64,000 nucleotides of DNA from Haloferax marisrubri (GTDB lineage: Archaea; Halobacteriota; Halobacteria; Halobacteriales; Haloferacaceae), in the NCBI RefSeq assembly GCF_001469875.2, contig NZ_LOPW02000005.1, positions 186,001-250,000 on the forward strand, written 5' to 3'. The notes under the pieces were generated by a model. The model was not told the origin of the DNA. It worked only from the letters and a program-made list of their open reading frames with translations, and searched no databases. This document shows positions 1 to 64,000 of this stretch, piece by piece. The position numbers were made by a program, and so were the translations under genes. Each line of letters starts with the position of its first letter. Position 1 is the stretch's first letter.

Positions 1-139
1 GGCAGGGACAGGATAGGGGCGAACAGGCGGCACGTCCGCTCCGCCGGGCGTCGTGCCGCGCTCCCGCGTCTCGCCCGGCGGCGATGCTCAACGCACGGGG
101 GCGCTGGCCGCGGAATGCGTGATAAACCTCCGCCCCGGC

Positions 140-156
140 GCGGGCGTTAAGCCCGC
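140..156 (+). promoter_or_regulatory. TATA-like core flanked by GC inverted arms
   Basis: GCGGGC and GCCCGC form a perfect 6-bp inverted repeat around GTTAA, which sits about 25 nt before the ATG at 175, where a haloarchaeal TATA box is expected. It may be the promoter of the next gene with a symmetric flank. The arms could also be chance in such GC-rich DNA. Confidence 0.3.
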
Positions 157-174
157 CGAGTCCTACGCTCACCC

Positions 175-588
175 ATGGGATTCCCCGTCTCGTACTACTG
201 TCCGCACTGCGGCGCGGTCGTCGAACTCGAACGCGACGGCTATCTGGCCGACAAGTCGGTGACGCCGTACCCGCTCGAAGGCTGGTCGTACGCCGACCCG
301 ACCGACGGCTTCGAAGACGCCGAGGGCGTCCGGTTCTCCTGCGGCGAGAGCGACGCGCCCGGCCTGTCGTGGACCGATGACGTGGTCGACGCCGACGACG
401 TGGAACAGCCCGGACTGTCGTCGCCGTGCGGTCGCGAGTTCTACCTCTCGTTCGTCAGATACGAGGACGGCCGCGAGGTCGAGGCGGTTCCCGAGAGCGA
501 CTACGTCGTCATCGGCGGTCGAGGTCCCTCGGGGCCGACCGGCCCCGGCGGACCGGACGCGGGACCGCGCGGTCCCGGCGGATTCTGA
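175..588 (+). CDS. Small zinc-ribbon-like protein with Gly/Pro-rich tail
   Basis: 137 residues, family not recognised. A CPHC pair (C9, C12) and two later cysteines (C56, C85) could build a split four-cysteine zinc site. The middle is acidic, and the last 25 residues are a Gly/Pro-rich tail that looks disordered. There is no signal peptide or membrane segment, so it should be cytoplasmic. The ATG at 175 lies about 25 nt after a TATA-like GTTAA, consistent with a leaderless mRNA. Zinc binding is an inference from cysteine spacing only; no catalytic motif is visible. Confidence 0.7.
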   Translation: MGFPVSYYCPHCGAVVELERDGYLADKSVTPYPLEGWSYADPTDGFEDAEGVRFSCGESDAPGLSWTDDVVDADDVEQPGLSSPCGREFYLSFVRYEDGREVEAVPESDYVVIGGRGPSGPTGPGGPDAGPRGPGGF

Positions 589-616
589 GCCCGCGTCCGC
601 GACTCGCACGCACACT

Positions 617-680
617 CGGTCGCCCGGTTGTTCGGTCGCCCGGCCGTCCGGTCATTCGATCATCCGGCCGTTCGACGGCG
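617..680. repeat. Degenerate 8-bp tandem repeat
   Basis: Eight consecutive 8-mers fit CGGYCRYY: CGGTCGCC, CGGTTGTT, CGGTCGCC, CGGCCGTC, CGGTCATT, CGATCATC, CGGCCGTT, CGACGGCG. The last copies have decayed. The array lies between two small genes on the same strand and is not inside a plausible coding frame. It probably arose by replication slippage. Confidence 0.65.
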
Positions 681-746
681 ACACCGCTCACGTCGTGCGA
701 GCACGCGTCAGCACGTATTCAATAGCTCACGCGGCGACTATCCACC

Positions 747-1094
747 ATGGTTCCCATTCAGTCCACGTTCGGCCTCGGCGACGCGCTGTTCTTCGTGCCG
801 TTCGTCTTCATCCTCGTCGTCGTCCTCGCGTTCGCCGGCGCGGTGGTCTATCTCGAACACAGAAAGGAGATGGCGCTCATCGAGCGCGGCCAGTACGACG
901 AGGTCAGCCGCGACTCGCGGGCGTGGATTCTCGGCGGCGGCCTGCTCGTCCTCGCGCTCGGCCTCGGGAGCGTCGTCTCGGCGCTCCTCTCCGGCGGCGC
1001 GGTCGGCGACGGCGTGACCGCGGTGTTCGTCGGTCTCGCGGCGCTCGCGTACTACTTCTACAAGCGCCGCGCGGTCGGAACGACCGCCGCCTGA
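747..1094 (+). CDS. Small three-helix membrane protein
   Basis: 115 residues. Hydrophobic helices are visible at about 13-36, 60-80 and 88-104. A charged loop between the first two contains HRKEMALIERGQY, which from memory resembles the DUF6249-type family of small membrane proteins. An AT-rich stretch at about 713-722 is well placed as a promoter for the ATG at 747. The C-terminus is a short basic cytoplasmic tail. Function is unknown. It stands alone, with the convergent rtcB ending 23 nt downstream. Confidence 0.7.
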   Translation: MVPIQSTFGLGDALFFVPFVFILVVVLAFAGAVVYLEHRKEMALIERGQYDEVSRDSRAWILGGGLLVLALGLGSVVSALLSGGAVGDGVTAVFVGLAALAYYFYKRRAVGTTAA

Positions 1095-1116
1095 GCCGCG
1101 AAAAGCGGTCGGGAAC

Positions 1117-2622
1117 TCAGCCCTTGATGTTGCAGACGGGGAACGTCCGCGCGACCTTGTCGCCGATGCCCAGTTCGTCGGAGACGCGGACGACCTCGTC
1201 GACGTCCTTGTAGACGCCCGGCGCTTCCTCGGCGACCGTCGCGCCCGACTGGGCCTTCACGTATATCTTCTCCTGCTCGCGGAGTTCGTCCTGCACCGTC
1301 TCGCCCCAGTACTCCTGTTTCGCCTTGGTTCGGCTCATGAGCCGGCCCGCGCCGTGGGCCGTCGAGCCGAAGGTGAGGTCGAGCGACTGGTCGCCGCCGC
1401 GGAGGACGTAGCTCCCCGCGCCCATGCTGCCGGGGATGATGACCGGCTGGCCCACGTCGGCGTAGGCGGGCGGCAGTTCGGGTCGGCCCGCGGGGAACGC
1501 CCGCGTCGCGCCCTTCCGGTGGACGTAGAGTTCGCGCTCCTCGCGCTCGACGGCGTCGCCGTCTCGCACAGGTCGCCCCTCCGGGTCGACCCCGACCTCG
1601 TGAACCTCCTTCTTGGCGATGTTGTGCGCCACGTCGTACAAGAGGCGCATCTCCATGTCGCGCCAGTCGCGGTCGAACACGTCGGCGAACACCTCGCGCG
1701 TGCGGTGCATGATGAGCTGTCGGTTCACCCACGCGAAGTTGATGGCAGCGCACATCGCGCCGTAGTACTCCTCGGCGAGTTCGGAGCCGGCGGGTGCGGC
1801 CGCGAGTTCCTTGTCCGGCAAGCCGTCGAGCAGGTCCTTGTGTTCCTTCTCGATGCGCCGGAGGTAGTCGGTGCAGGTCTGGTGGCCGAGGCCGCGGGAG
1901 CCGCAGTGGATGAGGACGACGATTTGGTCGGCTTCGAGACCGAACGACTCGGCCACGTCCTCGCGGTAGATGTCGGTGACGCGCTGGACTTCGAGGAAGT
2001 GGTTCCCGGAGCCGAGACTGCCGATTTGGTTGCGGCCGCGGTCTTTCGCCTTCTGCGAGACGAACTCGGGGCGGGCGTCGTCGCGGAAGCCCTCGTCCTC
2101 GCAGTGGGCGAGGTCGTCGTCCGTGGCGTAGCCGGCGTCGACCGCCCACTGCATCCCGCGGGCGAGGATGTCCTCGATGGTCTCGGCGTCGCCCTTGACG
2201 ACGCCGCCGCCGCCGAGGCCCGAGGGGACGGCCTCGAACAGGGCGTCGACGAGTTCCTCCTCGTGGCCCTGGAGGTCCTCGTAGGTGAGGTTCGTCGTCA
2301 TCATGCGGACGCCGCAGTTGATGTCGTAGCCGACCGCGCCGGGCGAGATACAGCCGTCCGTGGTGTCGGTCGCGCCGACGCCGCCGACGGGGAAGCCGTA
2401 GCCCTGGTGGCCGTCGGGCATGCAGATGGCGTGTTTGGTGATACCCGGCAGGTGCGTCGCGTTCCGCAGCTGTTCGAGCGTCTTGTCGTCGCCGATGTGG
2501 TCGAGCAGCGCCTCGGAGGCCAACACCCGCGCGGGGGCGTTCATCTCGCCCTCCTGCGGAATCTCCCAGACGTGCTCGCGAACTCGTCGCAGTTCGATGT
2601 CGCCGAACTCGCGCGTTTCCAT
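1117..2622 (-). CDS. rtcB: tRNA-splicing RNA ligase RtcB
   Basis: 501 residues. RtcB joins a 2',3'-cyclic phosphate end to a 5'-OH end using GTP and Mn2+; in archaea it seals tRNA exon halves. The metal and active-site motifs are present: D100 and C103 in the DINCGVR segment, H208 in GSGNHF, H239 in IHCGSRGLGH, plus VHRKGATRAF and the C-terminal TAHGAGR motif. I start at METREF (2622); nine further residues are open upstream but look unconserved. The archease gene lies 87 nt upstream on the same strand. No intein-like insertion is seen, and the length is normal for intein-free RtcB. Confidence 0.96.
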   Translation of the reverse strand: METREFGDIELRRVREHVWEIPQEGEMNAPARVLASEALLDHIGDDKTLEQLRNATHLPGITKHAICMPDGHQGYGFPVGGVGATDTTDGCISPGAVGYDINCGVRMMTTNLTYEDLQGHEEELVDALFEAVPSGLGGGGVVKGDAETIEDILARGMQWAVDAGYATDDDLAHCEDEGFRDDARPEFVSQKAKDRGRNQIGSLGSGNHFLEVQRVTDIYREDVAESFGLEADQIVVLIHCGSRGLGHQTCTDYLRRIEKEHKDLLDGLPDKELAAAPAGSELAEEYYGAMCAAINFAWVNRQLIMHRTREVFADVFDRDWRDMEMRLLYDVAHNIAKKEVHEVGVDPEGRPVRDGDAVEREERELYVHRKGATRAFPAGRPELPPAYADVGQPVIIPGSMGAGSYVLRGGDQSLDLTFGSTAHGAGRLMSRTKAKQEYWGETVQDELREQEKIYVKAQSGATVAEEAPGVYKDVDEVVRVSDELGIGDKVARTFPVCNIKG

Positions 2623-2709
2623 ACCGGGACAATCGACGCGCCGACTCAATAGGATTCCGTCACGCCGCGAGCGTCCGCGGCGCGCCGCGCGACCGTCGGT
2701 GACGACGGC

Positions 2710-3120
2710 TCACACGTCGAAGACGACGTACGCCTCCCAGCCGGCGTCGGTTTCCGCCAGTCGCATCTCCGAGTAGGTGACGGCCTTCACGTCGCGGGCG
2801 TCCACGTCGGCGAAGGGGACGCCCCGCGCGGACGCCTCGACGACCCACTCGTCGCCCGCTCGCCTGACGGTCGCCTCGTGGGCCGCGGGGAGGACGCCGC
2901 GCACGTCGCGCTCGTAGATGAGTTGGTCGAGGTAATCGAACAACAGCGCCTCGCGGCCCTCCGCGCGGACGGCGAACGAAAAGCGGTCGCCCGTCTCGGC
3001 GGGGTCGTCGCACATCGCGGCGGTGAGTCCGTCGGCGACGGCGGCGAAGACGGCTCCGAGGCTCTCGCCGTCGGCCTCGACTGCCACGTCGGCGGTGTGG
3101 TCGCGGAGCGTGAATCCCAT
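2710..3120 (-). CDS. Archease, RtcB activator
   Basis: 136 residues. Archease binds metal and promotes guanylylation and multiple turnover of RtcB. Recognisable family features are the N-terminal HTADVAVEADG (H8, D11), the mid-protein FDYLDQLIYERD helix and the C-terminal VKAVTYSEMRL strand. The length is typical of the family. It is transcribed towards rtcB, so the two probably form one transcription unit for tRNA splicing and RNA repair. Confidence 0.95.
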   Translation of the reverse strand: MGFTLRDHTADVAVEADGESLGAVFAAVADGLTAAMCDDPAETGDRFSFAVRAEGREALLFDYLDQLIYERDVRGVLPAAHEATVRRAGDEWVVEASARGVPFADVDARDVKAVTYSEMRLAETDAGWEAYVVFDV

Positions 3121-3291
3121 ACTGGAGGGAGAGACGCCGCCGACCCTCGTCCTTTCGGTCGGCCGCGCGCCTCGGGTCTCCGCGTTCTCGCACTATTCGT
3201 GTCGGTGAGCTATCCAATCGAATGGCGGCGGCCTCGACTTGGCGTCCTGACGGACGGTGGAGTTATATTCTCGCTCCGGCTACGACGGGAC

Positions 3292-3768
3292 GTGAGCGTC
3301 AACGTGGAGATGCGGGTCGACGCCCCCGGCCAGCGCGAGTACGCCGAGGAGGCGTGGGACCTGAAAGAGCGGATTCGGGTCGATGAGGGGCTCCTGAAAC
3401 AGCGACGGGGCTTCTTCATGGACGCCTACCGCCGGTCGAACACGTATCTCCTCTACGAGAACGACGCGCTCGTCGCGTTCGCCTCCACGCGGCGCGACGG
3501 CTACATCCTCTTTCTCGCGGTCTCGCCCGACGCCCGCGGCGAGGGCTACGGCAAGCGACTCGTCGCCGAGGTCGCCAAGGAACACCCGGTCGTGACCTGT
3601 CACGCCCGGACGACGAACACGAACGCGCTCGACTTCTACGAGAAGATGGGCTTCGAGGTCCGCCGCCGCATCGACAACTACTACGAGGACGGCGGGGCCG
3701 CGTTCTACCTCCGACTCGGCGAGGAAGCCGGCCTCCGAGAGAAGCTCTCGGAGTTCCTCCGCCGGTAA
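3292..3768 (+). CDS. GNAT family N-acetyltransferase
   Basis: 158 residues from the GTG at 3292. An AT-rich TATA-like element (about 3262-3269) is ~27 nt upstream, which favours this leaderless GTG; the ATG at 3310 is an alternative. The GNAT acetyl-CoA loop is visible as SPDARGEGYGKRLV (RGxGxG-type), followed by the NTNALDFYEKMGFEV segment typical of RimI-like enzymes. It transfers an acetyl group from acetyl-CoA to an amine. The substrate cannot be told from sequence; N-terminal protein acetylation is one possibility. Confidence 0.88.
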   Translation: MSVNVEMRVDAPGQREYAEEAWDLKERIRVDEGLLKQRRGFFMDAYRRSNTYLLYENDALVAFASTRRDGYILFLAVSPDARGEGYGKRLVAEVAKEHPVVTCHARTTNTNALDFYEKMGFEVRRRIDNYYEDGGAAFYLRLGEEAGLREKLSEFLRR

Positions 3769-3840
3769 CTGACCGACTGCACCGCATGCGACACCGATTC
3801 GAGAGCCGTCGCGCCGCGTCCCGTCCGGTTGCGCGTATCC

Positions 3841-3852
3841 TTAATTTTTATT
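3841..3852 (+). promoter_or_regulatory. TATA box for the isomerase/dehydrogenase pair
   Basis: An A/T-only 11-mer, TTAATTTTTAT, in otherwise GC-rich DNA lies about 30 nt before the ATG at 3877. This is the normal spacing for a leaderless haloarchaeal transcript. Confidence 0.65.
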
Positions 3853-3876
3853 CACTTCCTAGTATATGTGGTTGAT

Positions 3877-4845
3877 ATGTACATCGGAGTGCTCACTGTC
3901 CCGCTCGGAGACGAACCCCTCGACGACGCGCTCGATTATCTGTCCGGCGTCGGCGTCGACGGCGTCGAACTCGCCGTCGGCGGCTGGCCCGGCGAAGACC
4001 ACGTCGACCGAAGCGCCGTCCTCGCGGACGAGGACGCGCAGGCCGACCTGCTCGATTCGGTCGAGAGCCGAGACCTGCAAATCAGCGCGCTCGCGACGCA
4101 CAACAACCCGCTGCACCCCGTCGAGGAGACGGCCGCCGAGGCCGACACCGAACTCCGCGAGGCCATCGAACTCGCGGACGCCCTCGACGTGAACACCGTC
4201 ACCTGTTTCTCTGGGCTCCCCGCCGGCGGCCCGAACGACGAGGTACCGAACTGGATTACTGCGCCGTGGCCGACCGAGCACGCCGACGCCCACGACTACC
4301 AGTGGGAGGTCGCCGTCGACTACTGGTCCGACCTCGCCGCGTTCGCCGACGACCACGGCGTGGACATCGCCATCGAGATGCACCCGAACATGCTCGTCTA
4401 CGAGCCGACGGGCATGCTGAAGCTCCGCGAGGCGACCAACGAGCGCATCGGCGCGAACTTCGACCCCTCGCACCTCTACTGGCAGGACATCTCCATCACC
4501 GACGCGATTCGGTTCCTCGGCGAGGAGGACGCCATCCACCACTTCCACGCGAAGGACACGAAGGTGTACGAGTCCGAGTCGCGCATCAAGGGCGTCCTCG
4601 ACACGGCCTCCTACGCGGACACCGCCGACCGCTCGTGGCTGTTCCGCTCTATCGGCTACGGCCACGACGAGGGCCACTGGAAGGACGTGGTCTCGACGCT
4701 CCGGATGGTCGGCTACGAGGGCGCGCTCTCCATCGAACACGAGGACGCGCTCACGTCGTCCAAGGAGGGTCTGGAAAAGGCCGTCGACGTGCTCTCGCGC
4801 GCTGTCTTCGAGACGCAACCCGGCGAAGCCTACTGGGCGGAGTAA
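3877..4845 (+). CDS. Sugar phosphate isomerase/epimerase (xylose isomerase-like TIM barrel)
   Basis: 322 residues. The barrel's metal site can be followed through the chain: Glu in IAIEMHPN, Asp/His in NFDPSHLYW, His in HFHAKD and Glu in SIEHED. This is the E-D-H-E ligand pattern of the AP endonuclease family 2 / IolE-type superfamily. Such enzymes isomerise or epimerise keto-sugars or inosose-like compounds with Mn2+ or Mg2+. The stop is 3 nt before the next gene, a Gfo/Idh/MocA dehydrogenase, so the two likely act in sequence on one polyol or sugar. The start is chosen from the TATA box at 3841. The exact substrate is unknown. Confidence 0.9.
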   Translation: MYIGVLTVPLGDEPLDDALDYLSGVGVDGVELAVGGWPGEDHVDRSAVLADEDAQADLLDSVESRDLQISALATHNNPLHPVEETAAEADTELREAIELADALDVNTVTCFSGLPAGGPNDEVPNWITAPWPTEHADAHDYQWEVAVDYWSDLAAFADDHGVDIAIEMHPNMLVYEPTGMLKLREATNERIGANFDPSHLYWQDISITDAIRFLGEEDAIHHFHAKDTKVYESESRIKGVLDTASYADTADRSWLFRSIGYGHDEGHWKDVVSTLRMVGYEGALSIEHEDALTSSKEGLEKAVDVLSRAVFETQPGEAYWAE

Positions 4846-4848
4846 TTC

Positions 4849-5967
4849 ATGACTGACAAACTTTCCGTCGGCGTCCTCGGCTACCGCTTCATGGGCAAGG
4901 CGCACTCCAACGCGCTCGCTCGCCTGCCGATGTTCTTCCCCGACGCGCCCGACGTGGAGCGCTCGGTCATCGTCGGCCGCGACGAGGAGGCGCTCGCCGA
5001 CGCCGCCGACCGCTTCGGCTTCGAATCGACCGCCACCGACTGGCGCGACGTGGTCGACGACGTGGACGTGTTCTACAACCTCGGCCCGAACCACCTCCAC
5101 GCCGAGCCCTCTATCGCCGCGCTCGAAGCCGGTGCCAGCGTCTTCTGCGAGAAGCCGCTCGCGCCCACGCTCGACGAGGCCGAAACGATGCGCGACGCCG
5201 CCCGCGCGGCCGACGGCGTCGCCGGCTGTGCGTTCAACTACCGTTTCGTCCCCGCCATCCGGTACGCGAAGGGACTCATCGAGGACGGTGAACTCGGCGA
5301 GATTCGACACGTCCGCGGGCGCTACCTGCAGGACTGGCTCGTCGACCCCGAAGCGCCGTGGTCGTGGCGGAACGATGCGGAACTCGCCGGCTCCGGTGCG
5401 CTCGGAGACCTCGGCGCGCACACGGTCGACCTCGCGCGCTTCCTCGTCTGCGACGCCGCGGGCGACATCGAACGCATCTCCGGCCACCTCCAGACGTTCG
5501 TCGACGAGCGGCCCGTCCCCGGTGGGGACGAGTACAAGCCCGTGACCGTCGACGACGCCTACACCGCGCAGGCCGAGTTCGGAAACGGCGCGGTCGGGAA
5601 CTTCGAGGCCTCGCGCTTCGCCGACGGCCACAAGAACGACCACACCATCGAGATTCACGGCTCCGAGGGGAGCCTGCAGTTCTCGCTCGAACGCCTCAAC
5701 GAACTGGAGGTAAAGACCGGCGACGCCCGCGGCTACGAGACGGTGCTCGTCACCGACGAGGACGACCCCTACCTCGACCACTGGTGGCCGCCGGGCCACG
5801 TCCTCGGCTGGGAGCACACGTTCGTCCACGAGAACTACGAGTTCCTGTCGGCGGTCGCCGAGGGCGGCGACTTCTCGCCCTCGTTCGAGGACGCCTACGA
5901 GGTCCAAGAGGTGCTCGACGCCATCGAGCGCTCCGACGAGACCGGCGAGTGGGTGAGCCTCGGCTGA
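4849..5967 (+). CDS. Gfo/Idh/MocA family NAD(P)-dependent dehydrogenase
   Basis: 372 residues. The N-terminal Rossmann fold starts with VGVLGYRFMGKAHSNA, a variant of GxGxxG. CEKPLAPTLDEAE holds the family's conserved EKP lysine. GALGDLGAHTVDLARF contains the conserved His/Asp region. The family oxidises or reduces sugars, inositols or their derivatives at a hydroxyl using a nicotinamide cofactor. It is translationally close-coupled to the isomerase/epimerase (3-nt gap). The pair looks like a dedicated route for a polyol or rare sugar. No transporter is adjacent, and the nearest neighbour downstream is convergent. Confidence 0.92.
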   Translation: MTDKLSVGVLGYRFMGKAHSNALARLPMFFPDAPDVERSVIVGRDEEALADAADRFGFESTATDWRDVVDDVDVFYNLGPNHLHAEPSIAALEAGASVFCEKPLAPTLDEAETMRDAARAADGVAGCAFNYRFVPAIRYAKGLIEDGELGEIRHVRGRYLQDWLVDPEAPWSWRNDAELAGSGALGDLGAHTVDLARFLVCDAAGDIERISGHLQTFVDERPVPGGDEYKPVTVDDAYTAQAEFGNGAVGNFEASRFADGHKNDHTIEIHGSEGSLQFSLERLNELEVKTGDARGYETVLVTDEDDPYLDHWWPPGHVLGWEHTFVHENYEFLSAVAEGGDFSPSFEDAYEVQEVLDAIERSDETGEWVSLG

Positions 5968-6018
5968 CGGGTCGAACGGAACGAAATTGAACCGGACCGC
6001 GGGCGACTCGCCGCCCGC

Positions 6019-6867
6019 TCAGAACTCGATGACGCCCTCGTCGGTGATGACCTCGTCGATGAGGTCCACCGGCGTGGCGTCGTAGGCGGGGTTCTCCAGT
6101 TCGATGCCCTCGACGGGTTCGAGCATGACCTCGCTGGGCGAGCGAATCTCGTTTTCGAAGCGGAAGCCGCCGTCGACGACCTTCGCGCCCGAGCCGACGA
6201 CCGTGACCGGCACGCCGACCTCGTTGGCGGCGGCGACGAGCGGGAACGTCCCGATGCGGTTGTAGAGCGTCTCCTCGACGATGCAGTCCATGCCGATGAT
6301 GACGCGGTCGCACTTCGGGAGGAACATCCCCGACGCGCCGTCGACCATCAGGTGCGGTTCGACCTCGTCGATGGCGGCGAGTTCGCGCGCGAACTTCCGG
6401 CCGAGGAAGCGCGGGCGGGCCTCCGTCACGTAGGCGGTGAGTTCCGCGCCGTCTGCGACGGCGATTTCGACGGCCTCCATGACCGTCGAGGAGTAGTCGT
6501 GGGTGAGGAACGTCTGGCCGTCCTCGATGGTCGCGGCCGCCTCCTGGGCCGCGCGGCGCTTGCCCGTCTCGACGGTCTCGACCACGCGGTCGATGGTCGC
6601 GAGGGTGAGTTCCCGCGCCTCGTCGAGGTCGTCGACCTCGCCTTGGACGCTGTGAAGCACGTCCTGCAGGGCGTTGTACAACGACGCGTGCGACGGGTTC
6701 GCCCGCTTGAGCGCGCCGACGTTCCGTTCGAGGTCGCGTTCGAACTCCTCGACGGTCGCGTAGTCGCGCTCGGTCAGTTCCGCGAGCGCCCGCGTGGCCT
6801 TGACGGCGACGACCGAGGAGCTGTGCGTCTGCATCTCGCGAATCTCCTCGATGGTCTCGTCTATCAT
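6019..6867 (-). CDS. eIF2B alpha/beta/delta-like protein (possible ribose-1,5-bisphosphate isomerase family)
   Basis: 282 residues. The C-terminal half carries the family's signatures: FLTHDYSSTVMEA (120-132), GMDCIVEETLYNRIGTFPLV with D194, and PVTVVGSGAKV. Relatives are eIF2B regulatory subunits, MtnA (methylthioribose-1-P isomerase) and archaeal ribose-1,5-bisphosphate isomerase. In the isomerases, as I recall them, a catalytic Cys lies in the TH-C-NS motif. Here Asp124 occupies that place, while the Asp of GMD is kept. Catalysis is therefore uncertain and a regulatory, sugar-nucleotide-binding role is equally possible. Archaea often annotate this gene as aIF-2B. It converges on the preceding dehydrogenase. 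Confidence 0.85.
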   Translation of the reverse strand: MIDETIEEIREMQTHSSSVVAVKATRALAELTERDYATVEEFERDLERNVGALKRANPSHASLYNALQDVLHSVQGEVDDLDEARELTLATIDRVVETVETGKRRAAQEAAATIEDGQTFLTHDYSSTVMEAVEIAVADGAELTAYVTEARPRFLGRKFARELAAIDEVEPHLMVDGASGMFLPKCDRVIIGMDCIVEETLYNRIGTFPLVAAANEVGVPVTVVGSGAKVVDGGFRFENEIRSPSEVMLEPVEGIELENPAYDATPVDLIDEVITDEGVIEF

Positions 6868-6966
6868 ACGAGAACGTCGCCGTATCGTGTGAAAGAGTTT
6901 CCGGGAGCGAGCGCCGTCGCGGGGGCGACTGTGACCTCGCCCCGGCGTCGCCTCGGTTGGTTCAGC

Positions 6967-6993
6967 CGCTTCGGTCGCTTCGGTCGCTTCGGC
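6967..6993. repeat. Three-copy 9-bp tandem repeat
   Basis: CGCTTCGGT is repeated about three times (last copy CGCTTCGGC) immediately past the stop codon of the minus-strand membrane protein at 6995. Read on the minus strand in a shifted frame it would encode A-E-A-T-E-A-T-E-A, an acidic haloarchaeal-looking tail. Confidence 0.6.
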
Positions 6994-6994
6994 C

Positions 6995-7297
6995 TCAGTC
7001 CTCCGGGTCGATGTCGGTGTCCAGCTCCGCTTCGGGGGGCGTTCCGCCGTCGCCCGCGTTGGTCCGCTTGGCGTAGACGAACAGGGCGACGGCGGTCACG
7101 AACCAGATGACTGCGCCGACGCGAATCGCGAACTCGGCGCGCGCGCCCCACGTCTGGAGGCCGGCGTTGACGGAGAGGACCGCGACGATGGGCGACCCGA
7201 CGAGAATCGTCGTGACGAAGGTCATCTGCATGACCCACCCGTAATCGACGCCGTCCGGATTCGAGCGCTCGACTGGTTGCACGGGTAGCAGTATCAC
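6995..7297 (-). CDS. Small two-helix membrane protein
   Basis: 100 residues, family not firmly recognised. Hydrophobic segments lie at about 24-44 (MQMTFVTTILVGSPIVAVLS) and 57-75 (AIRVGAVIWFVTAVALFVYA), with an acidic C-terminal tail ending DTDIDPED. The N-terminus is VERSNPDGVDYGWVMQ. It reads as an integral membrane protein with a cytoplasmic acidic tail. No catalytic residues are apparent. A 9-bp tandem repeat directly after the stop suggests that the tail length may vary through slippage. Confidence 0.65.
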   Translation of the reverse strand: MILLPVQPVERSNPDGVDYGWVMQMTFVTTILVGSPIVAVLSVNAGLQTWGARAEFAIRVGAVIWFVTAVALFVYAKRTNAGDGGTPPEAELDTDIDPED

Positions 7298-7362
7298 GGC
7301 GGCGGCTAATGCGTGCCGGTTCGCGTTCGCGCCGCCTGCGCCCGATGCACGGCCCCGGGCGC

Positions 7363-7869
7363 TCAGCAGGCGTCGCTCTTCGAGGTCGGTTCGGTCGGAA
7401 TCTCGTAGTCGACGAGAATGCTCGACGACCCGTCCTCGTGTTCGATGACGACCCGGTAGCGCTGGCCCGCCTCACAGATGGGATTCAGCGCGCTGTCGGA
7501 GCCGGCACCGTCGATGTGGGCGTACTCGCCCGCGGGGCCGACCGTCTCGCCGCCGGTCCACACGTCCTCCCACGCGATGCGGTTGTTGGCGTCGTCGACG
7601 ACGAACACCCGACTGCCGTCTTCGATGCTCCCGAACTCGTGGGTGATGTTGATGTACGCGCCGTTCGCGCCGTTATCAGGCCCGGACGGGTGGTAGTCCA
7701 CGTCGAACGACACCTGTGGTTGGGGCTCGGAGAGCACGTCCTCGAATCCCATCACCATCACGCCGACCATCGCGGCGAGGAGGACGACGATGACGACGAG
7801 GAGCGAGACGCCGACGACCGGCGAGATGCCGCGGGCCGAGCGGCGTCCGGAGGGGGACAAAGCGGGCAT
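7363..7869 (-). CDS. Type IV pilin-like secreted protein
   Basis: 168 residues. The N-terminus has a basic stretch (GRRSARG) followed by ISPVVGVSLLVVIVVLLAAMVGVMVM. This is the class III signal of haloarchaeal pilins, cleaved by prepilin peptidase PibD after G14 so that the hydrophobic helix (15-41) builds the pilus core. The rest is an acidic beta-rich head. Two cysteines, C132 and the C-terminal residue C168, could form a disulfide. The ATG at 7869 lies ~30 nt from an AT-rich element (CACTTTAC, about 7897-7906). It is an orphan pilin with no assembly ATPase nearby. Confidence 0.85.
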   Translation of the reverse strand: MPALSPSGRRSARGISPVVGVSLLVVIVVLLAAMVGVMVMGFEDVLSEPQPQVSFDVDYHPSGPDNGANGAYINITHEFGSIEDGSRVFVVDDANNRIAWEDVWTGGETVGPAGEYAHIDGAGSDSALNPICEAGQRYRVVIEHEDGSSSILVDYEIPTEPTSKSDAC

Positions 7870-8011
7870 GCGTCGTTCGCACAGCCGCGTTCCCCGGAGT
7901 AAAGTGTTACTTCGGGGGAAGGTCGGGGAACTCGGGCGCGGCGACCGACCCTCCGGCGGTGCGCGGGGGCTGGCTGATAAGGCTGATAACCCGGACGCGC
8001 GAACGGCACGC

Positions 8012-8821
8012 ATGGTCACGGTACGGTCCATTCGGGCGAAGGCTGGTAGCGAGCCCATCACGATGCTCACGGCGTACGACGCGCCGACCGCGAGCGTCGT
8101 CGACGAGGCGGGCATCGACGTCATCCTCGTCGGCGACAGCATGGGCAACACGGCGCTCGGCTACGACTCGACGCTCCCGGTGACCGTCGAGGACGTGGCG
8201 AGTCGGACCGCCGCGGTGGCGCGCGCGACCGACGACGCCCTCGTCGTCGCCGACATGCCGTTCCTTTCGGTCGGCGTGGACGAGGCGTCGAGCGTCGAAC
8301 ACTGCGGCCGGATGCTCAAGGAGGCCGACGCCGACGCGGTCAAACTGGAGTGCGGCCCTCATACCGTCGAGTTGACCGAACACCTCGTCCGCCTCGGCAT
8401 CCCCGTGATGGCCCATCTCGGTCTGACCCCCCAGCGCGTCAAGGAGGTCGGCTACGGCAGGCAGGGCACCGACCGCGACGACGCACAGGAGATTCTCGCC
8501 CTCGCGGAGGCCCACGCCGACGCGGGCGCGTTCTCGCTCGTCCTCGAACACGTCCCGGCGAACCTCGCAAAACAGGTCACGGCGGCCATCGACATCCCGA
8601 CTATCGGCATCGGCGCGGGCCCCGACTGCGACGGGCAGGTGCTCGTCGTCGACGACGTGGTCGGGATGAGCGACCGCACCCCGCCCTTCGCGGCCCAGTT
8701 CGGAGACGTAAAATCCGAGATGGAGAAGGCGGTCGGCGCGTACCGGGACGCCGTCGAGGCCGGCGAGTTCCCGGCCGACGAACACAGCCACGTCGAAGAC
8801 GACCTCGACGAACTGTACTGA
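8012..8821 (+). CDS. panB: 3-methyl-2-oxobutanoate hydroxymethyltransferase (ketopantoate hydroxymethyltransferase)
   Basis: 269 residues. PanB adds a hydroxymethyl group from 5,10-methylene-tetrahydropterin to 2-oxoisovalerate, giving ketopantoate for coenzyme A. Diagnostic segments are MLTAYDAPTA, VGDSMGNTALGYDST (D42, metal), DMPF (D81), KLECG, AHLGLTPQ, the LVLEHVP glutamate E179 and GIGAGPDCDGQVLV. Start at ATG 8012: the open frame extends further upstream but without family similarity. The region between it and the divergent pilin gene holds both promoters. There is no panC/panD-like neighbour. Confidence 0.95.
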   Translation: MVTVRSIRAKAGSEPITMLTAYDAPTASVVDEAGIDVILVGDSMGNTALGYDSTLPVTVEDVASRTAAVARATDDALVVADMPFLSVGVDEASSVEHCGRMLKEADADAVKLECGPHTVELTEHLVRLGIPVMAHLGLTPQRVKEVGYGRQGTDRDDAQEILALAEAHADAGAFSLVLEHVPANLAKQVTAAIDIPTIGIGAGPDCDGQVLVVDDVVGMSDRTPPFAAQFGDVKSEMEKAVGAYRDAVEAGEFPADEHSHVEDDLDELY

Positions 8822-8854
8822 GGACGTTCGCGTCCGTATCCGCGCGGTTTCAGC

Positions 8855-9637
8855 TCACGCGACGCGGCGGTCGAGGAACGACTTCACGGCCTCGTTGAAC
8901 GCCGCCGGTCGTTCGAGCATCGCGAGGTGCGCGGCGTCCTCGATTGTCCCGAGTTCGCAGTCGGGCATCGTCTCCGCGAGGTACTCGTGGTACGAAAGCG
9001 GCGTGAGGCGGTCGTACTCGCCGACGAGCGCGAGCGTCGGAACCGAGATCTCCCCGACTTCGTCGCGCACGTCGAAGGTGTGGCACGACCGGAAGTCGCG
9101 GCGGGTGACGGCCTGTCCGGCGTCGTACATCGCCGCTTTGGAGCCCTCGGCGAGTCGCTCGTCGTCGGTGTGGAACAGTTTGTCCTCGCCGTGGAGGAAG
9201 GAGACGGCGCGGTCGAAGTCGTCGTCGAGCCAATTCAGCAGGTCCGAGAGCACGGCGAGTTTCGCGCCCGTGCCCGCGAGGACCAGGGCGTCGAGGTCGA
9301 GGTCACGTTCGAGCGCGAGCGTCAGGACGACCGCGCCGCCGAGGGAGTTGCCGACGAGGACGCTCGCGTCGGTCTCCTCTGCCACGGCGACCACGTCGTC
9401 GACGTAGGCTGATAGCGTCTCGTAGCCGATGTCGGCGTCCACGTCGTCGCTGTCGCCGTGGCCGCTCAAGTCGAGCGCGGCGACCGGGTAGTCTCCCGCG
9501 AGGCGGAACTGGCCGCGCCAGACGCCGTGTGCGCCGCCGCTCCCGTGGACACAGAGGACCGTCGGTCCCTCTCCGCCCGCGTCGCGGTATCGATAGGCTG
9601 TCTCCCGTCCGTGGTGGTCCACCGAAGCCGTCTCCAT
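8855..9637 (-). CDS. Alpha/beta hydrolase
   Basis: 260 residues. The fold-defining elements are VLCVHGSGGAHGVW (oxyanion loop), LDLSGHGDSD, the nucleophile elbow VGNSLGG with Ser98, the acid in LALVGEYDRLTP and the histidine in EDAAHLAML. It is a soluble esterase-like or lyase-like enzyme; substrate unknown. The start METAS at 9637 fits the TATA-like TTTATTGG (9662-9669, minus strand) 28 nt upstream. It converges with panB. Confidence 0.88.
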   Translation of the reverse strand: METASVDHHGRETAYRYRDAGGEGPTVLCVHGSGGAHGVWRGQFRLAGDYPVAALDLSGHGDSDDVDADIGYETLSAYVDDVVAVAEETDASVLVGNSLGGAVVLTLALERDLDLDALVLAGTGAKLAVLSDLLNWLDDDFDRAVSFLHGEDKLFHTDDERLAEGSKAAMYDAGQAVTRRDFRSCHTFDVRDEVGEISVPTLALVGEYDRLTPLSYHEYLAETMPDCELGTIEDAAHLAMLERPAAFNEAVKSFLDRRVA

Positions 9638-9848
9638 GCCTCGAAACTGGTCGCCGCGAGCCAATAAACCCCCACGCCGGCACCGAGTTTTCGCCCGTGG
9701 TTCGCCGCGCCGACCGTGCGAGCGACTGCCGTGGCCACTAGTTTGACGTTACTCCGCCGCGAATAGCACGGTGAGGCGTGACGACTGTGAACCGCAATTC
9801 AACCGAAATGCGGCATATCGGTGTCGTCACCCGATTCGTCGGAGAAAG

Positions 9849-9860
9849 ATTTATATACTT
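9849..9860 (+). promoter_or_regulatory. TATA box of the Hsp20-like/Cdc48 operon
   Basis: ATTTATATACTT lies ~35 nt before the ATG at 9889. It is the strongest TATA box seen in this window and is preceded by a purine-rich BRE-like GAGAAAG. Confidence 0.75.
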
Positions 9861-9866
9861 AAAACG

Positions 9867-9881
9867 CTAACCTTGGGTTAG
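9867..9881 (+). promoter_or_regulatory. Palindrome between TATA box and start codon, candidate operator
   Basis: CTAACC-TTG-GGTTAG is a perfect 6+3+6 inverted repeat, ending 7 nt before the ATG and overlapping the expected transcription start. A bound protein would block initiation. No candidate regulator lies next to it. Confidence 0.4.
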
Positions 9882-9888
9882 ACTTATC

Positions 9889-10140
9889 ATGAGCATGCAA
9901 CAGTTCGCCGGCGGGAACGAGCGGTTCATTCGCCGGTACGAATACGAAGACAGCTGGGTCATCGCGGCCGACGTGGGCCTCTCGGAAGACGAGGTCGACG
10001 TGGACATCGTCGGGTCGACGGCCATCGTCGTGGCCGACACCGGCGACCGCGTGACCGAGACGGAGTTCGAACTCCCCGCCGGCGGCGACGCCGACGTGGC
10101 GGTTCGAAACGGCGTGCTCACCATCACCCTCACCAAGTAA
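9889..10140 (+). CDS. Minimal Hsp20/alpha-crystallin-like domain protein
   Basis: 83 residues. From EYEDSWVIAADVGLSEDEVDVDIVG through TETEFELPAGGDADVAVRNGVLTITLTK the sequence follows the strand pattern of an alpha-crystallin or CS domain, including the closing NGVLTITL strand. It lacks the long N-terminal arm and the C-terminal I-x-I extension with which small heat-shock proteins oligomerise. The stop codon abuts the ATG of the Cdc48 gene (0-nt gap), so the two are co-translated. I infer a client-holding or adaptor role for the unfoldase. The leaderless start follows a strong TATA box. Confidence 0.82.
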   Translation: MSMQQFAGGNERFIRRYEYEDSWVIAADVGLSEDEVDVDIVGSTAIVVADTGDRVTETEFELPAGGDADVAVRNGVLTITLTK

Positions 10141-12405
10141 ATGAAACTCATCGTCAAACCCCTCAAGCAGAAGGACGCCGGGCGCGGACTCGCAGCCATC
10201 GACCGAGCCGCGGCCGCGGAACTCGACCTCGAAGGCGGGGATTTCATCCGCATCGACGGTCCGAACGACGGGACCGCCATCGCTCGCGTCTGGCCCGGCT
10301 ACCCCGAAGACCAGGGCACCGGCATCATCCGTATCGACGGTCGCCTCCGACAGCAGGCCGGCGTCGGCATCGACGACCGCGTGGACGTGGAGAAAGCCGA
10401 CGTGAAACCCGCGAAGCGCGTCACCATCGCGCTCCCGCAGAACCTCCGCATCGGCGGCAACATCGGGACCTACATCCGCGACAAGCTCTCCGGACAGCCC
10501 GTGTCGAAGGGCCAGAGCGTCCAACTCCCGCTCGGCTTCGGCTTCATGAGCGCGTCGAACCAGTCGGTACCCATCAAAATCGCCTCGACGGACCCCGACG
10601 GGACCGTCGTCGTCACCGACAACACCGAGTTCCAGGTGAGCCAGAAGCCCGCCGAGCAGATTGCGGACTCCGCGCCGGGCGACGACGGCGGCCCCTCCGT
10701 CACTTACGAGGACATCGGCGGCCTCGACAAGGAGCTCGAACAGGTCCGAGAGATGATCGAACTCCCGATGCGCCACCCCGAGCTGTTCAAGCGCCTCGGC
10801 ATCGAGCCGCCGAAGGGTGTCCTCCTGCACGGCCCGCCGGGCACGGGGAAGACTCTCATCGCGAAGGCCGTCGCCAACGAAATCGACGCCTCGTTCCACA
10901 CCATCTCCGGCCCGGAGATCATGTCGAAGTACTACGGGGAGTCCGAAGAACAGCTCCGCGAAATCTTCGAGGAGGCCACGGAGAACTCGCCCGCCATCGT
11001 CTTCATCGACGAGATAGACTCCATCGCGCCCAAGCGTAGCGAGGCCGGCGGTGACGTGGAACGCCGCGTCGTCGCCCAACTACTGTCGCTCATGGACGGG
11101 CTCGACGAGCGCGGCGAGGTCGTCGTCATCGGCGCGACCAACCGCGTGGACGCCATCGACAACGCGCTCCGCCGCGGCGGCCGCTTCGACCGCGAAATCG
11201 AAATCGGCGTGCCGGACCGCGACGGACGCAAGGAGATCATGCAGGTCCACACGCGGAACATGCCGCTGACCGACGACGTGGACCTCGACGCCTACGCCGA
11301 CAGCACTCACGGCTTCGTCGGGGCGGACCTCGAATCGCTGGCGAAGGAGTCGGCGATGCACGCCCTGCGGCGCATCCGGCCGCAGCTCGATCTCGACGCC
11401 GAGGAGATAGACGCCGAGGTGCTCGAAGGGCTCAAAGTCACGGAAGACGACTTCAGACAGGCGCTCAAGAGCATCGAGCCCTCGGCGCTCCGCGAGGTGT
11501 TCGTCGAGGTCCCCGACGTGACCTGGGAGGACGTGGGCGGACTCGAACCCACCAAGGAACGCCTCCGCGAGACCATCCAGTGGCCCCTCGAATACCCCGA
11601 GGTGTTCCAGCAGATGGACATGGACGCCGCCAAAGGCGTCTTGATGTACGGCCCGCCGGGCACGGGGAAGACCCTGCTGGCGAAGGCCGTCGCCAACGAG
11701 GCGGAGTCGAACTTCATCTCCATCAAGGGCCCCGAACTCCTGAACAAGTTCGTCGGCGAGTCCGAAAAGGGCGTTCGCGAGGTGTTCAAGAAGGCCCGCG
11801 AGAACGCCCCGACGGTGGTGTTCTTCGACGAAATCGACTCCATCGCGACCGAGCGCGGGCGCGACTCGTCGAGTTCGGGCGTCACCGAGCGCGTCGTCTC
11901 CCAACTGCTCACCGAACTCGACGGCCTCGAAGCGCTCGAAGACGTGGTCGTCATCGCGACGACCAACCGGCCGGACCTCATCGACTCGGCGCTCCTGCGC
12001 CCCGGCCGCCTCGACCGCCACGTCCACGTGCCCGTCCCCGACGAGGACGCCCGCCGCGCCATCCTCGACGTGCACACCCGCGAAAAGCCGCTCGCGGACG
12101 ACGTGAACCTCGATAAAATCGCGTCGAAGACCGACGGCTACGTCGGTGCCGACCTCGAAGCGCTCGCCCGCGAGGCGTCGATGAACGCCTCCCGCGAGTT
12201 CATCCGCAGCGTCGAAAAGGAGGACATCGGCGAGAGCGTCGGGAACGTCCGCGTGACGATGGAGCACTTCGAGAACGCCCTCGACGAAATCGGCGCGAGC
12301 GTCACCGACGACGTGCGCCGCCGCTACGAGGAAATCGAAGAGCGCTTCCAGAAGAGCGAGGTCGAACGCGACCGCGAGACGGAAGTCGGTCGCACCTTCC
12401 AGTAA
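10141..12405 (+). CDS. cdc48: Cdc48/p97-type AAA+ unfoldase
   Basis: 754 residues. An N-terminal double-psi barrel/VAT-N type domain (about 1-180) is followed by two AAA modules. Module 1 has Walker A GPPGTGKT (231-238) and Walker B IVFIDEID (286-293). Module 2 has a second GPPGTGKT (504-511) and VVFFDEID (about 559-566). Arginine-finger-region [17 protein letters not shown] motifs are present. The enzyme pulls apart proteins with ATP and feeds them to the archaeal proteasome or dissolves complexes. Haloarchaea carry several paralogues. This copy is co-transcribed with the minimal Hsp20-like gene. The tail ends VGRTFQ, without a clear HbYX proteasome-docking motif. Confidence 0.95.
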
Positions 12406-12691
12406 GCGCCTCGTAACGCCCCTTCAGACGTTTTTCGAACGCGTCCCAGCCACTGAGCGACGGCGATTGTTCTCCCCGCCACCCGTCCGGCGCGACAGCG
12501 CGACCGTCACGTTCATATCACTCCCATCTGCTACGTAGTGGTACGCGGTTCTCGGGATACGAAATAATCAACGAGTTCTACGTTTATTTCACCGGAAATG
12601 CGGTGTGTCTCTCGTCGTTTGTAAAGAATGTACTCGGTCGGTAGTTATCGATTCGGCGCGAGGAGAGGCGGGTGTCTGACCGTCCGCCTGC
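12406..12691. other. Convergent intergenic region, no gene seen
   Basis: 286 nt between the 3' ends of cdc48 and the peroxiredoxin gene. It contains a T5 run at 12431-12435 that could end cdc48 transcription, an AT-richer patch (12550-12600) and the 8-bp palindrome CTACGTAG (12531-12538). No coding frame with haloarchaeal composition was found. A small RNA cannot be excluded. Confidence 0.5.
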
Positions 12692-13150
12692 TTAGCCGTC
12701 GAGGTCCGCGAGGATTTCGTCGGCGTGGCCGTCGGGCGAGACGCCCTCGTAGACCCGTTCGATGGTCCCGTCGGGACCGACGAGATACGAGTTGCGGAAG
12801 ACGCCGTCGAACGTCTTGCCGAACATGTTCTTCTCGCCGTAGGAGTCGTACGCCGACGAGACGCTCCCGTCTTCGTCCGACAGGAGCGTGAACGGGAGGT
12901 CGTACTTCTCGGCGAACGAGTCGAGGTCCGAGACGGGGTCGTCGCTGATGCCGAGAACCGTCGCGTCGCGGTCTTCGAACTCGTCCCACGAGTCGCGGAA
13001 GCCGCAGGCCTCGGTGGTACACCCCGGCGTGTCGGCGCGCGGGTAGAAGTAGACCACGACGTGTTCGCCGCGGAAGTCGGACAGCGAGACGAGGTCGCCG
13101 TGCTGGTCGGGGAGTTCGAAGTCGGGGGCGTCGTCGCCGGGTTCGAGCAT
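12692..13150 (-). CDS. bcp: Thioredoxin-dependent thiol peroxidase (Bcp/PrxQ-type peroxiredoxin)
   Basis: 152 residues from ATG 13150; a GTG at 13156 is also open. It detoxifies hydrogen peroxide and organic peroxides with thioredoxin as electron donor. The VVVYFYPRADTPGCTTEAC segment holds the peroxidatic cysteine C44 and, five residues later, the resolving C49 of the atypical two-Cys Bcp class. LGISDDPVSDLDSFAEKYDLPFTLLSDEDG is the usual core. It is cytoplasmic. It follows gins51 on the same strand, 36 nt away, so it may share that transcript. Confidence 0.93.
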   Translation of the reverse strand: MLEPGDDAPDFELPDQHGDLVSLSDFRGEHVVVYFYPRADTPGCTTEACGFRDSWDEFEDRDATVLGISDDPVSDLDSFAEKYDLPFTLLSDEDGSVSSAYDSYGEKNMFGKTFDGVFRNSYLVGPDGTIERVYEGVSPDGHADEILADLDG

Positions 13151-13186
13151 AGCCACCAGTTCAGGCGGCGGGCAGAAGGGTCTTTC

Positions 13187-14170
13187 TCAGTCGAGTTTCT
13201 CGGCCGCGCCGCGTTCGACCAGCGGGTCGGCGTTGGCCGCCGGGAGCGTCACCACGTCCTCGGTGGCGAGGTCGTACTCGCGCTCGTCGACGCCGAGGAT
13301 GGTCCCCACGTCGGCGGTGATACGCACCGTCTCGCGCTCGTCGGCGAGGCCGGCGAGCGGGTCGTCGTCGGACGGTTCCACCGTGTCGGTGTCGCCCGCT
13401 GACGGGGTCGCGGCCGGGTCGGGTTCGTCCGGCGGAATCGCGGGGCCGGAGTCCGCAGGGCCGGACTCCGCGGAGACCGCGTCGGCCTCGGTGGCCGGTC
13501 GGTCGGCGTCCGGTTGGGGCGTCGATTGCGCGTTCGAGGTGCCGTCGCCGGTTCCGCCGCCCATCGCGTCCGCGAGCACGTCGCCCGCGGCCGCGTCGTC
13601 GGTTCCGGTGCCGGTCGGCGCGGTCTCCGGGTCGGGTTCGTCCGGCGGAATCGCCGGCCCGGAATCGTCAACTGCGTCCGGGGGCGACGTCGCGGGCGTC
13701 GATTCGACACCGGGAACGCCGGCGTCCGGTTCCGCGGTCGTCACGTCGGTCGCCGAAACGCCGTCCTTCGGGGAGTCGGCGGCCGACACGTCTTCGAGCG
13801 CGGAGAGCACCGTGCCGCGGTTCTCCTCGATGCGGTCGACGAGGTCGTCGAACAGCCGCTTTTCCTCGTGGGTCAGCCCGTCCGTCTCGGAGGACATCCC
13901 CGCGGCCGCGAAGCTCGCGGCCTTGACGACCTTGCCGACGCGGCGCTCGTAGATGGAGGTGACGACCTCCTCCGCGGTCTCGATTTCGTCCGTGAGCCGC
14001 CGAATCTCCGGCGAGTAGTGGGTGCCGAGCTGTTCGGCCTTCTCCTCGCGTTTCGCCTTCTGCTCGGCGATGAACTCCGCGACGTCCTCGTAAAACGACT
14101 CGCGGAGGTGCTGTAGGCTGTCTTTCTGTCGCTCCGTCCGAAGCACGCTCCTGAGGTCGTCTACGTTCAT
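13187..14170 (-). CDS. gins51: DNA replication factor GINS (Gins51)
   Basis: 327 residues. GINS bridges the MCM helicase and Cdc45/RecJ in the replisome. The helical A domain (about 1-120, with [17 protein letters not shown] and [14 protein letters not shown]) precedes the small beta B domain (280-327, [20 protein letters not shown]), the order of the Sld5/Psf1 type. Between them is an unusually long Pro/Asp/Thr-rich linker (121-278) in which [13 protein letters not shown] occurs twice (169-181 and 240-252). The end of priS overlaps the start codon by 4 nt, so both replication proteins are co-translated. Confidence 0.93.
13414..13441. repeat. 28-bp direct repeat, copy 1 (inside gins51)
   Basis: Identical over 28 bp to 13627-13654. 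It encodes part of the repeated [10 protein letters not shown] linker motif of Gins51. Identity at the DNA level suggests recent duplication or ongoing gene conversion. Confidence 0.7.
13627..13654. repeat. 28-bp direct repeat, copy 2 (inside gins51)
   Basis: Second copy of the repeat at 13414-13441, 213 bp away in the same frame (71 codons apart). Confidence 0.7.
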
Positions 14171-15324
14171 TCTGTCACCTTCTCGGCTCGACCGCGAGTC
14201 ATGAGAAACACGCCGAGGCTCTCGTCTACTGACTGCACGCCGGAGTCGAGTGTAAAGCTATCGCCGTCGAACTCGACCTCGCCGGGGTCGGTCACTTTCA
14301 CGGCGATGTCGCGGCCGCGGAAGCGGTCCGGGACCGCGTCTGAAAGGGGGTCGAAGTCGTCGATTTCGTCGCGGTCGAGCGGTTCGACGACGAGCCCTGA
14401 CCCGCCGTGGAGGCTCTTGGGGAGCCGAATCAGCCGCTTCGTGTCGGTCGTCACCGGTTCGTCTATCGGCGAAGTCTCGTCTTCGACGGTCTCGTGGGCG
14501 AGCGCCTCGACCAGCGTCCGGACGCCCGGGCCGCCGGCCTCGACGTTGCCCTCGCGGACGGCGTCGGGGTTGTTGCGGAACGCGCCGAGAATCGTCTTCG
14601 CGCGCCCGTCGCCGATGCCGTCGAGTTCCTTCAGCCGCGAGAGCGCGGCGTCTTCTTCCATCTCCAACAGCGCGTCCACGAATTCGAGGAGTCGTCGGTG
14701 AGTCCGTCGGCCCCACCCGCCTTCGGTCCGGAGGACGCGCTGGGTCGTCGTCCCGTGCTGTCGCGTCTCGATGAGCGCGTCGAAGTCGAGGTCGATGGCG
14801 CGGATGTAGTCGACTATCTCGCGGCGGGCCTCGCTGTCGAGGCCGCGGACCGACTCGTCGCGCACGTGGACGTGGTAGCCGCGGCCGCCGGAGAACACCG
14901 CCTGCATCTCCTCGAAGTCGAAGTCGTCTTCGAGGAGGTCGAGGAGGTCCAACAGGGCCTCCTTCCCGGCGTCGAGCATGTCGGCGTAGCCCGTCGTCTC
15001 GGGGTCGATACCGGGGAGGTGGTCCGCGTCGATGTCGAAGACGAGGTCGGCCTCGCGCCAGTCCTTGTCGTCCATCGAGGCCGCGCCGGGGTCGGCAAAC
15101 CGGGCCGACGAGAAGTAGACGTGCCGGGGCGCGCTCCGGGCGAGGTAGTCCGAGAGGTCGCCGAGGTCGAGAAGCGACTGGTGGCGGTGCATCCGCGTGC
15201 CGCCGGCCGACCACGGGATGACGCCCCACTCACGTTCGCCCGGGGCGGGCGGGAGCGGAACGTCGGTGCTCCGGTAGTAATCGCCGAAGCGACCTTCGAG
15301 GTACTCGCGAGTGCGCCCGTCCAT
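14167..15324 (-). CDS. priS: DNA primase small (catalytic) subunit PriS
   Basis: 385 residues. PriS makes RNA/DNA primers and needs PriL, which is not in this window. The metal-binding motif VFDIDADH (D97, D99) follows the conserved REWGVIPW and [12 protein letters not shown] segments. [11 protein letters not shown] is the nucleotide-binding SGxGxHvh-type motif, and [15 protein letters not shown] belongs to the third conserved block. The length is normal. The ATGA overlap with gins51 is the classic archaeal priS-gins pairing and implies joint production of replisome parts. Confidence 0.95.
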
Positions 15325-15389
15325 ACACCTCGGGTTCCGGAGGCGTGGGTAAAGCGATTACGTCTCCGCGCGTCCGTGGTCGTTTCTCT

Positions 15390-15402
15390 CACTACCGTAG
15401 TG
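15390..15402 (+). promoter_or_regulatory. Inverted repeat before the aldo/keto reductase promoter
   Basis: CACTAC-C-GTAGTG is a perfect 6+1+6 palindrome just upstream of the TATA-like CTTATCAT at 15411-15418. An ACTAC/GTAGT pair with wider spacing occurs before the sugar-binding-protein gene (16516-16532). This is a candidate activator site. Confidence 0.35.
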
Positions 15403-15440
15403 TGCGCATGCTTATCATTGTCGTTCGTGTATGAACCGGT

Positions 15441-16427
15441 GTGACCGACATGGAATACACCTACCTGGGCGACACCGGCCTCGAAGTCTCGCGGCTCTGT
15501 TTGGGCTGTATGAACTTCGGTTCCAGCGCGGAGTGGATGATAAACGACAGGCAGGCGAGCCTCGACCTCCTCGACAGCGCGCTCGACGCCGGCATCAACT
15601 TCCTCGACACGGCGAACGCCTACTCCCGCGGGGAGTCGGAGGAAATCGTCGGCGAGGCCATCGCCGAGCGCGACCGAGAAGAACTCGCCATCGCGACGAA
15701 GGTCTACTTCCCGATGGGCGACGGGCCGAACAAATCCGGACTCTCGCGCAAGCACATCATCGACCAGGCGCACGCGAGCCTCGACCGCCTCGGCACCGAC
15801 TACATCGACCTCTATCAGATTCACCGCTGGGACGACGGCGTCCCCATCGAGGAGACGCTCTCGGCGCTCGACTACCTCGTCGAGGAGGGACTCGTCCGCT
15901 ACGTCGGCGCGAGCACGATGTCCTCGTACCAGTTCACGAAGGCGCTGTACACCGCCGACGTGGAGAACCTCGAACGCTTCGCCGCCATGCAACCGGAGTA
16001 CAACGCGGTCGACCGCCACGAGGAGGCGAACCTGCTCCCGGTCTGCGAGGGGGAGGGCGTCGGCGTCATCCCGTGGTCGCCGCTCGCGGGCGGGTTCCTC
16101 ACGGGTAAGTACGAGCGCGACGCCGAGGTGCCCGCGGACACGCGCGCGAACTCGGACGAGTACACGTCGAACCGCTTCACCGACGAGAACTGGGCCGTCC
16201 TCGACGCGATTCGGTCGCTCGCCGAGGAGAAAGACGCCACTCCCGCGCAGGTGTCGCTCGCGTGGCTCCTCCACAAGCCCGTCGTGGACGCACCCATCAT
16301 CGGTCCGCGACGACTCGACCATCTCGAAGAGAACGTCGGCGCGCTCGACGTGGACCTGAGCGACGACGACATCGAGCGAATCGAGGCCCCGAAGACGCCG
16401 AGATGGCCCGCGCCGGGTAAAGACTAA
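15441..16427 (+). CDS. Aldo/keto reductase
   Basis: 328 residues from the GTG at 15441, which lies 30 nt after a TATA-like CTTATC; the ATG at 15450 (MEYTYLGDTGLEV) is nearly as good. This is a (beta/alpha)8 NADPH-dependent oxidoreductase. The catalytic tetrad can be placed: Asp in FLDTANAYSRGESEE with Tyr, Lys in IATKVYF and His in YQIHRWDDG. The C-terminal PIIGPRRLDHLEENVGALDV is the cofactor loop. It resembles the YajO/PdxI-like branch. Its position before the sugar ABC operon suggests sugar or aldehyde metabolism, but it has its own promoter. Confidence 0.92.
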   Translation: MTDMEYTYLGDTGLEVSRLCLGCMNFGSSAEWMINDRQASLDLLDSALDAGINFLDTANAYSRGESEEIVGEAIAERDREELAIATKVYFPMGDGPNKSGLSRKHIIDQAHASLDRLGTDYIDLYQIHRWDDGVPIEETLSALDYLVEEGLVRYVGASTMSSYQFTKALYTADVENLERFAAMQPEYNAVDRHEEANLLPVCEGEGVGVIPWSPLAGGFLTGKYERDAEVPADTRANSDEYTSNRFTDENWAVLDAIRSLAEEKDATPAQVSLAWLLHKPVVDAPIIGPRRLDHLEENVGALDVDLSDDDIERIEAPKTPRWPAPGKD

Positions 16428-16453
16428 ACGGCGACGGTCCTAATCCTTACGAA

Positions 16454-16504
16454 CAATAGTTACAGATTCTCGACTGATTGAATTTCGGACTGCCGAGACT
16501 ATTG
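16454..16504 (+). promoter_or_regulatory. Dyads upstream of the sugar ABC operon
   Basis: CAATAGT (16454-16460) and ACTATTG (16498-16504) are perfect 7-bp inverted arms. An inner TCTCG/CGAGA pair extends the symmetry with a bulge. They lie about 45-95 nt upstream of the TATA box, where regulators or a folded leader of an upstream transcript could act. Confidence 0.35.
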
Positions 16505-16514
16505 ACAAGTAATT

Positions 16515-16532
16515 TACTACAACACCGGTAGT
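16515..16532 (+). promoter_or_regulatory. Degenerate TrmB-like box before the sugar-binding protein
   Basis: TACT-N7-CGGTA matches 7 of 9 fixed positions of the TACT-N7/8-GAGTA box. ACTAC-N7-GTAGT within it is a perfect inverted repeat. It is centred about 26 nt upstream of the TATA box, a position suited to activation. Confidence 0.4.
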
Positions 16533-16547
16533 GGCCAGCACCAAAAC

Positions 16548-16556
16548 TATAAATAA
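16548..16556 (+). promoter_or_regulatory. TATA box of the sugar ABC operon
   Basis: CTATAAATA lies 35 nt before the ATG at 16583. It is preceded by CAAAA (BRE-like) and followed by a very AT-rich start region. Confidence 0.75.
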
Positions 16557-16582
16557 TCACTAATTGTAGAATACAGACTGTA

Positions 16583-18133
16583 ATGGTTGATGCTGACTCA
16601 CGCAAGGGCAAGCGTACTGGCGTCTCTCGACGCAGTTTTGTGAAGGCGGCCGGCGCATCGGGCGTCGCCGTCGGGCTGGCAGGCTGCATTAGCACAGGCG
16701 GCGGAGACGACAACGGCGGCGGGAACGGCGACACCGACACCGACACCGACACGCCGATTAACACCGAAGAATCGACCGAGGAAATCACGCTCCAGTGGGC
16801 CGCGGACACCCGCGTCGCCGACGCCGAAGAGGACGTCGTGCAGGCGCTCCGTGACGCCGGCCTCCCGGAGAACATCGACATCGACATCCTCGCCGGGTCG
16901 CAGGTGACTGACAACCGGCAGGCGCAGTACCAGCAGTGGCTCTCCGGCGGTCGCTCGGAGCCGACGCTGCTCATGATGGACAGCGGGTGGACGATTCCGT
17001 TCATCGCGCGGAATCAACTGCAGAACCTCTCGCAGTCGCTCCCCGAGGAACTCACGTCCACCATCGAAGAGGAGTACTTCGAGGCCAGCGTCTCGACGGC
17101 GAAAGGGTCGAACGGCGACCTCTACGGCCAGCCGCTGTTCCCCGACTTCCCGACGGTCCAGTACCGAAAGGACCTGCTCCGAAACGCGGGCTACACCGAC
17201 GAGGACTTCTCGACGTGGGCGACCGAGTCCATGTCGTGGGAGGACTTCTCGCGCGTCACGAAGGAGGCGCTCGACGCCAACCCCGACATCGAGAACGGGT
17301 TCACGTTCCAGGCGAACGTCTACGAGGGCCTGTCGTGCTGTGACTTCAACGAGTTCATGACCTCGTACGGCGGCGCGTACTTCGGCGGCCGCGAGAACCT
17401 GTTCGGCCCCATCGGCGACCGCCCCATCACGGTCGAAGAGGAGCCGGTCATCAACGCGATTCGGATGGTTCGGACGCTCATCCACGGCGAGGACGACGAG
17501 TACGCCCTCGACGGCATCACGGGCGGCATCTCGCCCGAGGCGGTCCTCCAGTGGACCGAGGACCCGTCCCGACAGCCCTTCACGACGGGCAACGCGGTCA
17601 TGCACCGCAACTGGCCGTACTCCATCGTCATCAACGGCGCGGAGCCGTCGGAGGAGAACGACCAGACCGGCTTCGGTGAGGACCTCGGCGTCATGCCGAT
17701 TCCGTACGGCGTCACCGAAGACGAGGCCATGTACGAGGGTACGGGCGGCCCCGTCGCCGCCCTCGGTGGCTGGCACATGACGATGAACCCGAACTCCTCG
17801 GACGCACAGAAGCAGGCCGCGGTGCAGGTGCTTCGGACGATGCAGAGCGAGCAGTTCCAGCTCGACATGTTCCGCATCATCGGCTGGATTCCGCCGCGCC
17901 CGTCGCTGCTCGAATCCGACCAGGCCGCCGAGGTGCCCATCATCGGGCGCTACCTCGACGCCCTGAAGGTCGCCGGCGAGAACGCGATTCCGCGCCCGGT
18001 CACCGTCGTCTGGCCGCAGCAGTCGGGCCGCATCTCCCAGGAGGTCAACGCCGCGTTCGCCCAGGAGAAATCCCCCGAACAGGCGATGTCCGACCTCGCA
18101 TCACAGCTCGAACAGATCGAGCAGAACGCGTAG
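16583..18133 (+). CDS. Sugar ABC transporter, Tat-exported lipoprotein substrate-binding protein
   Basis: 516 residues. SRRSFVK with RR at 16-17 is a Tat signal. LAGC with C35 is a lipobox, and it is followed by a Gly- and Asp/Thr-rich tether (DTDTDTDT), as usual for haloarchaeal binding lipoproteins folded before export. The mature part has the family 1 extracellular solute-binding layout (QYQQWLSGGRSEPTLLMMDSG, YGQPLFPDFPTVQYRKDLL, GWHMTMNPNS). It captures a sugar or oligosaccharide outside the cell and delivers it to the two downstream permeases. Substrate unknown. It is the first gene of the operon, with a strong TATA box, and a stem-loop follows its stop. Confidence 0.93.
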   Translation: MVDADSRKGKRTGVSRRSFVKAAGASGVAVGLAGCISTGGGDDNGGGNGDTDTDTDTPINTEESTEEITLQWAADTRVADAEEDVVQALRDAGLPENIDIDILAGSQVTDNRQAQYQQWLSGGRSEPTLLMMDSGWTIPFIARNQLQNLSQSLPEELTSTIEEEYFEASVSTAKGSNGDLYGQPLFPDFPTVQYRKDLLRNAGYTDEDFSTWATESMSWEDFSRVTKEALDANPDIENGFTFQANVYEGLSCCDFNEFMTSYGGAYFGGRENLFGPIGDRPITVEEEPVINAIRMVRTLIHGEDDEYALDGITGGISPEAVLQWTEDPSRQPFTTGNAVMHRNWPYSIVINGAEPSEENDQTGFGEDLGVMPIPYGVTEDEAMYEGTGGPVAALGGWHMTMNPNSSDAQKQAAVQVLRTMQSEQFQLDMFRIIGWIPPRPSLLESDQAAEVPIIGRYLDALKVAGENAIPRPVTVVWPQQSGRISQEVNAAFAQEKSPEQAMSDLASQLEQIEQNA

Positions 18134-18137
18134 AGCA

Positions 18138-18155
18138 ACGTCTTTACCGAGACGT
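18138..18155 (+). other. Intercistronic stem-loop
   Basis: ACGTCT-TTACCG-AGACGT is a perfect 6-bp stem 4 nt after the stop of the binding-protein gene and before the first permease. Such hairpins often protect the 3' end of abundant binding-protein mRNA or reduce read-through to permease genes. Confidence 0.4.
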
Positions 18156-18181
18156 AACAAACACACACGTTATCATTTGAC

Positions 18182-19207
18182 ATGGCTACCGAACAACAAT
18201 CAGGGGAGACATTTTCCGACACCCAGCGGAGCGGCCCGTACGCCTCGGCCGTCAACTGGATGGAGTCGCTTTCCGAGACGCAGTTCGCGTACCTGCTCCT
18301 GACGCCCGCGCTCGTCCTCTTGGGGGTAATCGCCGTCTACCCGCTGGTCTCGACGTTCAGCATGTCGCTGTTCGCCGACCGACTGACGGGGACCGCGCGA
18401 CTCGGCGAGTTCGTCGGACTGCAGAACTACGTGGACCTGTTCACCGGCGCGCGCAACTACGCGCTCCCGTCGCAGTTCCTCCCGACGTTCACCTCGGAGT
18501 TCCCCTTCGTCACGAACATCTACTCCAGCGCGCTCGCGGTGACGCTCATCTTCACCGTGTTCAGCGTGCTGTTCGAAACGCTCATCGGCTTCGGTCAGGC
18601 GCTCATCCTCGACCAGGACTTCCGCGGTCGGCGGTGGGTCCGCGTCGCCATCATCATCCCGTGGGCCGTGCCCATCGTCATCCAGGGGATGATCTGGTAC
18701 CTGATGTTCCAGCCGAACATCGGCTTTCTCGTCGGCACGAGCGAGAACCCGGCGCTGTTGAACCAACTCGGGCTCATCGGCACGACGCCGCTTCGGAACA
18801 CCGCGGACGCGCTGTTCCTCATCATCGTGGCCGACGTGTGGAAGACCTCGGCGTTCATGGCGCTTCTCATCCTCGCGGGGATGCAGAGTATCGACCGGTC
18901 GCTGTACGACGTGGCGAAGGTCGCCGGCGCGTCGCGCTGGCAGCAGTTCAAGCTCATCACCTTCCCGCTCATCCTGCCGACGGTGCTCGTGGCGATGCTG
19001 TTCCGCACCATCGACGCGATGCGCGTCTACGGCATCATCCAGACCATGGCCGGCTGTCAGACGGTCCCGTCGCTGTCGTGTCTCGTCGTCACGACGTTCA
19101 ACACGCCGCTGTACGGGACCTCGGCGACCGTGGCGTTCGTCACCGCGGGCATCATCGCCGTCGTGGTCTCGGTGTACATCGTGAACTTCGCCAGCGAGGG
19201 AATCTGA
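18182..19207 (+). CDS. Sugar ABC transporter permease, MalF-like
   Basis: 341 residues, with about six transmembrane helices (the first at 36-60, LLLTPALVLLGVIAVYPLVSTF). The cytoplasmic EAA loop that docks on the ATPase reads DVAKVAGASRWQQFKLITFPLILP. It belongs to the MalF/UgpA-type permeases of the CUT1 family. The N-terminus is soluble and hydrophilic. The gene follows the binding protein by 48 nt and the next permease starts 1 nt after its stop. Confidence 0.93.
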   Translation: MATEQQSGETFSDTQRSGPYASAVNWMESLSETQFAYLLLTPALVLLGVIAVYPLVSTFSMSLFADRLTGTARLGEFVGLQNYVDLFTGARNYALPSQFLPTFTSEFPFVTNIYSSALAVTLIFTVFSVLFETLIGFGQALILDQDFRGRRWVRVAIIIPWAVPIVIQGMIWYLMFQPNIGFLVGTSENPALLNQLGLIGTTPLRNTADALFLIIVADVWKTSAFMALLILAGMQSIDRSLYDVAKVAGASRWQQFKLITFPLILPTVLVAMLFRTIDAMRVYGIIQTMAGCQTVPSLSCLVVTTFNTPLYGTSATVAFVTAGIIAVVVSVYIVNFASEGI

Positions 19208-19208
19208 G

Positions 19209-20168
19209 ATGGCAAGCGAAACTCCCGGAGCCGGTATCGGCTCCGACGACCCCGACACGGAACAGGGGCCGCTCGGCCGCTGGGTCGACTCGGCCATCAA
19301 GAACCCCGACCGGGTGTACCGCGCGATGTTCTACGTCGCGATGCTGTTCTTCCTGGTCACGACGCTGTTCCCGTTCTACTGGCTGCTCGTGCTGGCGCTG
19401 ACGCCGAACAACCTCATCGCCAACATGGGGCTGGTGCCGAAGGGGTTCAACCCCGAGGTGTTCATCGCCATGTTCGAGCGGGTGCCGTTCCACCTGTACA
19501 TGTTCAACAGTTTCGTGCTGGGCATCACGACCACCGTGCTCGTGTTGCTCATCGCCAGCCTCGCGGGGTACGTCTTCGGTCGCCTCCGCTTCCCCGGGAA
19601 GGGCGTGCTGATGCTCGGCATCCTCGCCATCAGCTACTTCCCGCCGGCGGCGTTCCTCATCCCGCTTTTCGAGCTGTTCACCGGGAACACGGCGATTAGC
19701 ATCGGGATGGTGACGATATCGACGCCGGACCTGTTCAACACGCCGGCACCGATGGTGTTCCCGTTCAGCGCGCTGTTCCTGCCGCTGTCGATATTCATCC
19801 TCACGACCTTCTACGGGCAGATTCCCGACGGGTTGGAGGACGCGGCGCGGGTGGAGGGAACGACCCGACTGGGCGCGCTGTTCCGCGTCATCGTGCCGCT
19901 TTCGGCACCCGGCGTGGCGACTGCGGGCGTCCTCACGTTCATCAGCGTCTACAACGAGTTCTTCTTCTCGTTCCTGATGAACAACGGCGAGGCCGACTCG
20001 TGGGCACCCATCGTCGCGGGTATCCTGAAGTATCAGGGGCAGTTCGACACCCCGTACAACCTGATGGCCGCCGCTTCCATCGTGGGAGTCTTACCCGTGG
20101 CCATCCTTGTCATCATCGCACAGGAACGCATCGTGAGTGGACTGACTGCAGGAGCGCTGAAGGAGTAA
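19209..20168 (+). CDS. Sugar ABC transporter permease, MalG-like
   Basis: 319 residues and six helices. The EAA loop is EDAARVEGTTRLGALFRVIVPLSAPGV. PFYWLLVLALTPNN after the first helix and the C-terminal ERIVSGLTAGALKE are characteristic of MalG/UgpE partners. It pairs with the upstream permease to form the channel. It is separated by 1 nt from the previous gene and 2 nt from the ATPase gene, so translation is coupled. Confidence 0.93.
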   Translation: MASETPGAGIGSDDPDTEQGPLGRWVDSAIKNPDRVYRAMFYVAMLFFLVTTLFPFYWLLVLALTPNNLIANMGLVPKGFNPEVFIAMFERVPFHLYMFNSFVLGITTTVLVLLIASLAGYVFGRLRFPGKGVLMLGILAISYFPPAAFLIPLFELFTGNTAISIGMVTISTPDLFNTPAPMVFPFSALFLPLSIFILTTFYGQIPDGLEDAARVEGTTRLGALFRVIVPLSAPGVATAGVLTFISVYNEFFFSFLMNNGEADSWAPIVAGILKYQGQFDTPYNLMAAASIVGVLPVAILVIIAQERIVSGLTAGALKE

Positions 20169-20170
20169 CC

Positions 20171-21358
20171 ATGGGAGACGTAACACTCGAACACGTAAGC
20201 AAGCACTACGACGACGTAACGGCGGTCGACGACATGAACCTCGACATCGAGGACGGCGAATTCATCTGCCTCGTCGGTCCGTCGGGGTGCGGTAAGTCGA
20301 CGACCATGGAGATGATAGCGGGCCTCACCATCCCCTCGGAGGGGAAGGTGTTCATCGGCGACCGCGAGGTGACGAACCTCCCGCCGAAGGACCGCGGGGT
20401 GGCGATGGTGTTCCAGAACATCGCGCTGTTCCCCCACATGGACGTCTACGACAACATCTCCTTCGGGCTCCGCCTCCGCAACTACGACAAGGAGGAAATC
20501 GAGCGCCGCGTCGAACGCGCCGCCGAAATCGTCCAGTTGCAGGGGATGCTCGAACGCATGCCCGACGAGATGTCCGGCGGGCAGCGACAGCGCGTCGCCA
20601 TCGCCCGCGCCATCGTCCGCAACCCCGGCGTCTTCCTGATGGACGAGCCGCTCGCGAACCTCGACGCGAAGCTCCGGGTCCACATGCGGACCGAACTCCA
20701 GCGCCTGCACAAGGAACTGGACACGACCATCATCTACGTCACCCACGACCAGGCGGAGGCGATGACGATGTCCGACCGCATCGCGGTCATCGACTCCGGT
20801 CAGCTCCAGCAGATCGACCCGCCGCTCGTCTGTTACAACGAGCCGGCGAACCTGTTCGTCGCGGGCTTCATCGGCTCGCCGTCGATGAACTTCCTCGACG
20901 GCGAGGTCACGGCCGACGGCTTCTCGTCGACCAACATCGACGTGGAGTTCGACCCCGCGGACCTCGGCATCGAGGCCGGTACGGACGTCACGATGGGTAT
21001 CCGCCCCGAAGACGTGTACCTCGTCGACGACGAGGCGCTCGTGTCGAACCCCAGCCGCCGCATCGACGCCGTGACCGACGTGCTCGAACCGATGGGCGAC
21101 GAGATATTCGTCTACCTGAAGCTCTCGGAGTCGGCCGAGACGGACCTCGAAGACACGAGCGGCGTCGCCAACGACCAACTGCTGATGAGCGTCGCCCCCG
21201 ACACCGACATCGAGGAGGACGAGGACGTGACGGTCGTCCTCGACCGCTCTCGCGTTCACCTCTTCGACACGGCGACGGGCGAGGCAATCAGCCACGGCAT
21301 CGAGACGGCAGTCCAGACGAGCGGTGCGCCCGGCACGGAAGCCGAAAGCGACGACTGA
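20171..21358 (+). CDS. Sugar ABC transporter ATPase, MalK/UgpC type
   Basis: 395 residues. Walker A is GPSGCGKST (36-44), the signature MSGGQRQRVAIARA, Walker B VFLMDEPLANLDAKLR and the H-loop VTHDQAEAMTMSDR. The C-terminal third (from about 235) is the TOBE/MalK regulatory region (FIGSPSMNFLDGEV, GIRPEDVYL). It powers import by the two permeases. MalK-type C-domains can also bind regulators, but no partner is evident. The start at 20171 gives a normal MGDVTLEHVSKHY N-terminus. Confidence 0.95.
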   Translation: MGDVTLEHVSKHYDDVTAVDDMNLDIEDGEFICLVGPSGCGKSTTMEMIAGLTIPSEGKVFIGDREVTNLPPKDRGVAMVFQNIALFPHMDVYDNISFGLRLRNYDKEEIERRVERAAEIVQLQGMLERMPDEMSGGQRQRVAIARAIVRNPGVFLMDEPLANLDAKLRVHMRTELQRLHKELDTTIIYVTHDQAEAMTMSDRIAVIDSGQLQQIDPPLVCYNEPANLFVAGFIGSPSMNFLDGEVTADGFSSTNIDVEFDPADLGIEAGTDVTMGIRPEDVYLVDDEALVSNPSRRIDAVTDVLEPMGDEIFVYLKLSESAETDLEDTSGVANDQLLMSVAPDTDIEEDEDVTVVLDRSRVHLFDTATGEAISHGIETAVQTSGAPGTEAESDD

Positions 21359-21359
21359 C

Positions 21360-21379
21360 GCGGCCGTAACACGGCCCGC
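21360..21379 (+). terminator. Stem-loop after the ABC operon
   Basis: GGCCGT-AAC-ACGGCC (21362-21376) is a perfect 6-bp stem with a 3-nt loop, starting 4 nt after the ATPase stop. The stem can be extended with one bulge. It is a candidate operon end or 3' stabiliser. Confidence 0.4.
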
Positions 21380-21459
21380 GTCGGTTCGTCCTCGCTCGCC
21401 CGCTTGCGACTCGCACAGCCCGCACAACGCTTATCGAACCCACACGACATCACACACCT

Positions 21460-21663
21460 ATGGTCAACGAACTCGGCCTGTTCTACCTCGGCGGGATGAC
21501 CGTCCTGTTTTTCTTCTGGGCCTACGGCATCGTCTCGTTCCTGCTCGACCTGAAGAACAAGTTCATCCCGAAGGGCAAGCAGTACCTCCGCGGGCGACGC
21601 CGGCTGAAGGAAGAAAAGCGGCGCGAGGAAGAGCGCAAGGAGCGCGAAGAACAGCTCTACTGA
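21460..21663 (+). CDS. Small single-span membrane protein with charged helical tail
   Basis: 67 residues. One membrane helix (about 6-30, LFYLGGMTVLFFFWAYGIVSFLLDL) is followed by RGRRRLKEEKRREEERKEREEQLY, a long, highly charged, probably helical cytoplasmic tail. Its own TATA-like CTTATCG lies at about 21430. Small proteins of this form often assist membrane complexes. Its place between the sugar ATPase and a sugar dehydrogenase makes transporter association possible, but this is inference only. Confidence 0.7.
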   Translation: MVNELGLFYLGGMTVLFFFWAYGIVSFLLDLKNKFIPKGKQYLRGRRRLKEEKRREEERKEREEQLY

Positions 21664-21817
21664 ACCCGTCTCGACCCGTGCCCGTCGCCTCGTCTCGGTT
21701 CGGTCGCGCGTTCCTCCACCGGAGAGAACGCTGGCTAACCGGGCGCTCGCGGTCGATTCTGGCAATTCAGGCCAAAGAACGTGAAACTTAACACCACCTG
21801 TAGTTAATCATCGAATC

Positions 21818-22906
21818 ATGAGTACAGCGTCATCGGTCCGAGTCGGCATCGTCGGACTCGGAAACATCGGACACCACCACGCAGACCGCCTCGTCGACCT
21901 CGGTGCGACCCTCGTCGGCGGCCTCGACATCCAGGCGGACGCCCGTCGCCGCTTCGCCGAGAAGTACGACGTGAACACCTACGAAGAGAAGTCGGAACTG
22001 TTCGCGGAGGTCGACGCGGTCGTCATCACCACGCCGAACCGCTTCCACGAGGAGTACGCCGTCGCCGCGCTCGACGCCGGCCTCGACGTCCTGCTCGAAA
22101 AGCCGCTCGCGCACTCGCTCGAATCGGCCGAGCGAATCGCCGAGGCGGCCGAGGAGGCCGACGGCTTCTGTATGGTCGGCTTCAACAACCGCTTTGCCAA
22201 CCCCGTCGAGGTCGTCCGCCACCACTACGAGGAGGGCCGCTTCGGCGACATCACCCACGTCGAGGCGAACTACGTCCGCCGCCGCGGCATCCCCGGTCGC
22301 GGGTCGTGGTTCACCTCGAAGAAGGTCGCGGGCGGCGGGTCGCTCATCGACATCGGCGTCCACGCCATCGACCTCGCGCTCTACTTCCTCGACTTCCCCG
22401 AGGTCGTCGAGGTCTCCGGCGTCACCCGCTCGGAGTTCGGCGACCGCGACGACTACACCTTCGTCGAGATGTGGGGCGAGGACGTGGGCCCGGAGGCCTT
22501 CGACGTGGACGACTCCGCGAGCGCCTTCATCCGCACCGAGGAGGGAACGACCATCTCCCTCGAAGTCGCGTGGGCGACGAACCGCCCGACCAACGACGAG
22601 TTCTTCCTCCGCGGCACGGAGGGCGGCGTGCGCTTCGACCGCGCGAGCCACGACCTCCAGTTCTACGAGGACGGCGTCGGCGGCGGCAACCACCTCTCGA
22701 CCGCGGACGTTGAGACGCAGGACAACGACACCCACAAGACCGAACAGGAGGCGTTCCTCGCGGCCGTCGCCGAGGGTGAACACCCCGGCCGCAACACGGT
22801 CGAACAGGGCCTCGCCGTCCAGCGCGTCATCGACGCCATCTACCGCTCGTCGGAGACGGGGAAGGCGGTCCGCCTCGACACGGTCGAGACGCCCCCGGCG
22901 AACTGA
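21818..22906 (+). CDS. Gfo/Idh/MocA family NAD(P)-dependent sugar dehydrogenase
   Basis: 362 residues. The Rossmann motif VGIVGLGNIGHHHADRL (GxGxxG) is followed by LLEKPLAHSLESAERIA with the EKP lysine and GGGSLIDIGVHAIDLALYFLDFP, which has the D-x-G-x-H active-site pattern. A promoter-like ACTTAACAC precedes it, where TTAAC and GTTAA arms form an inverted repeat (21788-21807). It probably oxidises the sugar, or a derivative, imported by the upstream ABC system. It is only distantly similar to the other Gfo/Idh protein at 4849, so the two are not a recent duplication. Confidence 0.92.
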   Translation: MSTASSVRVGIVGLGNIGHHHADRLVDLGATLVGGLDIQADARRRFAEKYDVNTYEEKSELFAEVDAVVITTPNRFHEEYAVAALDAGLDVLLEKPLAHSLESAERIAEAAEEADGFCMVGFNNRFANPVEVVRHHYEEGRFGDITHVEANYVRRRGIPGRGSWFTSKKVAGGGSLIDIGVHAIDLALYFLDFPEVVEVSGVTRSEFGDRDDYTFVEMWGEDVGPEAFDVDDSASAFIRTEEGTTISLEVAWATNRPTNDEFFLRGTEGGVRFDRASHDLQFYEDGVGGGNHLSTADVETQDNDTHKTEQEAFLAAVAEGEHPGRNTVEQGLAVQRVIDAIYRSSETGKAVRLDTVETPPAN

Positions 22907-22948
22907 CCACCGCGAACGCAAACACCCCACAGCCCCACTTTTCACACC

Positions 22949-23749
22949 ATGTCCGTCATCGACTCACTCAAGCGCCCGGAACACACCGGCGAGAACCGCT
23001 GTCTGCCGTGTACCGCCGTCAACGTCGCACTCGTCGTCGTCGTCGGTCTCGCGGTCAGCGTGCTCTCGCCGTTCGCCGGCCTCGTCGTCCTCGTCGGCGG
23101 CGCGCTCTCGGTGTACTTCCGAGGCTACGTCGTCCCCGGCACGCCCTCGTTCGCGCCGCAGTTGGTCGCCGCCCTCGGCCTCGCCGGCGTCTTCGACCAC
23201 GGCGACGAGGACTCGGCTCCCGACCGCCGCTCGGAGTCGCTCGACGCCAACGTCGACCCCGACGTGATGCTCTCGACGCTCCTGAACGCGGGCGTCCTCG
23301 TCGAAGAGGAAGACGGCCTGTTCCTCGCCGACGACGCCCGCGAGGAGTGGGAGTCGACGATGGCGACGCTCCGGAAGACCACCGACGAGGAACTGGCCGA
23401 GGCGGTCGCCAACGCGGTCCCGTTCGAGGCGACGGTCGACGCCGAGTTCGACGGCATCTCGCTCGACGGTCCCTCGATGTCCGTGTGGATTTCCCGGCCG
23501 CAAGCCATCGCGGACGTGGCGACGCTCTACACGGTCGTCGAGCGCGAGGTCGATCCGATGGTCGCGCTCGCGGCCACGGAGCCGATGCGGATGTTCACCG
23601 AGGTCTGTCCGGACTGCGGCGGCCCGGTCGAGGAGACGACGACGCGCAACTGCTGCGGCGGCACCGCGGGGCTGTACGACTCGCCGGAACACGAGGTGCT
23701 CGGCTGTGCGGACTGCGGCGCGGTCGTCTACGAGTTCCCCGACGAGTAG
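22949..23749 (+). CDS. Membrane-anchored protein with C-terminal zinc ribbon, unknown function
   Basis: 266 residues. A CLPC pair (C18, C21) precedes two hydrophobic helices (24-40 and 43-57). An acidic linker, a wHTH-like or mixed helical middle (about 90-150) and a C-terminal zinc ribbon built by CPDCGG, NCCGG and CADCG follow. No enzyme motif is visible. It sits 42 nt behind the sugar dehydrogenase and is probably co-transcribed, facing trmB. A membrane sensor or a quality-control factor for the transporter are guesses. Confidence 0.75.
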   Translation: MSVIDSLKRPEHTGENRCLPCTAVNVALVVVVGLAVSVLSPFAGLVVLVGGALSVYFRGYVVPGTPSFAPQLVAALGLAGVFDHGDEDSAPDRRSESLDANVDPDVMLSTLLNAGVLVEEEDGLFLADDAREEWESTMATLRKTTDEELAEAVANAVPFEATVDAEFDGISLDGPSMSVWISRPQAIADVATLYTVVEREVDPMVALAATEPMRMFTEVCPDCGGPVEETTTRNCCGGTAGLYDSPEHEVLGCADCGAVVYEFPDE

Positions 23750-23809
23750 CCGTCGCTGGCGGGGACTGGCCGGGCGGAAAAGACGCGAGCGAAAACTGAC
23801 GGTGCGGCT

Positions 23810-24871
23810 TCAGACGATTTCGTCGCGGTTCGGAACCTCGTCGCGGCCGAGCAGAATCTCCTGTCCTTCGACGTCTTCGAGCGCGGCGACCAGCCCGCCG
23901 ACCTCGACGACGCCCTCCTCGGTCTCGATGTGGAGCGACGCGACCTCCTCCGTGTCCTCGAAGGCCGTCTCGATGACGCGCCCCTCGACCACGATGGGGT
24001 CGCCCGTCTCGATGTCGCGGCCGGAGACGGAGGCGTAGAAGTCGCCTTCTATCTCGCGGATGTCCTTGACGGCCCGGCGGATAGAGGCGTAGCGGCGCGG
24101 GAACGGCCGGCGCTTACCGTTGGCGACGATGGTCTCGGCGGTGCTCCAGAGGACGGTCCCGAAGAAGCCGCTGACGAGGAAGCCGAGCGCGGAGCGGTTG
24201 AAGATGACGCCGTAGCGGTCGCGGTCGTCGCGGAGGGCGTCTTGGGTCGCGTAGATGGAGTACTCGCCGTCGGCGACCGCGAGGACGGGCGAGGTGATGC
24301 CGCGGCGGGCGCGGGCGATGGTCGCCACGTCGAGGTAGTTGAACTCGTCCGGGTCGGGCGCGCGGGAGGCGGGCGTGACGAGCAGGTCGATGCTGACGCC
24401 GCTGTCGATGGCCGCCGCGAGGTCGTCGCGGAAGCGACGGAGCAGGTCGGGCGTCAAAGAGAGCACGAGTTCGTACTCCGCGGCCTCGATAATCTCCTCG
24501 ATGTAGCGGAGGATGGTCGACCGCGACTTGACGAGCGAGACGGCCTCGGTGTCGCGGGCGGGGGCGGTATAGCGCGCCTCCAGTTCCTCGATGAGTTCCT
24601 CCAGCGAGGTCTTGACGTTCGCGAAGGCGTCGTCGGGGTCGACCGCGACGATTTTCATCGGGCGCGACTCGCGGAGTTCGACGAGGCCGCGGTCCGACAG
24701 GCTCCGGACCGTGTCGTACACCCGCGGCTGGGGGATGCTGGTTCGGTCGGCGATTTCGCTCGCCGTCAACTGTCCGTGTTCGAGGACGGCCAGATACGCG
24801 TCTATCTCGTACTCGCCGAGGTTGAAGCGCTCACCGACTCGCTCCATGGTGAGCCGCAGTTCGTCAGCCAT
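23810..24871 (-). CDS. trmB: TrmB-family sugar-responsive transcriptional regulator
   Basis: 353 residues. The N-terminal winged helix (1-85: [50 protein letters not shown]) is the TrmB HTH. A coiled linker leads to the C-terminal effector domain (about 115-353) that binds sugars in this family. In haloarchaea TrmB is known to switch between gluconeogenesis and sugar breakdown. Start ATG 24871: 26 more residues are open upstream but the next in-frame sequence is not conserved-looking. An exact TACT-N7-GAGTA box lies just upstream, predicting autoregulation. It is convergent with the sugar-metabolism genes. Confidence 0.94.
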
Positions 24872-24904
24872 GGTCGTGACGTGTACGGCATCACCTAAAT
24901 CATT

Positions 24905-24920
24905 TACTGAAATCCGAGTA
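24905..24920 (-). promoter_or_regulatory. TrmB-binding box in the trmB promoter
   Basis: TACT-GAAATCC-GAGTA (plus-strand reading) matches the TACT-N7/8-GAGTA haloarchaeal TrmB consensus, as I recall it, at every fixed base. It is centred about 41 nt before the trmB start and just upstream of the TTTAGG TATA-like region (24893-24898). Confidence 0.7.
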
Positions 24921-25000
24921 GCACAAGATTCCGAAAACAAGTGGCACAAACGGTAGCAGGGAGACCGGCGAACGTCGCGGGACGGCGGCCGGGTCGGCGC

Positions 25001-25741
25001 TCACATGTACATTCGGTCCTCGGGAAGGTCCGCCTCGCTGTCGCGGAGGCGCTCGGCGAGTTCGGCGTAGTACTGCTGGACCTCGGCCGCGAACGACTCC
25101 AGCGGCGAGGAGTCGACGCCGAGGTCGTACACGTCGTTGGCGGCGTCGACGAGGCGGATGGCCGCCTCCACGTCGGGGACCTGCGCGTGGACGGGCGTGA
25201 CGTAGACGCCGACGCCGAGGGGCGACCCGATGCCGCGCTCGACGAGCGCCGCGTTGGTACCGTCGAAGAAGCCCCGCCCCATCGGTGGGATGTCGCTGTC
25301 GGCGAGTCGCGCCTCGCGGTAGTCGTCGGTGGCGATGTAGAACACGCGGTGTTCGTCCGGGCCGTGGGCCATCGGAATCCCCGAGAGGACGGCGAGTTCC
25401 TCGACCTGATTGCGCTCGGTCCATTCGAGGATGGCGTTGCCGAACTGGGTGCCGTGGACCGCCGGGACGAACAGTTCACCGACGAGCACGGTCACGTCGA
25501 GGTCCTCGCGGGAGAACAGGCGAGTGTGGTGTCGGGGGCGACCGTTCTCGAAGGGCGTCACCGCCGGAAGCCCCTCGACGGTGAGGTGGCCGGTCTGTTC
25601 GAGGTCGAGGTGGTCGACGATGAAGTCGACGGCCGTCAGTCCGGCGAGCCCGAACGATGAAAAGCCGCAGAGGAGCGCTCTGCTGGGCGGCGTCTCGTGG
25701 GTGATGCGGAAGTCGGGGCGGGCGCTCGTCGCGTTGACCAT
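25001..25741 (-). CDS. PAC2-family protein (proteasome assembly chaperone-like)
   Basis: 246 residues. The PAC2 layout is recognisable: ALLCGFSSFGLAGLTAVDFIVDHL near the N-terminus, VTVLVGELFVPA, LAVLSGIPMAHG and a glycine-rich GRGFFDGTNAALVERG. The C-terminal helix (AAEVQQYYAELAERL) is typical. Eukaryotic PAC2 helps build the proteasome alpha ring; the archaeal role is not established. It is transcribed towards trmB, 129 nt apart. Its divergent neighbour mscS starts 95 nt away. Confidence 0.9.
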   Translation of the reverse strand: MVNATSARPDFRITHETPPSRALLCGFSSFGLAGLTAVDFIVDHLDLEQTGHLTVEGLPAVTPFENGRPRHHTRLFSREDLDVTVLVGELFVPAVHGTQFGNAILEWTERNQVEELAVLSGIPMAHGPDEHRVFYIATDDYREARLADSDIPPMGRGFFDGTNAALVERGIGSPLGVGVYVTPVHAQVPDVEAAIRLVDAANDVYDLGVDSSPLESFAAEVQQYYAELAERLRDSEADLPEDRMYM

Positions 25742-25835
25742 GCAGATACTGCGACAGCCCGACACTTAGCCGTTCACCGCGACCGAACCCCCCGGAGTAA
25801 CAACCCTTTTTTCGCCGCTCTCCGTTGCGGTTTCC

Positions 25836-26975
25836 ATGCACGGAGTCGAGGGGGTTTCCGGTGCGTTGGCCGCGGTCGGCGGGGCGGTGAGTGCAGGGGG
25901 CCGCGTCGCGGTCGCCCCGCTCCAGTCGACGGCGATCGAACCGCCGGCGTTCGTGCCGGAGTACCTCCTGTTTCCGGGGTGGCGCATCGCCGTCGCCCTC
26001 GTCATCGTCGCCCTGTCGGTCGCGCTGTCGAAGTACGCTGTCCGGCTGCTCGGTCGGCCGGTCGCCCGGCAGTTCCGCCGTCAGAGCGTCGCCCAGACCG
26101 TCCTTCGAATCGTTCGTCTCGCCATCGTCCTCGTCGGCGTCGGCGTCGGGGCGAACGTCCTCGGCCTCGAACTCGGCGACATCGTCCTCTCGGTGACGGT
26201 GTTCTCGGCGGTGCTCGGTATCGTCCTCGCGCCCATCGTCGGGAGCATCATCAACGGGGTGTTCGTCCTCTCGGACCAGCCGTTCGAAATCGGCGACATG
26301 ATCGAACTCGACGACGGCACGAAGGGCTTCATCGACGAGATAACCCTGAGCTACACGAAGATATTCACCCTCGACAACACCTTTCTCGTGATGTCGAACT
26401 CAAACATCCGCGACCGCGACGTCATCAACTACTCCGCGGAAGACGAGCGGACCCGCCTGTCGCTCGACGTGCTCGTCACCTACGAGTCCGACATCGACGC
26501 CGCCCGCGACCTCGTCGAGCGCGCCGCCCGCGACTGCGACGCGGTGGTCGAAGGCGGGCCGGACATCCGCATCGGAAGCGCCCGCTACCCGGCGAAACCG
26601 ACCGCCTACATCAACTCCTACGCCGACAACGGCGTCCTCCTGCGGCTCCGCTACTGGGCGCTGAAACCGTACAAAATCGGCCGCATCCAGTCGGAGGTTC
26701 AGACGAAGCTCTGGACCCTCGTCGAGGAGTCCGAGGCCACCGTCGAGTTCGCCTACCCGCACACGCACCTCGTCTTCGACGAGACCAGCGGGAGCCTCCA
26801 CGTCACCGGCGACGAGGCCGCGAACCGGCGTCACGCCACCGTGTCGCCGGCCCCGGGAACGCCCACCCACCCGGTCTCCGACGGCGAGGGTCCCGAACCC
26901 CCGGCTGACTCGGGCGACGCGACCGACGCGACCGACGTCCCGAATTCGACGGACGCCGCCGACGGCGACGACTGA
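25836..26975 (+). CDS. mscS: Mechanosensitive ion channel, MscS family
   Basis: 379 residues. Membrane helices at about 48-70 and 87-110 precede the pore-lining helix (SVTVFSAVLGIVLAPIVGSIINGVFVL). The beta domain starts IGDMIELDDGTKGFIDEITLSYTKIFTLDNTFLVMSNSNI, the standard MscS signature. The channel opens on membrane tension to release solutes during hypo-osmotic shock, a real threat for a halophile. The last ~60 residues are an acidic, disordered tail (GDATDATDVPNSTDAADGDD). The T-rich CCCTTTTTTC at about 25806 is the likely promoter element. Confidence 0.94.
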   Translation: MHGVEGVSGALAAVGGAVSAGGRVAVAPLQSTAIEPPAFVPEYLLFPGWRIAVALVIVALSVALSKYAVRLLGRPVARQFRRQSVAQTVLRIVRLAIVLVGVGVGANVLGLELGDIVLSVTVFSAVLGIVLAPIVGSIINGVFVLSDQPFEIGDMIELDDGTKGFIDEITLSYTKIFTLDNTFLVMSNSNIRDRDVINYSAEDERTRLSLDVLVTYESDIDAARDLVERAARDCDAVVEGGPDIRIGSARYPAKPTAYINSYADNGVLLRLRYWALKPYKIGRIQSEVQTKLWTLVEESEATVEFAYPHTHLVFDETSGSLHVTGDEAANRRHATVSPAPGTPTHPVSDGEGPEPPADSGDATDATDVPNSTDAADGDD

Positions 26976-27074
26976 CCGGAGAACGGCGAACACAGTCGGA
27001 ACTGGGAACCGCATCGAAACCGGGAAAACGGGAAATCGAATCCGAATCCGAATCTGAACCCGAGAGCCGCCGGC

Positions 27075-27482
27075 TCAGTCGTCCGCGCGGACGGTGATGA
27101 CCGTGCAGTCGAGCTTTTCGCGGAGGAACACGTCGATGTCGGGGTCGTCGAGGAACCGGCGGAGCATCCGCCGCCAGCGGCTCGCCTGTTTCGACCCGAT
27201 GACGACGATGTCGGCCTCCTCGGCGGCGACCTCTTCGAGAATCGTCTCCTCGACGAGGAAGCCCCGGCGGACGACGTAGCGCGCGCGGACGAGCGGCCCG
27301 AACTCGGCTTCGACCGCCCGCTTGAGTTCGGTCCGCGTCACGCCGCGGTTCGACTGGTAGAGGTCGACGTGGAGGACCGTCAACTCGGCGTCGCGCTCTC
27401 TCGCGACGCGCACGGCCTCTTCGAGCGTCGCCCGGGAGTGCTTCGAGAGGGGGTACCGAACCGGGACCACGACCCGTGTCAT
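27075..27482 (-). CDS. Universal stress protein (UspA-like)
   Basis: 135 residues. It has the single UspA alpha/beta domain: VVVPVRYPLSKHSRATLEEAVRVARERDAELTVLHVDL at the start and EEADIVVIGSKQ, CTVITVRAD at the end. The GxxGx(9)GS ATP-binding loop of ATP-type Usp proteins is not present: GSKQASRWRRMLRRFLDD stands in its place. It is therefore predicted not to bind ATP. The role may be stress tolerance through protein interaction. It sits downstream of the nucleotidase gene on the same strand. Confidence 0.88.
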   Translation of the reverse strand: MTRVVVPVRYPLSKHSRATLEEAVRVARERDAELTVLHVDLYQSNRGVTRTELKRAVEAEFGPLVRARYVVRRGFLVEETILEEVAAEEADIVVIGSKQASRWRRMLRRFLDDPDIDVFLREKLDCTVITVRADD

Positions 27483-27572
27483 ACTCCGAAGCCACTCGCC
27501 GGGCGTGCGTGAACCTTTCCCTCTCGGACGAGTTCGCCGGCGGCCGCCCCCCGTCTCGGTCCCTGTCCGCGC

Positions 27573-28952
27573 TCAGTCGTCGGCGCGGGTGGCCGACCGA
27601 CGCTCGATGCGGCCCTCGACCGCGGCGTCGAACCCGACCTCGCGGGCGTAGCGCGCCAGCGCGTCGTGTTGAATCTCGAACTCGCCGACGCGGTGAGCCT
27701 GCGTGATGGCCGGGAACTCCTGCGTGCTGTGGAGCAGGTAGTCGCTCGTGGCGACGGTGTAGCGCGCCTCCGGGTCGATTGGTTCGCCGCCGACGAACGC
27801 CTCGATGACCTCGTCGCGGTCGTCGTCCCAGACGATGCGCGCGCCGCTGACGTGGGCGTGCCACCAGTCCGGTTCCCCGAAGCCCATCTCGGCTCCGCGA
27901 GCGGCCCCGAACGCCGCCAGTAGCTCCGTGCCGGTCACCTCGGCGACGACGAGGTGCTCCTCGAAGGGGACGAGGCTCACGAGGTCGGCGTGGGTCACGT
28001 CGGGGCCGACGGGCGGGCCGGAGCGGATGCCGCCGCTGTTCTGGAGCCCCACGTCCGCGCCGGTCGCCCAGCGGTAGGCGTCGGCGATGGCGTTGCCGAC
28101 GCGGCACTCGCCGGCCGCGACGGTCTCCTCGGCGCGGTCCATCGGGCGGTCGATTCGACAGAGCACCTCGTCGAGGCCGGCGGCGTCGACCCGGCCCTCC
28201 AGCGCCGCGACGAGTTCCGCGTCGGGTCGGTACTCGGCGGTCCGGTGGCGGACCGTCTCGATTCGGTCGGCGGCGACGCGGACCTCCCAGACGACGTGGC
28301 CGTTCGCGCCGGGGCGGACGATTGGCACGCCGTCGACCACGTCGTCGCGCTCGGCGTGGACGTGGCCGCCGAGGACGAGGTCCACGTCGCACCGGGCGAC
28401 CAGTTCGTCGTCGCCGCTTCCGAGGTGCGAGAGCGCGACGACGAGGTCCGCGCCATCGGCTCTGAGCGCGTCGGCCGCGGCCGACGCGGCCGGGTAGGGG
28501 TCCGAGAAGTCGAGGTCGGTCGCCTCGGGATTGATGGTGCCGGTCGCGGGGTCGGTGACGCCGAAGAAGCCGAGCGTTAGCCCGTCCACTTCGCGGGTCG
28601 TCCGTGGGACGCTCCCCTCGGCGGCGGCGAACCGGCCGCCGTCCTCGCCGCGGACGTTGCTCGTGACCCACGTCGGTCGGCTCGCTGCGACGAGTTCGCG
28701 GGTCCGGCTCGGCCCGTAGTCGAAGTCGTGGTTGCCGAACGTTTCGAGGTCGGCGCCCACGGCGTCGTAGAAGTCGAGCGCTTGCCCGCCGCGCTCGACC
28801 AGCGAGAGGACGCCCGGCGCGGTGTTGTCGCCGGTGCCGACCACGAGGGTGTCGTCGCCGTCGAGGGCGCGGACACAGCCCGCGAGGCGGCCGGCGCGCT
28901 CGGAGTCGTCGAAGACGTTCTCGATGTCGGAGTAGTGGAGGAGCCGAGGCAT
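27573..28952 (-). CDS. 5'-nucleotidase / 2',3'-cyclic phosphodiesterase-like metallophosphatase
   Basis: 459 residues. The N-terminal calcineurin-like phosphatase half has GTGDN, FGNHDFDYG, ALSHLGSGDDE and GGHVHAE. The C-terminal half (from about 260) is the 5'-nucleotidase substrate domain (VGNAIADAYRWATGADVGLQNSGGIRSG). The first motif reads HYSDIEN where most family members have D-x-H, so a metal-ligand His appears replaced by Glu. No signal peptide is present, unlike secreted UshA, so it acts in the cytoplasm on nucleotides. The usp gene follows it. Confidence 0.92.
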   Translation of the reverse strand: MPRLLHYSDIENVFDDSERAGRLAGCVRALDGDDTLVVGTGDNTAPGVLSLVERGGQALDFYDAVGADLETFGNHDFDYGPSRTRELVAASRPTWVTSNVRGEDGGRFAAAEGSVPRTTREVDGLTLGFFGVTDPATGTINPEATDLDFSDPYPAASAAADALRADGADLVVALSHLGSGDDELVARCDVDLVLGGHVHAERDDVVDGVPIVRPGANGHVVWEVRVAADRIETVRHRTAEYRPDAELVAALEGRVDAAGLDEVLCRIDRPMDRAEETVAAGECRVGNAIADAYRWATGADVGLQNSGGIRSGPPVGPDVTHADLVSLVPFEEHLVVAEVTGTELLAAFGAARGAEMGFGEPDWWHAHVSGARIVWDDDRDEVIEAFVGGEPIDPEARYTVATSDYLLHSTQEFPAITQAHRVGEFEIQHDALARYAREVGFDAAVEGRIERRSATRADD

Positions 28953-29070
28953 TCGCTTCTCGAATGTGGCGGCGCGGGCGGATAAGAAGCCGTCGGGACG
29001 GCCCGCGGGCGGGCGAGACGGTGCGGAACCGGTGCGGCCGTCATCGCCTCGACGCGGGCGAGCTACGCCT

Positions 29071-29283
29071 CTACTCGCCGTCTTTGCCTTCGAGTTCGAA
29101 CGCGACTTCGACCTCGGCTTGGTACTCTCGTGTCTCGACCGACGCGAGTTCGACGCCGAGTTCCTTTACTTCGACCCAATGGACGCCCGCGAGCGTCTCC
29201 TCCGCGCGGTTAATCGCGTCGTCGACGGCGGCGTCGAAACTCTCTGCACTCCGACCGACGAGGGTGATTTTCTTGAACACCAT
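29071..29283 (-). CDS. Dodecin, flavin-storage protein
   Basis: 70 residues. Dodecins form hollow dodecamers that bind pairs of riboflavin or other flavins. W36 in VHWVEVKEL stacks on the flavin. E45 and Q55 ([10 protein letters not shown]) match, from memory, the flavin-contact positions described for the Halobacterium protein at the same numbers. [24 protein letters not shown] is the classic N-terminus. A TATA-like element (29303-29311, minus strand) gives a leaderless start at 29283. Confidence 0.95.
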
Positions 29284-29402
29284 CTCGTCGGACCCTTCGT
29301 CTTACTATCACAAATAATCGTCCCCGACTCGCCGGCGGGGCGGGCGGGGAAAACGAGGTGGACGGGACGGACGGAGCGACCCGCGGCGCGTCGTCGCGGG
29401 AC

Positions 29403-30212
29403 TCACTCGTCGGGACGGTACGGACGGGCGGTCTCGGCGCGCGCCGCGACGAGCCTCCGACCCCACGCCACGGCCGACGGTTCGTAGCTCACGACCAGCG
29501 CCTCCGGGCCGCCCATGTGGTCGTAGACGACGACCGTGACCGAGGCGGTCGTCGGTCGGTCCATGACCACGACGCCGAACCCCGGTTCGTCCTCGACGGC
29601 GGACACGCGGACGCCGGTGTCGACCATGGCGTCGAGGTCGTCGGGGTAGCGCTTCGAGAGCCAGTCGAGGGACTCCGCCGAGAGGACGAGCGTGGCGCTG
29701 TCGCCGAGTCGCGCGAGTTGCTCGCGCGCTGTGGGCCAGATACTGAACAGGAACGGGCCGTTGAACCCGGTGAGGCTCGTCACCTCGCTGATATCGAAAT
29801 CGAGCGGGGCCCGGTGTTCCATCTCCGAGAGGTTGCCGGTGCAGACGACCGCGTCGCGGAACAGCGAGGGCGGCGGGCTGACCGACTTTGGAAGGCGGTC
29901 GAGTATCGGCACCGCGTCGAGCACGTTCGCCATGGCTCGGAGCGCCTCGTCGTGGGTCTCCAGCGCGACGCGGCCCGCGCTCGTGGCGACGAACCCGCCG
30001 TTCGACCGCTCGACGAGTCCGAGGCGGACGAGACGCTCGACGCCGCGGTCGACGGTGGACCGAGAGACAGAGAGCGTGCGGACCAGTTCGGCCTTCGAGA
30101 GCGGGTCCGACGAGAGCGCCTGCAGTATCTGGCGACGACGGCCGACAGTCTCGAACGCGTCGGCGGCGTCCTCGCCGTCGTCTTCGTCCCCGTCACCCAT
30201 CCAACTCGACAT
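29403..30212 (-). CDS. Winged-helix transcriptional regulator (DUF1724/FilR1-middle-like)
   Basis: 269 residues. The N-terminal HTH (about 22-75: RRRQILQALSSDPLSKAELVRTLSVSRSTVDRGVERLVRLGLVE) is followed by a linker and a C-terminal alpha/beta sensor domain. It has the same layout as the regulator at 62877 (shared SRSTVDR helix and the P-rich SxxR centre). Ligand unknown. An alternative start is MGDGDE at 30200. The TATA-like TGTATATC at 30242-30249 supports 30212. Its neighbours are dodecin and a membrane-protein pair, neither clearly a target. Confidence 0.88.
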   Translation of the reverse strand: MSSWMGDGDEDDGEDAADAFETVGRRRQILQALSSDPLSKAELVRTLSVSRSTVDRGVERLVRLGLVERSNGGFVATSAGRVALETHDEALRAMANVLDAVPILDRLPKSVSPPPSLFRDAVVCTGNLSEMEHRAPLDFDISEVTSLTGFNGPFLFSIWPTAREQLARLGDSATLVLSAESLDWLSKRYPDDLDAMVDTGVRVSAVEDEPGFGVVVMDRPTTASVTVVVYDHMGGPEALVVSYEPSAVAWGRRLVAARAETARPYRPDE

Positions 30213-30313
30213 CTGTGTGAACGTCTCAGTCCGTGCACAAATGTATATCGGGACTCGCCAGGATTCGCCCGTCGTCGGGGGATTCGGGTGCGCTGGCCGT
30301 CAGCCAGGTGCTG

Positions 30314-30973
30314 TCAGCGAGTTGTCCCTTCGAGCCGTTTCTGTAACGCGCCGACCACGTCGGAGAGGTGGGCGGTCCCCCAGATGGCGACGATGACCCC
30401 GCCGACGGCGTCGAACACGAGGTCGAGGAGCGTGTCGTCGAGGCCGTACTGCGTCAGCACCGACGCGGTGCCGGCGAGCGAGGCGACCCCGGAGATGGCG
30501 AACTCGATGACCTCCCAGAAGACGCCGAACGCGAGGACGAAAAGCAGGATGAAGACGAACATGAACCGCGGCGGCAGGTAGATGTCCGCCGTGTGCTCGT
30601 CGACCGCGCGGACGGTCGCGTAGCCGGCGGCCGCGACGACCGACGACGACAGGGCGTGCGTGAGGTGGTCCCACCACCAGACGCCCGCGTAGAAACTCGT
30701 CTCCGACCCGGGGAAACCGACCGTGCCGACCGCGTGGAGGAACGCCGCGGAGGATATCCAGAGCGTCAGCCCGGCGTCCATCGGGATGCGGTAGTCGCGT
30801 TCGAGTATCGCCGGGAGGTAGGTCACGCCGAGGCCGACGAGCGCGTTGACGACGATGCCGAGGTTCCCGCGGTCGAGACCGATGAAGACGAGACCGACGA
30901 GGACCACCTGCATCGCCCGCGAGAGCTGGCGTTGGCGTCGCGCGTCGATGCGGAGGAGCGAGCGAATCTTCAC
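30314..30973 (-). CDS. DUF2238-like integral membrane protein
   Basis: 219 residues with about six helices. WWWDHLTHALSSSVVAAAGY (99-118), with a D-H-x-x-H pattern inside the membrane, and the later FGVFWEVIEFAISG helix are typical of the DUF2238/YjdF group. Function is unknown. The paired His and acidic residues in the helices suggest metal or proton handling. Its start overlaps the stop of the next upstream gene by 4 nt (ATGA), so it is co-translated with that membrane protein. Confidence 0.82.
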   Translation of the reverse strand: MKIRSLLRIDARRQRQLSRAMQVVLVGLVFIGLDRGNLGIVVNALVGLGVTYLPAILERDYRIPMDAGLTLWISSAAFLHAVGTVGFPGSETSFYAGVWWWDHLTHALSSSVVAAAGYATVRAVDEHTADIYLPPRFMFVFILLFVLAFGVFWEVIEFAISGVASLAGTASVLTQYGLDDTLLDLVFDAVGGVIVAIWGTAHLSDVVGALQKRLEGTTR

Positions 30974-31683
30974 GGCGAGTCACCTCCCTCCGGCGCGGGG
31001 TGGCCGTCCGGCCCTTCCGCCTCCGACACCTCGGCTATCTCCGCCACCTCCTCGGGGAGCCGCTCGCGCGAGTCGGCCCGGCGGCGGAAGTAGTACTCGA
31101 ACAGCAACCCGGCGACGAGTCCGGCGACGGTGGCGGCGACGAAGTCCCACATCAGCCCCGCCTCGACGACGTGCTCGGGCCGGCCGTTCAACAGCAGGCG
31201 CGTCCCGAGGTAGAGGTCAGAGAGCCACTGGACGACCGCCCAGACGCCCGCGGCGGCCATCGTGGCGATGACGACGAAGAAGACGGCGAAGGAGTGGTTC
31301 ATCCGAACCGGCGTGAACACGTCGAGTTCGACGGCGACGATGAGCGCGATGGCGGCCACCGCGAGGTACGTCGAGACGCGCCCGGTGAACGTCACGCCGC
31401 CGATGGTCTGCCCCCGAACGAGGACGCGGGCGACGAGCGGGAGCGACGCGAGCGCGACGACCTCCCACGGCAGCATCGCTCGCGGTTCGCGGAAGGCGAC
31501 CGCCGGGACGACGGTGACCGCGGCGACGACGGCGGCGAACCCGCCCCAGACGAGGTCGCCGCCGGTGACGACGCTCCCGACCGCGACGGCGACGAGGAAT
31601 CCGACGAACAGCCACGCGAGCGCCGCGTTGAGCCGTCTGCTCCGGACGAATCGCGCCAGCTCCGTCTGTGCGGCCTGCGACAT
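30970..31683 (-). CDS. Integral membrane protein paired with the DUF2238-like protein
   Basis: 237 residues and five or six helices. A region with NHSFAVFFVVIATMAAAGVWAVVQWLSDLYLG and VEAGLMWDFVAATVAGLVAGLLFEYYF echoes the helical pattern of its partner, though the D-H-x-x-H motif is not kept (MNHSF and MWDF stand in similar places). The acidic C-terminus is cytoplasmic. The ATGA overlap shows tight coupling. I infer that the two form a heteromeric membrane complex. Family unknown to me. Confidence 0.75.
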   Translation of the reverse strand: MSQAAQTELARFVRSRRLNAALAWLFVGFLVAVAVGSVVTGGDLVWGGFAAVVAAVTVVPAVAFREPRAMLPWEVVALASLPLVARVLVRGQTIGGVTFTGRVSTYLAVAAIALIVAVELDVFTPVRMNHSFAVFFVVIATMAAAGVWAVVQWLSDLYLGTRLLLNGRPEHVVEAGLMWDFVAATVAGLVAGLLFEYYFRRRADSRERLPEEVAEIAEVSEAEGPDGHPAPEGGDSP

Positions 31684-31739
31684 GCTCGTCCGTTAGCGAC
31701 GGGCTGAGAAAACGTTTGGGCGAAGACGCCCCGTTTCGA

Positions 31740-32084
31740 TTACGTGTTCGTGCCGTGAACGACTTCGTAGTCGTTCCCACCACCGTTCGACACGCCGATG
31801 ATTGCCCACTCGTATGGAAGGTCGATACCGCGAAGCCGCTCTCGGAGCGCGCTGATGTGGTCGTCCCACGTCACGAAGCAGCGGAACCGATACGGTGTCT
31901 CGGTTCCGCCGTCTGCGAGCACCGGACGGCATTCGGTCGCTTCGCGCGAACTCAGTGCGGTCACGTGGACCGTACGCCACTTGCGTTCGGCCAGCATATC
32001 GGGTCCGTCCCCCGAGACGGAGTATCCGAGCCGGCCGAATATCGACCGAGCCTCCTGAACAGGAGGCATCGAAGCCTGGGCCAT
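31740..32084 (-). CDS. Small conserved-looking haloarchaeal protein, unknown function
   Basis: 114 residues. Segments ARSIFGRLGYSVSGDGPDMLAERKWRTVHVTAL and YRFRCFVTWDDHISALRERLRGIDLPYEWAIIGV suggest a small alpha/beta fold. There is no signal peptide, metal motif or membrane helix. A TATA-like CTTTATC (minus strand, 32111-32117) sits at the leaderless distance from ATG 32084. It stands alone between membrane proteins and a zinc-ribbon protein. Function not recognised. Confidence 0.7.
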   Translation of the reverse strand: MAQASMPPVQEARSIFGRLGYSVSGDGPDMLAERKWRTVHVTALSSREATECRPVLADGGTETPYRFRCFVTWDDHISALRERLRGIDLPYEWAIIGVSNGGGNDYEVVHGTNT

Positions 32085-32172
32085 GCACGTCTACGTACAC
32101 CCGCACTCCTGATAAAGATTGTCACGCTATACCATACCAATAATTGACGAACGGTCGCGCCGAGACGTCCGA

Positions 32173-32421
32173 CTACTCGTGAGCGGCGTCCCACTCTTCG
32201 GGTTTTCGGACGTTCCCGCAGTTGTTGCACTCGATGCGGGCCATCGTGTCCATCGCGGTGTCGAACGAGTCGCAGTTCCCGCAGAGGTAGCCCCATCGGT
32301 TCTCGGCGTCCTCGGTCGAGTACACCACGTAGAACGGTCCCTTCGAGCCGCGTTCGGGCTCGTCGGTGGCGACGAAGACGGTCTTGCCGCTCGATACGGT
32401 CTGGGTCTGGAGTTCGGCCAT
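32173..32421 (-). CDS. Small zinc-ribbon protein (DUF5816-like)
   Basis: 82 residues. CGNC (YLCGNCDSF) and CNNC (IECNNCGNV) form a four-cysteine zinc site around a short helix. The N-terminal VSSGKTVFVATDEPERGSKGPFYVVY is beta-rich. From memory such haloarchaeal proteins are grouped as DUF5816. Function is unknown. It is a cytoplasmic protein of the many-small-zinc-finger class of halophiles. Confidence 0.75.
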   Translation of the reverse strand: MAELQTQTVSSGKTVFVATDEPERGSKGPFYVVYSTEDAENRWGYLCGNCDSFDTAMDTMARIECNNCGNVRKPEEWDAAHE

Positions 32422-32460
32422 GCCACCGATTCGCGCGCGGGTGGCTTAAGAAATTGGTCC

Positions 32461-32826
32461 CTACGTCCGGAACGACTCGCCGCACCCGCAACTGCTCTCG
32501 GCGTTCGGGTTGTTGACGTGGAAGCCAGCGCCCTGCAGGCCGCCCTCGAAGTCGAGGGTCGAACCGCCGATGTAGTTCATGCTCGCGGGGTCGACGAACA
32601 CGCGGAGGCCGTGCTGTTCGACGACCGTGTCGTCGTCTTCCGGTTCGTTGTCGAAGCGCATCCCGTAGGACAGACCGGCGCAACCGCCCTGCTGGACGAA
32701 CAGCCGGAGTCCGGCCACGTCGGTGTCCATCGACTCTCCTTCGAGGAGGGAGACGGCTTCGTCCGCGGCCGCGGGCGTGACCGTGACTGCCACATCGCCG
32801 CCGCCACTCGCGGATTCCGTGCTCAT
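32461..32826 (-). CDS. Iron-sulfur cluster assembly A-type carrier (IscA/ErpA-like)
   Basis: 121 residues. The three conserved cysteines are present: one in QQGGCAGLSYGM and two in the C-terminal SSCGCGESF. VDPASMNYIGGSTLDF is the family signature. The protein carries a nascent Fe-S cluster to apo-proteins. Start ATG 32826; the frame runs on upstream but the extension is arginine-rich shadow sequence. An inverted repeat CCCAC-TATACT-GTGGG lies just before the start, so expression may be regulated by iron or redox state. Confidence 0.92.
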   Translation of the reverse strand: MSTESASGGGDVAVTVTPAAADEAVSLLEGESMDTDVAGLRLFVQQGGCAGLSYGMRFDNEPEDDDTVVEQHGLRVFVDPASMNYIGGSTLDFEGGLQGAGFHVNNPNAESSCGCGESFRT

Positions 32827-32830
32827 ACGC

Positions 32831-32846
32831 CCCACTATACTGTGGG
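32831..32846 (-). promoter_or_regulatory. Inverted repeat at the iscA-like gene start
   Basis: CCCAC-TATACT-GTGGG covers positions -5 to -20 before the start codon, the expected transcription-start zone. It is a candidate repressor site, for example for a DtxR-type iron regulator; this is inference only. Confidence 0.35.
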
Positions 32847-32948
32847 AACGGTTAACTGTGGCGCAGGCGGAACTCTGCGAGCCGCCTCGGTAGGGTGCGA
32901 CTACCGGGGGGAACGCGGACAGAAACGGCTCGAATCGGTCACTTCGCC

Positions 32949-34235
32949 CTATTCTTCGAACCGCTCGCGGACGCTCTGGGCGTGGGCGTCGAGCCCCTCG
33001 GCCTCGGCGAGCGTCGTAATCGTCTCCGAAAGCTCCGACAGCCCCTCGCGGTCGAGGCGCTGGACCGTCGTCGAGCGGACGAAGTGGTCTACGGAGAGGC
33101 CGCCCTGTCGCTTCGCGCCCCCGCCGGTCGGGAGGACGTGGTTCGTCCCGGAGGCGTAGTCGCCGGCCGCGACGGGCGTGTACGGGCCGAGGAAGACGCT
33201 CCCCGCGGAGTCGATGCGGTCCAACAGCGCCTCGTCGTCGTCGGCCTGAATGGTCAGGTGCTCGGCGGCGTACTCCTCGGCGAACAGCACCGCCTCGGAC
33301 ATCGACCGCGCGAGGAGGACGCCCGACGCGTCGCTTTCGAGCGCGGCTTCGATAGTCTCCGTCCGCTCGCGCTCGCCCGCCTGTCGTTCGACCTCCGCGA
33401 CGACTTCCGCGGCGAGGTCGGCGTCGTCGGTGACGGCGACGACCGACGCGTTCGGGTCGTGTTCGGCCTGCGCGACGAGGTCGGCGGCGACGAACCGCGC
33501 CTCGGCGGTCTCGTCGGCGACGACGAGCACCTCGGAGGGGCCGGCGAGGAAGTCGATGTCCACGTCGCCGCGGACCTCGGCCTTCGCCGCGGTGACCCAC
33601 TTGTTGCCCGGTCCGACGACCTTCTGGACGGCCTTCACCGTCTCCGTGCCGTAGGCGAGCGCGGCGATGCCCTGCGCGCCGCCGACCGAGTACACCGCGT
33701 CCGCGCCCGCGACGTGCATCGCGGCGAGCGTGACGGGGTTCATCGGCTCGGCGGGTGGCGTGGCGACCGCGACGTGTTCGACGCCCGCGACCTTCGCGGG
33801 GATGACGCCCATCAGGACGCTCGACGGGTAGGCGGCGGTGCCGCCGGGGGCGTAGACGCCGACCCGGTCGAGCGGGCGGTAGCGACGCCCGAGTTCGCGG
33901 GTGCCGGCGTCGCCGAACTCCTCGCGCCAGTCCTCGGGGACCTGCGTTTCGTGGAACTCGCGGACGTTCGCCGCGGCGGCCTCGATGGCCTCGCGCACGT
34001 CGTCGTCGATTTCGTCGTAGGCGCGCTCGGCGGCGTCGGTCACGTCGATGTTGCCGACCTGGACGCCGTCGAATTCCTTTGAGAACTCACGGACCGCCAC
34101 GTCGCCCTCTCGGCGGACGCGCTCGACGATGTCGCGCACGTCGGAGCGGACCTCCTCGACCCCGGCGTCCCGCTCGAAGAAGGCGCGGCGGGCGTCGGTG
34201 CCGAGGTCGGCCAGTTCGCGAACCTCGATGTTCAT
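32949..34235 (-). CDS. hisD: Histidinol dehydrogenase
   Basis: 428 residues. It oxidises L-histidinol to L-histidine in two NAD+-dependent steps, the end of the pathway. Family blocks are DRVGVYAPGGTAAYPSSVLM, SVGGAQGIAALAYGTETV, VVGPGNKWVTAAK, FLAGPSEVLVVAD, the zinc/catalytic LVAQAEHDPNASV, AAEHLTIQ and SGTNHVLPTGG. Start ATG 34235 gives the usual N-terminus; further upstream frame is arginine-rich non-family sequence. No other his genes are nearby, as expected for the scattered archaeal pathway. Confidence 0.96.
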   Translation of the reverse strand: MNIEVRELADLGTDARRAFFERDAGVEEVRSDVRDIVERVRREGDVAVREFSKEFDGVQVGNIDVTDAAERAYDEIDDDVREAIEAAAANVREFHETQVPEDWREEFGDAGTRELGRRYRPLDRVGVYAPGGTAAYPSSVLMGVIPAKVAGVEHVAVATPPAEPMNPVTLAAMHVAGADAVYSVGGAQGIAALAYGTETVKAVQKVVGPGNKWVTAAKAEVRGDVDIDFLAGPSEVLVVADETAEARFVAADLVAQAEHDPNASVVAVTDDADLAAEVVAEVERQAGERERTETIEAALESDASGVLLARSMSEAVLFAEEYAAEHLTIQADDDEALLDRIDSAGSVFLGPYTPVAAGDYASGTNHVLPTGGGAKRQGGLSVDHFVRSTTVQRLDREGLSELSETITTLAEAEGLDAHAQSVRERFEE

Positions 34236-34318
34236 ACCCCGGCTTTGCGGCCGGCGCGAAAAGTCGTTGCGGAAGCGGTGGGACGGCGCTCGCGTCCCGC
34301 GCCGCGGCCTCGCGCGAC

Positions 34319-34924
34319 CTACGCCACGTCGCGCTGTTCCGTGTACGTCAGCGTTCGGTCGTCGGTCTCGATGGTCGTCTGGACCGTAATCCAGCCGCCG
34401 GCCTGCCGGACCGCGAACGCCTCGGTGTACGACAGTTTGACGCGCTTCGTCGTCGTGTACGACTCGCCGGCCGCGAGGTCGCCGACCGCTTGGGACCCGC
34501 GCCAGACCTCGTCGTCCGGGTCGGTGCTGTTGCCGACGAAGATGCGACTGTAGACGGTGACGCCGGAACTGTCGGCGTCCTGCTGGTTGGTTATCGTGCT
34601 CGTCACGTCGCGGCACGTCTGGCCGCACTTTTCGATGTTGTCGACGACGACGCCGAACGGCGGCACCGATTCGCTCTCGGTCGCGTCGCCGTCGTCGCTG
34701 CTGTCTCCGCTGTCGCTGTCGCTGCTACCGCTGTCGCTGCTGTCGCTCCCGCCGCTGTCACCGCCGTCGTCGTCGGGCGGCGCGGTCGTCTGCGTGGGGA
34801 ACGCTTCGTCGGACTCGGCGGCGGAGTCGTCCGAGAACGGTCCGACTCCGGTCACGAACGCGGCCGAGATGCCGGCCGTGAGGAGGACCAGAACTGTCGC
34901 GGCGACGAGGAGTGTGCGTCTCAT
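34319..34924 (-). CDS. Secreted protein with Ser/Asp-rich stalk
   Basis: 201 residues. A basic start and hydrophobic helix (MRRTLLVAATVLVLLTAGISAAF) form a Sec signal or N-terminal anchor. Residues 51-85 are almost only Ser, Asp and Gly, an extended surface stalk. The C-terminal half (from about 88) has C100 and C104 (EKCGQTCRD), probably a disulfide, and a beta-rich FxxLR-like fold (TTKRVKLSYTEAFAV). It may be a cell-surface protein. The serine-rich codons make a local DNA repeat. Function unknown. Confidence 0.72.
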   Translation of the reverse strand: MRRTLLVAATVLVLLTAGISAAFVTGVGPFSDDSAAESDEAFPTQTTAPPDDDGGDSGGSDSSDSGSSDSDSGDSSDDGDATESESVPPFGVVVDNIEKCGQTCRDVTSTITNQQDADSSGVTVYSRIFVGNSTDPDDEVWRGSQAVGDLAAGESYTTTKRVKLSYTEAFAVRQAGGWITVQTTIETDDRTLTYTEQRDVA

Positions 34925-34994
34925 ATGAAATGGAAATTCGGTTTGGACGGGTGTCGTTTAGCGCAGTTGTCGGCTACCGACGGGTCGCACTTAG

Positions 34995-35267
34995 TTACGC
35001 ACCCGAAAAGTCGTTGGCTCGGTCGCTTAGCGTGTCCCCAAGCGACCCGTCGAGGGCCCCGCTCAGGAAGTCGCTAACGAGGTCGTGGATGTCCGAGACG
35101 AAGTCTGGGACCGGGTCGGGGAGTTCACCCGGCGGTCCACGCTGGTCGGCCTCGGACGCGGGAGACGATTCGCGTGCGTTGTCGCTCGGTGCGGCGGCGG
35201 CGACGCCCGCGGTCGCGACGAGGGCCGCGAGCGCGACGCCGATGAGGGTGAGTTTGCGTCGGTTCAT
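34995..35267 (-). CDS. Small secreted protein
   Basis: 90 residues. MNRRKLTLIGVALAALVATAGVAAAAPSDN is a clear Sec signal peptide with an AxA cleavage site near residue 25. The mature chain is short: a disordered, Pro-rich part, then an amphipathic helix (PDFVSDIHDLVSDFLSGALDGSL). Two D-x-V/F-S-D-repeats are visible. It may be exported to the surface or medium, next to another secreted protein gene 70 nt away. Function unknown. Confidence 0.65.
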   Translation of the reverse strand: MNRRKLTLIGVALAALVATAGVAAAAPSDNARESSPASEADQRGPPGELPDPVPDFVSDIHDLVSDFLSGALDGSLGDTLSDRANDFSGA

Positions 35268-35394
35268 GGTGAGTCGCTCCGGTCGTCACTCGCGGGGCGA
35301 TGCTCATGAATACGGGACTCCGTGGCGGGCGTTTTGCGTCGGTTTCGCCGAGTTTCGCCGCGGTTCGCGTCGAATTGTCGTCGGTTAGGGGTCG

Positions 35395-36582
35395 CTACTG
35401 ACCCAACTGCTCGCGCATGGCGGCGAACCCGGCTTCGGGGTCCACGTCCGCGCCCTGCGCTTCGAGCGCCTCGCCGAGGGCGGTCAGGAGGAACGAGACG
35501 TTCTCCGGCCGCGCCGAGTGGCCCATACAGCCGACGCGGAAGATGTCGCCCGCGAGCGCGCCGAGGCCGCCGGCGATTTCGAGGTCGTAGTGTTCGAGGA
35601 CGTAGTCGATGGCCGCGCCGGCGTCCACGCCGTCGGGGACGAGCACCGCGTTGAGGCTCGGCAGCCAGTACTCGTCTTCGGGATTGAGACCGAGGCCCAT
35701 CGCCTCGACGCCGGCTTTCAGCGCGCCCGCGACCCGGCGGTGGCGCGCCCACCGCTCCTCGATGCCCTCCTCGGCGACCAGTCGGAGCGCCTCGCGGATG
35801 GCGTAGACGTTGGTGATGGGCGCGGTGTGGTGGTACGAGCGGTCGTCGCCCCAGTAACCCTCCAGCAGCGACAGGTCGAGGTACCACGAGCGGGGCGGCT
35901 CCTCCCGCGAGAGCACCTTGTCCATCGCGCGGTCGTTGAGCGTCAGCGGACTCGCGCCCGGCGGGCACGACAGGCACTTCTGCGGGCCGGAGTAGGCCAC
36001 GTCGATGCCCCAGTCGTCGACTTCGAGTTCGACCCCGCCGAGCGAGGTGACGGTGTCGGCGACGACGAGCGCGTCGTGGTCGTGGGCGATGCTCGTCAGT
36101 TCGGGGACGCCCGGCTGTTTCACACCGGTCGAGGTCTCGGCGTGGACGAACCCGAACACGTCCGGCTGGTGCTCGTCGAAGGCGTCCTGTACGTCCGCGG
36201 GGTCGAGCGGCTCGCCCCACGGCGCGTCCACGTGGACGACCTCGCCGCCGGCGCGCTCGGCCATCGACTCCATGCGCCCGCCGAAGTAGCCGTTCGTCGG
36301 GACGAGCATCGTGTCACCCGGTTCGACGAGGTTGCCGATGGCGGCCTCCATCGACGCCGACCCGGTCCCCGAGACCGGAATCGTCCACTTGTTGTCGGTG
36401 CGGAACGTGTACCGCATGAGCTCCTGCACCTCGTTCATGATGTCGATAAACGACGGGTCGAGGTGGCCGACGAGCGGCGTGGACATCGCGCGGAGGACGC
36501 GCGGGTGGACGTCGCTCGGGCCGGGGCCCATCAGCGTGCGATTCGGCGGGGTGAGTTCGCCGACATCGGGTGCATCGGACAT
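35395..36582 (-). CDS. Class V aminotransferase (serine-pyruvate / alanine-glyoxylate type)
   Basis: 395 residues. It is a PLP enzyme. The Schiff-base lysine is in AYSGPQKCLSCPPG, the PLP-binding Asp in DALVVADTVTSLGG and the substrate-arginine region in IFRVGCMGHSARPEN. GTGSASMEAAIGNL marks the phosphate loop. The N-terminal MGPGPSDVHPRVLRAM is typical. It likely moves amino groups from serine or alanine to glyoxylate or pyruvate. Start ATG 36582. The other class V gene in this window (47787) is not a close copy. Confidence 0.92.
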   Translation of the reverse strand: MSDAPDVGELTPPNRTLMGPGPSDVHPRVLRAMSTPLVGHLDPSFIDIMNEVQELMRYTFRTDNKWTIPVSGTGSASMEAAIGNLVEPGDTMLVPTNGYFGGRMESMAERAGGEVVHVDAPWGEPLDPADVQDAFDEHQPDVFGFVHAETSTGVKQPGVPELTSIAHDHDALVVADTVTSLGGVELEVDDWGIDVAYSGPQKCLSCPPGASPLTLNDRAMDKVLSREEPPRSWYLDLSLLEGYWGDDRSYHHTAPITNVYAIREALRLVAEEGIEERWARHRRVAGALKAGVEAMGLGLNPEDEYWLPSLNAVLVPDGVDAGAAIDYVLEHYDLEIAGGLGALAGDIFRVGCMGHSARPENVSFLLTALGEALEAQGADVDPEAGFAAMREQLGQ

Positions 36583-36709
36583 GGTCTGACTTGACGTGCC
36601 ACGCAAACCGGCAAAAGGGATGTGATTGCGGAACGCCGTGAACCGGACTCGGCGCGCGACCCCGACCCGTGGAACTCCGGCCGCCGGTCGAGTGCTTCGA
36701 GTAGCCCGC

Positions 36710-39700
36710 TCAGCCCGACAGCGCCTGCGCGACCTTCTCTATCGGGTGCGGCGGTCGTCGCGCCGCGTCGTCCCTGTCTTCGAGTTGCGTCCGACACGAC
36801 GCGCCGGGGGCGACCACCTCGTCGCCCCGGCTCTCGTCGACCTGTTCGAACAGGATGTTCCCCATGGCCTTCGAGAGGTCGTAGTGTTCTGCTTCATAGC
36901 CGAAGCTTCCGGCCATGCCGCAACAACTCGAATCGAGCGGGTCGACCTCGTAGCCGACCCGCCGGAGGACGCCCACGGCGTGGTGGTCCTTGTTCAGCGC
37001 CTTCTGGTTGCAATGGCCGTGGTAGGTGAGCGAATCGAGCGCGCCGCCGTCGGCGACCGCGGAGGCGACGGTTCCGGCCGCGCCGTCGCCGTCGGCCGAG
37101 CGCCCGCGAATCGGGAGGGCCTCGTCCAGTCGGTAGGTGTCGAGGAACTCCATGACGCCGTAGGCGGCCGCGGCGACCGGCGCGACCGAGTCGTCCGGCA
37201 GGAGGTCGGCGTACTCGTCTTGGAACATCACCGCGTCCGAGGGCTCCACGAAGACGACCGACCAGCCGTTTTCGACCGACGGGCGGAGCGTCTCGACGTT
37301 GTGACCCGCGCGCCGTCGAGCGAGGTCGAGGAAGCCGCCGGAGTAGGCGGCCCGGCCGCTCGGTCCGACGCCCTCCGCGAGTCGGACGTGGACGCCGGCG
37401 GCTTCCAGCACGCGAACCGCCGCCTTTCCGATTTCAGGCGTGACGTAGTTCGTGTAGGTGTCGGGAAACAGGAGGACGCGGTGGTCGGCCTCGCTCGCCG
37501 GCACGCGGGGTCGTCGCGCGTCCATCCACGATTCGAGCGTGTCGCGGGTGAACGACGGGAGCGACCGGTCGGAGGCGACGCCCGCGAGCCGCTCCATCGC
37601 GGCCCGCGCGCCCGGTAGCTCGGCCGCCCAGTTCGAGACGGGTGCGAGGGCGCTTCCGACGCCGGCCAGCCGGTCGATGTTGGCGAACAGGCGCTCGCGG
37701 AGCGACGCCCCTTCCTCGGCGTGGTGGGCGTGTTTCACCTCGGCTTTGAGCTTCGCCAAGTCGACGCCGGTCGGGCAGTCGTTCTGACAGCCCTTACAGC
37801 CGACGCAGAGGCCGAGCACCTCCTCTTGGAAGCGGTCCGAGTGAATCTCGTCTTCCGGGAGGTCGCCGCTGATGGCCGCGCGGAGCATGTTGGCCCGGCC
37901 GCGGGTCGTCTCGGCCTCGTCTTTCGAGGCGCGGTAGGTCGGACACATCGTTTCAGAGCCGCTCTGCCGGCAAGTACCACAGCCGTTACAGAGTTCGACG
38001 AGGTGCGAGAAGCCGCCCTCGTCCGAGAAGTCGAGCGTCGTCGCGGGCTCGATAGACTGGTAGGCCGCGCCGTACCGGAGGTTCTCGCGCATGTCCGCGC
38101 CGACGCCGCGGTCGCCGTCCGGCCCGAGGTCGTCGGGCCCGTCCCGGTAGACGACGTTCCCGGGGTTCATGCGCCACTCGGGGTCGAACGCCGTCTTCAA
38201 CTCCTTGAACGCGCCCCAGAGTTCGGGACCGTACATTTTCGGGTTCCACTCGGTCCGGGCCATCCCGTCCCCGTGCTCGCCCGAAAAGGCCCCGCGGTGG
38301 TCCAACACGAGGTCGGTCACGTCGTCGGTGATGGCGCGCATCGTCTCGATGCCCGCGCCGTCTTTCAGGTTCAGAATGGGGCGGATGTGAAGCGTCCCCG
38401 CGCCGGCGTGGGCGAAGTACGCGGCCGACGTGCCGTGGTCTTCCAGCACTTCCTCGAACGACTGGACGTACTCCGCCAACTCCTCGGGCGGGACGCTCGC
38501 GTCCTCGATGAACGGGTAGGGCTTCGGGTCGCCCGGCAGCGACATGAGAAGCGGTATCGCCGCCTTGCGGAGCTTCCAGAGGTCGGCCTGCGCCTCGGGC
38601 GTGTACGCCTCGATGGCTTCGAACGCGCCGCCGGCGGTGTCGCTGGCGTCACCCGCCGCCGACTCGGCGTCTCCATCTCGCAGGAAGTGCTCGTTCGCCT
38701 CGCGAATCACCGCCTCGAAGTCGTCGTGCAGTTCGGAGTCGAACTCCAGCATCAGCGTCGCCGCCGTCCCGTCGGGTATCTCCTCGACGTACTGGGCGTA
38801 CTCGCTCGACTCGGCGGCCATCCGCAACACCTCGTCGTCCATGAGTTCGACCGCGCTGGCGTCGAAGTCGAGTGCGTCGGGGACCGCGGCCATCGCCTCC
38901 ACGAGGTCGTCGTAGGCGTAGAGGACGAGCGCCGTCTCCTCGGGAACCGTCACGAGCGACACGGTGGCCTCGACGACGACGCCGAGGGTGCCCTCCGCGC
39001 CGACGAACAGTTTGGAGAGGTTGACGACCGCCTCGCCGTCGTCGGTCTCGGTGACGACCTTGTGGAGGTTGTAGCCCGACACCGACCGCTTGAGGCTCGG
39101 GTACTTCCGCTCGATTTCCCCCTCGTGGTCCTCGATGAGGCCGAGGACGGTCCGGTAGAGGGCGGCCTCGCGGTCGTCCTTCCCGACGATGCGGTTCCAC
39201 TCGTCGCCCCCGACGACCACGTCGCGGGTGTGGACGACCGACCCGTCGGCGAGGACGACCCGTAACTCCTCGGTGTAGGCGTCGGTGATGCCGTAGCGGA
39301 CCGAGTGCGCGCCCGTGGAGTTGTTGCCGATGCCGCCGCCGACCGTCGCGCGATTCGAGGAGGCGGGGTCCGGCGCGAACTTGAGGCCGTGGTCCGCGAG
39401 GCGGTCATCGAGGTCGTCTTGCACCACGCCGGGTTGGACTCGCGCCCGCCGCGCGTCGGGGTCAACGCAGACGATTTCGTCCATGTACTTCGAGCAGTCG
39501 ATGACGACGCACCCGGGGCCGACGGTCTGTCCCGCCAGCGACGACCCCGCCCCGCGCGGGAGCACGGGCACGTCGTGTTCGGCCGCCGTCCGCACCGCGG
39601 CGCGCACGTCGTCCTCGTCGCGTGGGATGACCACGCCCGCCGGGCGCGCCCGGTAAATCGAGCCGTCGGTGGCGTACAGCACCTGCGCGTACTCGTCGAA

Positions 39701-39877
39701 CCGCACCTCGCCGGAGACGACTTCCCGGAGGTCGGCGGCGAGGTCGGCGTGCTCGGCTACGTCCGCCACGTCGTAGTCGCGCGACTCCTGAAACCGCTGG
39801 AAGTCGCCTCGTTCCTCGTCGTCCGTCTCGGTCGCAGTTCGGGTCGCCCGCAGCGGGCCGTCGCCTGACATTATCAT
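36710..39877 (-). CDS. FAD-linked, Fe-S D-lactate/glycolate-type dehydrogenase (fused GlcD-GlcF)
   Basis: 1,055 residues. An FAD-binding PCMH domain (about 68-250, VLPRGAGSSLAGQTVG, TVGGGIGNNSTGAHSV) and FAD-oxidase C-terminal domain (to about 590, HAGAGTLHIRPIL, GEHGDGMARTEW) are fused to two 4Fe-4S sites (CNGCGTCRQSGSETMCP; CVGCKGCQNDCP) and a CCG-type domain (SSCCGMAGSFGY). This is the single-chain Dld-II/glycolate-oxidase layout. It oxidises a 2-hydroxyacid and passes electrons to the respiratory chain. Substrate uncertain. Start MIM at 39877 or MSGDG at 39871. Confidence 0.93.
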   Translation of the reverse strand: MIMSGDGPLRATRTATETDDEERGDFQRFQESRDYDVADVAEHADLAADLREVVSGEVRFDEYAQVLYATDGSIYRARPAGVVIPRDEDDVRAAVRTAAEHDVPVLPRGAGSSLAGQTVGPGCVVIDCSKYMDEIVCVDPDARRARVQPGVVQDDLDDRLADHGLKFAPDPASSNRATVGGGIGNNSTGAHSVRYGITDAYTEELRVVLADGSVVHTRDVVVGGDEWNRIVGKDDREAALYRTVLGLIEDHEGEIERKYPSLKRSVSGYNLHKVVTETDDGEAVVNLSKLFVGAEGTLGVVVEATVSLVTVPEETALVLYAYDDLVEAMAAVPDALDFDASAVELMDDEVLRMAAESSEYAQYVEEIPDGTAATLMLEFDSELHDDFEAVIREANEHFLRDGDAESAAGDASDTAGGAFEAIEAYTPEAQADLWKLRKAAIPLLMSLPGDPKPYPFIEDASVPPEELAEYVQSFEEVLEDHGTSAAYFAHAGAGTLHIRPILNLKDGAGIETMRAITDDVTDLVLDHRGAFSGEHGDGMARTEWNPKMYGPELWGAFKELKTAFDPEWRMNPGNVVYRDGPDDLGPDGDRGVGADMRENLRYGAAYQSIEPATTLDFSDEGGFSHLVELCNGCGTCRQSGSETMCPTYRASKDEAETTRGRANMLRAAISGDLPEDEIHSDRFQEEVLGLCVGCKGCQNDCPTGVDLAKLKAEVKHAHHAEEGASLRERLFANIDRLAGVGSALAPVSNWAAELPGARAAMERLAGVASDRSLPSFTRDTLESWMDARRPRVPASEADHRVLLFPDTYTNYVTPEIGKAAVRVLEAAGVHVRLAEGVGPSGRAAYSGGFLDLARRRAGHNVETLRPSVENGWSVVFVEPSDAVMFQDEYADLLPDDSVAPVAAAAYGVMEFLDTYRLDEALPIRGRSADGDGAAGTVASAVADGGALDSLTYHGHCNQKALNKDHHAVGVLRRVGYEVDPLDSSCCGMAGSFGYEAEHYDLSKAMGNILFEQVDESRGDEVVAPGASCRTQLEDRDDAARRPPHPIEKVAQALSG

Positions 39878-39947
39878 GTATAATCGTGCAGGATAGCAAA
39901 AACCTGTGTGTGACTCGCCACGTTTGCCCGAAGCGGTAGTCGTCTGC

Positions 39948-39964
39948 GACGGGCCTGTCCCGTC
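39948..39964. repeat. Six-bp stem-loop, upstream partner of the 11-bp hairpin
   Basis: GACGGG-CCTGT-CCCGTC is a perfect inverted repeat lying 14 nt from the longer hairpin at 39979-40004. Confidence 0.5.
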
Positions 39965-39978
39965 GTGCGCAGGCTGAG

Positions 39979-40004
39979 CGGGTTCTCACCCGAGTGAGAA
40001 CCCG
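39979..40004 (-). terminator. Perfect 11-bp stem-loop after the membrane-anchored protein gene
   Basis: CGGGTTCTCAC and GTGAGAACCCG pair perfectly around the tetraloop CCGA, and a G-U pair extends the stem. It begins directly after the stop codon at 40006 on the minus strand. No T-run follows, so it may be an mRNA 3' stabiliser, a processing site or a protein-binding site rather than a bacterial-type terminator. Confidence 0.6.
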
Positions 40005-40005
40005 T

Positions 40006-40827
40006 CTACTGCGGCGGGTTCCGGGGGTAGTTCCCGACGCCGGTTCGGAGTTCGCCGTCGGCGGCGACCCAGCCCTGCCGGTCCGCCGGGAGGTCGTAGA
40101 CGGCGACGTGGTCGACGTACTCGTTGTAGTTCCAGCCGCCGACCCACCACGAGTTCGCGCCGCGGAGTTCGACGCTCACGGAGACGTTCGTCGTCTCGGG
40201 GCCGTCGTACTGCACGAACACCATCGACTCGTAGTCGTAACACCGAGTGTCGTCGCTGTTGCTCGGCCAGTCACACGGGACGAGCCGGGCGTTCTCGCGC
40301 GGTTCGAACAGGGGTTCGGTCCCCTCGGGCGCGAGCGTGTCGATGGACTGGTTCACCCGCACGTCGGCGCTGAGGTCGATAGCGTCGTGTTCGACGCGGA
40401 GCGTGTCGGAGTCGTTCTGACTGTACTCGCTCGCCGGAATCGGCTCCCAGCGGACGAGTCGGTCGTTCTCGACGACCGCCCGGTAGTAGGTCGGGTCGGC
40501 GGGAATCTCGTCGGCCCGGAGGCGGAGCATCGGCCCGTACTCCGTCTCGACCACGTCGTACGCCCAGCCCGTCGGCAGCAGGTACTCGCGGGACTCGACG
40601 GCGTCGCCGACGGCCGAGGAGCCGTCGCTGACGGGCAGCGGGACGAGGACCGTCACGTTCGAAATCGGTTCGTCCGCCGAGACGCGGACGCTGTAGTCGT
40701 ACTGGCTCCCGTAGGAGTCGAGATACGAGAGTCGGCCGAACGCCCAGAGCCCGCCGGCCGCGACCGCGACCACGACGAGCGCGGCGACGACGACGATGCC
40801 GAGTGTGCGGAAATTCACGGAAATCAC
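40006..40827 (-). CDS. Membrane-anchored extracytoplasmic protein, unknown function
   Basis: 273 residues from GTG 40827; a second GTG at 40818 is possible. One N-terminal hydrophobic helix (about 9-30, LGIVVVAALVVVAVAAGGLWAF) anchors a beta-rich exterior domain with several Asn-x-Ser/Thr sites, as usual for haloarchaeal surface proteins. C205-region cysteines in VPCDWP and TRCYDYE could form a disulfide. Family not recognised. It follows the flavodoxin gene by 21 nt, so the two probably share a transcript that ends at the hairpin. Confidence 0.7.
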   Translation of the reverse strand: MISVNFRTLGIVVVAALVVVAVAAGGLWAFGRLSYLDSYGSQYDYSVRVSADEPISNVTVLVPLPVSDGSSAVGDAVESREYLLPTGWAYDVVETEYGPMLRLRADEIPADPTYYRAVVENDRLVRWEPIPASEYSQNDSDTLRVEHDAIDLSADVRVNQSIDTLAPEGTEPLFEPRENARLVPCDWPSNSDDTRCYDYESMVFVQYDGPETTNVSVSVELRGANSWWVGGWNYNEYVDHVAVYDLPADRQGWVAADGELRTGVGNYPRNPPQ

Positions 40828-40848
40828 CGGGCGGGTCGGTCCGCCCGT

Positions 40849-41424
40849 TTAGACCGCCGCACCTCCCGCGGCGGTGCCCGCGGTCGACTCCACGAACTCG
40901 GCGAAGTCGGCGACGAACGATTCGACTTCGTCCCAGTCGGTGTACTCGTAGTCCCGCGAGGCGTCCGTGTCCCCGGTCGCGTCCTTGGCGATGCGCTTCA
41001 TCATCATCCGGGTGAGAAAGCCGTACTCCGAGTACCGGAGCGCGCCCCCGAACGCGGCCATCCGCTGGGGATGCCAGCCGCTCTTTTCGACGAACTCGTC
41101 GAGGTACGTCGCCACCTCGGCGCGGGCGTCCTCGTCGTCGAGCGCCGACGACAGCGACACCTGGAAGAAGCCGTTGGGCCGCGCCTCGATGTCGTCGCGG
41201 TGTTCGCGGACGAACCCGTACACCGCCTTCGAGTGGGCACCAAGGTGAATCGACGACCCGAGAAGCACCGCGTCGGCCTCGGCGAGCGCCTCACCGGCGG
41301 CGTCGTCGGCGACCGAGACGGCCCGCGCGTCGTGGCCGCGACCCGCCAGCGACTCCGCGATGCGCCCGGCTATCTTCTCGGTCTGTCCCTCTTTGCTCCC
41401 GTACGCGACGAGTATCGTCCTCAT
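40849..41424 (-). CDS. Flavodoxin-domain protein (HemG/protoporphyrinogen oxidase-like)
   Basis: 191 residues. MRTILVAYGSKEGQTEKIAGRIAESL is the flavodoxin FMN phosphate loop of the HemG/menaquinone-dependent type, LLGSSIHLGAHSKAVYGFV the second FMN loop and FGGALRYSEYG the third. Such proteins oxidise protoporphyrinogen or serve as electron carriers. From sequence only FMN binding is safe. Start ATG 41424; the longer open frame upstream is unlike the family. It is cytoplasmic and divergent from the thi operon. Confidence 0.88.
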   Translation of the reverse strand: MRTILVAYGSKEGQTEKIAGRIAESLAGRGHDARAVSVADDAAGEALAEADAVLLGSSIHLGAHSKAVYGFVREHRDDIEARPNGFFQVSLSSALDDEDARAEVATYLDEFVEKSGWHPQRMAAFGGALRYSEYGFLTRMMMKRIAKDATGDTDASRDYEYTDWDEVESFVADFAEFVESTAGTAAGGAAV

Positions 41425-41560
41425 ACAGCTCACCGCGTACCTGTTGGTTCGCTCACAGTATAACGGCGCGCGACGCCTCTCAGCCGCCGAGAAACCGGCC
41501 AAACGACCCCGGGAGGAGGAACTATTTTGCCCGTCGCCGCATCACTCCAGAATACAACTC

Positions 41561-42205
41561 ATGAATATCTCGATGGGAACCTATCTGGTGACGCAGTCGG
41601 ACCGCTCCGGCGGACGGTCGACGCCGGACGTGGTGCAGACCGCCGTCGACGGCGGCGTCGACGTCGTTCAACTCCGCGAGAAGCACGCGAGCGCCCGCGA
41701 CCGCTACGAGGTCGGCCGCGAGATTCGCGCCGTGACGGCCGACGCGGGCGTCCCGCTCGTCGTCAACGACCGGGTGGACATCGCGGCCGCCATCGACGCC
41801 GACGGGGTCCACCTCGGCGACGACGACGTGCCCGTCTCGGTCGCGCGCGAGCAACTCGGCGACGACGCCATCGTCGGCCGGTCGGTCTCGACGGTCGCGG
41901 GCGCGAGAGCCGCCGAGGAGGCCGGCGCGGACTACCTCGGCGTCGGCGCGGTGTTCGCCACGGACACGAAGAACACCGACCCCGAGCAGTCCGAAATCGG
42001 GACCGAGCGGGTGTCGGCCATCGCGGACGCCGTCTCGATTCCGTTCGTCGGCATCGGCGGCGTCACGCCCGACAACGCCGCCGACGTGGTCGCCGCCGGG
42101 GCCGACGGCGTCGCGGTCGTCTCGGCCATCACCGCCGCTGACGACCCCGCCGACGCGACCCGCCACCTCGCCGACTCGGTCGCCGCCGGGAGGGACCGCC
42201 GATGA
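41561..42205 (+). CDS. thiE: Thiamine-phosphate synthase
   Basis: 214 residues. It joins HMP-PP with THZ-P to give thiamine phosphate. VVQLREKHA, VVNDRVDIAAAIDADGVHLGDDDVPV, GRSVST, YLGVGAVFATDTK and VGIGGVTPDN are the ThiE phosphate and metal loops in order. The TATA-like ACTATTTT at 41521 supports ATG 41561; ATG 41573 is a close alternative. The stop overlaps the start of thiM by 4 nt. No TPP riboswitch-like leader is visible. Confidence 0.95.
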   Translation: MNISMGTYLVTQSDRSGGRSTPDVVQTAVDGGVDVVQLREKHASARDRYEVGREIRAVTADAGVPLVVNDRVDIAAAIDADGVHLGDDDVPVSVAREQLGDDAIVGRSVSTVAGARAAEEAGADYLGVGAVFATDTKNTDPEQSEIGTERVSAIADAVSIPFVGIGGVTPDNAADVVAAGADGVAVVSAITAADDPADATRHLADSVAAGRDRR

Positions 42206-43098
42206 GCGGACGAGACGACGCTGACGGCGCGGGTGGACGGGGCGGTTCGGACGGTGCGAACGGCGCGGGCGGCGTGCCTGACGTGGCGCTGGACGAGGCG
42301 CTGGCCGCCGTCGCGGGCGAACAACCGCTCATCAACTCGGTCACGAACGACGTGACGGTCAACGACGTGGCGAACATCACGCTCTACTGGGGCGGCCTGC
42401 CGGTCATGTCCGACGACGAGCGCGAAGTCGGCGACATGGTCGGCATCGCCGACGGCTGTCTGCTCAACATGGGGACCGTGAGCGAGTCGGGCGAGGAGAC
42501 GATGCTGACCGCCGGTCGCGCCGCGAACGAGCGCGGCGTCCCCCTCGTCGTCGACCCCGTCGGCGTCGGCGCGACCCCCACGCGTGACCGGGTCGCGGAC
42601 CGCCTCGTCACCGACCTCGACGTGGACGTGCTCAACGGCAACTACGGCGAAATCTCCGCGCTCGTCGGCGACGACGCCGAGGTCCGCGGGGTCGAGTCAG
42701 TCGGCGAGTACGCCGAAATCGCCGCCGCGGCCGTCGAGTGCGCCCGGAAGACCGGCGCGGTCGTCGTCGCCTCCGGTGAGACCGACATCGTCGCGACCGA
42801 GGAGGCCACCTTCGAGGTCGACGCCGGCCACTCGATGATGGGTGCGGTCGTCGGTACCGGCTGTATGCTCGGCGTGACGCTCGCGGTGTTCGCGGCCGCC
42901 ATCGACGACCCGCTTTCGGCGGCGCTCTCCGGCACCGCGGCCTACGGACTCGCGGGCGAACTCGCCGCCGAGGGCGCGTTCGGCGACTACCGCGGCCCGG
43001 CCAGCTACAAAATCGCATTCCTCGACGCGGTCGCCGGACTCGCCGACGCCTCGACGCCCGACATCGCCGACCGAATCGACCCCATCGAGGTGCGATAG
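42202..43098 (+). CDS. thiM: Hydroxyethylthiazole kinase
   Basis: 298 residues. It phosphorylates the thiazole alcohol (THZ) for salvage. NSVTNDVTVNDVANITL, LVVDPVGVGATPTR, NGNYGEISALVG and the ATP-site HSMMGAVVGTGCMLGV are present. The first ~30 residues are a Gly/Ala-rich acidic extension (SGRDDADGAGGRGGSDGANGAGG shortened here to SGRDDADGAGG) not needed for the fold. ATGA overlap with thiE and direct abutment to thiD show co-translation. Confidence 0.95.
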   Translation: MSGRDDADGAGGRGGSDGANGAGGVPDVALDEALAAVAGEQPLINSVTNDVTVNDVANITLYWGGLPVMSDDEREVGDMVGIADGCLLNMGTVSESGEETMLTAGRAANERGVPLVVDPVGVGATPTRDRVADRLVTDLDVDVLNGNYGEISALVGDDAEVRGVESVGEYAEIAAAAVECARKTGAVVVASGETDIVATEEATFEVDAGHSMMGAVVGTGCMLGVTLAVFAAAIDDPLSAALSGTAAYGLAGELAAEGAFGDYRGPASYKIAFLDAVAGLADASTPDIADRIDPIEVR

Positions 43099-43938
43099 AT
43101 GCCGGGGACCGCCTCCAACCCGCGGACGCCGCCGTACGCGCTCACCATCGCCTCCAGCGACTCCGGCGGCGGCGCGGGCATCCAGGCCGACCTGAAGACG
43201 ATGACCCGACTCGGCGTCTACGGCGGGTCCGTCATCGTGGCCGCGACGGCCCAAAACACCCGCGGCGTCGAGGGTTCGCACGTCCTCCCGGCCGAGTCGA
43301 TTCGCGCCCAGTACGAGGCCGTCGCCGACGACTTCGACATCGCCGCCGTCAAACTCGGGATGCTGGCGACCGCCGAGGCCGTCGAGACGGTCGCCGACTG
43401 CCTCGCCGACTACGACGGCCCGGTCGTCCTCGACCCAGTGATGGTCGCCACCTCCGGCGACCGCCTGCTGGACGCGGACGCCGTCGACGCCTACGACGCT
43501 CTGTTCGCGCAGGCGACGCTCGTGACTCCGAACGCCGACGAGGCGGAGGCGCTGACGGGTGTGTTCCCCGACTCCCCGGCGGCCGTCTCGGACGCGGCCG
43601 ACTGGTTCTTCGACCGGGGTGCCGACGCCGTGCTCCTGAAGGGCGGCCACGTCGCCACCGACGGCGACATCGTGGTCGACACACTCGTCACGCCGACCGA
43701 GACGACGACGTTCGTCAACCCGCGCATCGACGCGACGGCGACTCACGGGTCGGGCTGTACGCTTTCGAGCGCCGTCGCCGCCCGCCTCGCCCGCGGCGAC
43801 GACCTCGCCGACGCGGTCCGTCGCGGTATCGAGTTCACTCGCGCGACCCTCGCCGAACCCGCCGACGTGGGCGAGGGCGCGGGGAGCGTGAACCACCTCG
43901 TCGGCGTCGGCGACGGCTGGACGCCCGACGAGTCGTAA
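43099..43938 (+). CDS. thiD: Hydroxymethylpyrimidine/phosphomethylpyrimidine kinase
   Basis: 279 residues. It phosphorylates HMP twice to HMP-PP. TIASSDSGGGAGIQADLKTM is the substrate loop, LDPVMVATSGD the Mg site and ATHGSGCTLSSAVAARLARG the anion hole with the catalytic cysteine. Many archaeal ThiD proteins carry a fused ThiN domain; this one ends at the kinase, consistent with ThiE being present in the same operon. It starts right after the thiM stop. A stem and T-run follow its end. Confidence 0.95.
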   Translation: MPGTASNPRTPPYALTIASSDSGGGAGIQADLKTMTRLGVYGGSVIVAATAQNTRGVEGSHVLPAESIRAQYEAVADDFDIAAVKLGMLATAEAVETVADCLADYDGPVVLDPVMVATSGDRLLDADAVDAYDALFAQATLVTPNADEAEALTGVFPDSPAAVSDAADWFFDRGADAVLLKGGHVATDGDIVVDTLVTPTETTTFVNPRIDATATHGSGCTLSSAVAARLARGDDLADAVRRGIEFTRATLAEPADVGEGAGSVNHLVGVGDGWTPDES

Positions 43939-43940
43939 GC

Positions 43941-43992
43941 GACGACCGGCGACCGGCGACGCGGCCCTCCGACGGTCGTCACGCCCCTTTTT
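43941..43992 (+). terminator. Stem plus T-run at the end of the thi operon
   Basis: GACGACCG (43941-43948) and CGGTCGTC (43973-43980) form a perfect 8-bp stem with a 24-nt loop, followed 7 nt later by TTTTT (43988-43992). It starts 3 nt after thiD and is the most terminator-like element of the window. Confidence 0.5.
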
Positions 43993-43995
43993 CCA

Positions 43996-44005
43996 GACAC
44001 GTGTC
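43996..44005 (+). promoter_or_regulatory. 10-bp palindrome before the HpcH/HpaI gene
   Basis: GACACGTGTC, perfectly symmetric, ends 11 nt before the ATG at 44017. It is in an operator-like position, but palindromes of this size occur by chance about once per kilobase. Confidence 0.25.
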
Positions 44006-44016
44006 GTATCACGAAC

Positions 44017-44814
44017 ATGGTAGAGACACCATCATCGAACGCGCTCCGCGCCCGAATCGAGGCCGGCGGCGTCGCGCTCGGCGTCCTCGACAACACCTAC
44101 AGCCCGACGCTCGTGGAGTTCTACGGCGAACTCGGCCTCGACTTCGTGTGGCTCGACCTCGAACACGGCGGGCCCAGCCCGCTCGACTCGGGCGCGATGG
44201 AGGGCCTCCTCCGCGCGGCGGAGCGAACCGGCATCGAGCCGTTGGTTCGGCTCCCGACGACGGACCCGACGTTCGTCCGGAAGGTCCTCGACCTCGGCGT
44301 CAGGAACGTCTTCCTCCCGCGCGTGGAGTCGGCCGAGGAAGTTCGCGAGGCGGTCCGGTCGGCCCACTTCACCTACGGCGACGGCCCCGGCGACCGCGGC
44401 CTCGCGTCGCCCCGCGCCCGCCGTTGGGGCCTCGCAGACGACTACGTTGCAAGCGAGGACCGCGAGACGCTCGTCGGCGTGACCATCGAGACCGCCGAGT
44501 CGCTTTCGGACCTCGACGCGATTCTCGACGTGCCCGAACTGGGCTTCGTCTTCATCGGCCCGTTCGACCTCTCGGTGGCGCTCGGCCACCCCGGCGAGAT
44601 AGACCACCCGGACGTGCAGGACGCAGTCGAGCGAATCCGCTCGGCCGCGGTCGAGGCGGGCGTCCCCGTCGGCGGCCTCGGCTTCGGCATGGACGACGTG
44701 AACCAGAAGGCGGAGAACGGCTATCAGCTCATCAATCTCGGCAGTACCACGGGCGCGCTCAAGGGCGTCGTCGACGGCTGGTTCGACGCCGTGACGTTCG
44801 ACCGCGAGGAGTAG
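44017..44814 (+). CDS. HpcH/HpaI-family aldolase
   Basis: 265 residues. This is a metal-dependent class II aldolase that cleaves 4-hydroxy-2-oxo acids (type: 4-hydroxy-2-oxoheptanedioate or 2-keto-3-deoxy-L-rhamnonate aldolase). Seen are LGVLDNTYSPTLVEFYGELGLDFVWLDLEHGG with the base-supporting EHG, RLPTTDPTFVRKVLDLGVRNVFLPRVESAEE and FIGPFDLSVALGHPGE with metal-site residues. Substrate unknown, although with a VOC ring-cleavage enzyme 2 kb away a meta-cleavage or aromatic context is conceivable. It has its own short upstream region. Confidence 0.9.
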   Translation: MVETPSSNALRARIEAGGVALGVLDNTYSPTLVEFYGELGLDFVWLDLEHGGPSPLDSGAMEGLLRAAERTGIEPLVRLPTTDPTFVRKVLDLGVRNVFLPRVESAEEVREAVRSAHFTYGDGPGDRGLASPRARRWGLADDYVASEDRETLVGVTIETAESLSDLDAILDVPELGFVFIGPFDLSVALGHPGEIDHPDVQDAVERIRSAAVEAGVPVGGLGFGMDDVNQKAENGYQLINLGSTTGALKGVVDGWFDAVTFDREE

Positions 44815-44823
44815 CGGCCGCGC

Positions 44824-45570
44824 CTACTCTGTCGCGTCCGTCCGCGAGTCGGACAGCCGCATCGCCACGCTGTACATCTCTCCCGTGGACTCCGATTCGA
44901 CCGCGTCGGCGACGCGGTCAGCCTGGTCCGCAAGCCACCCGCCCATCTCGCCGGGGACCTCCGCCGCCAGCGACTTCGCCACCGACGCGTGCGCCTCGAC
45001 GTGGCTTTCGGACCACGGGACCGGGTCGAGCAGGGTCAGTTCGCGGTCGAAGCGCCAGCCGTGTCCCGAAAACAGCGCCCTGAGCGCGTCGGCCGGATAG
45101 AACGTCAGCGCGGGCCGCCCGCGGGCCAACTGGCTCGCCGCGTTTTCGAGCGCGAACAACTCCCGAACCGCGGCGTCGTCGGGGTGCGGTTCGTAGTCGT
45201 CGACGACGAGGTGACAGCCGGGCGCGGCGACCCGGGTTAGCTCGCGCGCGACGGCGGCGAGCGACTCGGGACTGACGAGGTTGAACAGCCCGTGGGCGGT
45301 GACGACGTCTACCGAGTCGTCGGCGAGCGGGAGGCTCCGAACGTCGGCTTCCAGCACCACGGTCCTCGCTCGGTCCGTCGGCGACGGGGCCACGCGGTCG
45401 CGGACGAGTGTCGCGTGCTCCGGGTCGTTGGTGACGGCGTAGACCCGCTTCGCGCCCGCGTCGAGGAGTCCGGCGGTGGTGTTCCCGGTTCCCGCGCCGG
45501 CCTCCAGACAGACCGCGCCCCGGACCGGCCGGTCGTCGAGGGCGGCCGTGACGGTCGTTGGAACGTCCAT
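44824..45570 (-). CDS. Class I SAM-dependent methyltransferase
   Basis: 248 residues. SAM motif I is VCLEAGAGTGNTTAGLL, motif II an acidic VLEADVRSLPLADDSVDVVTAHGLFNLV with the motif IV region, and VAAPGCHLVVDDYEPHP motif VI. The substrate is not predictable: ubiE/methyltransferase-11 type enzymes act on small molecules, lipids or quinones. Start ATG 45570. It converges with the aldolase gene 9 nt away and follows the aldo/keto reductase on the same strand. Confidence 0.88.
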   Translation of the reverse strand: MDVPTTVTAALDDRPVRGAVCLEAGAGTGNTTAGLLDAGAKRVYAVTNDPEHATLVRDRVAPSPTDRARTVVLEADVRSLPLADDSVDVVTAHGLFNLVSPESLAAVARELTRVAAPGCHLVVDDYEPHPDDAAVRELFALENAASQLARGRPALTFYPADALRALFSGHGWRFDRELTLLDPVPWSESHVEAHASVAKSLAAEVPGEMGGWLADQADRVADAVESESTGEMYSVAMRLSDSRTDATE

Positions 45571-45611
45571 TGGCGGCAGGTGGAAATCGAGGTGGCGGCC
45601 GTCTCGCCTCG

Positions 45612-46496
45612 TTAGTGGTGCAGTTGCTCCGGAACCGGACTCTCGTCGTGCCGGAGGCGCTCGATGAGCGACCGCTGGGCCGTCTCGTCCATGCCGTTGT
45701 ACCGCGTCGCGGCGTCGAGGACCATCGCCACGAGCTTCGGGTCGCCCGGCGTGACGACGCTCGTGAGGCCCTGCGCGGCCGCGAAGTCGAACCGCTCCGC
45801 GATTTCGTCCGGAGTGTCGACCGGTTCGTACCAGTTGGGGAACGGTCGGTCGGCCTCGGGCAGTTCGTCGGTGTCGGGCCACGGCCCGCGGGCGAACGCC
45901 TTGATGCCGAGGGTACCGATACCGGCCTTCTCGGCCGCCTCGAAGACGCCCGCGTAGTCGTGTTCGTCGTCGCCCTTGCCGATGACGACGGGGTTCAGCG
46001 GGAACATCAGGGTTTCGAGGTCGTCGATGCGGTCGATGGCGTCGCGGATGAGCCCCGGGTTCCCGTGGCTCGTCAGCCCGATGTGGCCGATTTTCCCCTC
46101 GTCTTTCGCCTCGCGGAAGGCCGCGAGCGCGCCGTCGTCGGCCGTGATTTCGTCCAGTTCGGACTCGTATTCGAGGCCGTGGACCTGATAGAGGTCGATG
46201 TAATCGACGCCGAGGCGGTCGAACGAGCGGTCGAGCTTCCGCTTTGCGCCCTCGTAGCCCCGCTCTTGGGTCTTACAGCCGAGGAAGATGTCCTCGCGGT
46301 GCTGGCGGAGCTTCGGGCCCAGTTTGAGCTCCGCGTCGCCGTAGGTCGGAGCCACGTCGAAGTGGTTGACGCCCTTCGAGAGGACGTGTTCGACCATCTG
46401 GTTCGCGCCCTCCTGTTCGAGCCAGTTGAGCGCGATAGCGCCGAACGTTGCGATGCTACTCTCGTGGCCGGTGTCACCGAGTGCGCGGGTTTCCAT
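45612..46496 (-). CDS. Aldo/keto reductase
   Basis: 294 residues. NADPH-dependent (beta/alpha)8 enzyme. VNHFDVAPTYGDAE supplies the catalytic Asp and Tyr, FLGCKTQERGYEGAK the Lys and YQVHGLEYES the His. The C-terminal loop GLTSVVTPGDPKLVAMVLDA is short. It is distant from the aldo/keto reductase at 15441 and belongs to a branch often annotated as oxidoreductase of the YghZ/Tas type. Substrate unknown. It is divergent from the VOC dioxygenase, with the start codons 145 nt apart. Confidence 0.9.
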   Translation of the reverse strand: METRALGDTGHESSIATFGAIALNWLEQEGANQMVEHVLSKGVNHFDVAPTYGDAELKLGPKLRQHREDIFLGCKTQERGYEGAKRKLDRSFDRLGVDYIDLYQVHGLEYESELDEITADDGALAAFREAKDEGKIGHIGLTSHGNPGLIRDAIDRIDDLETLMFPLNPVVIGKGDDEHDYAGVFEAAEKAGIGTLGIKAFARGPWPDTDELPEADRPFPNWYEPVDTPDEIAERFDFAAAQGLTSVVTPGDPKLVAMVLDAATRYNGMDETAQRSLIERLRHDESPVPEQLHH

Positions 46497-46614
46497 ACAT
46501 CAATCGTCATCGTCAATGGACAAAAACGTGCGTCTCGCCGACTCGACTGCCGGGTCCGTGCCGACGCCGCTGACCGTGCCCCGACCCGGTAACACTCGCG
46601 TCAGCGGATACTCA

Positions 46615-46636
46615 AGTCCTTCCGGCCCGTAGGACT
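46615..46636 (+). promoter_or_regulatory. Inverted repeat in the VOC dioxygenase promoter
   Basis: AGTCCT-N10-AGGACT (perfect 6-bp arms) lies between a TATA-like GATACTC (46607-46613) and the ATG at 46641. It is in an operator-like position for a MarR- or PadR-type repressor, but no such gene is adjacent. Confidence 0.35.
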
Positions 46637-46640
46637 GGCC

Positions 46641-47630
46641 ATGGCAGACATCACGCCCACACCCGGAATCCACCACGTCACCTGCATCGCGGGCGACCCA
46701 CAGGAGAACCTCGACTTCTGGGTCGAGACGCTCGGACTCCGCCTCGCCAAGCGCTCCATCAATCAGGACGACCCCAGCACGTACCACTTCTTCTTCACGG
46801 ACGCGGAGGGGACGCCCGGCACGAGCATGACGTTCTTCCCGTGGGAGAACCTCTCGCGGGGGAAGGTCGGCACCGGGCAGGTCTCGCGGACCGCGTTCCG
46901 CGTGCCCGAGGGAAGCCTCGACTACTGGGAGAACCGATTCGACGAGTACGGCGTCGACTACGACGACCGAGTCGAGCGATTCGGTGAGACGGTCCTCCCC
47001 TTCAGCGACCCCGACGGCCTCCCGGTCGAACTGGTCGAAGTCGAGGTTCCCGACGACGACCCGACCGTCCCGTGGACCGAGTTCGTCCCCGAGGACGTTG
47101 CGATTCGCGGCTTCCACTCCGTGACGCTCTGGCTGGCCGACCCCCAACCCACGGAGGACCTGCTCGAAACGATGGGCTTCGAGCGCGTCGGAACCGAGGA
47201 AGCACAGGGCGACACCCCCGGCGACGAGCGGACGCGGTTCGCCGCGACCGGCACCGTCGGGAAGTACGTTGACGTGCTGCCGACCATCGAGAGCAGTCGA
47301 CAGGGCCTCGGCACGGTCCACCACGTCGCCTTCCAGACGCCGACCGACGAGGACCAAGAGGCGATGCGCAAGGCCGTCCAGTCGAAGGGCCTGCGCCCGA
47401 CCGCCCAAATCAACCGCCATTGGTTCCGGTCGGTCTACTTCCGCGAGTTCGGCGGCGTGCTGTTCGAACTCGCCACGAGCGACCCCGGCTACACCGCCGA
47501 CGAACCCCTCGACGACCTCGGCGGCCGCCTCGTCCTCCCCGGCGAGTTCGAAGGTCGGCGCGAGCAGATAGAAGCCGGCCTGACCGACGTAACGGTCCCG
47601 CGGGCCGAGTCGGCCGAAGCCGACGACTGA
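46641..47630 (+). CDS. Ring-cleaving-type VOC (glyoxalase/bleomycin/dioxygenase) family protein
   Basis: 329 residues. Two VOC modules: the first begins TPGIHHVTCIAGDPQENLDFWVETLGLRLAKR, the second around RGFHSVTLWLADPQPTEDLLETMGF. The metal ligands fit H in GIHHVT, H in GTVHHVAFQTP and E in GVLFELATSDPG, the H-H-E triad of Fe(II)/Mn(II) extradiol enzymes. The family includes PcpA-like hydroquinone 1,2-dioxygenases and many glyoxalase-like proteins of unclear substrate. I rate ring cleavage probable, substrate unknown. Confidence 0.87.
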   Translation: MADITPTPGIHHVTCIAGDPQENLDFWVETLGLRLAKRSINQDDPSTYHFFFTDAEGTPGTSMTFFPWENLSRGKVGTGQVSRTAFRVPEGSLDYWENRFDEYGVDYDDRVERFGETVLPFSDPDGLPVELVEVEVPDDDPTVPWTEFVPEDVAIRGFHSVTLWLADPQPTEDLLETMGFERVGTEEAQGDTPGDERTRFAATGTVGKYVDVLPTIESSRQGLGTVHHVAFQTPTDEDQEAMRKAVQSKGLRPTAQINRHWFRSVYFREFGGVLFELATSDPGYTADEPLDDLGGRLVLPGEFEGRREQIEAGLTDVTVPRAESAEADD

Positions 47631-47786
47631 GCCTCGACTGGCCCGTCTCGCTCCGGCTTCATTGTCCACTCGTCGTCACCGCTCGTTTTGCCCCGTGTTA
47701 GCACTCTGTAGTCCTCCGCGACGAGTGTCGCAATCACAAGTACCATCATCGCCCGCGACTCAGTGGTCCGTATTCAGGTGGATGAC

Positions 47787-48899
47787 GTGACGGAAAAACG
47801 CGAATACACGGACGACTATCAGGACAAGACGCTGTATATCCCCGGTCCGACCGAGGTGCGCGAGGACGTCATCGCGGAGATGTGCCAGCCGATGTTCGGC
47901 CACCGCATGGACCGCATGACCGACCTCTATACGACCATCGTCGAGGACACGAAGGAGTTCCTCGGCACGGACAACGACGTGATGATTCTCACGGGGTCGG
48001 GCACCGAAATCTGGGAGTCCTCGACGCTCAACCTCGTCGACGAGAACATCCTCGTGCCGACCTGCGGGAGCTTCAGCGAGCGCCACGCGAACGTCGCGGA
48101 GCGCCTCGGCAAGAACGTCGACCGCATCGAGTACGAGTGGGGACAGGCCATCAAGCCCGAGGACATCCGCGAGGCGCTGGAGTCCAGCGACAAGCACTAC
48201 GACGTGGTCGCCACCGTGATGAACGAGAGTTCGACCGGCGTCCGCAACCCCATCGAGGAGATCGGCGACGTGGTCGCCGAGTACCCGGACACCTACTTCG
48301 TCGTCGACGCGGTGTCCGCCCTCGGCGGCGACTACGTCGACATCGACGAGCACAACATCGACGTCATCTTCGCCTCGTCGCAGAAGGCGTTCGCCATGCC
48401 GCCGGGGCTCGCCATCTGCACCGTCAGCGAAGACGCCTACGAGCGCGAACTGTCGAAGGACTCGGCGTCGTGGTACGGCGGCTTCCAGCGCGCCCTCGAC
48501 TACTACGACCGCAAGGGCCAGACCCACTCCACGCCCGCGATACCCATCATGCTCGCGTACCGCAAGCAGATGAAGTACATGCTCGAAGAGGGCCACGAGG
48601 GGCGCGACCAGCGCCACCGCGAGATGGCCGAGTACACCCGTGACTGGGCCTACGAGCACTTCGACATGTTCCCCGAGGAGGGCTACGAGTCCCAGACCGT
48701 CGCCTGCATCGAGAACACGCAGGGCATCGACGTCGCCGCCACCATCGAGGAGGTCTCGGAGAAGTACGACATGGCCTTCTCGAACGGCTACGGCTCCGCG
48801 CTCGGCGAGAAGACGTTCCGCATCGGCCACATGGGCGAACACGACGTGGAGTCCATCAAGGCGCTCACCGACGCCATCGAAGACGTGGCGGACCTGTAG
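47787..48899 (+). CDS. Class V aminotransferase (alanine-glyoxylate-like)
   Basis: 370 residues with the GTG at 47787 as chosen start (MTEKREYTDD); GTGs at 47763 and 47778 are also in frame. LYIPGPTEVREDVIAEM is the family N-terminus, LTGSGTEIWESSTLNLV the PLP phosphate loop, YFVVDAVSALGGDYVDID the PLP-Asp region and FASSQKAFAMPPGLA the Schiff-base Lys segment. FRIGHMGEHD holds the arginine that binds the substrate carboxylate. It transfers an amino group to glyoxylate or a related oxo acid. A tautomerase gene follows 16 nt after its stop, probably in one operon. Confidence 0.9.
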   Translation: MTEKREYTDDYQDKTLYIPGPTEVREDVIAEMCQPMFGHRMDRMTDLYTTIVEDTKEFLGTDNDVMILTGSGTEIWESSTLNLVDENILVPTCGSFSERHANVAERLGKNVDRIEYEWGQAIKPEDIREALESSDKHYDVVATVMNESSTGVRNPIEEIGDVVAEYPDTYFVVDAVSALGGDYVDIDEHNIDVIFASSQKAFAMPPGLAICTVSEDAYERELSKDSASWYGGFQRALDYYDRKGQTHSTPAIPIMLAYRKQMKYMLEEGHEGRDQRHREMAEYTRDWAYEHFDMFPEEGYESQTVACIENTQGIDVAATIEEVSEKYDMAFSNGYGSALGEKTFRIGHMGEHDVESIKALTDAIEDVADL

Positions 48900-48915
48900 G
48901 CCGCGGCGCGCGCAG

Positions 48916-49287
48916 ATGCCACACCTCCAGTTCGACCTCGACTTCGAGGTCACGGAACGCGAGGCGGACCGGTTCGCGGCCGAGATGGCCGAGCTGTACG
49001 CCGAGCGGATGGACGCCGACACCGACTACGCCGCCGTCAGCGTCCGCGAGGTCCGGGCGATTCACCTCGGCCGGGCGACCGAGGGGAAGACCGTCGTGCT
49101 GCAAGCCGACATCCGCGCGGGCCGGTCGGCGGACCAGAAGCGCGACCTCGCCCTCGCGGTCATCGACGCCGTCGCCGAGCGGTTCGGCGTGCCGGAGTCG
49201 AACCAGAAGGTCGTCTTCACCGAACACGAGGGGAGTCAGATGATGGGCTACGACCGCGTCGGCGACGACTGGTCCGAGTCCGCCTGA
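48916..49287 (+). CDS. Tautomerase superfamily protein (4-OT/MIF-like)
   Basis: 123 residues. After Met removal the N-terminus is Pro (MPHLQFDLDFEV), the catalytic base of tautomerases. The chain (AAEMAELYAERM ... VSVREVRAIHLG ... VVLQADIRAGRSADQKRDLALAVIDAVAERFGV) follows the beta-alpha-beta duplicated pattern of the longer MIF/CHMI-like branch. It may interconvert keto and enol acids. It is co-transcribed with the aminotransferase. Its 3' end overlaps the 3' end of the convergent histidine kinase gene by 40 nt. Confidence 0.82.
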   Translation: MPHLQFDLDFEVTEREADRFAAEMAELYAERMDADTDYAAVSVREVRAIHLGRATEGKTVVLQADIRAGRSADQKRDLALAVIDAVAERFGVPESNQKVVFTEHEGSQMMGYDRVGDDWSESA

Positions 49288-51140
49288 CCGTCATCGGCGG
49301 TCCGGAGTTCGACCGCGAAGACGGACCCGCAGGGGTCGTTGTCCTCGACCCACACGTCGCCGCCGTACGTCTCGACCAGCGACTGCACGAGATACAGCCC
49401 GAGGCCGGTTCCCCGGCTCTCCAGTCCCTTTTCGTCCTTGGCGAAGACGGTCTCCTTCCGCTCGTCGGGTATCCCGCGCCCGTCGTCGGCGACGCGGACG
49501 ACGACGCGGTCTTTCGCCTCGGACTCCGAGACGGAGAGTTCGACGCTCGGCTCGTCCTTGTCGGTGTGCTGGACGGCGTTCGTGAGGAGGTTCCGGAAGA
49601 CGGAGCCGAGCATGTCGTCGGCGAGCACCGCCACCGGAGGAATCTCGGACTCGACCGTCACGGTCGCGTCCGGTGCCATATCCCGGAGCGACGCGAGTTC
49701 GGATTCGAGTACGGGTCGCAGCCGAACCGTCTCGTTTTCGACGCCTCGACTGCTCATCATCTCGGCCATGTCCCGCGCCGTCTCCGTCAGCTCGACCGCG
49801 TGGTTGGCTCGCTTCCGGACGATTTCGACGAACTCCCGCGCCTCCTCGTCGGCGATGTGCTCGCCGAGCAGTTCCGCGTAGGCGGTCACCAACTGCAGGT
49901 CGTTGCGAACGTCGTGGCGGACGACCTGATTCAGCACGGCGAGCTCGTCGCGTTGCGTTTCGAGGAGGCGGTTCTGTTCGCGGAGCTCCGCCTCGTAGCG
50001 CTTCCGCGTCGTGATGTCGCGGGCGACGCTCAACACGACCGTCTCCCCGCGGTAGGTCACGAGGCTCGAACTGATTTCGACGGGTATCTCCCGACCGTCT
50101 TTCGCCCGATGGACCGTCTCGAACACCTGCGTCCCGTCGGTCGGCATCTGGGAGATGAGCGCCGAAATCTCGTCGTTGCTGAGTCCCGCGTCGATGTCGT
50201 GGACCGTCATCGAGAGGAGTTCCTCCCGCGAGTAACCCAGCAGTTCCACCGCGGTCTCGTTCACCGTGCGAATCTGGTCGTCGAGGCCGAGGACCCAGAC
50301 GGTGTCGTTCATCCCGTCGATGAGTTCTTGATACTCCTCGCGGGCGCGTTTCAGTTTCTGCTCTCGCTCCTGTCGTTCGGTGACGTCCCTCGACACGGCG
50401 ATGACGCCGACCACCTCACCGGCCACCCGAAGCGGCGCGAAGCGGTAGCTCAGTATCCGCGATTCGCCGTCCGGCGTGGTGAGTTCGGTCTCGCCTTCGA
50501 GGCAGTCTGCCTCGCCGTCCAAGAGCCGCTGATACGGGTCGCCCGGGCGTTCTTCGCGAATCGTCTCGACGAGGAGGCTCCGCTCGCCTTCGAGTTCGGC
50601 GGGCGTCGTCCCGTAGAACCCGGCGAGGTAGTCGCTCACGAGTACGAACCGACCGTCGCGGTCGTACAGGCACGCCCCCTCCAGTATCTGTTCGAAGACG
50701 CGCTCGTAGACGAGCGACGGGTCGACCGGCCGCCGGTTGGACGCCGCGACCGCCCGCTCGACCCGGACGGCCAACTCGTCGTATCCCTCCGCGTCCTGCG
50801 CCTGGACGTAGTCGGTGACGCCGGCGTCGAGGGCGTCGCTCGCCGTCATCTCGGGCTCGCCGCCGGCAACGACGAAAAACGGAAGCCCCGCGTCTCGCTT
50901 CCGAACCGCGGCGAGGAAGTCGAGCGCGTCCGACTCTCCCGCGTCGGCCGCCGAGACGACGCAGTCGAAGTCGGAGCCGGCGTCGGCGCTCCCGAGCACG
51001 TCCAGCCCCGCAGTCGCGGTCCGAACCGCCTCGACCTCGAACCGCGCCTCCCGACGGCGGACGGCCTCGGTGACCGCCGCCGCGACGCCCGAGTCGGCGA
51101 CGACGAGAATCCCCACCGCTCCGCTACCTCCATCGGTCAT
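49248..51140 (-). CDS. PAS sensor histidine kinase with degenerate receiver domain
   Basis: 630 residues. An N-terminal receiver-like domain (about 10-130) lacks the phospho-acceptor: in DFDCVVSAADAG Ala64 stands where Asp is expected. Two PAS domains follow (about 145-260 and 265-385). HisKA has RHDVRNDLQLV with H409, and HATPase shows SVFRNLLTNAVQHTDK and VVRVADDGRGIPDERKETVF (N, G1). No transmembrane helices are visible, so it senses a cytoplasmic signal. No partner response regulator is adjacent, as is common in haloarchaea. Confidence 0.93.
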   Translation of the reverse strand: MTDGGSGAVGILVVADSGVAAAVTEAVRRREARFEVEAVRTATAGLDVLGSADAGSDFDCVVSAADAGESDALDFLAAVRKRDAGLPFFVVAGGEPEMTASDALDAGVTDYVQAQDAEGYDELAVRVERAVAASNRRPVDPSLVYERVFEQILEGACLYDRDGRFVLVSDYLAGFYGTTPAELEGERSLLVETIREERPGDPYQRLLDGEADCLEGETELTTPDGESRILSYRFAPLRVAGEVVGVIAVSRDVTERQEREQKLKRAREEYQELIDGMNDTVWVLGLDDQIRTVNETAVELLGYSREELLSMTVHDIDAGLSNDEISALISQMPTDGTQVFETVHRAKDGREIPVEISSSLVTYRGETVVLSVARDITTRKRYEAELREQNRLLETQRDELAVLNQVVRHDVRNDLQLVTAYAELLGEHIADEEAREFVEIVRKRANHAVELTETARDMAEMMSSRGVENETVRLRPVLESELASLRDMAPDATVTVESEIPPVAVLADDMLGSVFRNLLTNAVQHTDKDEPSVELSVSESEAKDRVVVRVADDGRGIPDERKETVFAKDEKGLESRGTGLGLYLVQSLVETYGGDVWVEDNDPCGSVFAVELRTADDGQADSDQSSPTRS

Positions 51141-51265
51141 TACCTAGGACACTCAGGTGCGCCAAATAAAAGGTAGCGTGCCGGTCCGTCGCGCTCCCGA
51201 TGCGATTACCCGGTTGTAACACCCAGTAGCAACACTTTTGTGACGACCGCCGAGACCACGACGGC

Positions 51266-52624
51266 ATGAACGAACCCAGACTCGACGTATCGGCGGTGAC
51301 AGACGGCGACTGGCGGGGATATCTCTCGGAGATGGGCCCGTCGTGGGTCGCGGGCGCGGTCGCGGCGGGGCCGGCGACGATGGCGACCGTGCTCACGGCC
51401 GGCGCGACGTTCGGCTACGCGATGCTGTGGGTCGTGGTGCTCTCGGCGGTCCTCGGCGCGTCGGCGCAGTACCTCTCGATGCGACTCGGACTGCTCACCG
51501 AGTCGGGACTCGTGGGCGTGGTCGAACGCGAGTTGGGCGACGGCTGGGCGTGGGTGCTCGTCGCCGACGCGGTGCTGGCCGCGGGGCTGGCCCAACTGGT
51601 CATCATGAAAGGACTCGCGGACGTGAGCGCGACGATAACCGGCCTCGACGCCCGGGTATGGGGCGTCGTGTGGGCGGTCGTCCTCGCCGCCGGCCTCGCC
51701 GGGCGGGGCTACCGCTTCGTCGAACTCCTCGCGAAGGGACTCGTCGCGGCCGTCGTCGTCGCGTTCCTCGCGTCGCTGTTCTTCGTCCCCATCGACCCGG
51801 CGGCCGCGGCCGGCGGACTCGTGCCGCGCATCCCCGCCGGGGTCGACGGCGCGCTCGTCGCCGCCGGCATCCTCGGGGGCGCGGTCCACATCACGCTCAT
51901 CACGATGCACTCGTACACGATGCGCGCCCGCGACTGGACGACCCGCGACTACGGACTGGCGACGTTCGACGTGGGCGCGTCGATGCTCGTCGCCTTCGGC
52001 GTCTACAGCCTCGCCATCTTCCTCGTCGCCGCGGGCGTCCTCCACACTCCCGAGGTGGCCGCGAGCGACCTCTCGGCGGTGGCGGCCGCGCAGGCGCTCG
52101 GCCCGCTGGCGGGCGCGAACGCGAAGTGGCTGTTCCTCCTCGGCCTTCTGGGCGCGGCCGTCTCCACGCTCGGCGGCAACACCGTCGTCCCGCCGTACCT
52201 CGTCGCCGACAAACTCGGTTGGGGGACTGACCTCTCGGACGACCGGTACCGCGCGCTCCTCGCGGGCGTGGCGCTGTTCTCCGGCGTCGGAGCGTTCCTC
52301 GGCGGCGCGTTCTTCCCGCTTCTCGTGTTGGTGCTGGCGTTCGGTCTCGTCGGCACGCCCTTCGCCATCGCGGTCGTGCTCGTCTTGCTCAACAGCGATG
52401 CGGTCGCGGAGCCGAACTCGACGCTGGCGAACTTCGGCGGCGTCGTCCTGCTCGCGGTCACGACCGTTCTCGCCGCGAACTTCGTCCGCTCGCGGGCGCT
52501 TTCGGACCTCGGCGACCCGCTTTCGGTGTTCGTCGTCGTCTTCGCCGCGGCGATGGGGGCGGCGACGCTCGGCCTGCTCGGCAAGTTCGTCCGCGAGGCG
52601 GTCGGTCGGCCGACTGCGGCCTGA
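51266..52624 (+). CDS. Nramp-fold transporter with altered substrate site
   Basis: 452 residues and about eleven helices. The overall sequence (PSWVAGAVAAGPATMATVLTAGATFGYAMLWVVVLS) aligns with the first helices of Nramp Mn2+/Fe2+ transporters. However, the helix 1 DPGN metal motif reads GPAT (35-38) and the helix 6 MPH motif reads HIT (208-210). The residues that bind transition metal are therefore gone. It may carry another ion or small molecule, or be a non-transporting relative. NxxTVVPPYLVADKL is kept. It is flanked by the histidine kinase, which is divergent, and a flippase gene. Confidence 0.85.
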   Translation: MNEPRLDVSAVTDGDWRGYLSEMGPSWVAGAVAAGPATMATVLTAGATFGYAMLWVVVLSAVLGASAQYLSMRLGLLTESGLVGVVERELGDGWAWVLVADAVLAAGLAQLVIMKGLADVSATITGLDARVWGVVWAVVLAAGLAGRGYRFVELLAKGLVAAVVVAFLASLFFVPIDPAAAAGGLVPRIPAGVDGALVAAGILGGAVHITLITMHSYTMRARDWTTRDYGLATFDVGASMLVAFGVYSLAIFLVAAGVLHTPEVAASDLSAVAAAQALGPLAGANAKWLFLLGLLGAAVSTLGGNTVVPPYLVADKLGWGTDLSDDRYRALLAGVALFSGVGAFLGGAFFPLLVLVLAFGLVGTPFAIAVVLVLLNSDAVAEPNSTLANFGGVVLLAVTTVLAANFVRSRALSDLGDPLSVFVVVFAAAMGAATLGLLGKFVREAVGRPTAA

Positions 52625-52705
52625 CGCCGACCTGACCCGCCGGGGTCAGCCACGGGCGAATCAAGCGACTTATTTTCGACCCCGACAAGCGACAGGGACG
52701 CGACA

Positions 52706-54337
52706 GTGCCCCCCGAACCAGCCGACGACGGCGTTCCCGGCGACCACCCTCCCGACGACGAGACTCCCGGCGACACGTCTGACGACGACATCCCCGACGA
52801 CGAACGCGAGGCGCTCTTGACCATCGGCCACGGCGCGGTCGTCGCCTCCGGCGGACAGTCGCTCCAGCGGGCGCTGACGACGGCGACCGAGTACGCGCTC
52901 GCACAGGGCCTCGGTCCCGTCGCCTACGGCGTCTACGCGTTCGCGTGGCGCGTCTCCCAACTCCTGTTCCGACTCGTGAACTTCGGGTCGGTCCCGACGC
53001 TCCAGCGGTACCTCTCCGCGGACGACGACGACCCCGCGCGGCAGGGACGAGTGGTGGGGCTGGCGTATCTGACGACGCTCGTCGTCGGTCTCGGATTCGC
53101 CGGCGGGCTGGTCCTCACGAGCGACTGGCTCAACGACGCGACCGTCTCGCACCCGGAGTTCCCGCCGACCATACACCTGTTCGCGGCGCTCGTCGTCCTC
53201 ATCGGACTAGTTCGGGTTCACGCCGGCGTCCTCAGGGCCGTGGAGTCGGCCCGCGGCGAGGCGATTTTCAACCGCGTCCTCCGCCCGTCGGTCAGGCTGG
53301 TTGGTGCCGTCGGCGCGATGGCCCTCGGGTACTCGCTGGTCGGCGTCGCCGGCGCGTTCGTCGTCGGGATGGCCGGACTCGTGGTACTGGGCTTTCCGAT
53401 GGTCGTCTCGGCGAGCGGCATCCGGCCGGGTCTCCGCGGCGTGCGCTCCGAAGTCCGGCGGTTCTACAACCACTCGGCCCCCATCGCGCTGAGCAGTCTC
53501 GGGAAGGTGTTTCAGAACCGCGTGGACGTGATGCTCGTCGGCTTCCTCCTGACCGCGAAGGCGGCGGGAGTGTACAATGTCGTGCTCGTCTTGGTGACGC
53601 TGGCGTGGATTCCGCTCCTCTCGTTTAACATGCTCCTGCCGCCGGTCGCGTCGGGGCTCTACGCCGACGACGAGATGGAGACCCTCAACGCGGTGTACAC
53701 CGCGGTGACCCGACTCATCGTCACCTGCGTCGTTCCGATTCTGGTTGTGCTCACGGTGTACGGGCGGTCGATTCTCTCCGTGTTCGGCCCGAACTTCACG
53801 GCGGGCTACGTCCCGCTCGTCGTCTACCTCGGCGGCGTCTTGGTCGGGAGCGCCGTCGGCGCGACGGGGTGGCTCCTCATGATGACCGACCACCAGTACG
53901 CCCGGATGGCGCTCGACTGGCTCTTGGCCGTCCTGAACACGCTCCTCACGTTCGCGTTCGTTCGGGCGTTCGGCCTCGTCGGCGCGGCGCTCGGCACGGC
54001 CGTCGCAATCGCCGTCCAGAACTCGATTCAGGTCGTCCTCTTGCGGCGCTTCGAGGGGCTGTGGCCCTTCGACGCGACGTTTCTCAAACCTCTCGGCGCG
54101 GGCGTCGCCGCGGCCGGCGTTATGCTCCTCGTCCGTGAGGCGCTGGTCGGGGCGGGGAGCGGCGGGCTCGTCGCCGTCGCCGGCGCGGCGCTGGGCGTGG
54201 TGACGTACGTGGGCGCGCTCGTCGCGCTCGGCGTCAACGACCGCGACCGACTCGTGGTGACGGCGTTGGCCGCCCGGTACCGCCGGACGATAGCCACCGC
54301 CCTCGGCGCGCGGTCCGGTACGTTCGGAGACCGATAG
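52706..54337 (+). CDS. Oligosaccharide flippase family protein (Wzx/MATE-like)
   Basis: 543 residues, with about fourteen membrane helices after a ~30-residue acidic tail. LFRLVNFGSVPTLQRYLS, ALSSLGKVFQNRVDVMLVGFLL and PLLSFNMLLPPVASGLYADDEMETLNAVYTAVTR are typical of RfbX/Wzx polysaccharide translocases. In archaea they flip lipid-linked sugars for glycoprotein or exopolysaccharide synthesis. The chosen GTG start at 52706 follows a TATA-like CTTATTTTC 36 nt upstream. No glycosyltransferase is adjacent, so the substrate is unknown. Confidence 0.88.
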   Translation: MPPEPADDGVPGDHPPDDETPGDTSDDDIPDDEREALLTIGHGAVVASGGQSLQRALTTATEYALAQGLGPVAYGVYAFAWRVSQLLFRLVNFGSVPTLQRYLSADDDDPARQGRVVGLAYLTTLVVGLGFAGGLVLTSDWLNDATVSHPEFPPTIHLFAALVVLIGLVRVHAGVLRAVESARGEAIFNRVLRPSVRLVGAVGAMALGYSLVGVAGAFVVGMAGLVVLGFPMVVSASGIRPGLRGVRSEVRRFYNHSAPIALSSLGKVFQNRVDVMLVGFLLTAKAAGVYNVVLVLVTLAWIPLLSFNMLLPPVASGLYADDEMETLNAVYTAVTRLIVTCVVPILVVLTVYGRSILSVFGPNFTAGYVPLVVYLGGVLVGSAVGATGWLLMMTDHQYARMALDWLLAVLNTLLTFAFVRAFGLVGAALGTAVAIAVQNSIQVVLLRRFEGLWPFDATFLKPLGAGVAAAGVMLLVREALVGAGSGGLVAVAGAALGVVTYVGALVALGVNDRDRLVVTALAARYRRTIATALGARSGTFGDR

Positions 54338-54361
54338 CGGTCTCCCAACGGGCCTCATTCG

Positions 54362-54445
54362 TCAGCCGACGAGCGTCACTCCAATCACGCTCCCGACGCC
54401 ATAGGTGAGAAGCGTGATATCGGCGCCGATGACGAACGTCGTGTC
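54362..54445 (-). pseudogene. 27-codon tail of a membrane-protein gene (fragment)
   Basis: Minus-strand codons read DTTFVIGADITLLTYGVGSV then IGVTLVG and a TGA stop. Another TGA lies immediately before, at 54446-54448, so no start is available. The hydrophobic Gly-rich peptide looks like a last transmembrane helix. It lies directly downstream of the potassium-channel gene with the same strand orientation, consistent with a gene whose 5' part was replaced or deleted. Parent family unknown. Confidence 0.45.
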
Positions 54446-54470
54446 TCACGCTGCCGACCGAGGTCGACTA

Positions 54471-56153
54471 TCAGGGTAGGTCAGTTGGGGAGACGTCGAA
54501 TCGCTTGAGGAACTTCTGTACCGCCTCGTCACCCCCGACAATGGTTATTCGCTCGTCCCCGGAGAACTGCCGCTGCGGGTCGACCGAAACTGTCTGTCCG
54601 TCACCGTCCTCGATAGCGATGACGCGACAGCCGGTTCGTTCGTAGATGCGGGAGTTTCCGAGTGTCGACCCCGAAAACGGTGTGGACGGCACGCGAACGA
54701 GGCGAATCTGGCTCGCCGGCGCGAGGACGTCCTCACCTCGAAGCTCCTTTGCGACCATCCTCGCGCTCACTCGCGGGACCGAGAGGACGTAGTCGGCGCC
54801 GGCGCTGAACGCCTTCTGGGTGGCCTCTGCGTCTCCAACCCGGGTGAGGACCTCTATCTCGGGGTTGATAGACTGTGCGAGCACGGTCGTCAAGAGCGCA
54901 ATCGAATCGTCTGGGACGCCGATGATGATTGCCCCGGCGCTTTCGACCCCTGCGGCGAGCAACACTTCCCGGGCCCCTCCGTCGCCGACGATATCGACGC
55001 CCGGGCGGTCCTCGACGTCGACTGTGACGACTTCACCGCCGGACTCCTCGATGACCGACTTTGCGGCGCGACCGACTTCTCCCAACCCCACGAGCACGAA
55101 ACGCTCGTGTCCGGTGAACGACCGGGGTGGTCGGGTGAACTCGCTCAGGTTCTTGAGTGCGGCCTCCTCCCCGGACACTAACAGAACGGTGTTCGGACGG
55201 ACGACTGCGTCTGGGCTGGGTGGCAACTGTAGCTCGCCGTCGAGCCACGCACCGACGATGTTGGCACCGGTTCGCTCTCTAACCCTGGTCTCTCTGATAC
55301 TACGCCCCACGAGCTCGCTCGATTCGGAGACTGGGAGCTCCATCAGTCTCGTGTCTCCCCCGAGTTCGATGGTGTCTCGCAGTTCAGAGCTGAACGAGGC
55401 GACGGCTTTCTCTGCGAGACGGTGTCCTAAGACGCCGTGCGGTGACAGCACGGTATCTGCGCCGACGGTGCGCAGTATCTCCTCCATTCTGCTGTCGTCG
55501 GTCAGCGCGATGACGTCGATATCAGGCCGTACTCCTCGGACAGTAAGTATCGTGTTGACGTTCGCATCGCCGGCGTCGGTGATGACCGTCCGTGCAGTCT
55601 TGATGCTGGCCCGCTCAAACGTTGTCGTCGCTTGTGGAGAGCCGTGAATGGCGGCGTAGCCACGGTTTGAGAGTGATTCGGCGTCTTCCCGTGAGGACGA
55701 AATGAGCACGTAATCGATGCCAAATTCTCTGAGTTCGTCCAGGAGAATTGCAGAGTCCCGGCGGTACTCACAGATGATGACGTGGCCGTTTTTCGGGCTG
55801 AGTCGGTCGTCGAGGTTGACCTCGGCGCTGGTGAACAGGGGAATGATGATGAGACGGAGAGTGAAAAACCCGACTGCGATACCGGAAATCTGAATCAAGG
55901 CGACGAACAGGAACATCAGCGGATGGCTCCAGATGTCCGAGTCTTGCCCGTAGCCCGTGGTGGTCATCGTCTGAATGACGAACTCGAACGAGGCGAAAAT
56001 GGACTGATTGGCGCCTTCGAGCCGCGCTAGTGCGTAGTTGTATGCCACTGTGTAGAGGACGATGAGTAACACGAGCCCGGTGAGGTAGTAGATGACGTGT
56101 CGGATTCGACGGCTTGGTTCGAACCGACGAATGGACTCGGGGAGTGGCGACAT
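54471..56153 (-). CDS. Two-helix K+ channel with two TrkA/RCK modules
   Basis: 560 residues. Helices at about 20-44 and 78-105 frame the pore loop with filter TTGYGQ (65-70). Two RCK units follow, each with a Rossmann-like TrkA-N (HVIICEYRRDSAILLDEL from about 124 and FVLVGLGEVGRAAKSVIEE from about 348) and TrkA-C parts (VGRSIRETRVRERTGANIVG; GSTLGNSRIYERTGCRVIAIEDG). Such proteins gate K+ in response to nucleotides or ions, central to a salt-in halophile. The gene's GC and third-position bias are visibly lower than its neighbours. It lies beside a gene fragment, suggesting acquisition by transfer. Confidence 0.92.
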   Translation of the reverse strand: MSPLPESIRRFEPSRRIRHVIYYLTGLVLLIVLYTVAYNYALARLEGANQSIFASFEFVIQTMTTTGYGQDSDIWSHPLMFLFVALIQISGIAVGFFTLRLIIIPLFTSAEVNLDDRLSPKNGHVIICEYRRDSAILLDELREFGIDYVLISSSREDAESLSNRGYAAIHGSPQATTTFERASIKTARTVITDAGDANVNTILTVRGVRPDIDVIALTDDSRMEEILRTVGADTVLSPHGVLGHRLAEKAVASFSSELRDTIELGGDTRLMELPVSESSELVGRSIRETRVRERTGANIVGAWLDGELQLPPSPDAVVRPNTVLLVSGEEAALKNLSEFTRPPRSFTGHERFVLVGLGEVGRAAKSVIEESGGEVVTVDVEDRPGVDIVGDGGAREVLLAAGVESAGAIIIGVPDDSIALLTTVLAQSINPEIEVLTRVGDAEATQKAFSAGADYVLSVPRVSARMVAKELRGEDVLAPASQIRLVRVPSTPFSGSTLGNSRIYERTGCRVIAIEDGDGQTVSVDPQRQFSGDERITIVGGDEAVQKFLKRFDVSPTDLP

Positions 56154-56447
56154 TTTGAGACACGTACAGTAGTGCGGAAGCGAAGAAAACAGTACGCCCT
56201 CCTCGTAGTGACACCTCTCTTCGGGCGTAGAATGTCGCCCAGAACACTAACGGCCGGTCTCATCCCGAGGCGGCGTGCCGCGTCGACCGGGAAACCCTCG
56301 TGCCGGGCGGTCCGTCTTTCGGGCGCGGACGTTCCGAAGTACGCCGGCGTCAGCCGGCCAGTTGCTATTGCGCACCCGGGTTCGCCGTGCTGTCATCGCT
56401 CCCGAAGTGGGAACACTCGGACGGGGACTTGAGGTACGCACTCGGCC
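56154..56447. other. Intergenic region, no gene seen
   Basis: 294 nt upstream of the channel gene and downstream of the lipoprotein gene. It contains direct repeats of ACAGTA near the channel start and otherwise GC-rich sequence without a plausible reading frame. It probably holds the channel promoter. Confidence 0.4.
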
Positions 56448-56891
56448 CTAGCGCGCCGGGGGTAAAACGAGTTCCGACCGGCGGGCGTCGTCGCCGGCGA
56501 AGAAGACGGCTCGAAGCCGGACGACTTGGCCGTCGACGCGGATGAAGTAGAGGCGGTCTTCGGACCGGTCGAGCGACGGGAGCGCGTCGAGGTCCGCCCG
56601 GAGGGCGTCGTAGTCGCTCAGGCAGTCGGAGATGCTCGACTCGCGCGGGTGGCCCTCGGCGGCCGCCTCGACCACCTTCAGCACCCACGGGCTGTTAGCA
56701 ACCCGCGGGTCGGCGGCGTCGACGACAGTCGCCCCGTCGGGTGCCTTTCCGACCAGTTCCGCCCGGAGGAAGATTTCGGCCGACGTACACCCTCGAAGCG
56801 ACGAACAGCCCGCGAGCCCGCCGGTCAGCCCCACCCCGACGGCCGCGGCTCCGCGACGGAGCAGTTGACGGCGAGAGGGTCGGCCGGCCAT
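56448..56891 (-). CDS. Tat-exported lipoprotein, unknown function
   Basis: 147 residues. SRRQLLRRGAAAVGVGLTGGLAGC has a twin-arginine motif (residues 6-10) and a lipobox LAGC. C29 would be lipidated after Tat export to the outer face of the membrane. The mature domain is ~118 residues with two more cysteines (C34 near the anchor and one in SISDCLSDY). No known family is visible. It lies next to geranylgeranyl reductase on the same strand, 42 nt away. Confidence 0.78.
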   Translation of the reverse strand: MAGRPSRRQLLRRGAAAVGVGLTGGLAGCSSLRGCTSAEIFLRAELVGKAPDGATVVDAADPRVANSPWVLKVVEAAAEGHPRESSISDCLSDYDALRADLDALPSLDRSEDRLYFIRVDGQVVRLRAVFFAGDDARRSELVLPPAR

Positions 56892-56933
56892 CGACTGACA
56901 GAAATTCGGAATGCCTGATAAGCCTTCCGTCGG

Positions 56934-58319
56934 CTACAGCGCGTACTCGTCTTCGCGCAGTTGGACGTACTTGCCCTTGCGGTACTTCACTTTCGTCCGC
57001 TGGTACTGTGTGGCGAGTTTGGCGGCGCTGAACCCGGCGGTGAGTTTCGAAGCGCCGAACGCCTTGTAGCCCTCGTCCTTTTCGAGGAGCTTCCGGGCCG
57101 CCTTGAACGTCTTGTCCCACTGGCCGGGGCCGTAGTCGTGGACGATTTCGGCCATTGCGACGTTGCGGAGAATCTCGTCGCCGATGGCGTCCTTCCAGCG
57201 CTCGTTGTAGTCGCTCAGGTCGCCTTCGGCGGCGAGTTCGCCGGCGATGGCTCCCGTCCGGACCGCGACGTGGTCGCCGCCCTCGTGGAAGGCCGAGGTC
57301 GCGCCCATCGCGCCGCCGGTGACGGCGATGCCGGCAGACGCGGGCGAGTCGATGGGTCGCGTCGAGGAGATGGCGTACGTCTCGGTGCCCTTCGTCTTCC
57401 CGCGGTCCTCGACGAGCGGGAAGTCCTCGTCGATGTCGTACTCGTCGCCGTACTCCTGTTCGAGGAGACGGCGGACGTACTCCCGGCCCTGCGGGATGCG
57501 CTCGTCGTCCTCGCGGAGGAGGTTGTACGCCTCGCGGTCTTCGACCTCGTCGATGTCGAGGCCGATGGGCATCGTGAGGCCGACCCGGCAGACGTTGTTG
57601 TCGTTCGGGAAAATCCACGGATACGCCGTGTGGCCCGGCATGTAGCCCCACCAGAACTTGATTGCGCCGTCGACTTCGTCGAACAGTTCCGGCGGGAACT
57701 CGCGGTGTTCCTGGTAGGCGATGTGGTTCGCCTCGGTCGACGACAGGCGGTCCGTGATGGGGAACGGAAGCAGGTCGTCGAGCACCTTGTTCGTGACCGT
57801 CCGCTGGGGACCGTCGGCGAGCACGACGAAATCAGCGCCCACGTCCTCGCCGTTGGCGAGGCGGACGACGTGTCGGGGGTCGTCGCCGGCGGCGTCGAGG
57901 TCGGTCTCCACGTCGCGGACGGACGCCTTCACGCGGTACTCCGCGCCGGCGTCTTCGGCGCGACTGCGGAGCCAGTCGTCGAACTTCGCGCGGTGGAAGG
58001 TGTAGCCGAACTCGTCGTACGAGGAGTCGATACCGGTGCTCCGAAGCGTCAGCGACTCGTTCGGCCCGATGAACTCCGCGCGGTCGAGGATGTCGAGCAC
58101 GACGTCGTCGGGGAACTCGTCGGGGTGGATGCCCATGATGTCCACCCAGTAGTCGAGGATACCGGCCGCGTCCGTCGAATCGGGCCCGAGGCCCGGTCGG
58201 TCTGCTCGGGGGACGCCCTTTTCGAGGACCAGAGCGGAGGCTCCGGCCGAGGCCGCGGCGTGTGCCGCCGACGTGCCGGCCGGACCGCCGCCGATGATGG
58301 CGACATCTACGCGTTCCAT
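56934..58319 (-). CDS. Geranylgeranyl reductase family FAD-dependent oxidoreductase
   Basis: 461 residues. MERVDVAIIGGGPAGTSAAHAAASAG is the FAD Rossmann motif (GxGxxG). YGYTFHRAKFDDWLRSRA-type and WWGYMPGHTAYPWIFPNDNNVCRVGLTMP segments are GGR signatures. The family saturates the double bonds of archaeal membrane lipid chains. The C-terminus is basic (KVKYRKGKYVQLREDEY), suggesting membrane-surface contact. This could be one of several paralogues. A TATA-like TTTAATA (58344-58350, minus strand) with a GGGT/ACCC flank precedes the start. Confidence 0.92.
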   Translation of the reverse strand: MERVDVAIIGGGPAGTSAAHAAASAGASALVLEKGVPRADRPGLGPDSTDAAGILDYWVDIMGIHPDEFPDDVVLDILDRAEFIGPNESLTLRSTGIDSSYDEFGYTFHRAKFDDWLRSRAEDAGAEYRVKASVRDVETDLDAAGDDPRHVVRLANGEDVGADFVVLADGPQRTVTNKVLDDLLPFPITDRLSSTEANHIAYQEHREFPPELFDEVDGAIKFWWGYMPGHTAYPWIFPNDNNVCRVGLTMPIGLDIDEVEDREAYNLLREDDERIPQGREYVRRLLEQEYGDEYDIDEDFPLVEDRGKTKGTETYAISSTRPIDSPASAGIAVTGGAMGATSAFHEGGDHVAVRTGAIAGELAAEGDLSDYNERWKDAIGDEILRNVAMAEIVHDYGPGQWDKTFKAARKLLEKDEGYKAFGASKLTAGFSAAKLATQYQRTKVKYRKGKYVQLREDEYAL

Positions 58320-58643
58320 ACCGCTACAGCACTTCGCTCGGGTATTAAACCCCCTGAACCGACGCGGCGTCCGACGGTTTCGAGACCGCGCGTCCGAGCG
58401 CCGCTCCGGCCGTGTTCCGGTCGCGCGGCGCGTCCGCGGCCCGGCGCGTCGCCGCTCGACCACGCTCCGGGGGCGACATCCCGACGGCCTCTGCGCAGCG
58501 CATTACGGTACGGTTAGAGATAATTTCAAGATGACGTAAATGTCGGCGACTGCTATCAGTTTTTTCGGGCTACTTCCACTAAATACTGCGTCTGATAACC
58601 AGAGACGGAGGTTTATCACAACGTGCGCGGTAGCTCCGAGTCA
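58320..58643. other. Divergent intergenic region with two promoters
   Basis: 324 nt between geranylgeranyl reductase and a small plus-strand gene. Near 58340-58352 GGGT-ATTAA-ACCC wraps the reductase's TATA-like box. Near 58612-58619 TTTATCAC serves the small gene. An AT-rich zone with a T6 run lies at about 58560, and CGTCT/AGACG arms at about 58587-58607. No gene or RNA was recognised. Confidence 0.5.
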
Positions 58644-58871
58644 ATGACCGCAGACGAGCCGGACGAACCGCGAGAGCCCGTCGTGTTCCGCGACGAGACG
58701 GGCGACCTCGTCTTCGTCGACGGCGGCCCCGCCCCCCAGGGGTATGCGCCCGTTGCGTGGAAACTCGGCGAAGACGGTACGCGGTTCGTCGTCGACCCGA
58801 CAGTCGATGCGGTCGCGGTCACCCGGACGATTTCGAAACGTCGCCCGCGGCGGCGCGAGCCCATCGAGTGA
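58644..58871 (+). CDS. Small acidic/basic protein, unknown function
   Basis: 75 residues. An acidic N-terminus (TADEPDEPREP) is followed by a beta-hairpin-rich core (VVFRDETGDLVFVDGG, GYAPVAWKLGEDGTRFVVDP) and a very basic end (TISKRRPRRREPIE). No motif was recognised. The TATA-like TTTATCAC places transcription start almost at the ATG. It may be co-expressed with the dehydrogenase 57 nt downstream. Function unknown. Confidence 0.6.
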   Translation: MTADEPDEPREPVVFRDETGDLVFVDGGPAPQGYAPVAWKLGEDGTRFVVDPTVDAVAVTRTISKRRPRRREPIE

Positions 58872-58928
58872 CCGGTCCTCCCCGCCCGAATCGGACAGAT
58901 TCATCACCGCCTTCGAGAATCATCGAGC

Positions 58929-59888
58929 ATGTCCGACCCAGACATCGCGGTGCTTCGGCAGAAGATTCACGGACTGTCTGCCGAGGCGTACGCCGAAACG
59001 CTCCGCGAGCGCCTCCCCGACCGCGAGGTCGCCCTCGCGACGACCCCGGCAGAGGAGCGCGACCTCCTCTCTCGCGTCCAAGTCGCGACCGGGTTCGACG
59101 CGACCGAAGACGACCTCGAAGCCGCCGAGAACCTCGACCTGTTCGCCTGCGTGTTCGCCGGCACGGGCCATCTCCCCATCGAGGCGTTCGAGGCCCGCGA
59201 CGTGGCCGTCACCAACGCCTCCGGCGTCCACGGCCCGAACATCGCCGAGCAGGTCCTCGGGAGCCTCCTCTACTTCGCCCGCCGCTTCCACGTCGCGGAG
59301 CGACAGAAAGACGCGAGCGTCTGGCAGTCGTACCCGACGGTCGAACTGCAGGGCTCGACGGTCGCCGTCGTCGGTCTCGGCGCGCTCGGCGAGGCCGTCG
59401 TCGACCGACTCGACCCGTTCGGCGTCGAGACCGTCGGCGTGCGCTACTCGCCGGAGAAGGGCGGCCCGACCGACGAGGTCGTCGGCTTCGACGACGAGCA
59501 GGGCCTCCACGACGCCTTCGCCCGCGCCGACTACGTCGTCATCGCGTGCCCGCTGACGGACGCCACCCGCGGCCTCGTCGACGCCGACGCGTTCGCCTCG
59601 ATGGCCCCCGACACCGTCCTCGTCAACGTCGGCCGCGGCCCGGTCGTCGATACCGACGCGCTCGTCTCCCAACTTCGAAGCAACGGCATCCGCGGGGCGG
59701 CGCTCGACGTGACCGACCCCGAACCGCTCCCCTCGGACCACCCGCTTTGGGACTTCGAGAACGTCCTCATCACGCCCCACAACGCCGGCCACACCCCGAA
59801 GTACTGGGAGCGCATGGCCGACATCATCGCCGAGAACCTCGACAAACTGGACGCCGGCGACGACGACCTGCGGAACCGCGTGGTCTAA
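58929..59888 (+). CDS. D-2-hydroxyacid dehydrogenase
   Basis: 319 residues. The NAD(P) Rossmann fold is VAVVGLGALGEAVVDRL. The catalytic triad is present: Arg in VNVGRGPVVD, Glu in DPEPLPSDHPLW and His in LITPHNAGHT. It oxidises or reduces a 2-hydroxyacid such as D-lactate, glycerate or a branched-chain hydroxyacid. Cofactor preference is not decided: GVRYSPEKGG after strand 2 suggests NADP(H) preference because no acidic residue is present. Haloferax is known to have a family of such enzymes with broad substrate range. Confidence 0.92.
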   Translation: MSDPDIAVLRQKIHGLSAEAYAETLRERLPDREVALATTPAEERDLLSRVQVATGFDATEDDLEAAENLDLFACVFAGTGHLPIEAFEARDVAVTNASGVHGPNIAEQVLGSLLYFARRFHVAERQKDASVWQSYPTVELQGSTVAVVGLGALGEAVVDRLDPFGVETVGVRYSPEKGGPTDEVVGFDDEQGLHDAFARADYVVIACPLTDATRGLVDADAFASMAPDTVLVNVGRGPVVDTDALVSQLRSNGIRGAALDVTDPEPLPSDHPLWDFENVLITPHNAGHTPKYWERMADIIAENLDKLDAGDDDLRNRVV

Positions 59889-59987
59889 CCCGAGTCGAAC
59901 CGGCGGCTCCGCGAGTGCGGAATCGGTGACGCCGCGACCGGGTTCCGCACCGAAACTGTCAATTCGGTTGCGACTGTCGGTTGCGCC

Positions 59988-60248
59988 GTGCAGTTCGCAT
60001 CGTGGCGGTGGAACCGAATCATCGCGTTCTTCGGCGGCGCTGGACTCCTCTTTTTGGTTCCGTGGTCGGGGCTCTCGCCCGCTCTCCCGGCGTGGACGGT
60101 AGACGTGTTGGTCGCCGTCCCGTTCGGCTTGTGCGTCTACGGGTTCACCGAACAGCCGCGAAAAGTGATTCTGCTGATTCCGGTCGGAACCGCGCTCGGA
60201 ATCGGGGTACTCGCCCTGTACCGGGCGTCCGGCGTACACCTGCTTTGA
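59988..60248 (+). CDS. Small membrane protein
   Basis: 86 residues from a GTG at 59988. Three hydrophobic stretches are visible (about 10-27, 36-54, 60-79), with a W-rich N-terminus (FASWRWNRI) and a short periplasmic-like end. No family recognised. It lies between the dehydrogenase and the convergent ilvD. Haloarchaeal codon bias supports it being real, but no promoter is obvious. Confidence 0.55.
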   Translation: MQFASWRWNRIIAFFGGAGLLFLVPWSGLSPALPAWTVDVLVAVPFGLCVYGFTEQPRKVILLIPVGTALGIGVLALYRASGVHLL

Positions 60249-60305
60249 CGACGGACGACGGCGTCCGCGTCGCGGGAGACGCCGCGGCGACTCGTCTCTT
60301 CGTCT

Positions 60306-62060
60306 CTATTCGTCGCGCGTGAGCGCCGGGTTCGTCACCGCGCCGTTCGCGGCGGAGCCGAAGTCGCGGGCGTACTTCGCCAGCACGCCGGAGGTGTACG
60401 CCGGCGGCTTGGGTTCCCAGTCTTCCTTCCGCGCTTCGAGTTCCTCGTCAGAGAGGTCCACAGAGAGCTCGCGGTTCGGGATGTCGACGGTCACCTCGTC
60501 GCCGTCTTCGAGGAGGCCGATGGGGCCGCCCTCGGTCGCCTCGGGGGCGACGTGGCCGACCATCGGGCCGCGCGTCGCGCCGGAGAACCGACCGTCGGTG
60601 AGAAGCGCCACGTCGTCCTCGTGGCCCTGTCCGACGACGGCGGCGGTGACGCCGAGCATCTCGCGCATGCCGGGGCCGCCACGCGGTCCCTCGTTGCGGA
60701 TGGCGATGACGTCGCCTTCCTCGATGTGGCCCTCCTGCACGTAGCGCATCGCGTCCTCTTCGTTCTCGAAGACGCGGGCGGGGCCGGTGTGGTGGAAGGC
60801 GTCGTCGCCGGTGACCTTCAGGACCGCGCCGTCGGGCGCGAGGTTGCCGGTGAGAATCTTGATTGCGCCCTCCTCCTGATACGGCTCGTCGACCGTGTAG
60901 AGGAAGTCCGCTTCGAGGCCGTCGTCGTCCGGGAGGTCGAGGTGGTCGAGTTCCTCGGCGATGGTGCGGCCGGTGACGGTCATCGCGTCGCCGTGGAACA
61001 GGCCGGCCTCGACGAGACGGCGGATGACGACCGGGATGCCGCCGATTTCGTGGAGGTCGTTCATGACGCGCGTGCCGCCGGGCTGGAGGTTGGCGATTTT
61101 CGGCGTGCGCCGGGAGATCTCGTCGAACTCCTCGATGTCGAGGTCGACGCCGGCCTCGGCGGCCAGCGCGAGCAGGTGGAGCACGGCGTTGGTCGACCCG
61201 CCGGTGGCGACCTGGAGCGTGATGGCGTTCTCGAAGGACTTCTTCGTGAGGATGTCGGAGGGGCGGCGGTCGTTCTCCACGCAGTCGAGGACGACCTCGC
61301 CGGCGCGGCGGGCGTTCTCGTAGCGCTCGTCGGACTCGGCGGGCGCGGACGCGGACCCGAGCGGGGCCAGTCCGAGCGCCTCGGAGATGGAGGCCATCGT
61401 GTTGGCGGTGAACATCCCGCCGCAGGAGCCCGCGCCGGGGCAGGCGTGGCGTTCGAGGTCGTCGAGTTCGTCGGCGCTCATGTCGCCTTCGGCGTAGGTG
61501 CCGACGCCCTCGAAGACGTTCTGGACGGTCACCTCGCGGCCCTCGTGCTGTCCGGGCATGATGGAGCCGCCGTAGAGGAAGACGGAGGGCAGGTCCGTTC
61601 GGATGGCTGCCATCATCATCCCGGGGAGGTTCTTGTCACAGCCGGCGACGGTGACGAGCGCGTCCATGCGCTCGCCGAAGGAGACGAGTTCGACGGAGTC
61701 GGCGATGACCTCGCGGGAGATGAGCGAGGCCTTCATGCCTTCTGTCCCCATGGAGATGGCGTCGGAGATGGTGACGGTCCCGAACTCGATGGGCATCCCG
61801 CCCGCGGCGTCGATGCCCTCGATGGCGGCGTCGGCAACGTCGTCGAGGTGGACGTTACACGGGGTGATGTCGGCGGCGGGGTTCGGCACGCCGACCATCG
61901 GCGACGAGAAGTCCTCGTCGTCGAAGCCCATGGCGCGGAACATCGCACGGTGCGGGGCCTTGTCGGGACCCTCTGTGACCTCCGTACTTCGGAGGTTCGG
62001 GTCCTTACCGCTGGAGAACACGTCGTCCGGGTCCTCCTCGCGTGGGGACTGCTGGCTCAT
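60306..62060 (-). CDS. ilvD: Dihydroxy-acid dehydratase
   Basis: 584 residues. It removes water from 2,3-dihydroxy-3-methyl acids to give the 2-oxo acids for valine and isoleucine, also feeding PanB through 2-oxoisovalerate. The Fe-S cluster cysteines are in [21 protein letters not shown] and [48 protein letters not shown] and [20 protein letters not shown] are hallmark blocks. The length is typical. The first ~30 residues are acidic and variable. Confidence 0.96.
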
Positions 62061-62156
62061 ACCTCTTCGGAGCGTGTGCGCGAACTTAAATGGCCGCGAC
62101 TGGGCAGACGTTGCAGTCGGATTCGCCCGACGACCCTCGGTTCTGTGGGCGTTTTC

Positions 62157-62777
62157 CTACTCCGCGTCGCGTCGCGCCAATCCGGTGAGATGCGGTGCTT
62201 CGGGCACGATTATCTCCGCGGTCCCGAGACGGGCGGCGTTCTCGCTCCCCGGCAGACAGAACGTCGGCATCCCGTCGACGACGCCGGCGGTCGCGCGGGT
62301 GCCGACGACCTTGGTGCCGATGTCGTCGTACGAGAGCCGTCGGAACAGTTCGCCGAACCCCGGAAGCGTCTTCTCGAACAACTGCGTCGCCGCCTCGACG
62401 GTTCGGTCGTCGGGCGTGACGCCCGTCCCGCCGGTCGTGACCGTCACGTCCACGTCGCCGCGGTCGGCCATCCGCGCGACCGCGGTCTGAATCTCGTCGT
62501 AGTCGTCGTCGACGACCCGCCGGACCGACACCGAGTGTCCGGCCTCTCGGAGCAGTTCCGCTACCGCGTCGCCCGCCGGGTCGTCGTCCACGTCGCGGGT
62601 GGACGAAATCGTCAGCACCGCCGCTTCGAGGTCGTCGATGTCGTGGTGGTGATGGTCGTGGTCGTGGCCGTGGCTGTGGTCGTCGTCTCCGTGGTGGTGG
62701 CCGTGACTGCCGTCGCCCTCGCCGTGGTGGTCGTGGCCGTGGTCGTCGGCCCCGTCGTGATGGTCGTGGTCGCTCAC
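62157..62777 (-). CDS. MoaB/MogA-like molybdenum cofactor protein with His-rich N-terminus
   Basis: 206 residues. The core (from about 48) is a MoaB/MogA molybdopterin-binding domain: LTISSTRDVDDDPAGDAV, VTVTTGGTGVTPDDRTVEAA (TGGTG loop) and TFCLPGSENAARLGT. It adenylylates molybdopterin before Mo or W insertion. Residues 1-46 are extraordinary: 19 His, the rest mostly Asp and Gly, a likely metal-binding tail for Ni, Zn, Co or Cu. I infer a link of cofactor synthesis with metal supply or buffering. The DNA here is a GTGGTC-type microsatellite. Confidence 0.9.
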   Translation of the reverse strand: MSDHDHHDGADDHGHDHHGEGDGSHGHHHGDDDHSHGHDHDHHHHDIDDLEAAVLTISSTRDVDDDPAGDAVAELLREAGHSVSVRRVVDDDYDEIQTAVARMADRGDVDVTVTTGGTGVTPDDRTVEAATQLFEKTLPGFGELFRRLSYDDIGTKVVGTRATAGVVDGMPTFCLPGSENAARLGTAEIIVPEAPHLTGLARRDAE

Positions 62778-62876
62778 GGCCGCGGCTTCGTCGTCTGGCG
62801 ATAAAATTCCCGCGTCGGCCCGACGGTCGTCGAACCGCGGCGACCGGCCGGGTGCCGGGCCGTCAAGGCGTTCGGC

Positions 62877-63689
62877 TCACCCGTCGCCGAGGCGTTCGTC
62901 CGCTTCGTCGAGCGAGTCGAGCGTCAGGCGTTCCGCGTTCTCGCGGAGCGTCTCGAACTGCCCGTTGGCCCACTCGACGGCGTCTTCCGTGTCGTTGCGG
63001 GCGACCCCGCCGACGCCGGTGTCGGTGTAGACGACGACGCCCGCCTCCGATTCCGTCGCCCAGAGGCCGAACCGGAACGGGACCTTACCTCGGTAGAGCG
63101 TCACCGACTCGTGTCGAATCTGGTCGACGATGACCGCGCGGGACGTGGGGACGGCGACGAGTCGGTCGAACAGCTCGTCGTCGATTATCATCTCGACGAC
63201 GGTCCCGCCGGCCGTCGCCGTCTCGTAGAACGGGCGGAGCTGGCCGACGAGCGCGACCGGGGCGACGCCGTAGACATGCTCCGCGCTCTCGATGCTCGAA
63301 AACAGCTCCCGAATCGCGCTGTCCGGGATGTTCGGACTCGACGTGTGAACCGTCGCACCCGTCAGGAACGCGAGCTCTAAGGGCGCGTCGGCCGGCAGCA
63401 TCGACAGGAGGTCACGTCCCGCGTGGACGCCGCGGAGGGAGTCGAGACACTCGTCGTACGCGCCGAGCGCGCACCGGCCGACGCAGGTCAGTTGATACCG
63501 ACCCTCGACGCGCTCGACGACCCCGGCGTCGAGCAGGTCGCGGACGACGCGGTCGACCGTCGAACGCGACGTGTCGAGGTCGTCGGCGAGCTCGCGCTTG
63601 TCTCGCGGTCGCTCCGCGAGCGACCGGACGAACGACGACCGCCTCACGAGCAGGCGCGAGAGCTGTGCTGAAGTCTCGTCTCTGTTCAC
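62877..63689 (-). CDS. Winged-helix transcriptional regulator (DUF1724/FilR1-middle-like)
   Basis: 270 residues from the GTG at 63689. HTH: FVRSLAERPRDKRELADDLDTSRSTVDRVVRDLLDAGVVERVEGRYQLT (about 20-70). A C-terminal sensor domain follows with PDSAIRELFSSIESAEHVYGVAPV and KVPFRFGLWATESEAGVVVYTDTG. It shares layout and the SRSTVDR recognition helix with the regulator at 29403. A TATA-like GTATATAT at 63806-63814 (minus strand) suggests a ~95-nt leader or a start further upstream. It is divergent from an alcohol dehydrogenase gene, the likely target. Confidence 0.85.
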   Translation of the reverse strand: MNRDETSAQLSRLLVRRSSFVRSLAERPRDKRELADDLDTSRSTVDRVVRDLLDAGVVERVEGRYQLTCVGRCALGAYDECLDSLRGVHAGRDLLSMLPADAPLELAFLTGATVHTSSPNIPDSAIRELFSSIESAEHVYGVAPVALVGQLRPFYETATAGGTVVEMIIDDELFDRLVAVPTSRAVIVDQIRHESVTLYRGKVPFRFGLWATESEAGVVVYTDTGVGGVARNDTEDAVEWANGQFETLRENAERLTLDSLDEADERLGDG

Positions 63690-63791
63690 GTACGTGATTC
63701 TCCTTCGAGCAGGACCCGACGACCGTCGGCCCCGACCGTTCGGCCCGCCGAGCACCCCTCGGCGTGCGCGACTACCAAACCCGACTGTGTT

Positions 63792-63842
63792 GGGAACCCT
63801 GCGTCGTATATATCTTCGCACCGATAGGTTTTGGAACCTGCG
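63792..63842. promoter_or_regulatory. Paired GGAACC repeats in the divergent promoter region
   Basis: GGGAACCCTGCG (63792-63803) and TGGAACCTGCG (63832-63842) are imperfect direct repeats 40 bp apart (about four helical turns). AGGTT-TTGG-AACCT (63826-63839) is a perfect inverted repeat overlapping the second. They are possible sites for the neighbouring regulator. Confidence 0.35.
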
Positions 63843-63925
63843 GTGTTCGTTGTATGTCGAAAAAGAGGAAAGACAATTGGCGTAAACCCACACTTTAGTT
63901 CCTGCCCTTCCTCGGTGGAGTCGAG

Positions 63926-64000
63926 ATGAAAGCGGTCCAATTCACGGAGCACGGCGACCGAGACGTCCTCGAATACGGCGACTTCCCGGACCCGGAGGTC
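63926..64000 (+). CDS. Zinc-type alcohol dehydrogenase/quinone oxidoreductase (N-terminus, cut by window end)
   Basis: Only 25 residues are in the window: MKAVQFTEHGDRDVLEYGDF and PDPEV. This is the standard start of the medium-chain dehydrogenase/reductase family (MKAVQF-x-E-x-G-x-x-x-VL-x-x-x-D-x-P-x-P). An AT-rich ACTTTAGTT at about 63891-63899 fits as promoter. Zinc ligands and cofactor type lie beyond the window, so class remains open. Confidence 0.7.
   Translation, partial: MKAVQFTEHGDRDVLEYGDFPDPEV

Follow-up and report, generated by a model that had tools for sequence, protein, structure and literature searches.

A conserved, predicted TrmB operator in the trmB promoter of Haloferax and its bearing on autoregulation in haloarchaea

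The trmB locus

The stretch of DNA analyzed here, referred to as the window, comprises 64,000 nucleotides of Haloferax marisrubri contig NZ_LOPW02000005.1. It carries trmB and, 129 bp away, a gene of the PAC2 family; because both genes have the same orientation, the gap between them holds only the trmB start region. The features of the locus are listed below, with promoter positions counted from the A of the trmB ATG (24871).

23810..24871, minus strand: trmB, 353 aa, with an HTH domain (PF01978) and a sugar-binding domain (PF11495), from domain search
24894..24899, minus strand: TATA-like TTTAGG, -28 to -23, from sequence
24902..24907, minus strand: BRE-like GTAAAT, -36 to -31, from sequence; three bases in common with the box
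24905..24920, minus strand: predicted TrmB-type operator (the box), from sequence and conservation
24921..24924, minus strand: conserved bases that extend the distal half-site to GTGCTACTC (GTGC on the coding strand), from column conservation
24929..24936, minus strand: second conserved element, coding TTTCGGAA (TTTCGRAA-like), from column conservation and, in several families, by eye
25001..25765, minus strand: upstream gene of the PAC2 family, from domain match

The trmB product gave domain E-values of 9e-22 (PF01978) and 5e-73 (PF11495) and matches the structure of Pyrococcus furiosus TrmB (3qph, E 4e-29). In the alignment with 3qph, the Tyr-Asp pair that contacts DNA (YD of the HTH domain; RVYD) and the Gly and Glu of the sugar site (VGG...ED) are kept. 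With both domains and conserved residues for DNA contact and sugar binding, the protein fits the sugar-sensing TrmB family. There is one high-scoring TrmB copy per genome, the next best protein being about 33% identical; the genome encodes seven PF11495 proteins, one at 23810-24871 and six in other places.

A first-pass annotation, made from the sequence of the window alone, had pointed to an exact TrmB box in this promoter. The match is confirmed: TACTGAAATCCGAGTA, at 24905-24920 of the plus strand, has all nine fixed bases of TACT-N7-GAGTA and falls within the published haloarchaeal TrmB operator consensus TACT-N(7-8)-GAGTA (PMC3794607, PMC4158304). On the coding (minus) strand the site reads TACTCGGATTTCAGTA and occupies positions -49 to -34; its palindromic form is TACT-N8-AGTA. 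Only AATGA (5 bp) separates the box from the TATA-like TTTAGG, which bears out its reported placement directly upstream of the TATA-like region. The position of TTTAGG would suit a leaderless trmB transcript, and TTTA is found at about the same place in Natrialba trmB promoters. The archaeal BRE has the form RNWAAW, and the proximal half of the box overlaps a good example of it (GTAAAT). On the distal side, GTGCTACTC-N7-AGTAAA with at most one mismatch occurs in the genome only at trmB. Further upstream, the center of the TTTCGRAA-like element lies 20 bp (two helical turns) from the center of the box.

Frequency and conservation of the box

The annotation had also stated that such a match is expected well under once per window, and this depends on how chance is estimated. 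Independent bases at 67.7% GC with one spacing predict 0.09 matches per window, and shuffles of the window gave no exact match. The window itself contains two exact TACT-N7-GAGTA matches, the second (55530-55545) inside a predicted ORF, and a reversed-pattern control implies about 0.4 matches per window. Since the shuffle and independent-base expectations lie below this control, they underestimate chance matches in a coding-rich genome. Genome-wide, the exact consensus had 32 hits (in about 28 places) versus 24 for the control. With two matches in the window and a genome count close to that of the control, an exact match by itself is weak evidence and is not decisive. The genome scan with the exact consensus thus gave little above control, and a genome scan with the extended motif showed no enrichment in number (23 hits versus 48 for the control), but ppc, gad, gapI, and pgk were among the locations of its hits. 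The trmB box has the top score in the window with a position weight matrix (PWM; 20.9), a value that is partly circular because the matrix was trained on trmB promoters. With a score of 17.8, TATTCACTTCCTAGTA at 3849-3864 ranks second in the window by PWM; it lies between a TATA-like sequence and a sugar isomerase/epimerase-like ORF (start at about 3878) and is identical in five other Haloferax genomes.

We judge the site at trmB to be real from its position and comparative conservation rather than from the exact match alone. The box is kept in 11/11 named Haloferax species, 49-50 bases before the start codon. When 130 bp upstream of trmB were searched, TACT-N8/9-AGTA with at most one mismatch was present in 112 of 150 orthologous promoters versus 6% each in composition shuffles, and the exact form in 44 of 150 versus 0.25%; as orthologues, these promoters do not count as independent, and a single named list, rich in Haloferax and Halorubrum, supplies 80 of the 150. 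This list contributed 75/80, and the numbered families f1, f4, f7, f10, and f6 had the box in 18/20, 8/9, 2/3, 2/2, and 2/4 promoters, respectively. It was found in 2/2 promoters of f8, shifted to about -33 from the start, and in 3/17 and 0/9 promoters of f3 and f2. Family f9 scored 0/4 by the palindrome rule, yet the left half ACTC follows GTGCT in 4/4. The predicted operator is thus conserved at trmB across related species, as expected of an autoregulated gene.

In Halogeometricum, Halogranum, Haloquadratum, Haloprofundus, and Halorubrum, the central bases vary while TACTC (or AACTC) and AGTA are kept, and in Natrialbaceae and Halorussus the left half is kept while the right half varies (AATA, GGATA). 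Column conservation over 67 distinct sequences revealed two blocks, one resembling TTCCGAAA or TTTCGGAA and the other GTGC(T/A)ACTC...AGTAAA. In several families the proximal half, with GGATA or AATA in place of AGTA, is less well kept than the distal half-site and TTTCGRAA. The right half of the box runs into an RNWAAW match in 101 of the 112 box-bearing trmB promoters.

Boxes at other promoters

Boxes of the same shape were found at additional promoters of central carbon metabolism. Two of these genes, ppsA and gapII, had been selected in advance because they are published targets of TrmB: TACTCGCCTTCGAGTG-like boxes are present at ppsA in 14/14 Haloferax genomes and a degenerate CACT-N7-GAGTT-like box at gapII in 15/15. 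Two others came from the motif search, so that only their conservation counts as support: ppc (phosphoenolpyruvate carboxylase), with a TACTCGTATCCGAGTA-like box that is strong in 13 of 14 Haloferax genomes and weaker in one, and gad (gluconate-dehydratase-like), with a box in 13/13. In the Hfx. marisrubri genome, the boxes of ppsA, gapII, and trmB lie upstream of TATA, at distances of 35, 24, and 5 bp, whereas the ppc box follows TATA and the gad box lies on it. The box-bearing genes are right in kind, in that gluconeogenesis goes with a box upstream and PEP-consuming or glucose-catabolic functions with a box at or after TATA. No box was found at a second gad paralogue or directly upstream of the FBPase genes scanned in Haloferax; the latter genes may sit inside operons.

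Three other candidates were set aside. The pgk box scored poorly in two other species compared; the conservation of the gapI box, seen in few genomes, may reflect coding, as this box extends over the start codon; and a candidate at a sugar-binding-protein gene (16583) was not upheld, a different inverted repeat being kept there. This repeat, ACTAC-N7-GTAGT (window 16516-16532), is located upstream of the gene, which encodes a sugar ABC transporter binding protein, and is kept in nine of ten other Haloferax genomes, the remaining one having AATAGT on the right; it looks like a candidate site for another regulator. In the gapII promoter (L250), GTTAAT-N9-ATTAAC forms an inverted repeat that lies between BRE/TATA and the TrmB-like box; both of its arms occur in most Haloferax genomes compared, and it is possibly a co-regulator site.

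Regulator and sign of control

Conservation of the box and its occurrence at other central-carbon promoters make it a well-supported prediction from comparative sequence analysis that the trmB promoter contains a TrmB operator and thus that trmB is autoregulated, as the first-pass annotation proposed. In our assessment, the box is probably TrmB's own operator, at which binding in the absence of glucose would block TFB/TBP and limit TrmB synthesis; TrmB as the bound protein, the negative sign, and the control by glucose are what we infer from the sequences. The TrmB dimer would occupy the TACT-N8-AGTA palindrome of its own promoter when glucose is absent, and, with the proximal half-site on BRE and adjoining TATA, would exclude TFB/TBP and thereby restrain its own synthesis. 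When glucose is present, TrmB would be released and trmB transcription would rise.

The annotation had inferred activation from the location of the box upstream of TATA, and TrmB might indeed act on its own promoter as an activator, e.g., by recruiting TFB from directly upstream of BRE, with positive feedback in the absence of glucose. In the reviewed Halobacterium/Thermococcales model a box upstream of TATA goes with activation, and P. furiosus TFB-RF1, an activator beside BRE that works with TFB and is cited in the same review, offers a precedent (PMC4158304). An activator-type site, however, would lie upstream and clear of BRE and TATA, and the trmB box comes within 5 bp of TATA and shares three bases with a BRE that already fits RNWAAW; the corresponding distances to TATA are 35 bp for ppsA and 24 bp for gapII. 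Of these two genes, ppsA is activated by TrmB in Halobacterium salinarum and gapII in Haloarcula hispanica. In Har. hispanica, TrmB-repressed genes have BRE-overlapping motifs and activated genes have motifs further upstream, with one exception (PMC10817205). Activation of trmB is therefore unlikely in our view, and negative autoregulation is favored by analogy as the better prediction.

The element could also be the operator of another regulator, either a TrmB paralogue or a protein that reads TTTCGRAA, with TrmB not controlling its own gene. The seven PF11495 proteins of the genome might share the motif, a second conserved element lies beside the box, and in several families the left half is better kept than the palindrome. 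But the same palindrome occurs at the ppsA, gapII, ppc, and gad promoters and matches the consensus published for Halobacterium TrmB (PMC3794607, PMC4158304), and we regard this explanation as quite improbable, more so than activation. That the box is a functionless chance match in an AT-rich core promoter would agree with the slight genome-wide enrichment of the exact consensus (32 versus 24 hits); such an origin is hardly credible, since most of the haloarchaeal families sampled keep the box at a constant location even though its central bases change.

Distribution among haloarchaeal lineages

None of the nine f2 promoters has the box, nor do most of those in f3, among them those of genus group g27. 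TrmB of genome G032 (f2, genus group g24) shares 56.5% identity with two of the three g27 TrmBs, which is also the published value for VNG1451 versus HAH_1548, and the G032 reading frame permits a start that gives the published 360 aa; on these grounds, g24 is probably Halobacterium and g27 probably Haloarcula. Absence of the box in g27 fits the finding of no autoregulation in Har. hispanica. Extrapolation of trmB control from these genera to Haloferax is unsafe, given that no box precedes trmB in genomes fitting Halobacterium or Haloarcula and that Har. hispanica TrmB is reported not to control its own gene in vivo.

The three f3 genomes with the box are on a branch that groups with box-bearing families, a placement compatible with an early origin of the box and later losses, the root being uncertain. 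A midpoint-rooted trmB tree has three changes of box state with labels that scored two f3 rows as box-less, although both carry the TACT-N9-AGTA form, and gain and loss of the box are not firmly separable on this tree. We tentatively suggest, as a possibility somewhat short of even, that a composite operator, with TTTCGRAA two helical turns upstream of a BRE-joined TACT-N8-AGTA, is old in haloarchaea and mediates TrmB self-control, that it was lost in the Halobacterium and Haloarcula lineages, and that TTTCGRAA belongs to a partner protein. TrmB control would then have been defined in species without its feedback loop, which appears to be missing in the two best-studied TrmB relatives.

A single motif match thereby becomes a lineage prediction, i.e., TrmB feedback on trmB in Haloferacaceae, Natrialbaceae, and related haloarchaea, and no such feedback in Haloarcula, where none was seen in vivo, or in Halobacterium. 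Negative feedback would affect the response speed of the switch between gluconeogenesis and glucose use. Together, the boxes at ppsA, gapII, ppc, and gad constitute a small, position-coded predicted regulon for Haloferax.

Comparison with known TrmB systems

A study of TrmB and TbsP in Hfx. volcanii, i.e., of the same regulator in the same genus, reportedly addresses control of gapII. The status of gapII as a TrmB/TbsP target agrees with the gapII box found here, and, as TrmB data exist for this species, the trmB site may already be described in that study. H. salinarum TrmB (VNG1451C) recognizes TACT-N(7-8)-GAGTA, with the same nine fixed bases and spacing as in the present site, and the Hfx. 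marisrubri protein is 62.6% identical to G032 TrmB, which fits H. salinarum; the regulators are probably orthologous. Unlike Haloferax, the f2 genomes fitting Halobacterium lack a box in the 130 bp that precede trmB.

The regulon of Har. hispanica TrmB (HAH_1548) includes ppsA and gapII with a box upstream, as predicted for Haloferax, and the BRE overlap that is the repressive arrangement in that organism matches the trmB box described here (PMC10817205). None of the 15 ChIP peaks falls at the Har. hispanica trmB promoter, and TrmB was concluded not to regulate its own gene in vivo (PMC10817205), whereas Haloferax trmB carries the box. Autoregulation in vitro has been reported for other TrmB homologues, according to work cited in the same paper (PMC10817205). 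Although the P. furiosus TrmB operator has a spacer of 3 versus 8 here, and the sugars and target genes differ, this operator (TACT-N3-AGTA, at the malE BRE/TATA) consists of the same half-sites and is a repressor site (PMC4158304).

Follow-up and report, generated by a model that had tools for sequence, protein, structure and literature searches.

The window, by which we mean the whole 64-kb stretch of Haloferax marisrubri DNA that was analyzed, carries an intact open reading frame for a transporter related to the Nramp proteins, running from an ATG start codon to a stop codon (Table 1). A putative operator of the thiamin regulon lies in the gap between this gene and a divergently oriented gene for a PAS-domain histidine kinase. 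Related histidine kinases were noticed near some relatives of the transporter gene, and the operator could affect the divergent gene too. Elsewhere in the window, on the opposite strand, is a gene for a protein of 560 aa that contains two stretches each of TrkA-N and TrkA-C and whose best NCBIfam match was a voltage-gated potassium channel protein.

Table 1. Positions of the genes, motifs, and regulatory site in the window
Feature	Position	Strand	Details
PAS-domain histidine kinase gene	49251-51140	-	Divergent to the transporter gene
Putative thiamin-regulon operator, GATTACCCGGTTGTAACACCCAGT	51204-51227	+	Identified with the thiC-promoter matrix; 39 nt upstream of the start codon
Nramp-like (PF01566) transporter gene, haloarchaeal GPAT/VHITL clade	51266-52624	+	452 aa; open reading frame, Pfam profile, and tree
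GPAT, break of helix 1	51368-51379	+	Codons 35 to 38; replaces DPGN; alignment, conservation, and model
QLVI, helix 3	51593-51604	+	Codons 110 to 113; Gln and Ile replace presumed proton-path residues Asp131 and Glu134 of DraNramp
HIT, break of helix 6	51887-51895	+	Codons 208 to 210; replaces MPH; His208 invariant in the clade
Gene for TrkA-N/TrkA-C protein	54474-56153	-	560 aa

Nramp proteins are the textbook carriers of metal ions. The product of the transporter gene matched the Nramp profile PF01566 with 242.3 bits against a curated cut-off of 29.8, and it is the sole match to this profile in its own genome (3.9 Mb, 26 contigs). Three Nramp models of NCBIfam also matched, none of which reached its own cut-off. 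The nearest named loci belong to Haloferax species (93 to 96% identity). Where members of the clade are annotated, they carry the database label "divalent metal cation transporter."

According to the initial annotation, GPAT stands in place of DPGN in helix 1 and HIT in place of MPH in helix 6. A phmmer alignment to DraNramp bore this out, with GPAT under DPGN and VHIT under VMPH. Because both helices were aligned without gaps, no shift can bring back DPGN or MPH, and the alternative of a misplaced alignment was ruled out. Following the residue numbers that we assume for DraNramp, its metal ligands D56, N59, M230, and Q378 correspond to G35, T38, H208, and L357, and D131, E134, and H232, which we take to be its proton-path residues, correspond to Q110, I113, and T210. 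The query thus has neither the DPGN and MPH motifs nor the proton-path residues of Slc11/Nramp transition-metal importers, whereas H237 and R244 of DraNramp are retained as H215 and R222.

Conservation was assessed in 49 clade members, comprising the window sequence and 48 of the 49 loci from a pattern scan (the truncated locus L078 was left out). Positions G35, A37, Q110, I113, H208, T213, M214, Y217, N305, and L357 were invariant, T210 was found in 48 members, and residue 38 was either Thr or Ser. Since so many residues are fixed, this constraint speaks for a working protein.

A structure model of the transporter was obtained with AlphaFold from a 45-row alignment (mean pLDDT, 85.4). Helix 1 is broken at residues 34 and 35 and helix 6 at residues 207 and 208, coinciding with the GPAT and HIT stretches, and His208 sits in the break of helix 6. 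The predicted model therefore adopts a LeuT fold in which helices 1 and 6 are interrupted, as is expected of PF01566. The best match among solved structures was DraNramp (6c3i_A; Z score, 46.8; rmsd, 2.1 over 374 residues; 26% identity), in agreement with the earlier view that the Nramp scaffold is retained. It was followed by EleNRMT (7qji_A; Z score, 44.2) and the model of YcsG (9a52_A; Z score, 42.1), and amino acid carriers matched from a Z score of 28.9 downward.

We built a tree of 37 chosen sequences, consisting of 18 from the query clade, 8 from the haloarchaeal GPGT/TxVxY clade (named, as are the others, after its helix 1 and helix 6 motifs), 5 MntH proteins, and 6 others. The query clade was monophyletic with full support (100/100) and sits on a long branch. 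The MntH and GPGT clades were separate and also supported; in the comparison of the query and GPGT clades, both were monophyletic (100/100 and 97/98), and the query fell outside the GPGT clade. The phylogeny that had been proposed as a check separated the query clade from canonical MntH, but the deep branching order of the PF01566 clades in the 37-sequence tree was weak (support of 64/40, with a long-branch warning).

The helix 1 and helix 6 motifs differ between clades. MntH proteins have DPGN/MPH and bacterial NRMT-like proteins have DPSG/ISP, while the haloarchaeal clades have GPGT/TxVxY, GSGS/ALWP (L074 and L154), or, in the query clade, GPAT/VHITL. Because the first two of these haloarchaeal motifs are likewise without metal residues, several PF01566 clades have lost them, and the loss is not unique to the query. 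Metal-site loss in PF01566 is already known: excerpts of two papers by Cellier describe an "orphan" outgroup of the family without the Slc11 site (PMC10606218, PMC9606685), which the Thr, Val, and Tyr in helix 6 of the GPGT clade resemble, as far as the excerpt of the former goes. The GPGT and query clades are alike in being without the helix 1 and 6 metal ligands, and many genomes carry both. They differ in their helix 3 and 6 motifs, in their position in the tree, and in their neighborhoods, as none of 20 GPGT loci lies near thiamin genes. The annotation was right about the Mg2+ and Al3+ types, which retain part of the site, since the motifs given in part of a study on these proteins are DxxG-TxxA/T for NRMT and DxxN-AxxT for NRAT (PMC8806188). 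The query clade conforms to neither, having GxxT/S in helix 1 and GxxH in helix 6.

The regulatory site links the gene to thiamin metabolism. The box was first noticed by eye in upstream regions of this genome and of relatives and was then derived from thiC promoters. A Gibbs search of 20 haloarchaeal thiC upstream regions, from which the query's own genome and the transporter gene had been left out, recovered a box resembling TATTACYTAGTRATATNACYTAGT from 19 of them; the remaining region (L132) had no such site and was dropped. When the 64-kb window was scanned with the resulting matrix, the site upstream of the transporter gene scored best (16.94), its own reverse reading reached 11.05, and the next unrelated site reached 9.31. 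A score of 12 was reached at none of 648,154 positions, which came from control loci and from the remainder of the window.

The same matrix was applied to 62 clade promoters (49 including that of the window and 13 from plasmid loci, with three records doubled and one identical pair). Compared with 2,494 background windows, 47 promoters scored at a P value of <0.05 and 41 at a P value of <0.01, leaving 15 that were not significant at the former level. The score exceeded all background windows in 29 promoters (25 distinct sites) but not in the other 33; dinucleotide shuffles of the clade promoters did so in 2 of 3,100 cases. Among the 20 GPGT-clade promoters, 5 had a P value of <0.05 and 1 had a P value of <0.01, with a best score of 4.5, indicating that A+T-rich promoters raise the score slightly.

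An IUPAC pattern of the box, composed after the thiC, thi4, and query sites had been seen and used with at most one mismatch, occurred at three places only in the query's genome: before thiC, before thi4, and before the transporter gene. These correspond to five matches, as two of the sites match on the other strand too, and the reversed pattern gave none in this genome. Across 12 Haloferax genomes, at least three places were found in nine, and in G195, G196, and G199, the pattern matched at single places only, each time with one mismatch. For the five further genomes among these nine whose match positions were available, the sites before the transporter gene and thiC were confirmed by position, and the thi4 site was judged by its sequence only. 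The tenA promoter of the query's own genome reached a score of only 7.25.

In haloarchaea, thiamin genes are controlled by ThiR, and a gene with the HTH-ThiN architecture of this regulator is located near thi4 in the query's genome (L120, positions 3497 to 4396, minus strand). The transporter gene shares its operator with thiC and thi4, as is expected of a member of the haloarchaeal thiamin (ThiR) regulon. We consider it probable that, by way of the box at 51204 to 51227, ThiR controls the transporter gene along with thiC and thi4, in which case the importer would be made when thiamin phosphates are scarce. In a 2017 paper, the ThiR regulons of haloarchaea reportedly include thiamin-related transporters, and the Nramp-like gene may be listed among them. 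A thiamin pyrophosphate (TPP) riboswitch was sought in the window and at five relatives' loci, with no Rfam match above the gathering score. A scan for bacterial promoters and terminators, which is unsuited to archaea, returned nothing, and a search for perfect palindromes upstream of the gene was uninformative.

The gene neighborhoods point the same way. Clusters of open reading frames within about 6 kb of the transporter gene were compiled for 49 loci and checked by tblastn. TenA (TENA_THI-4; thiaminase II or its TenA paralogue) was encoded at 17 loci and absent from this distance at 32, a sodium:solute symporter of the SSS type (SSF) was encoded at 8, a ThiD-ThiN fusion (Phos_pyr_kin and ThiN) and a PhyH-family dioxygenase at 5 each, and a P-loop protein at 34. 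As a control, 20 GPGT-clade loci of the same class (L094 to L113) were searched with six neighbor queries, none of which matched at any locus. In Haloferax larsenii, the TenA gene is located directly upstream of the transporter gene. No thiamin gene adjoins the transporter gene in the query's own genome, where the operator alone makes the thiamin link and a tenA-tenA2-SSS set resides on another contig (L118). In L054, L064, L066, L068, L071, and L083, a PhyH-family dioxygenase gene lies immediately upstream of the transporter gene; its product could act on the transported compound.

Similar neighbors were found on plasmids. A tblastn search of plasmid records with the transporter returned 15 records, of which 13 were examined with flanks of 8 to 12 kb. 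They contained TenA (8 loci, counting a match of only 50 residues in L087), SSS (4 loci), ThiD (2 loci), the P-loop protein (11 loci), and PhyH (1 locus). These counts overlap, as three of the records duplicate contigs L044, L050, and L056, and L046 does not differ from L048 over this stretch. In a plasmid of Halobaculum roseum (L084:9974-17153), genes for the transporter, the P-loop protein, SSS, the TenA paralogue, TenA, ThiD, and a ThiN protein lie within 7.2 kb, which suggests that the thiamin-salvage trait can move between haloarchaea.

The most frequent neighbor, the P-loop protein (about 184 aa; e.g., L077:7317-7868), was encoded at 40 places, spread over 39 of 194 genomes, and each of these adjoins the transporter gene, at a distance of -3 to 123 nt. 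At several loci, its gene begins before the transporter gene has ended. Conversely, 40 of 88 transporter gene places have this neighbor, and that of the window is without it. The protein belongs to no Pfam or NCBIfam family at an E value of 0.001, and a search of PDB sequences gave no convincing match (best E value, 0.086). The folds nearest to its structure model (pLDDT, 89.6) were those of Rho, CobU, CobA, and type II thymidine kinase, which scored alike (Z score, about 12). Because of this tie, the label "kinase" is a guess, as is the notion, taken from the modeled fold, that an ATPase or kinase might act here on the imported compound. There was no sign that the P-loop protein substitutes for TenA: of the 87 genomes with the transporter gene, 7 have the P-loop protein without TenA and 4 have neither.

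Relatives of the transporter (E value of ≤1e-40; full-length matches with 58 to 100% identity) were found in 87 of 194 Halobacteria genomes, representing 37 of 65 genera. A scan of genome contigs with six peptide patterns yielded 49 loci, all with haloarchaeal names, and the 15 plasmid records contained no bacterial member, every organism name shown being haloarchaeal. Distribution of the gene is correlated with that of TenA, which was present in 76 of the 87 genomes with the gene and in 47 of the 107 without it. Eleven genomes have the transporter gene only and 60 have neither (Fisher's exact test, P = 1.6e-10, with kinship ignored).

The gene-bearing genomes without thiC, 20 of 87, are informative about the role of the transporter. 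All 20 have TenA and 18 have Thi4, which is what pyrimidine auxotrophy predicts. A ThiV-like symporter (E value of ≤1e-60) was present in 15 and missing from 5, and in the latter, the Nramp-like protein is therefore a candidate import route. Conversely, thiC is present in every one of the 11 gene-bearing genomes that have no TenA, and the ThiV-like symporter is absent from the 9 of them that were tested. An aminopyrimidine as the sole substrate would presumably not serve these genomes. Thiamin or the pyrimidine moiety HMP needs no TenA and fits both groups, which makes either the simplest substrate. It should be noted that 67 of the 87 genomes have thiC and hence no need for pyrimidine import, which counts against this reading.

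Operator, neighbors, and co-occurrence are three independent lines that agree, the first two with negative controls. On these grounds, we consider it likely that the protein is an Nramp-superfamily secondary importer with a LeuT fold, re-purposed from metal transport to vitamin B1 salvage, most likely for thiamin or its pyrimidine moiety. The Nramp-like protein would take up thiamin, HMP, or a compound closely related to HMP. Its predicted binding site, at the unwound centers of helices 1 and 6, would be formed by Gly35, Thr/Ser38, and the invariant His208, together with the invariant Gln110 of helix 3, and would be free of the Nramp carboxylates. Since the proton relay of Nramp proteins is gone, transport is probably coupled to another ion, such as Na+. 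Imported HMP could pass to ThiD, and thiamin or aminopyrimidines may pass to TenA. In about half of the relatives, the neighboring gene probably supplies a dedicated P-loop ATPase or kinase for trapping or modifying the substrate. A more specific proposal can be put forward only tentatively, with the odds somewhat against it: a haloarchaea-only Nramp clade (within the genome contigs, Halobacteria genomes, and plasmid records searched) would import B1 or pyrimidine through a site altered from Asp to Gly and from Met to His, and about half of its members would form a two-gene module, sometimes plasmid borne, with a dedicated and previously undescribed P-loop kinase, encoded by the overlapping or neighboring gene and at no other locus, that traps the compound by phosphorylating it.

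Thiamin enzymes need Mg2+ or Fe2+, and His208 could still bind metal. It is conceivable, though unlikely, that the protein imports Mg2+, Fe2+, or Mn2+ through a rebuilt site and is co-regulated with thiamin genes to supply the metal required by ThiC (Fe-S), Thi4 (Fe), or the enzymes that use thiamin diphosphate (Mg2+). Consistent with this, it belongs to PF01566, no second member of which is encoded in its genome, its nearest solved structures are metal transporters, and YcsG, an Nramp-family protein of a 5-oxoproline operon, was reported in an excerpt to raise cellular Mn2+ (PMC10448178). However, the metal ligands and proton-path residues of DraNramp are replaced by residues that are fixed or nearly so, the linked neighbors are salvage enzymes and a symporter, and the gene often occurs without thiC. 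A carrier of the thiazole moiety (hydroxyethylthiazole), with the P-loop protein as a thiazole kinase, is considerably less probable. It would account for the link to the thiamin regulon, and the ATPase- or kinase-like fold of the partner suits a substrate that needs phosphorylation, but the main partners, TenA and ThiD, work on the pyrimidine side, and the Thi4 retained in nearly all thiC-less gene-bearing genomes should make their own thiazole. An unrelated carrier of amino acids or other organic solutes, linked to thiamin by chance neighbors and an A+T-rich promoter, is very improbable given the three agreeing lines and their controls for operator and neighbors, even though the structural matches that follow Nramp are LeuT-fold amino acid carriers and many loci have no thiamin genes nearby.

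The reading as a thiamin or pyrimidine importer can be compared with known systems. DraNramp and MntH, which are H+-coupled Mn2+/Fe2+ importers, share with the query PF01566, the fold, and the positions of the breaks in helices 1 and 6 but belong to a separate clade and have the residues that are all replaced in the query. EleNRMT and other NRMT proteins, which transport Mg2+/Mn2+ without H+ coupling, share the fold and are also without the canonical DPGN and MPH; they keep the helix 1 Asp, according to the excerpt available (PMC8806188), whereas the query has Gly there and, in place of Met, His. PxpT of C. glutamicum and YcsG of B. subtilis are Nramp-family proteins for which, in the part of the report at hand, transport of 5-oxoproline was proposed from operon and phenotype (PMC13274462), a substrate disputed in an excerpt that describes YcsG as an Mn2+ importer (PMC10448178). 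They resemble the query in being tied to a small organic solute, and YcsG also in its fold, but their partner genes are pxpABC rather than thiamin genes. No pxpABC gene was among the annotated neighbors of query-clade genes at the 13 plasmid loci. The expectation of a new substrate is upheld insofar as operator, neighbors, and co-occurrence point to thiamin salvage, but a non-metal substrate had already been proposed in this family with PxpT/YcsG. ThiV, the SSS-family HMP symporter of SAR11, likewise imports a B1 precursor, and the gene of a ThiV-like SSS protein shares clusters with the transporter gene; it is of another transporter family, as far as the excerpt shows (PMC11452348). Since the ThiV-like and Nramp-like proteins occur together, a difference between them in substrate or affinity is probable.

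What appears to be new is the link of an Nramp-like clade to vitamin B1; the loss of the metal site itself is a confirmation. Known B1 transporters include ThiV, ThiBPQ, ThiT, ThiXYZ, CytX, and YkoF, none of which is described as Nramp-like in the excerpts concerned (PMC11452348, PMC10881298). A 2025 study of Haloarcula and Natrinema genomes discusses thiamin salvage, and the term "nramp" does not occur in the portion available (PMC12029414). In the openly licensed PMC literature, we found no paper that joins Nramp-type transporters with thiamin. If the protein is a vitamin carrier, the label "divalent metal cation transporter" would be wrong across 37 of the 65 sampled haloarchaeal genera, and archaeal thiamin salvage would be supplied with an importer. 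The superfamily would gain a second organic-substrate branch beside PxpT, and the change from a metal site to a site for organic solutes could be tested with a clean family of natural variants.

Several observations were made on individual PF01566 genes of haloarchaea. In Haloferax denitrificans (L035:6001-7357), the transporter gene seems frameshifted near its start, and in G139:C1:1943586-1944892, it is split over two frames; the gene is therefore either under loss in some lineages or mis-assembled. Members of the GSGS/ALWP clade were found at L074:8453-9751 and L154:3923-5185. In Natrinema, the gene of this clade is located among genes for 2-phospho-L-lactate transferase, a CitG-domain protein, a DUF447 protein, and dihydropyrimidine dehydrogenase, and in Halobacterium, it adjoins a TauE-family gene. 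Two Haloferax genomes (G189:C11 and G151:C20) carry a canonical MntH-type PF01566 gene with DPGN and MPH (L004 and L005) about 18 kb from the transporter gene.
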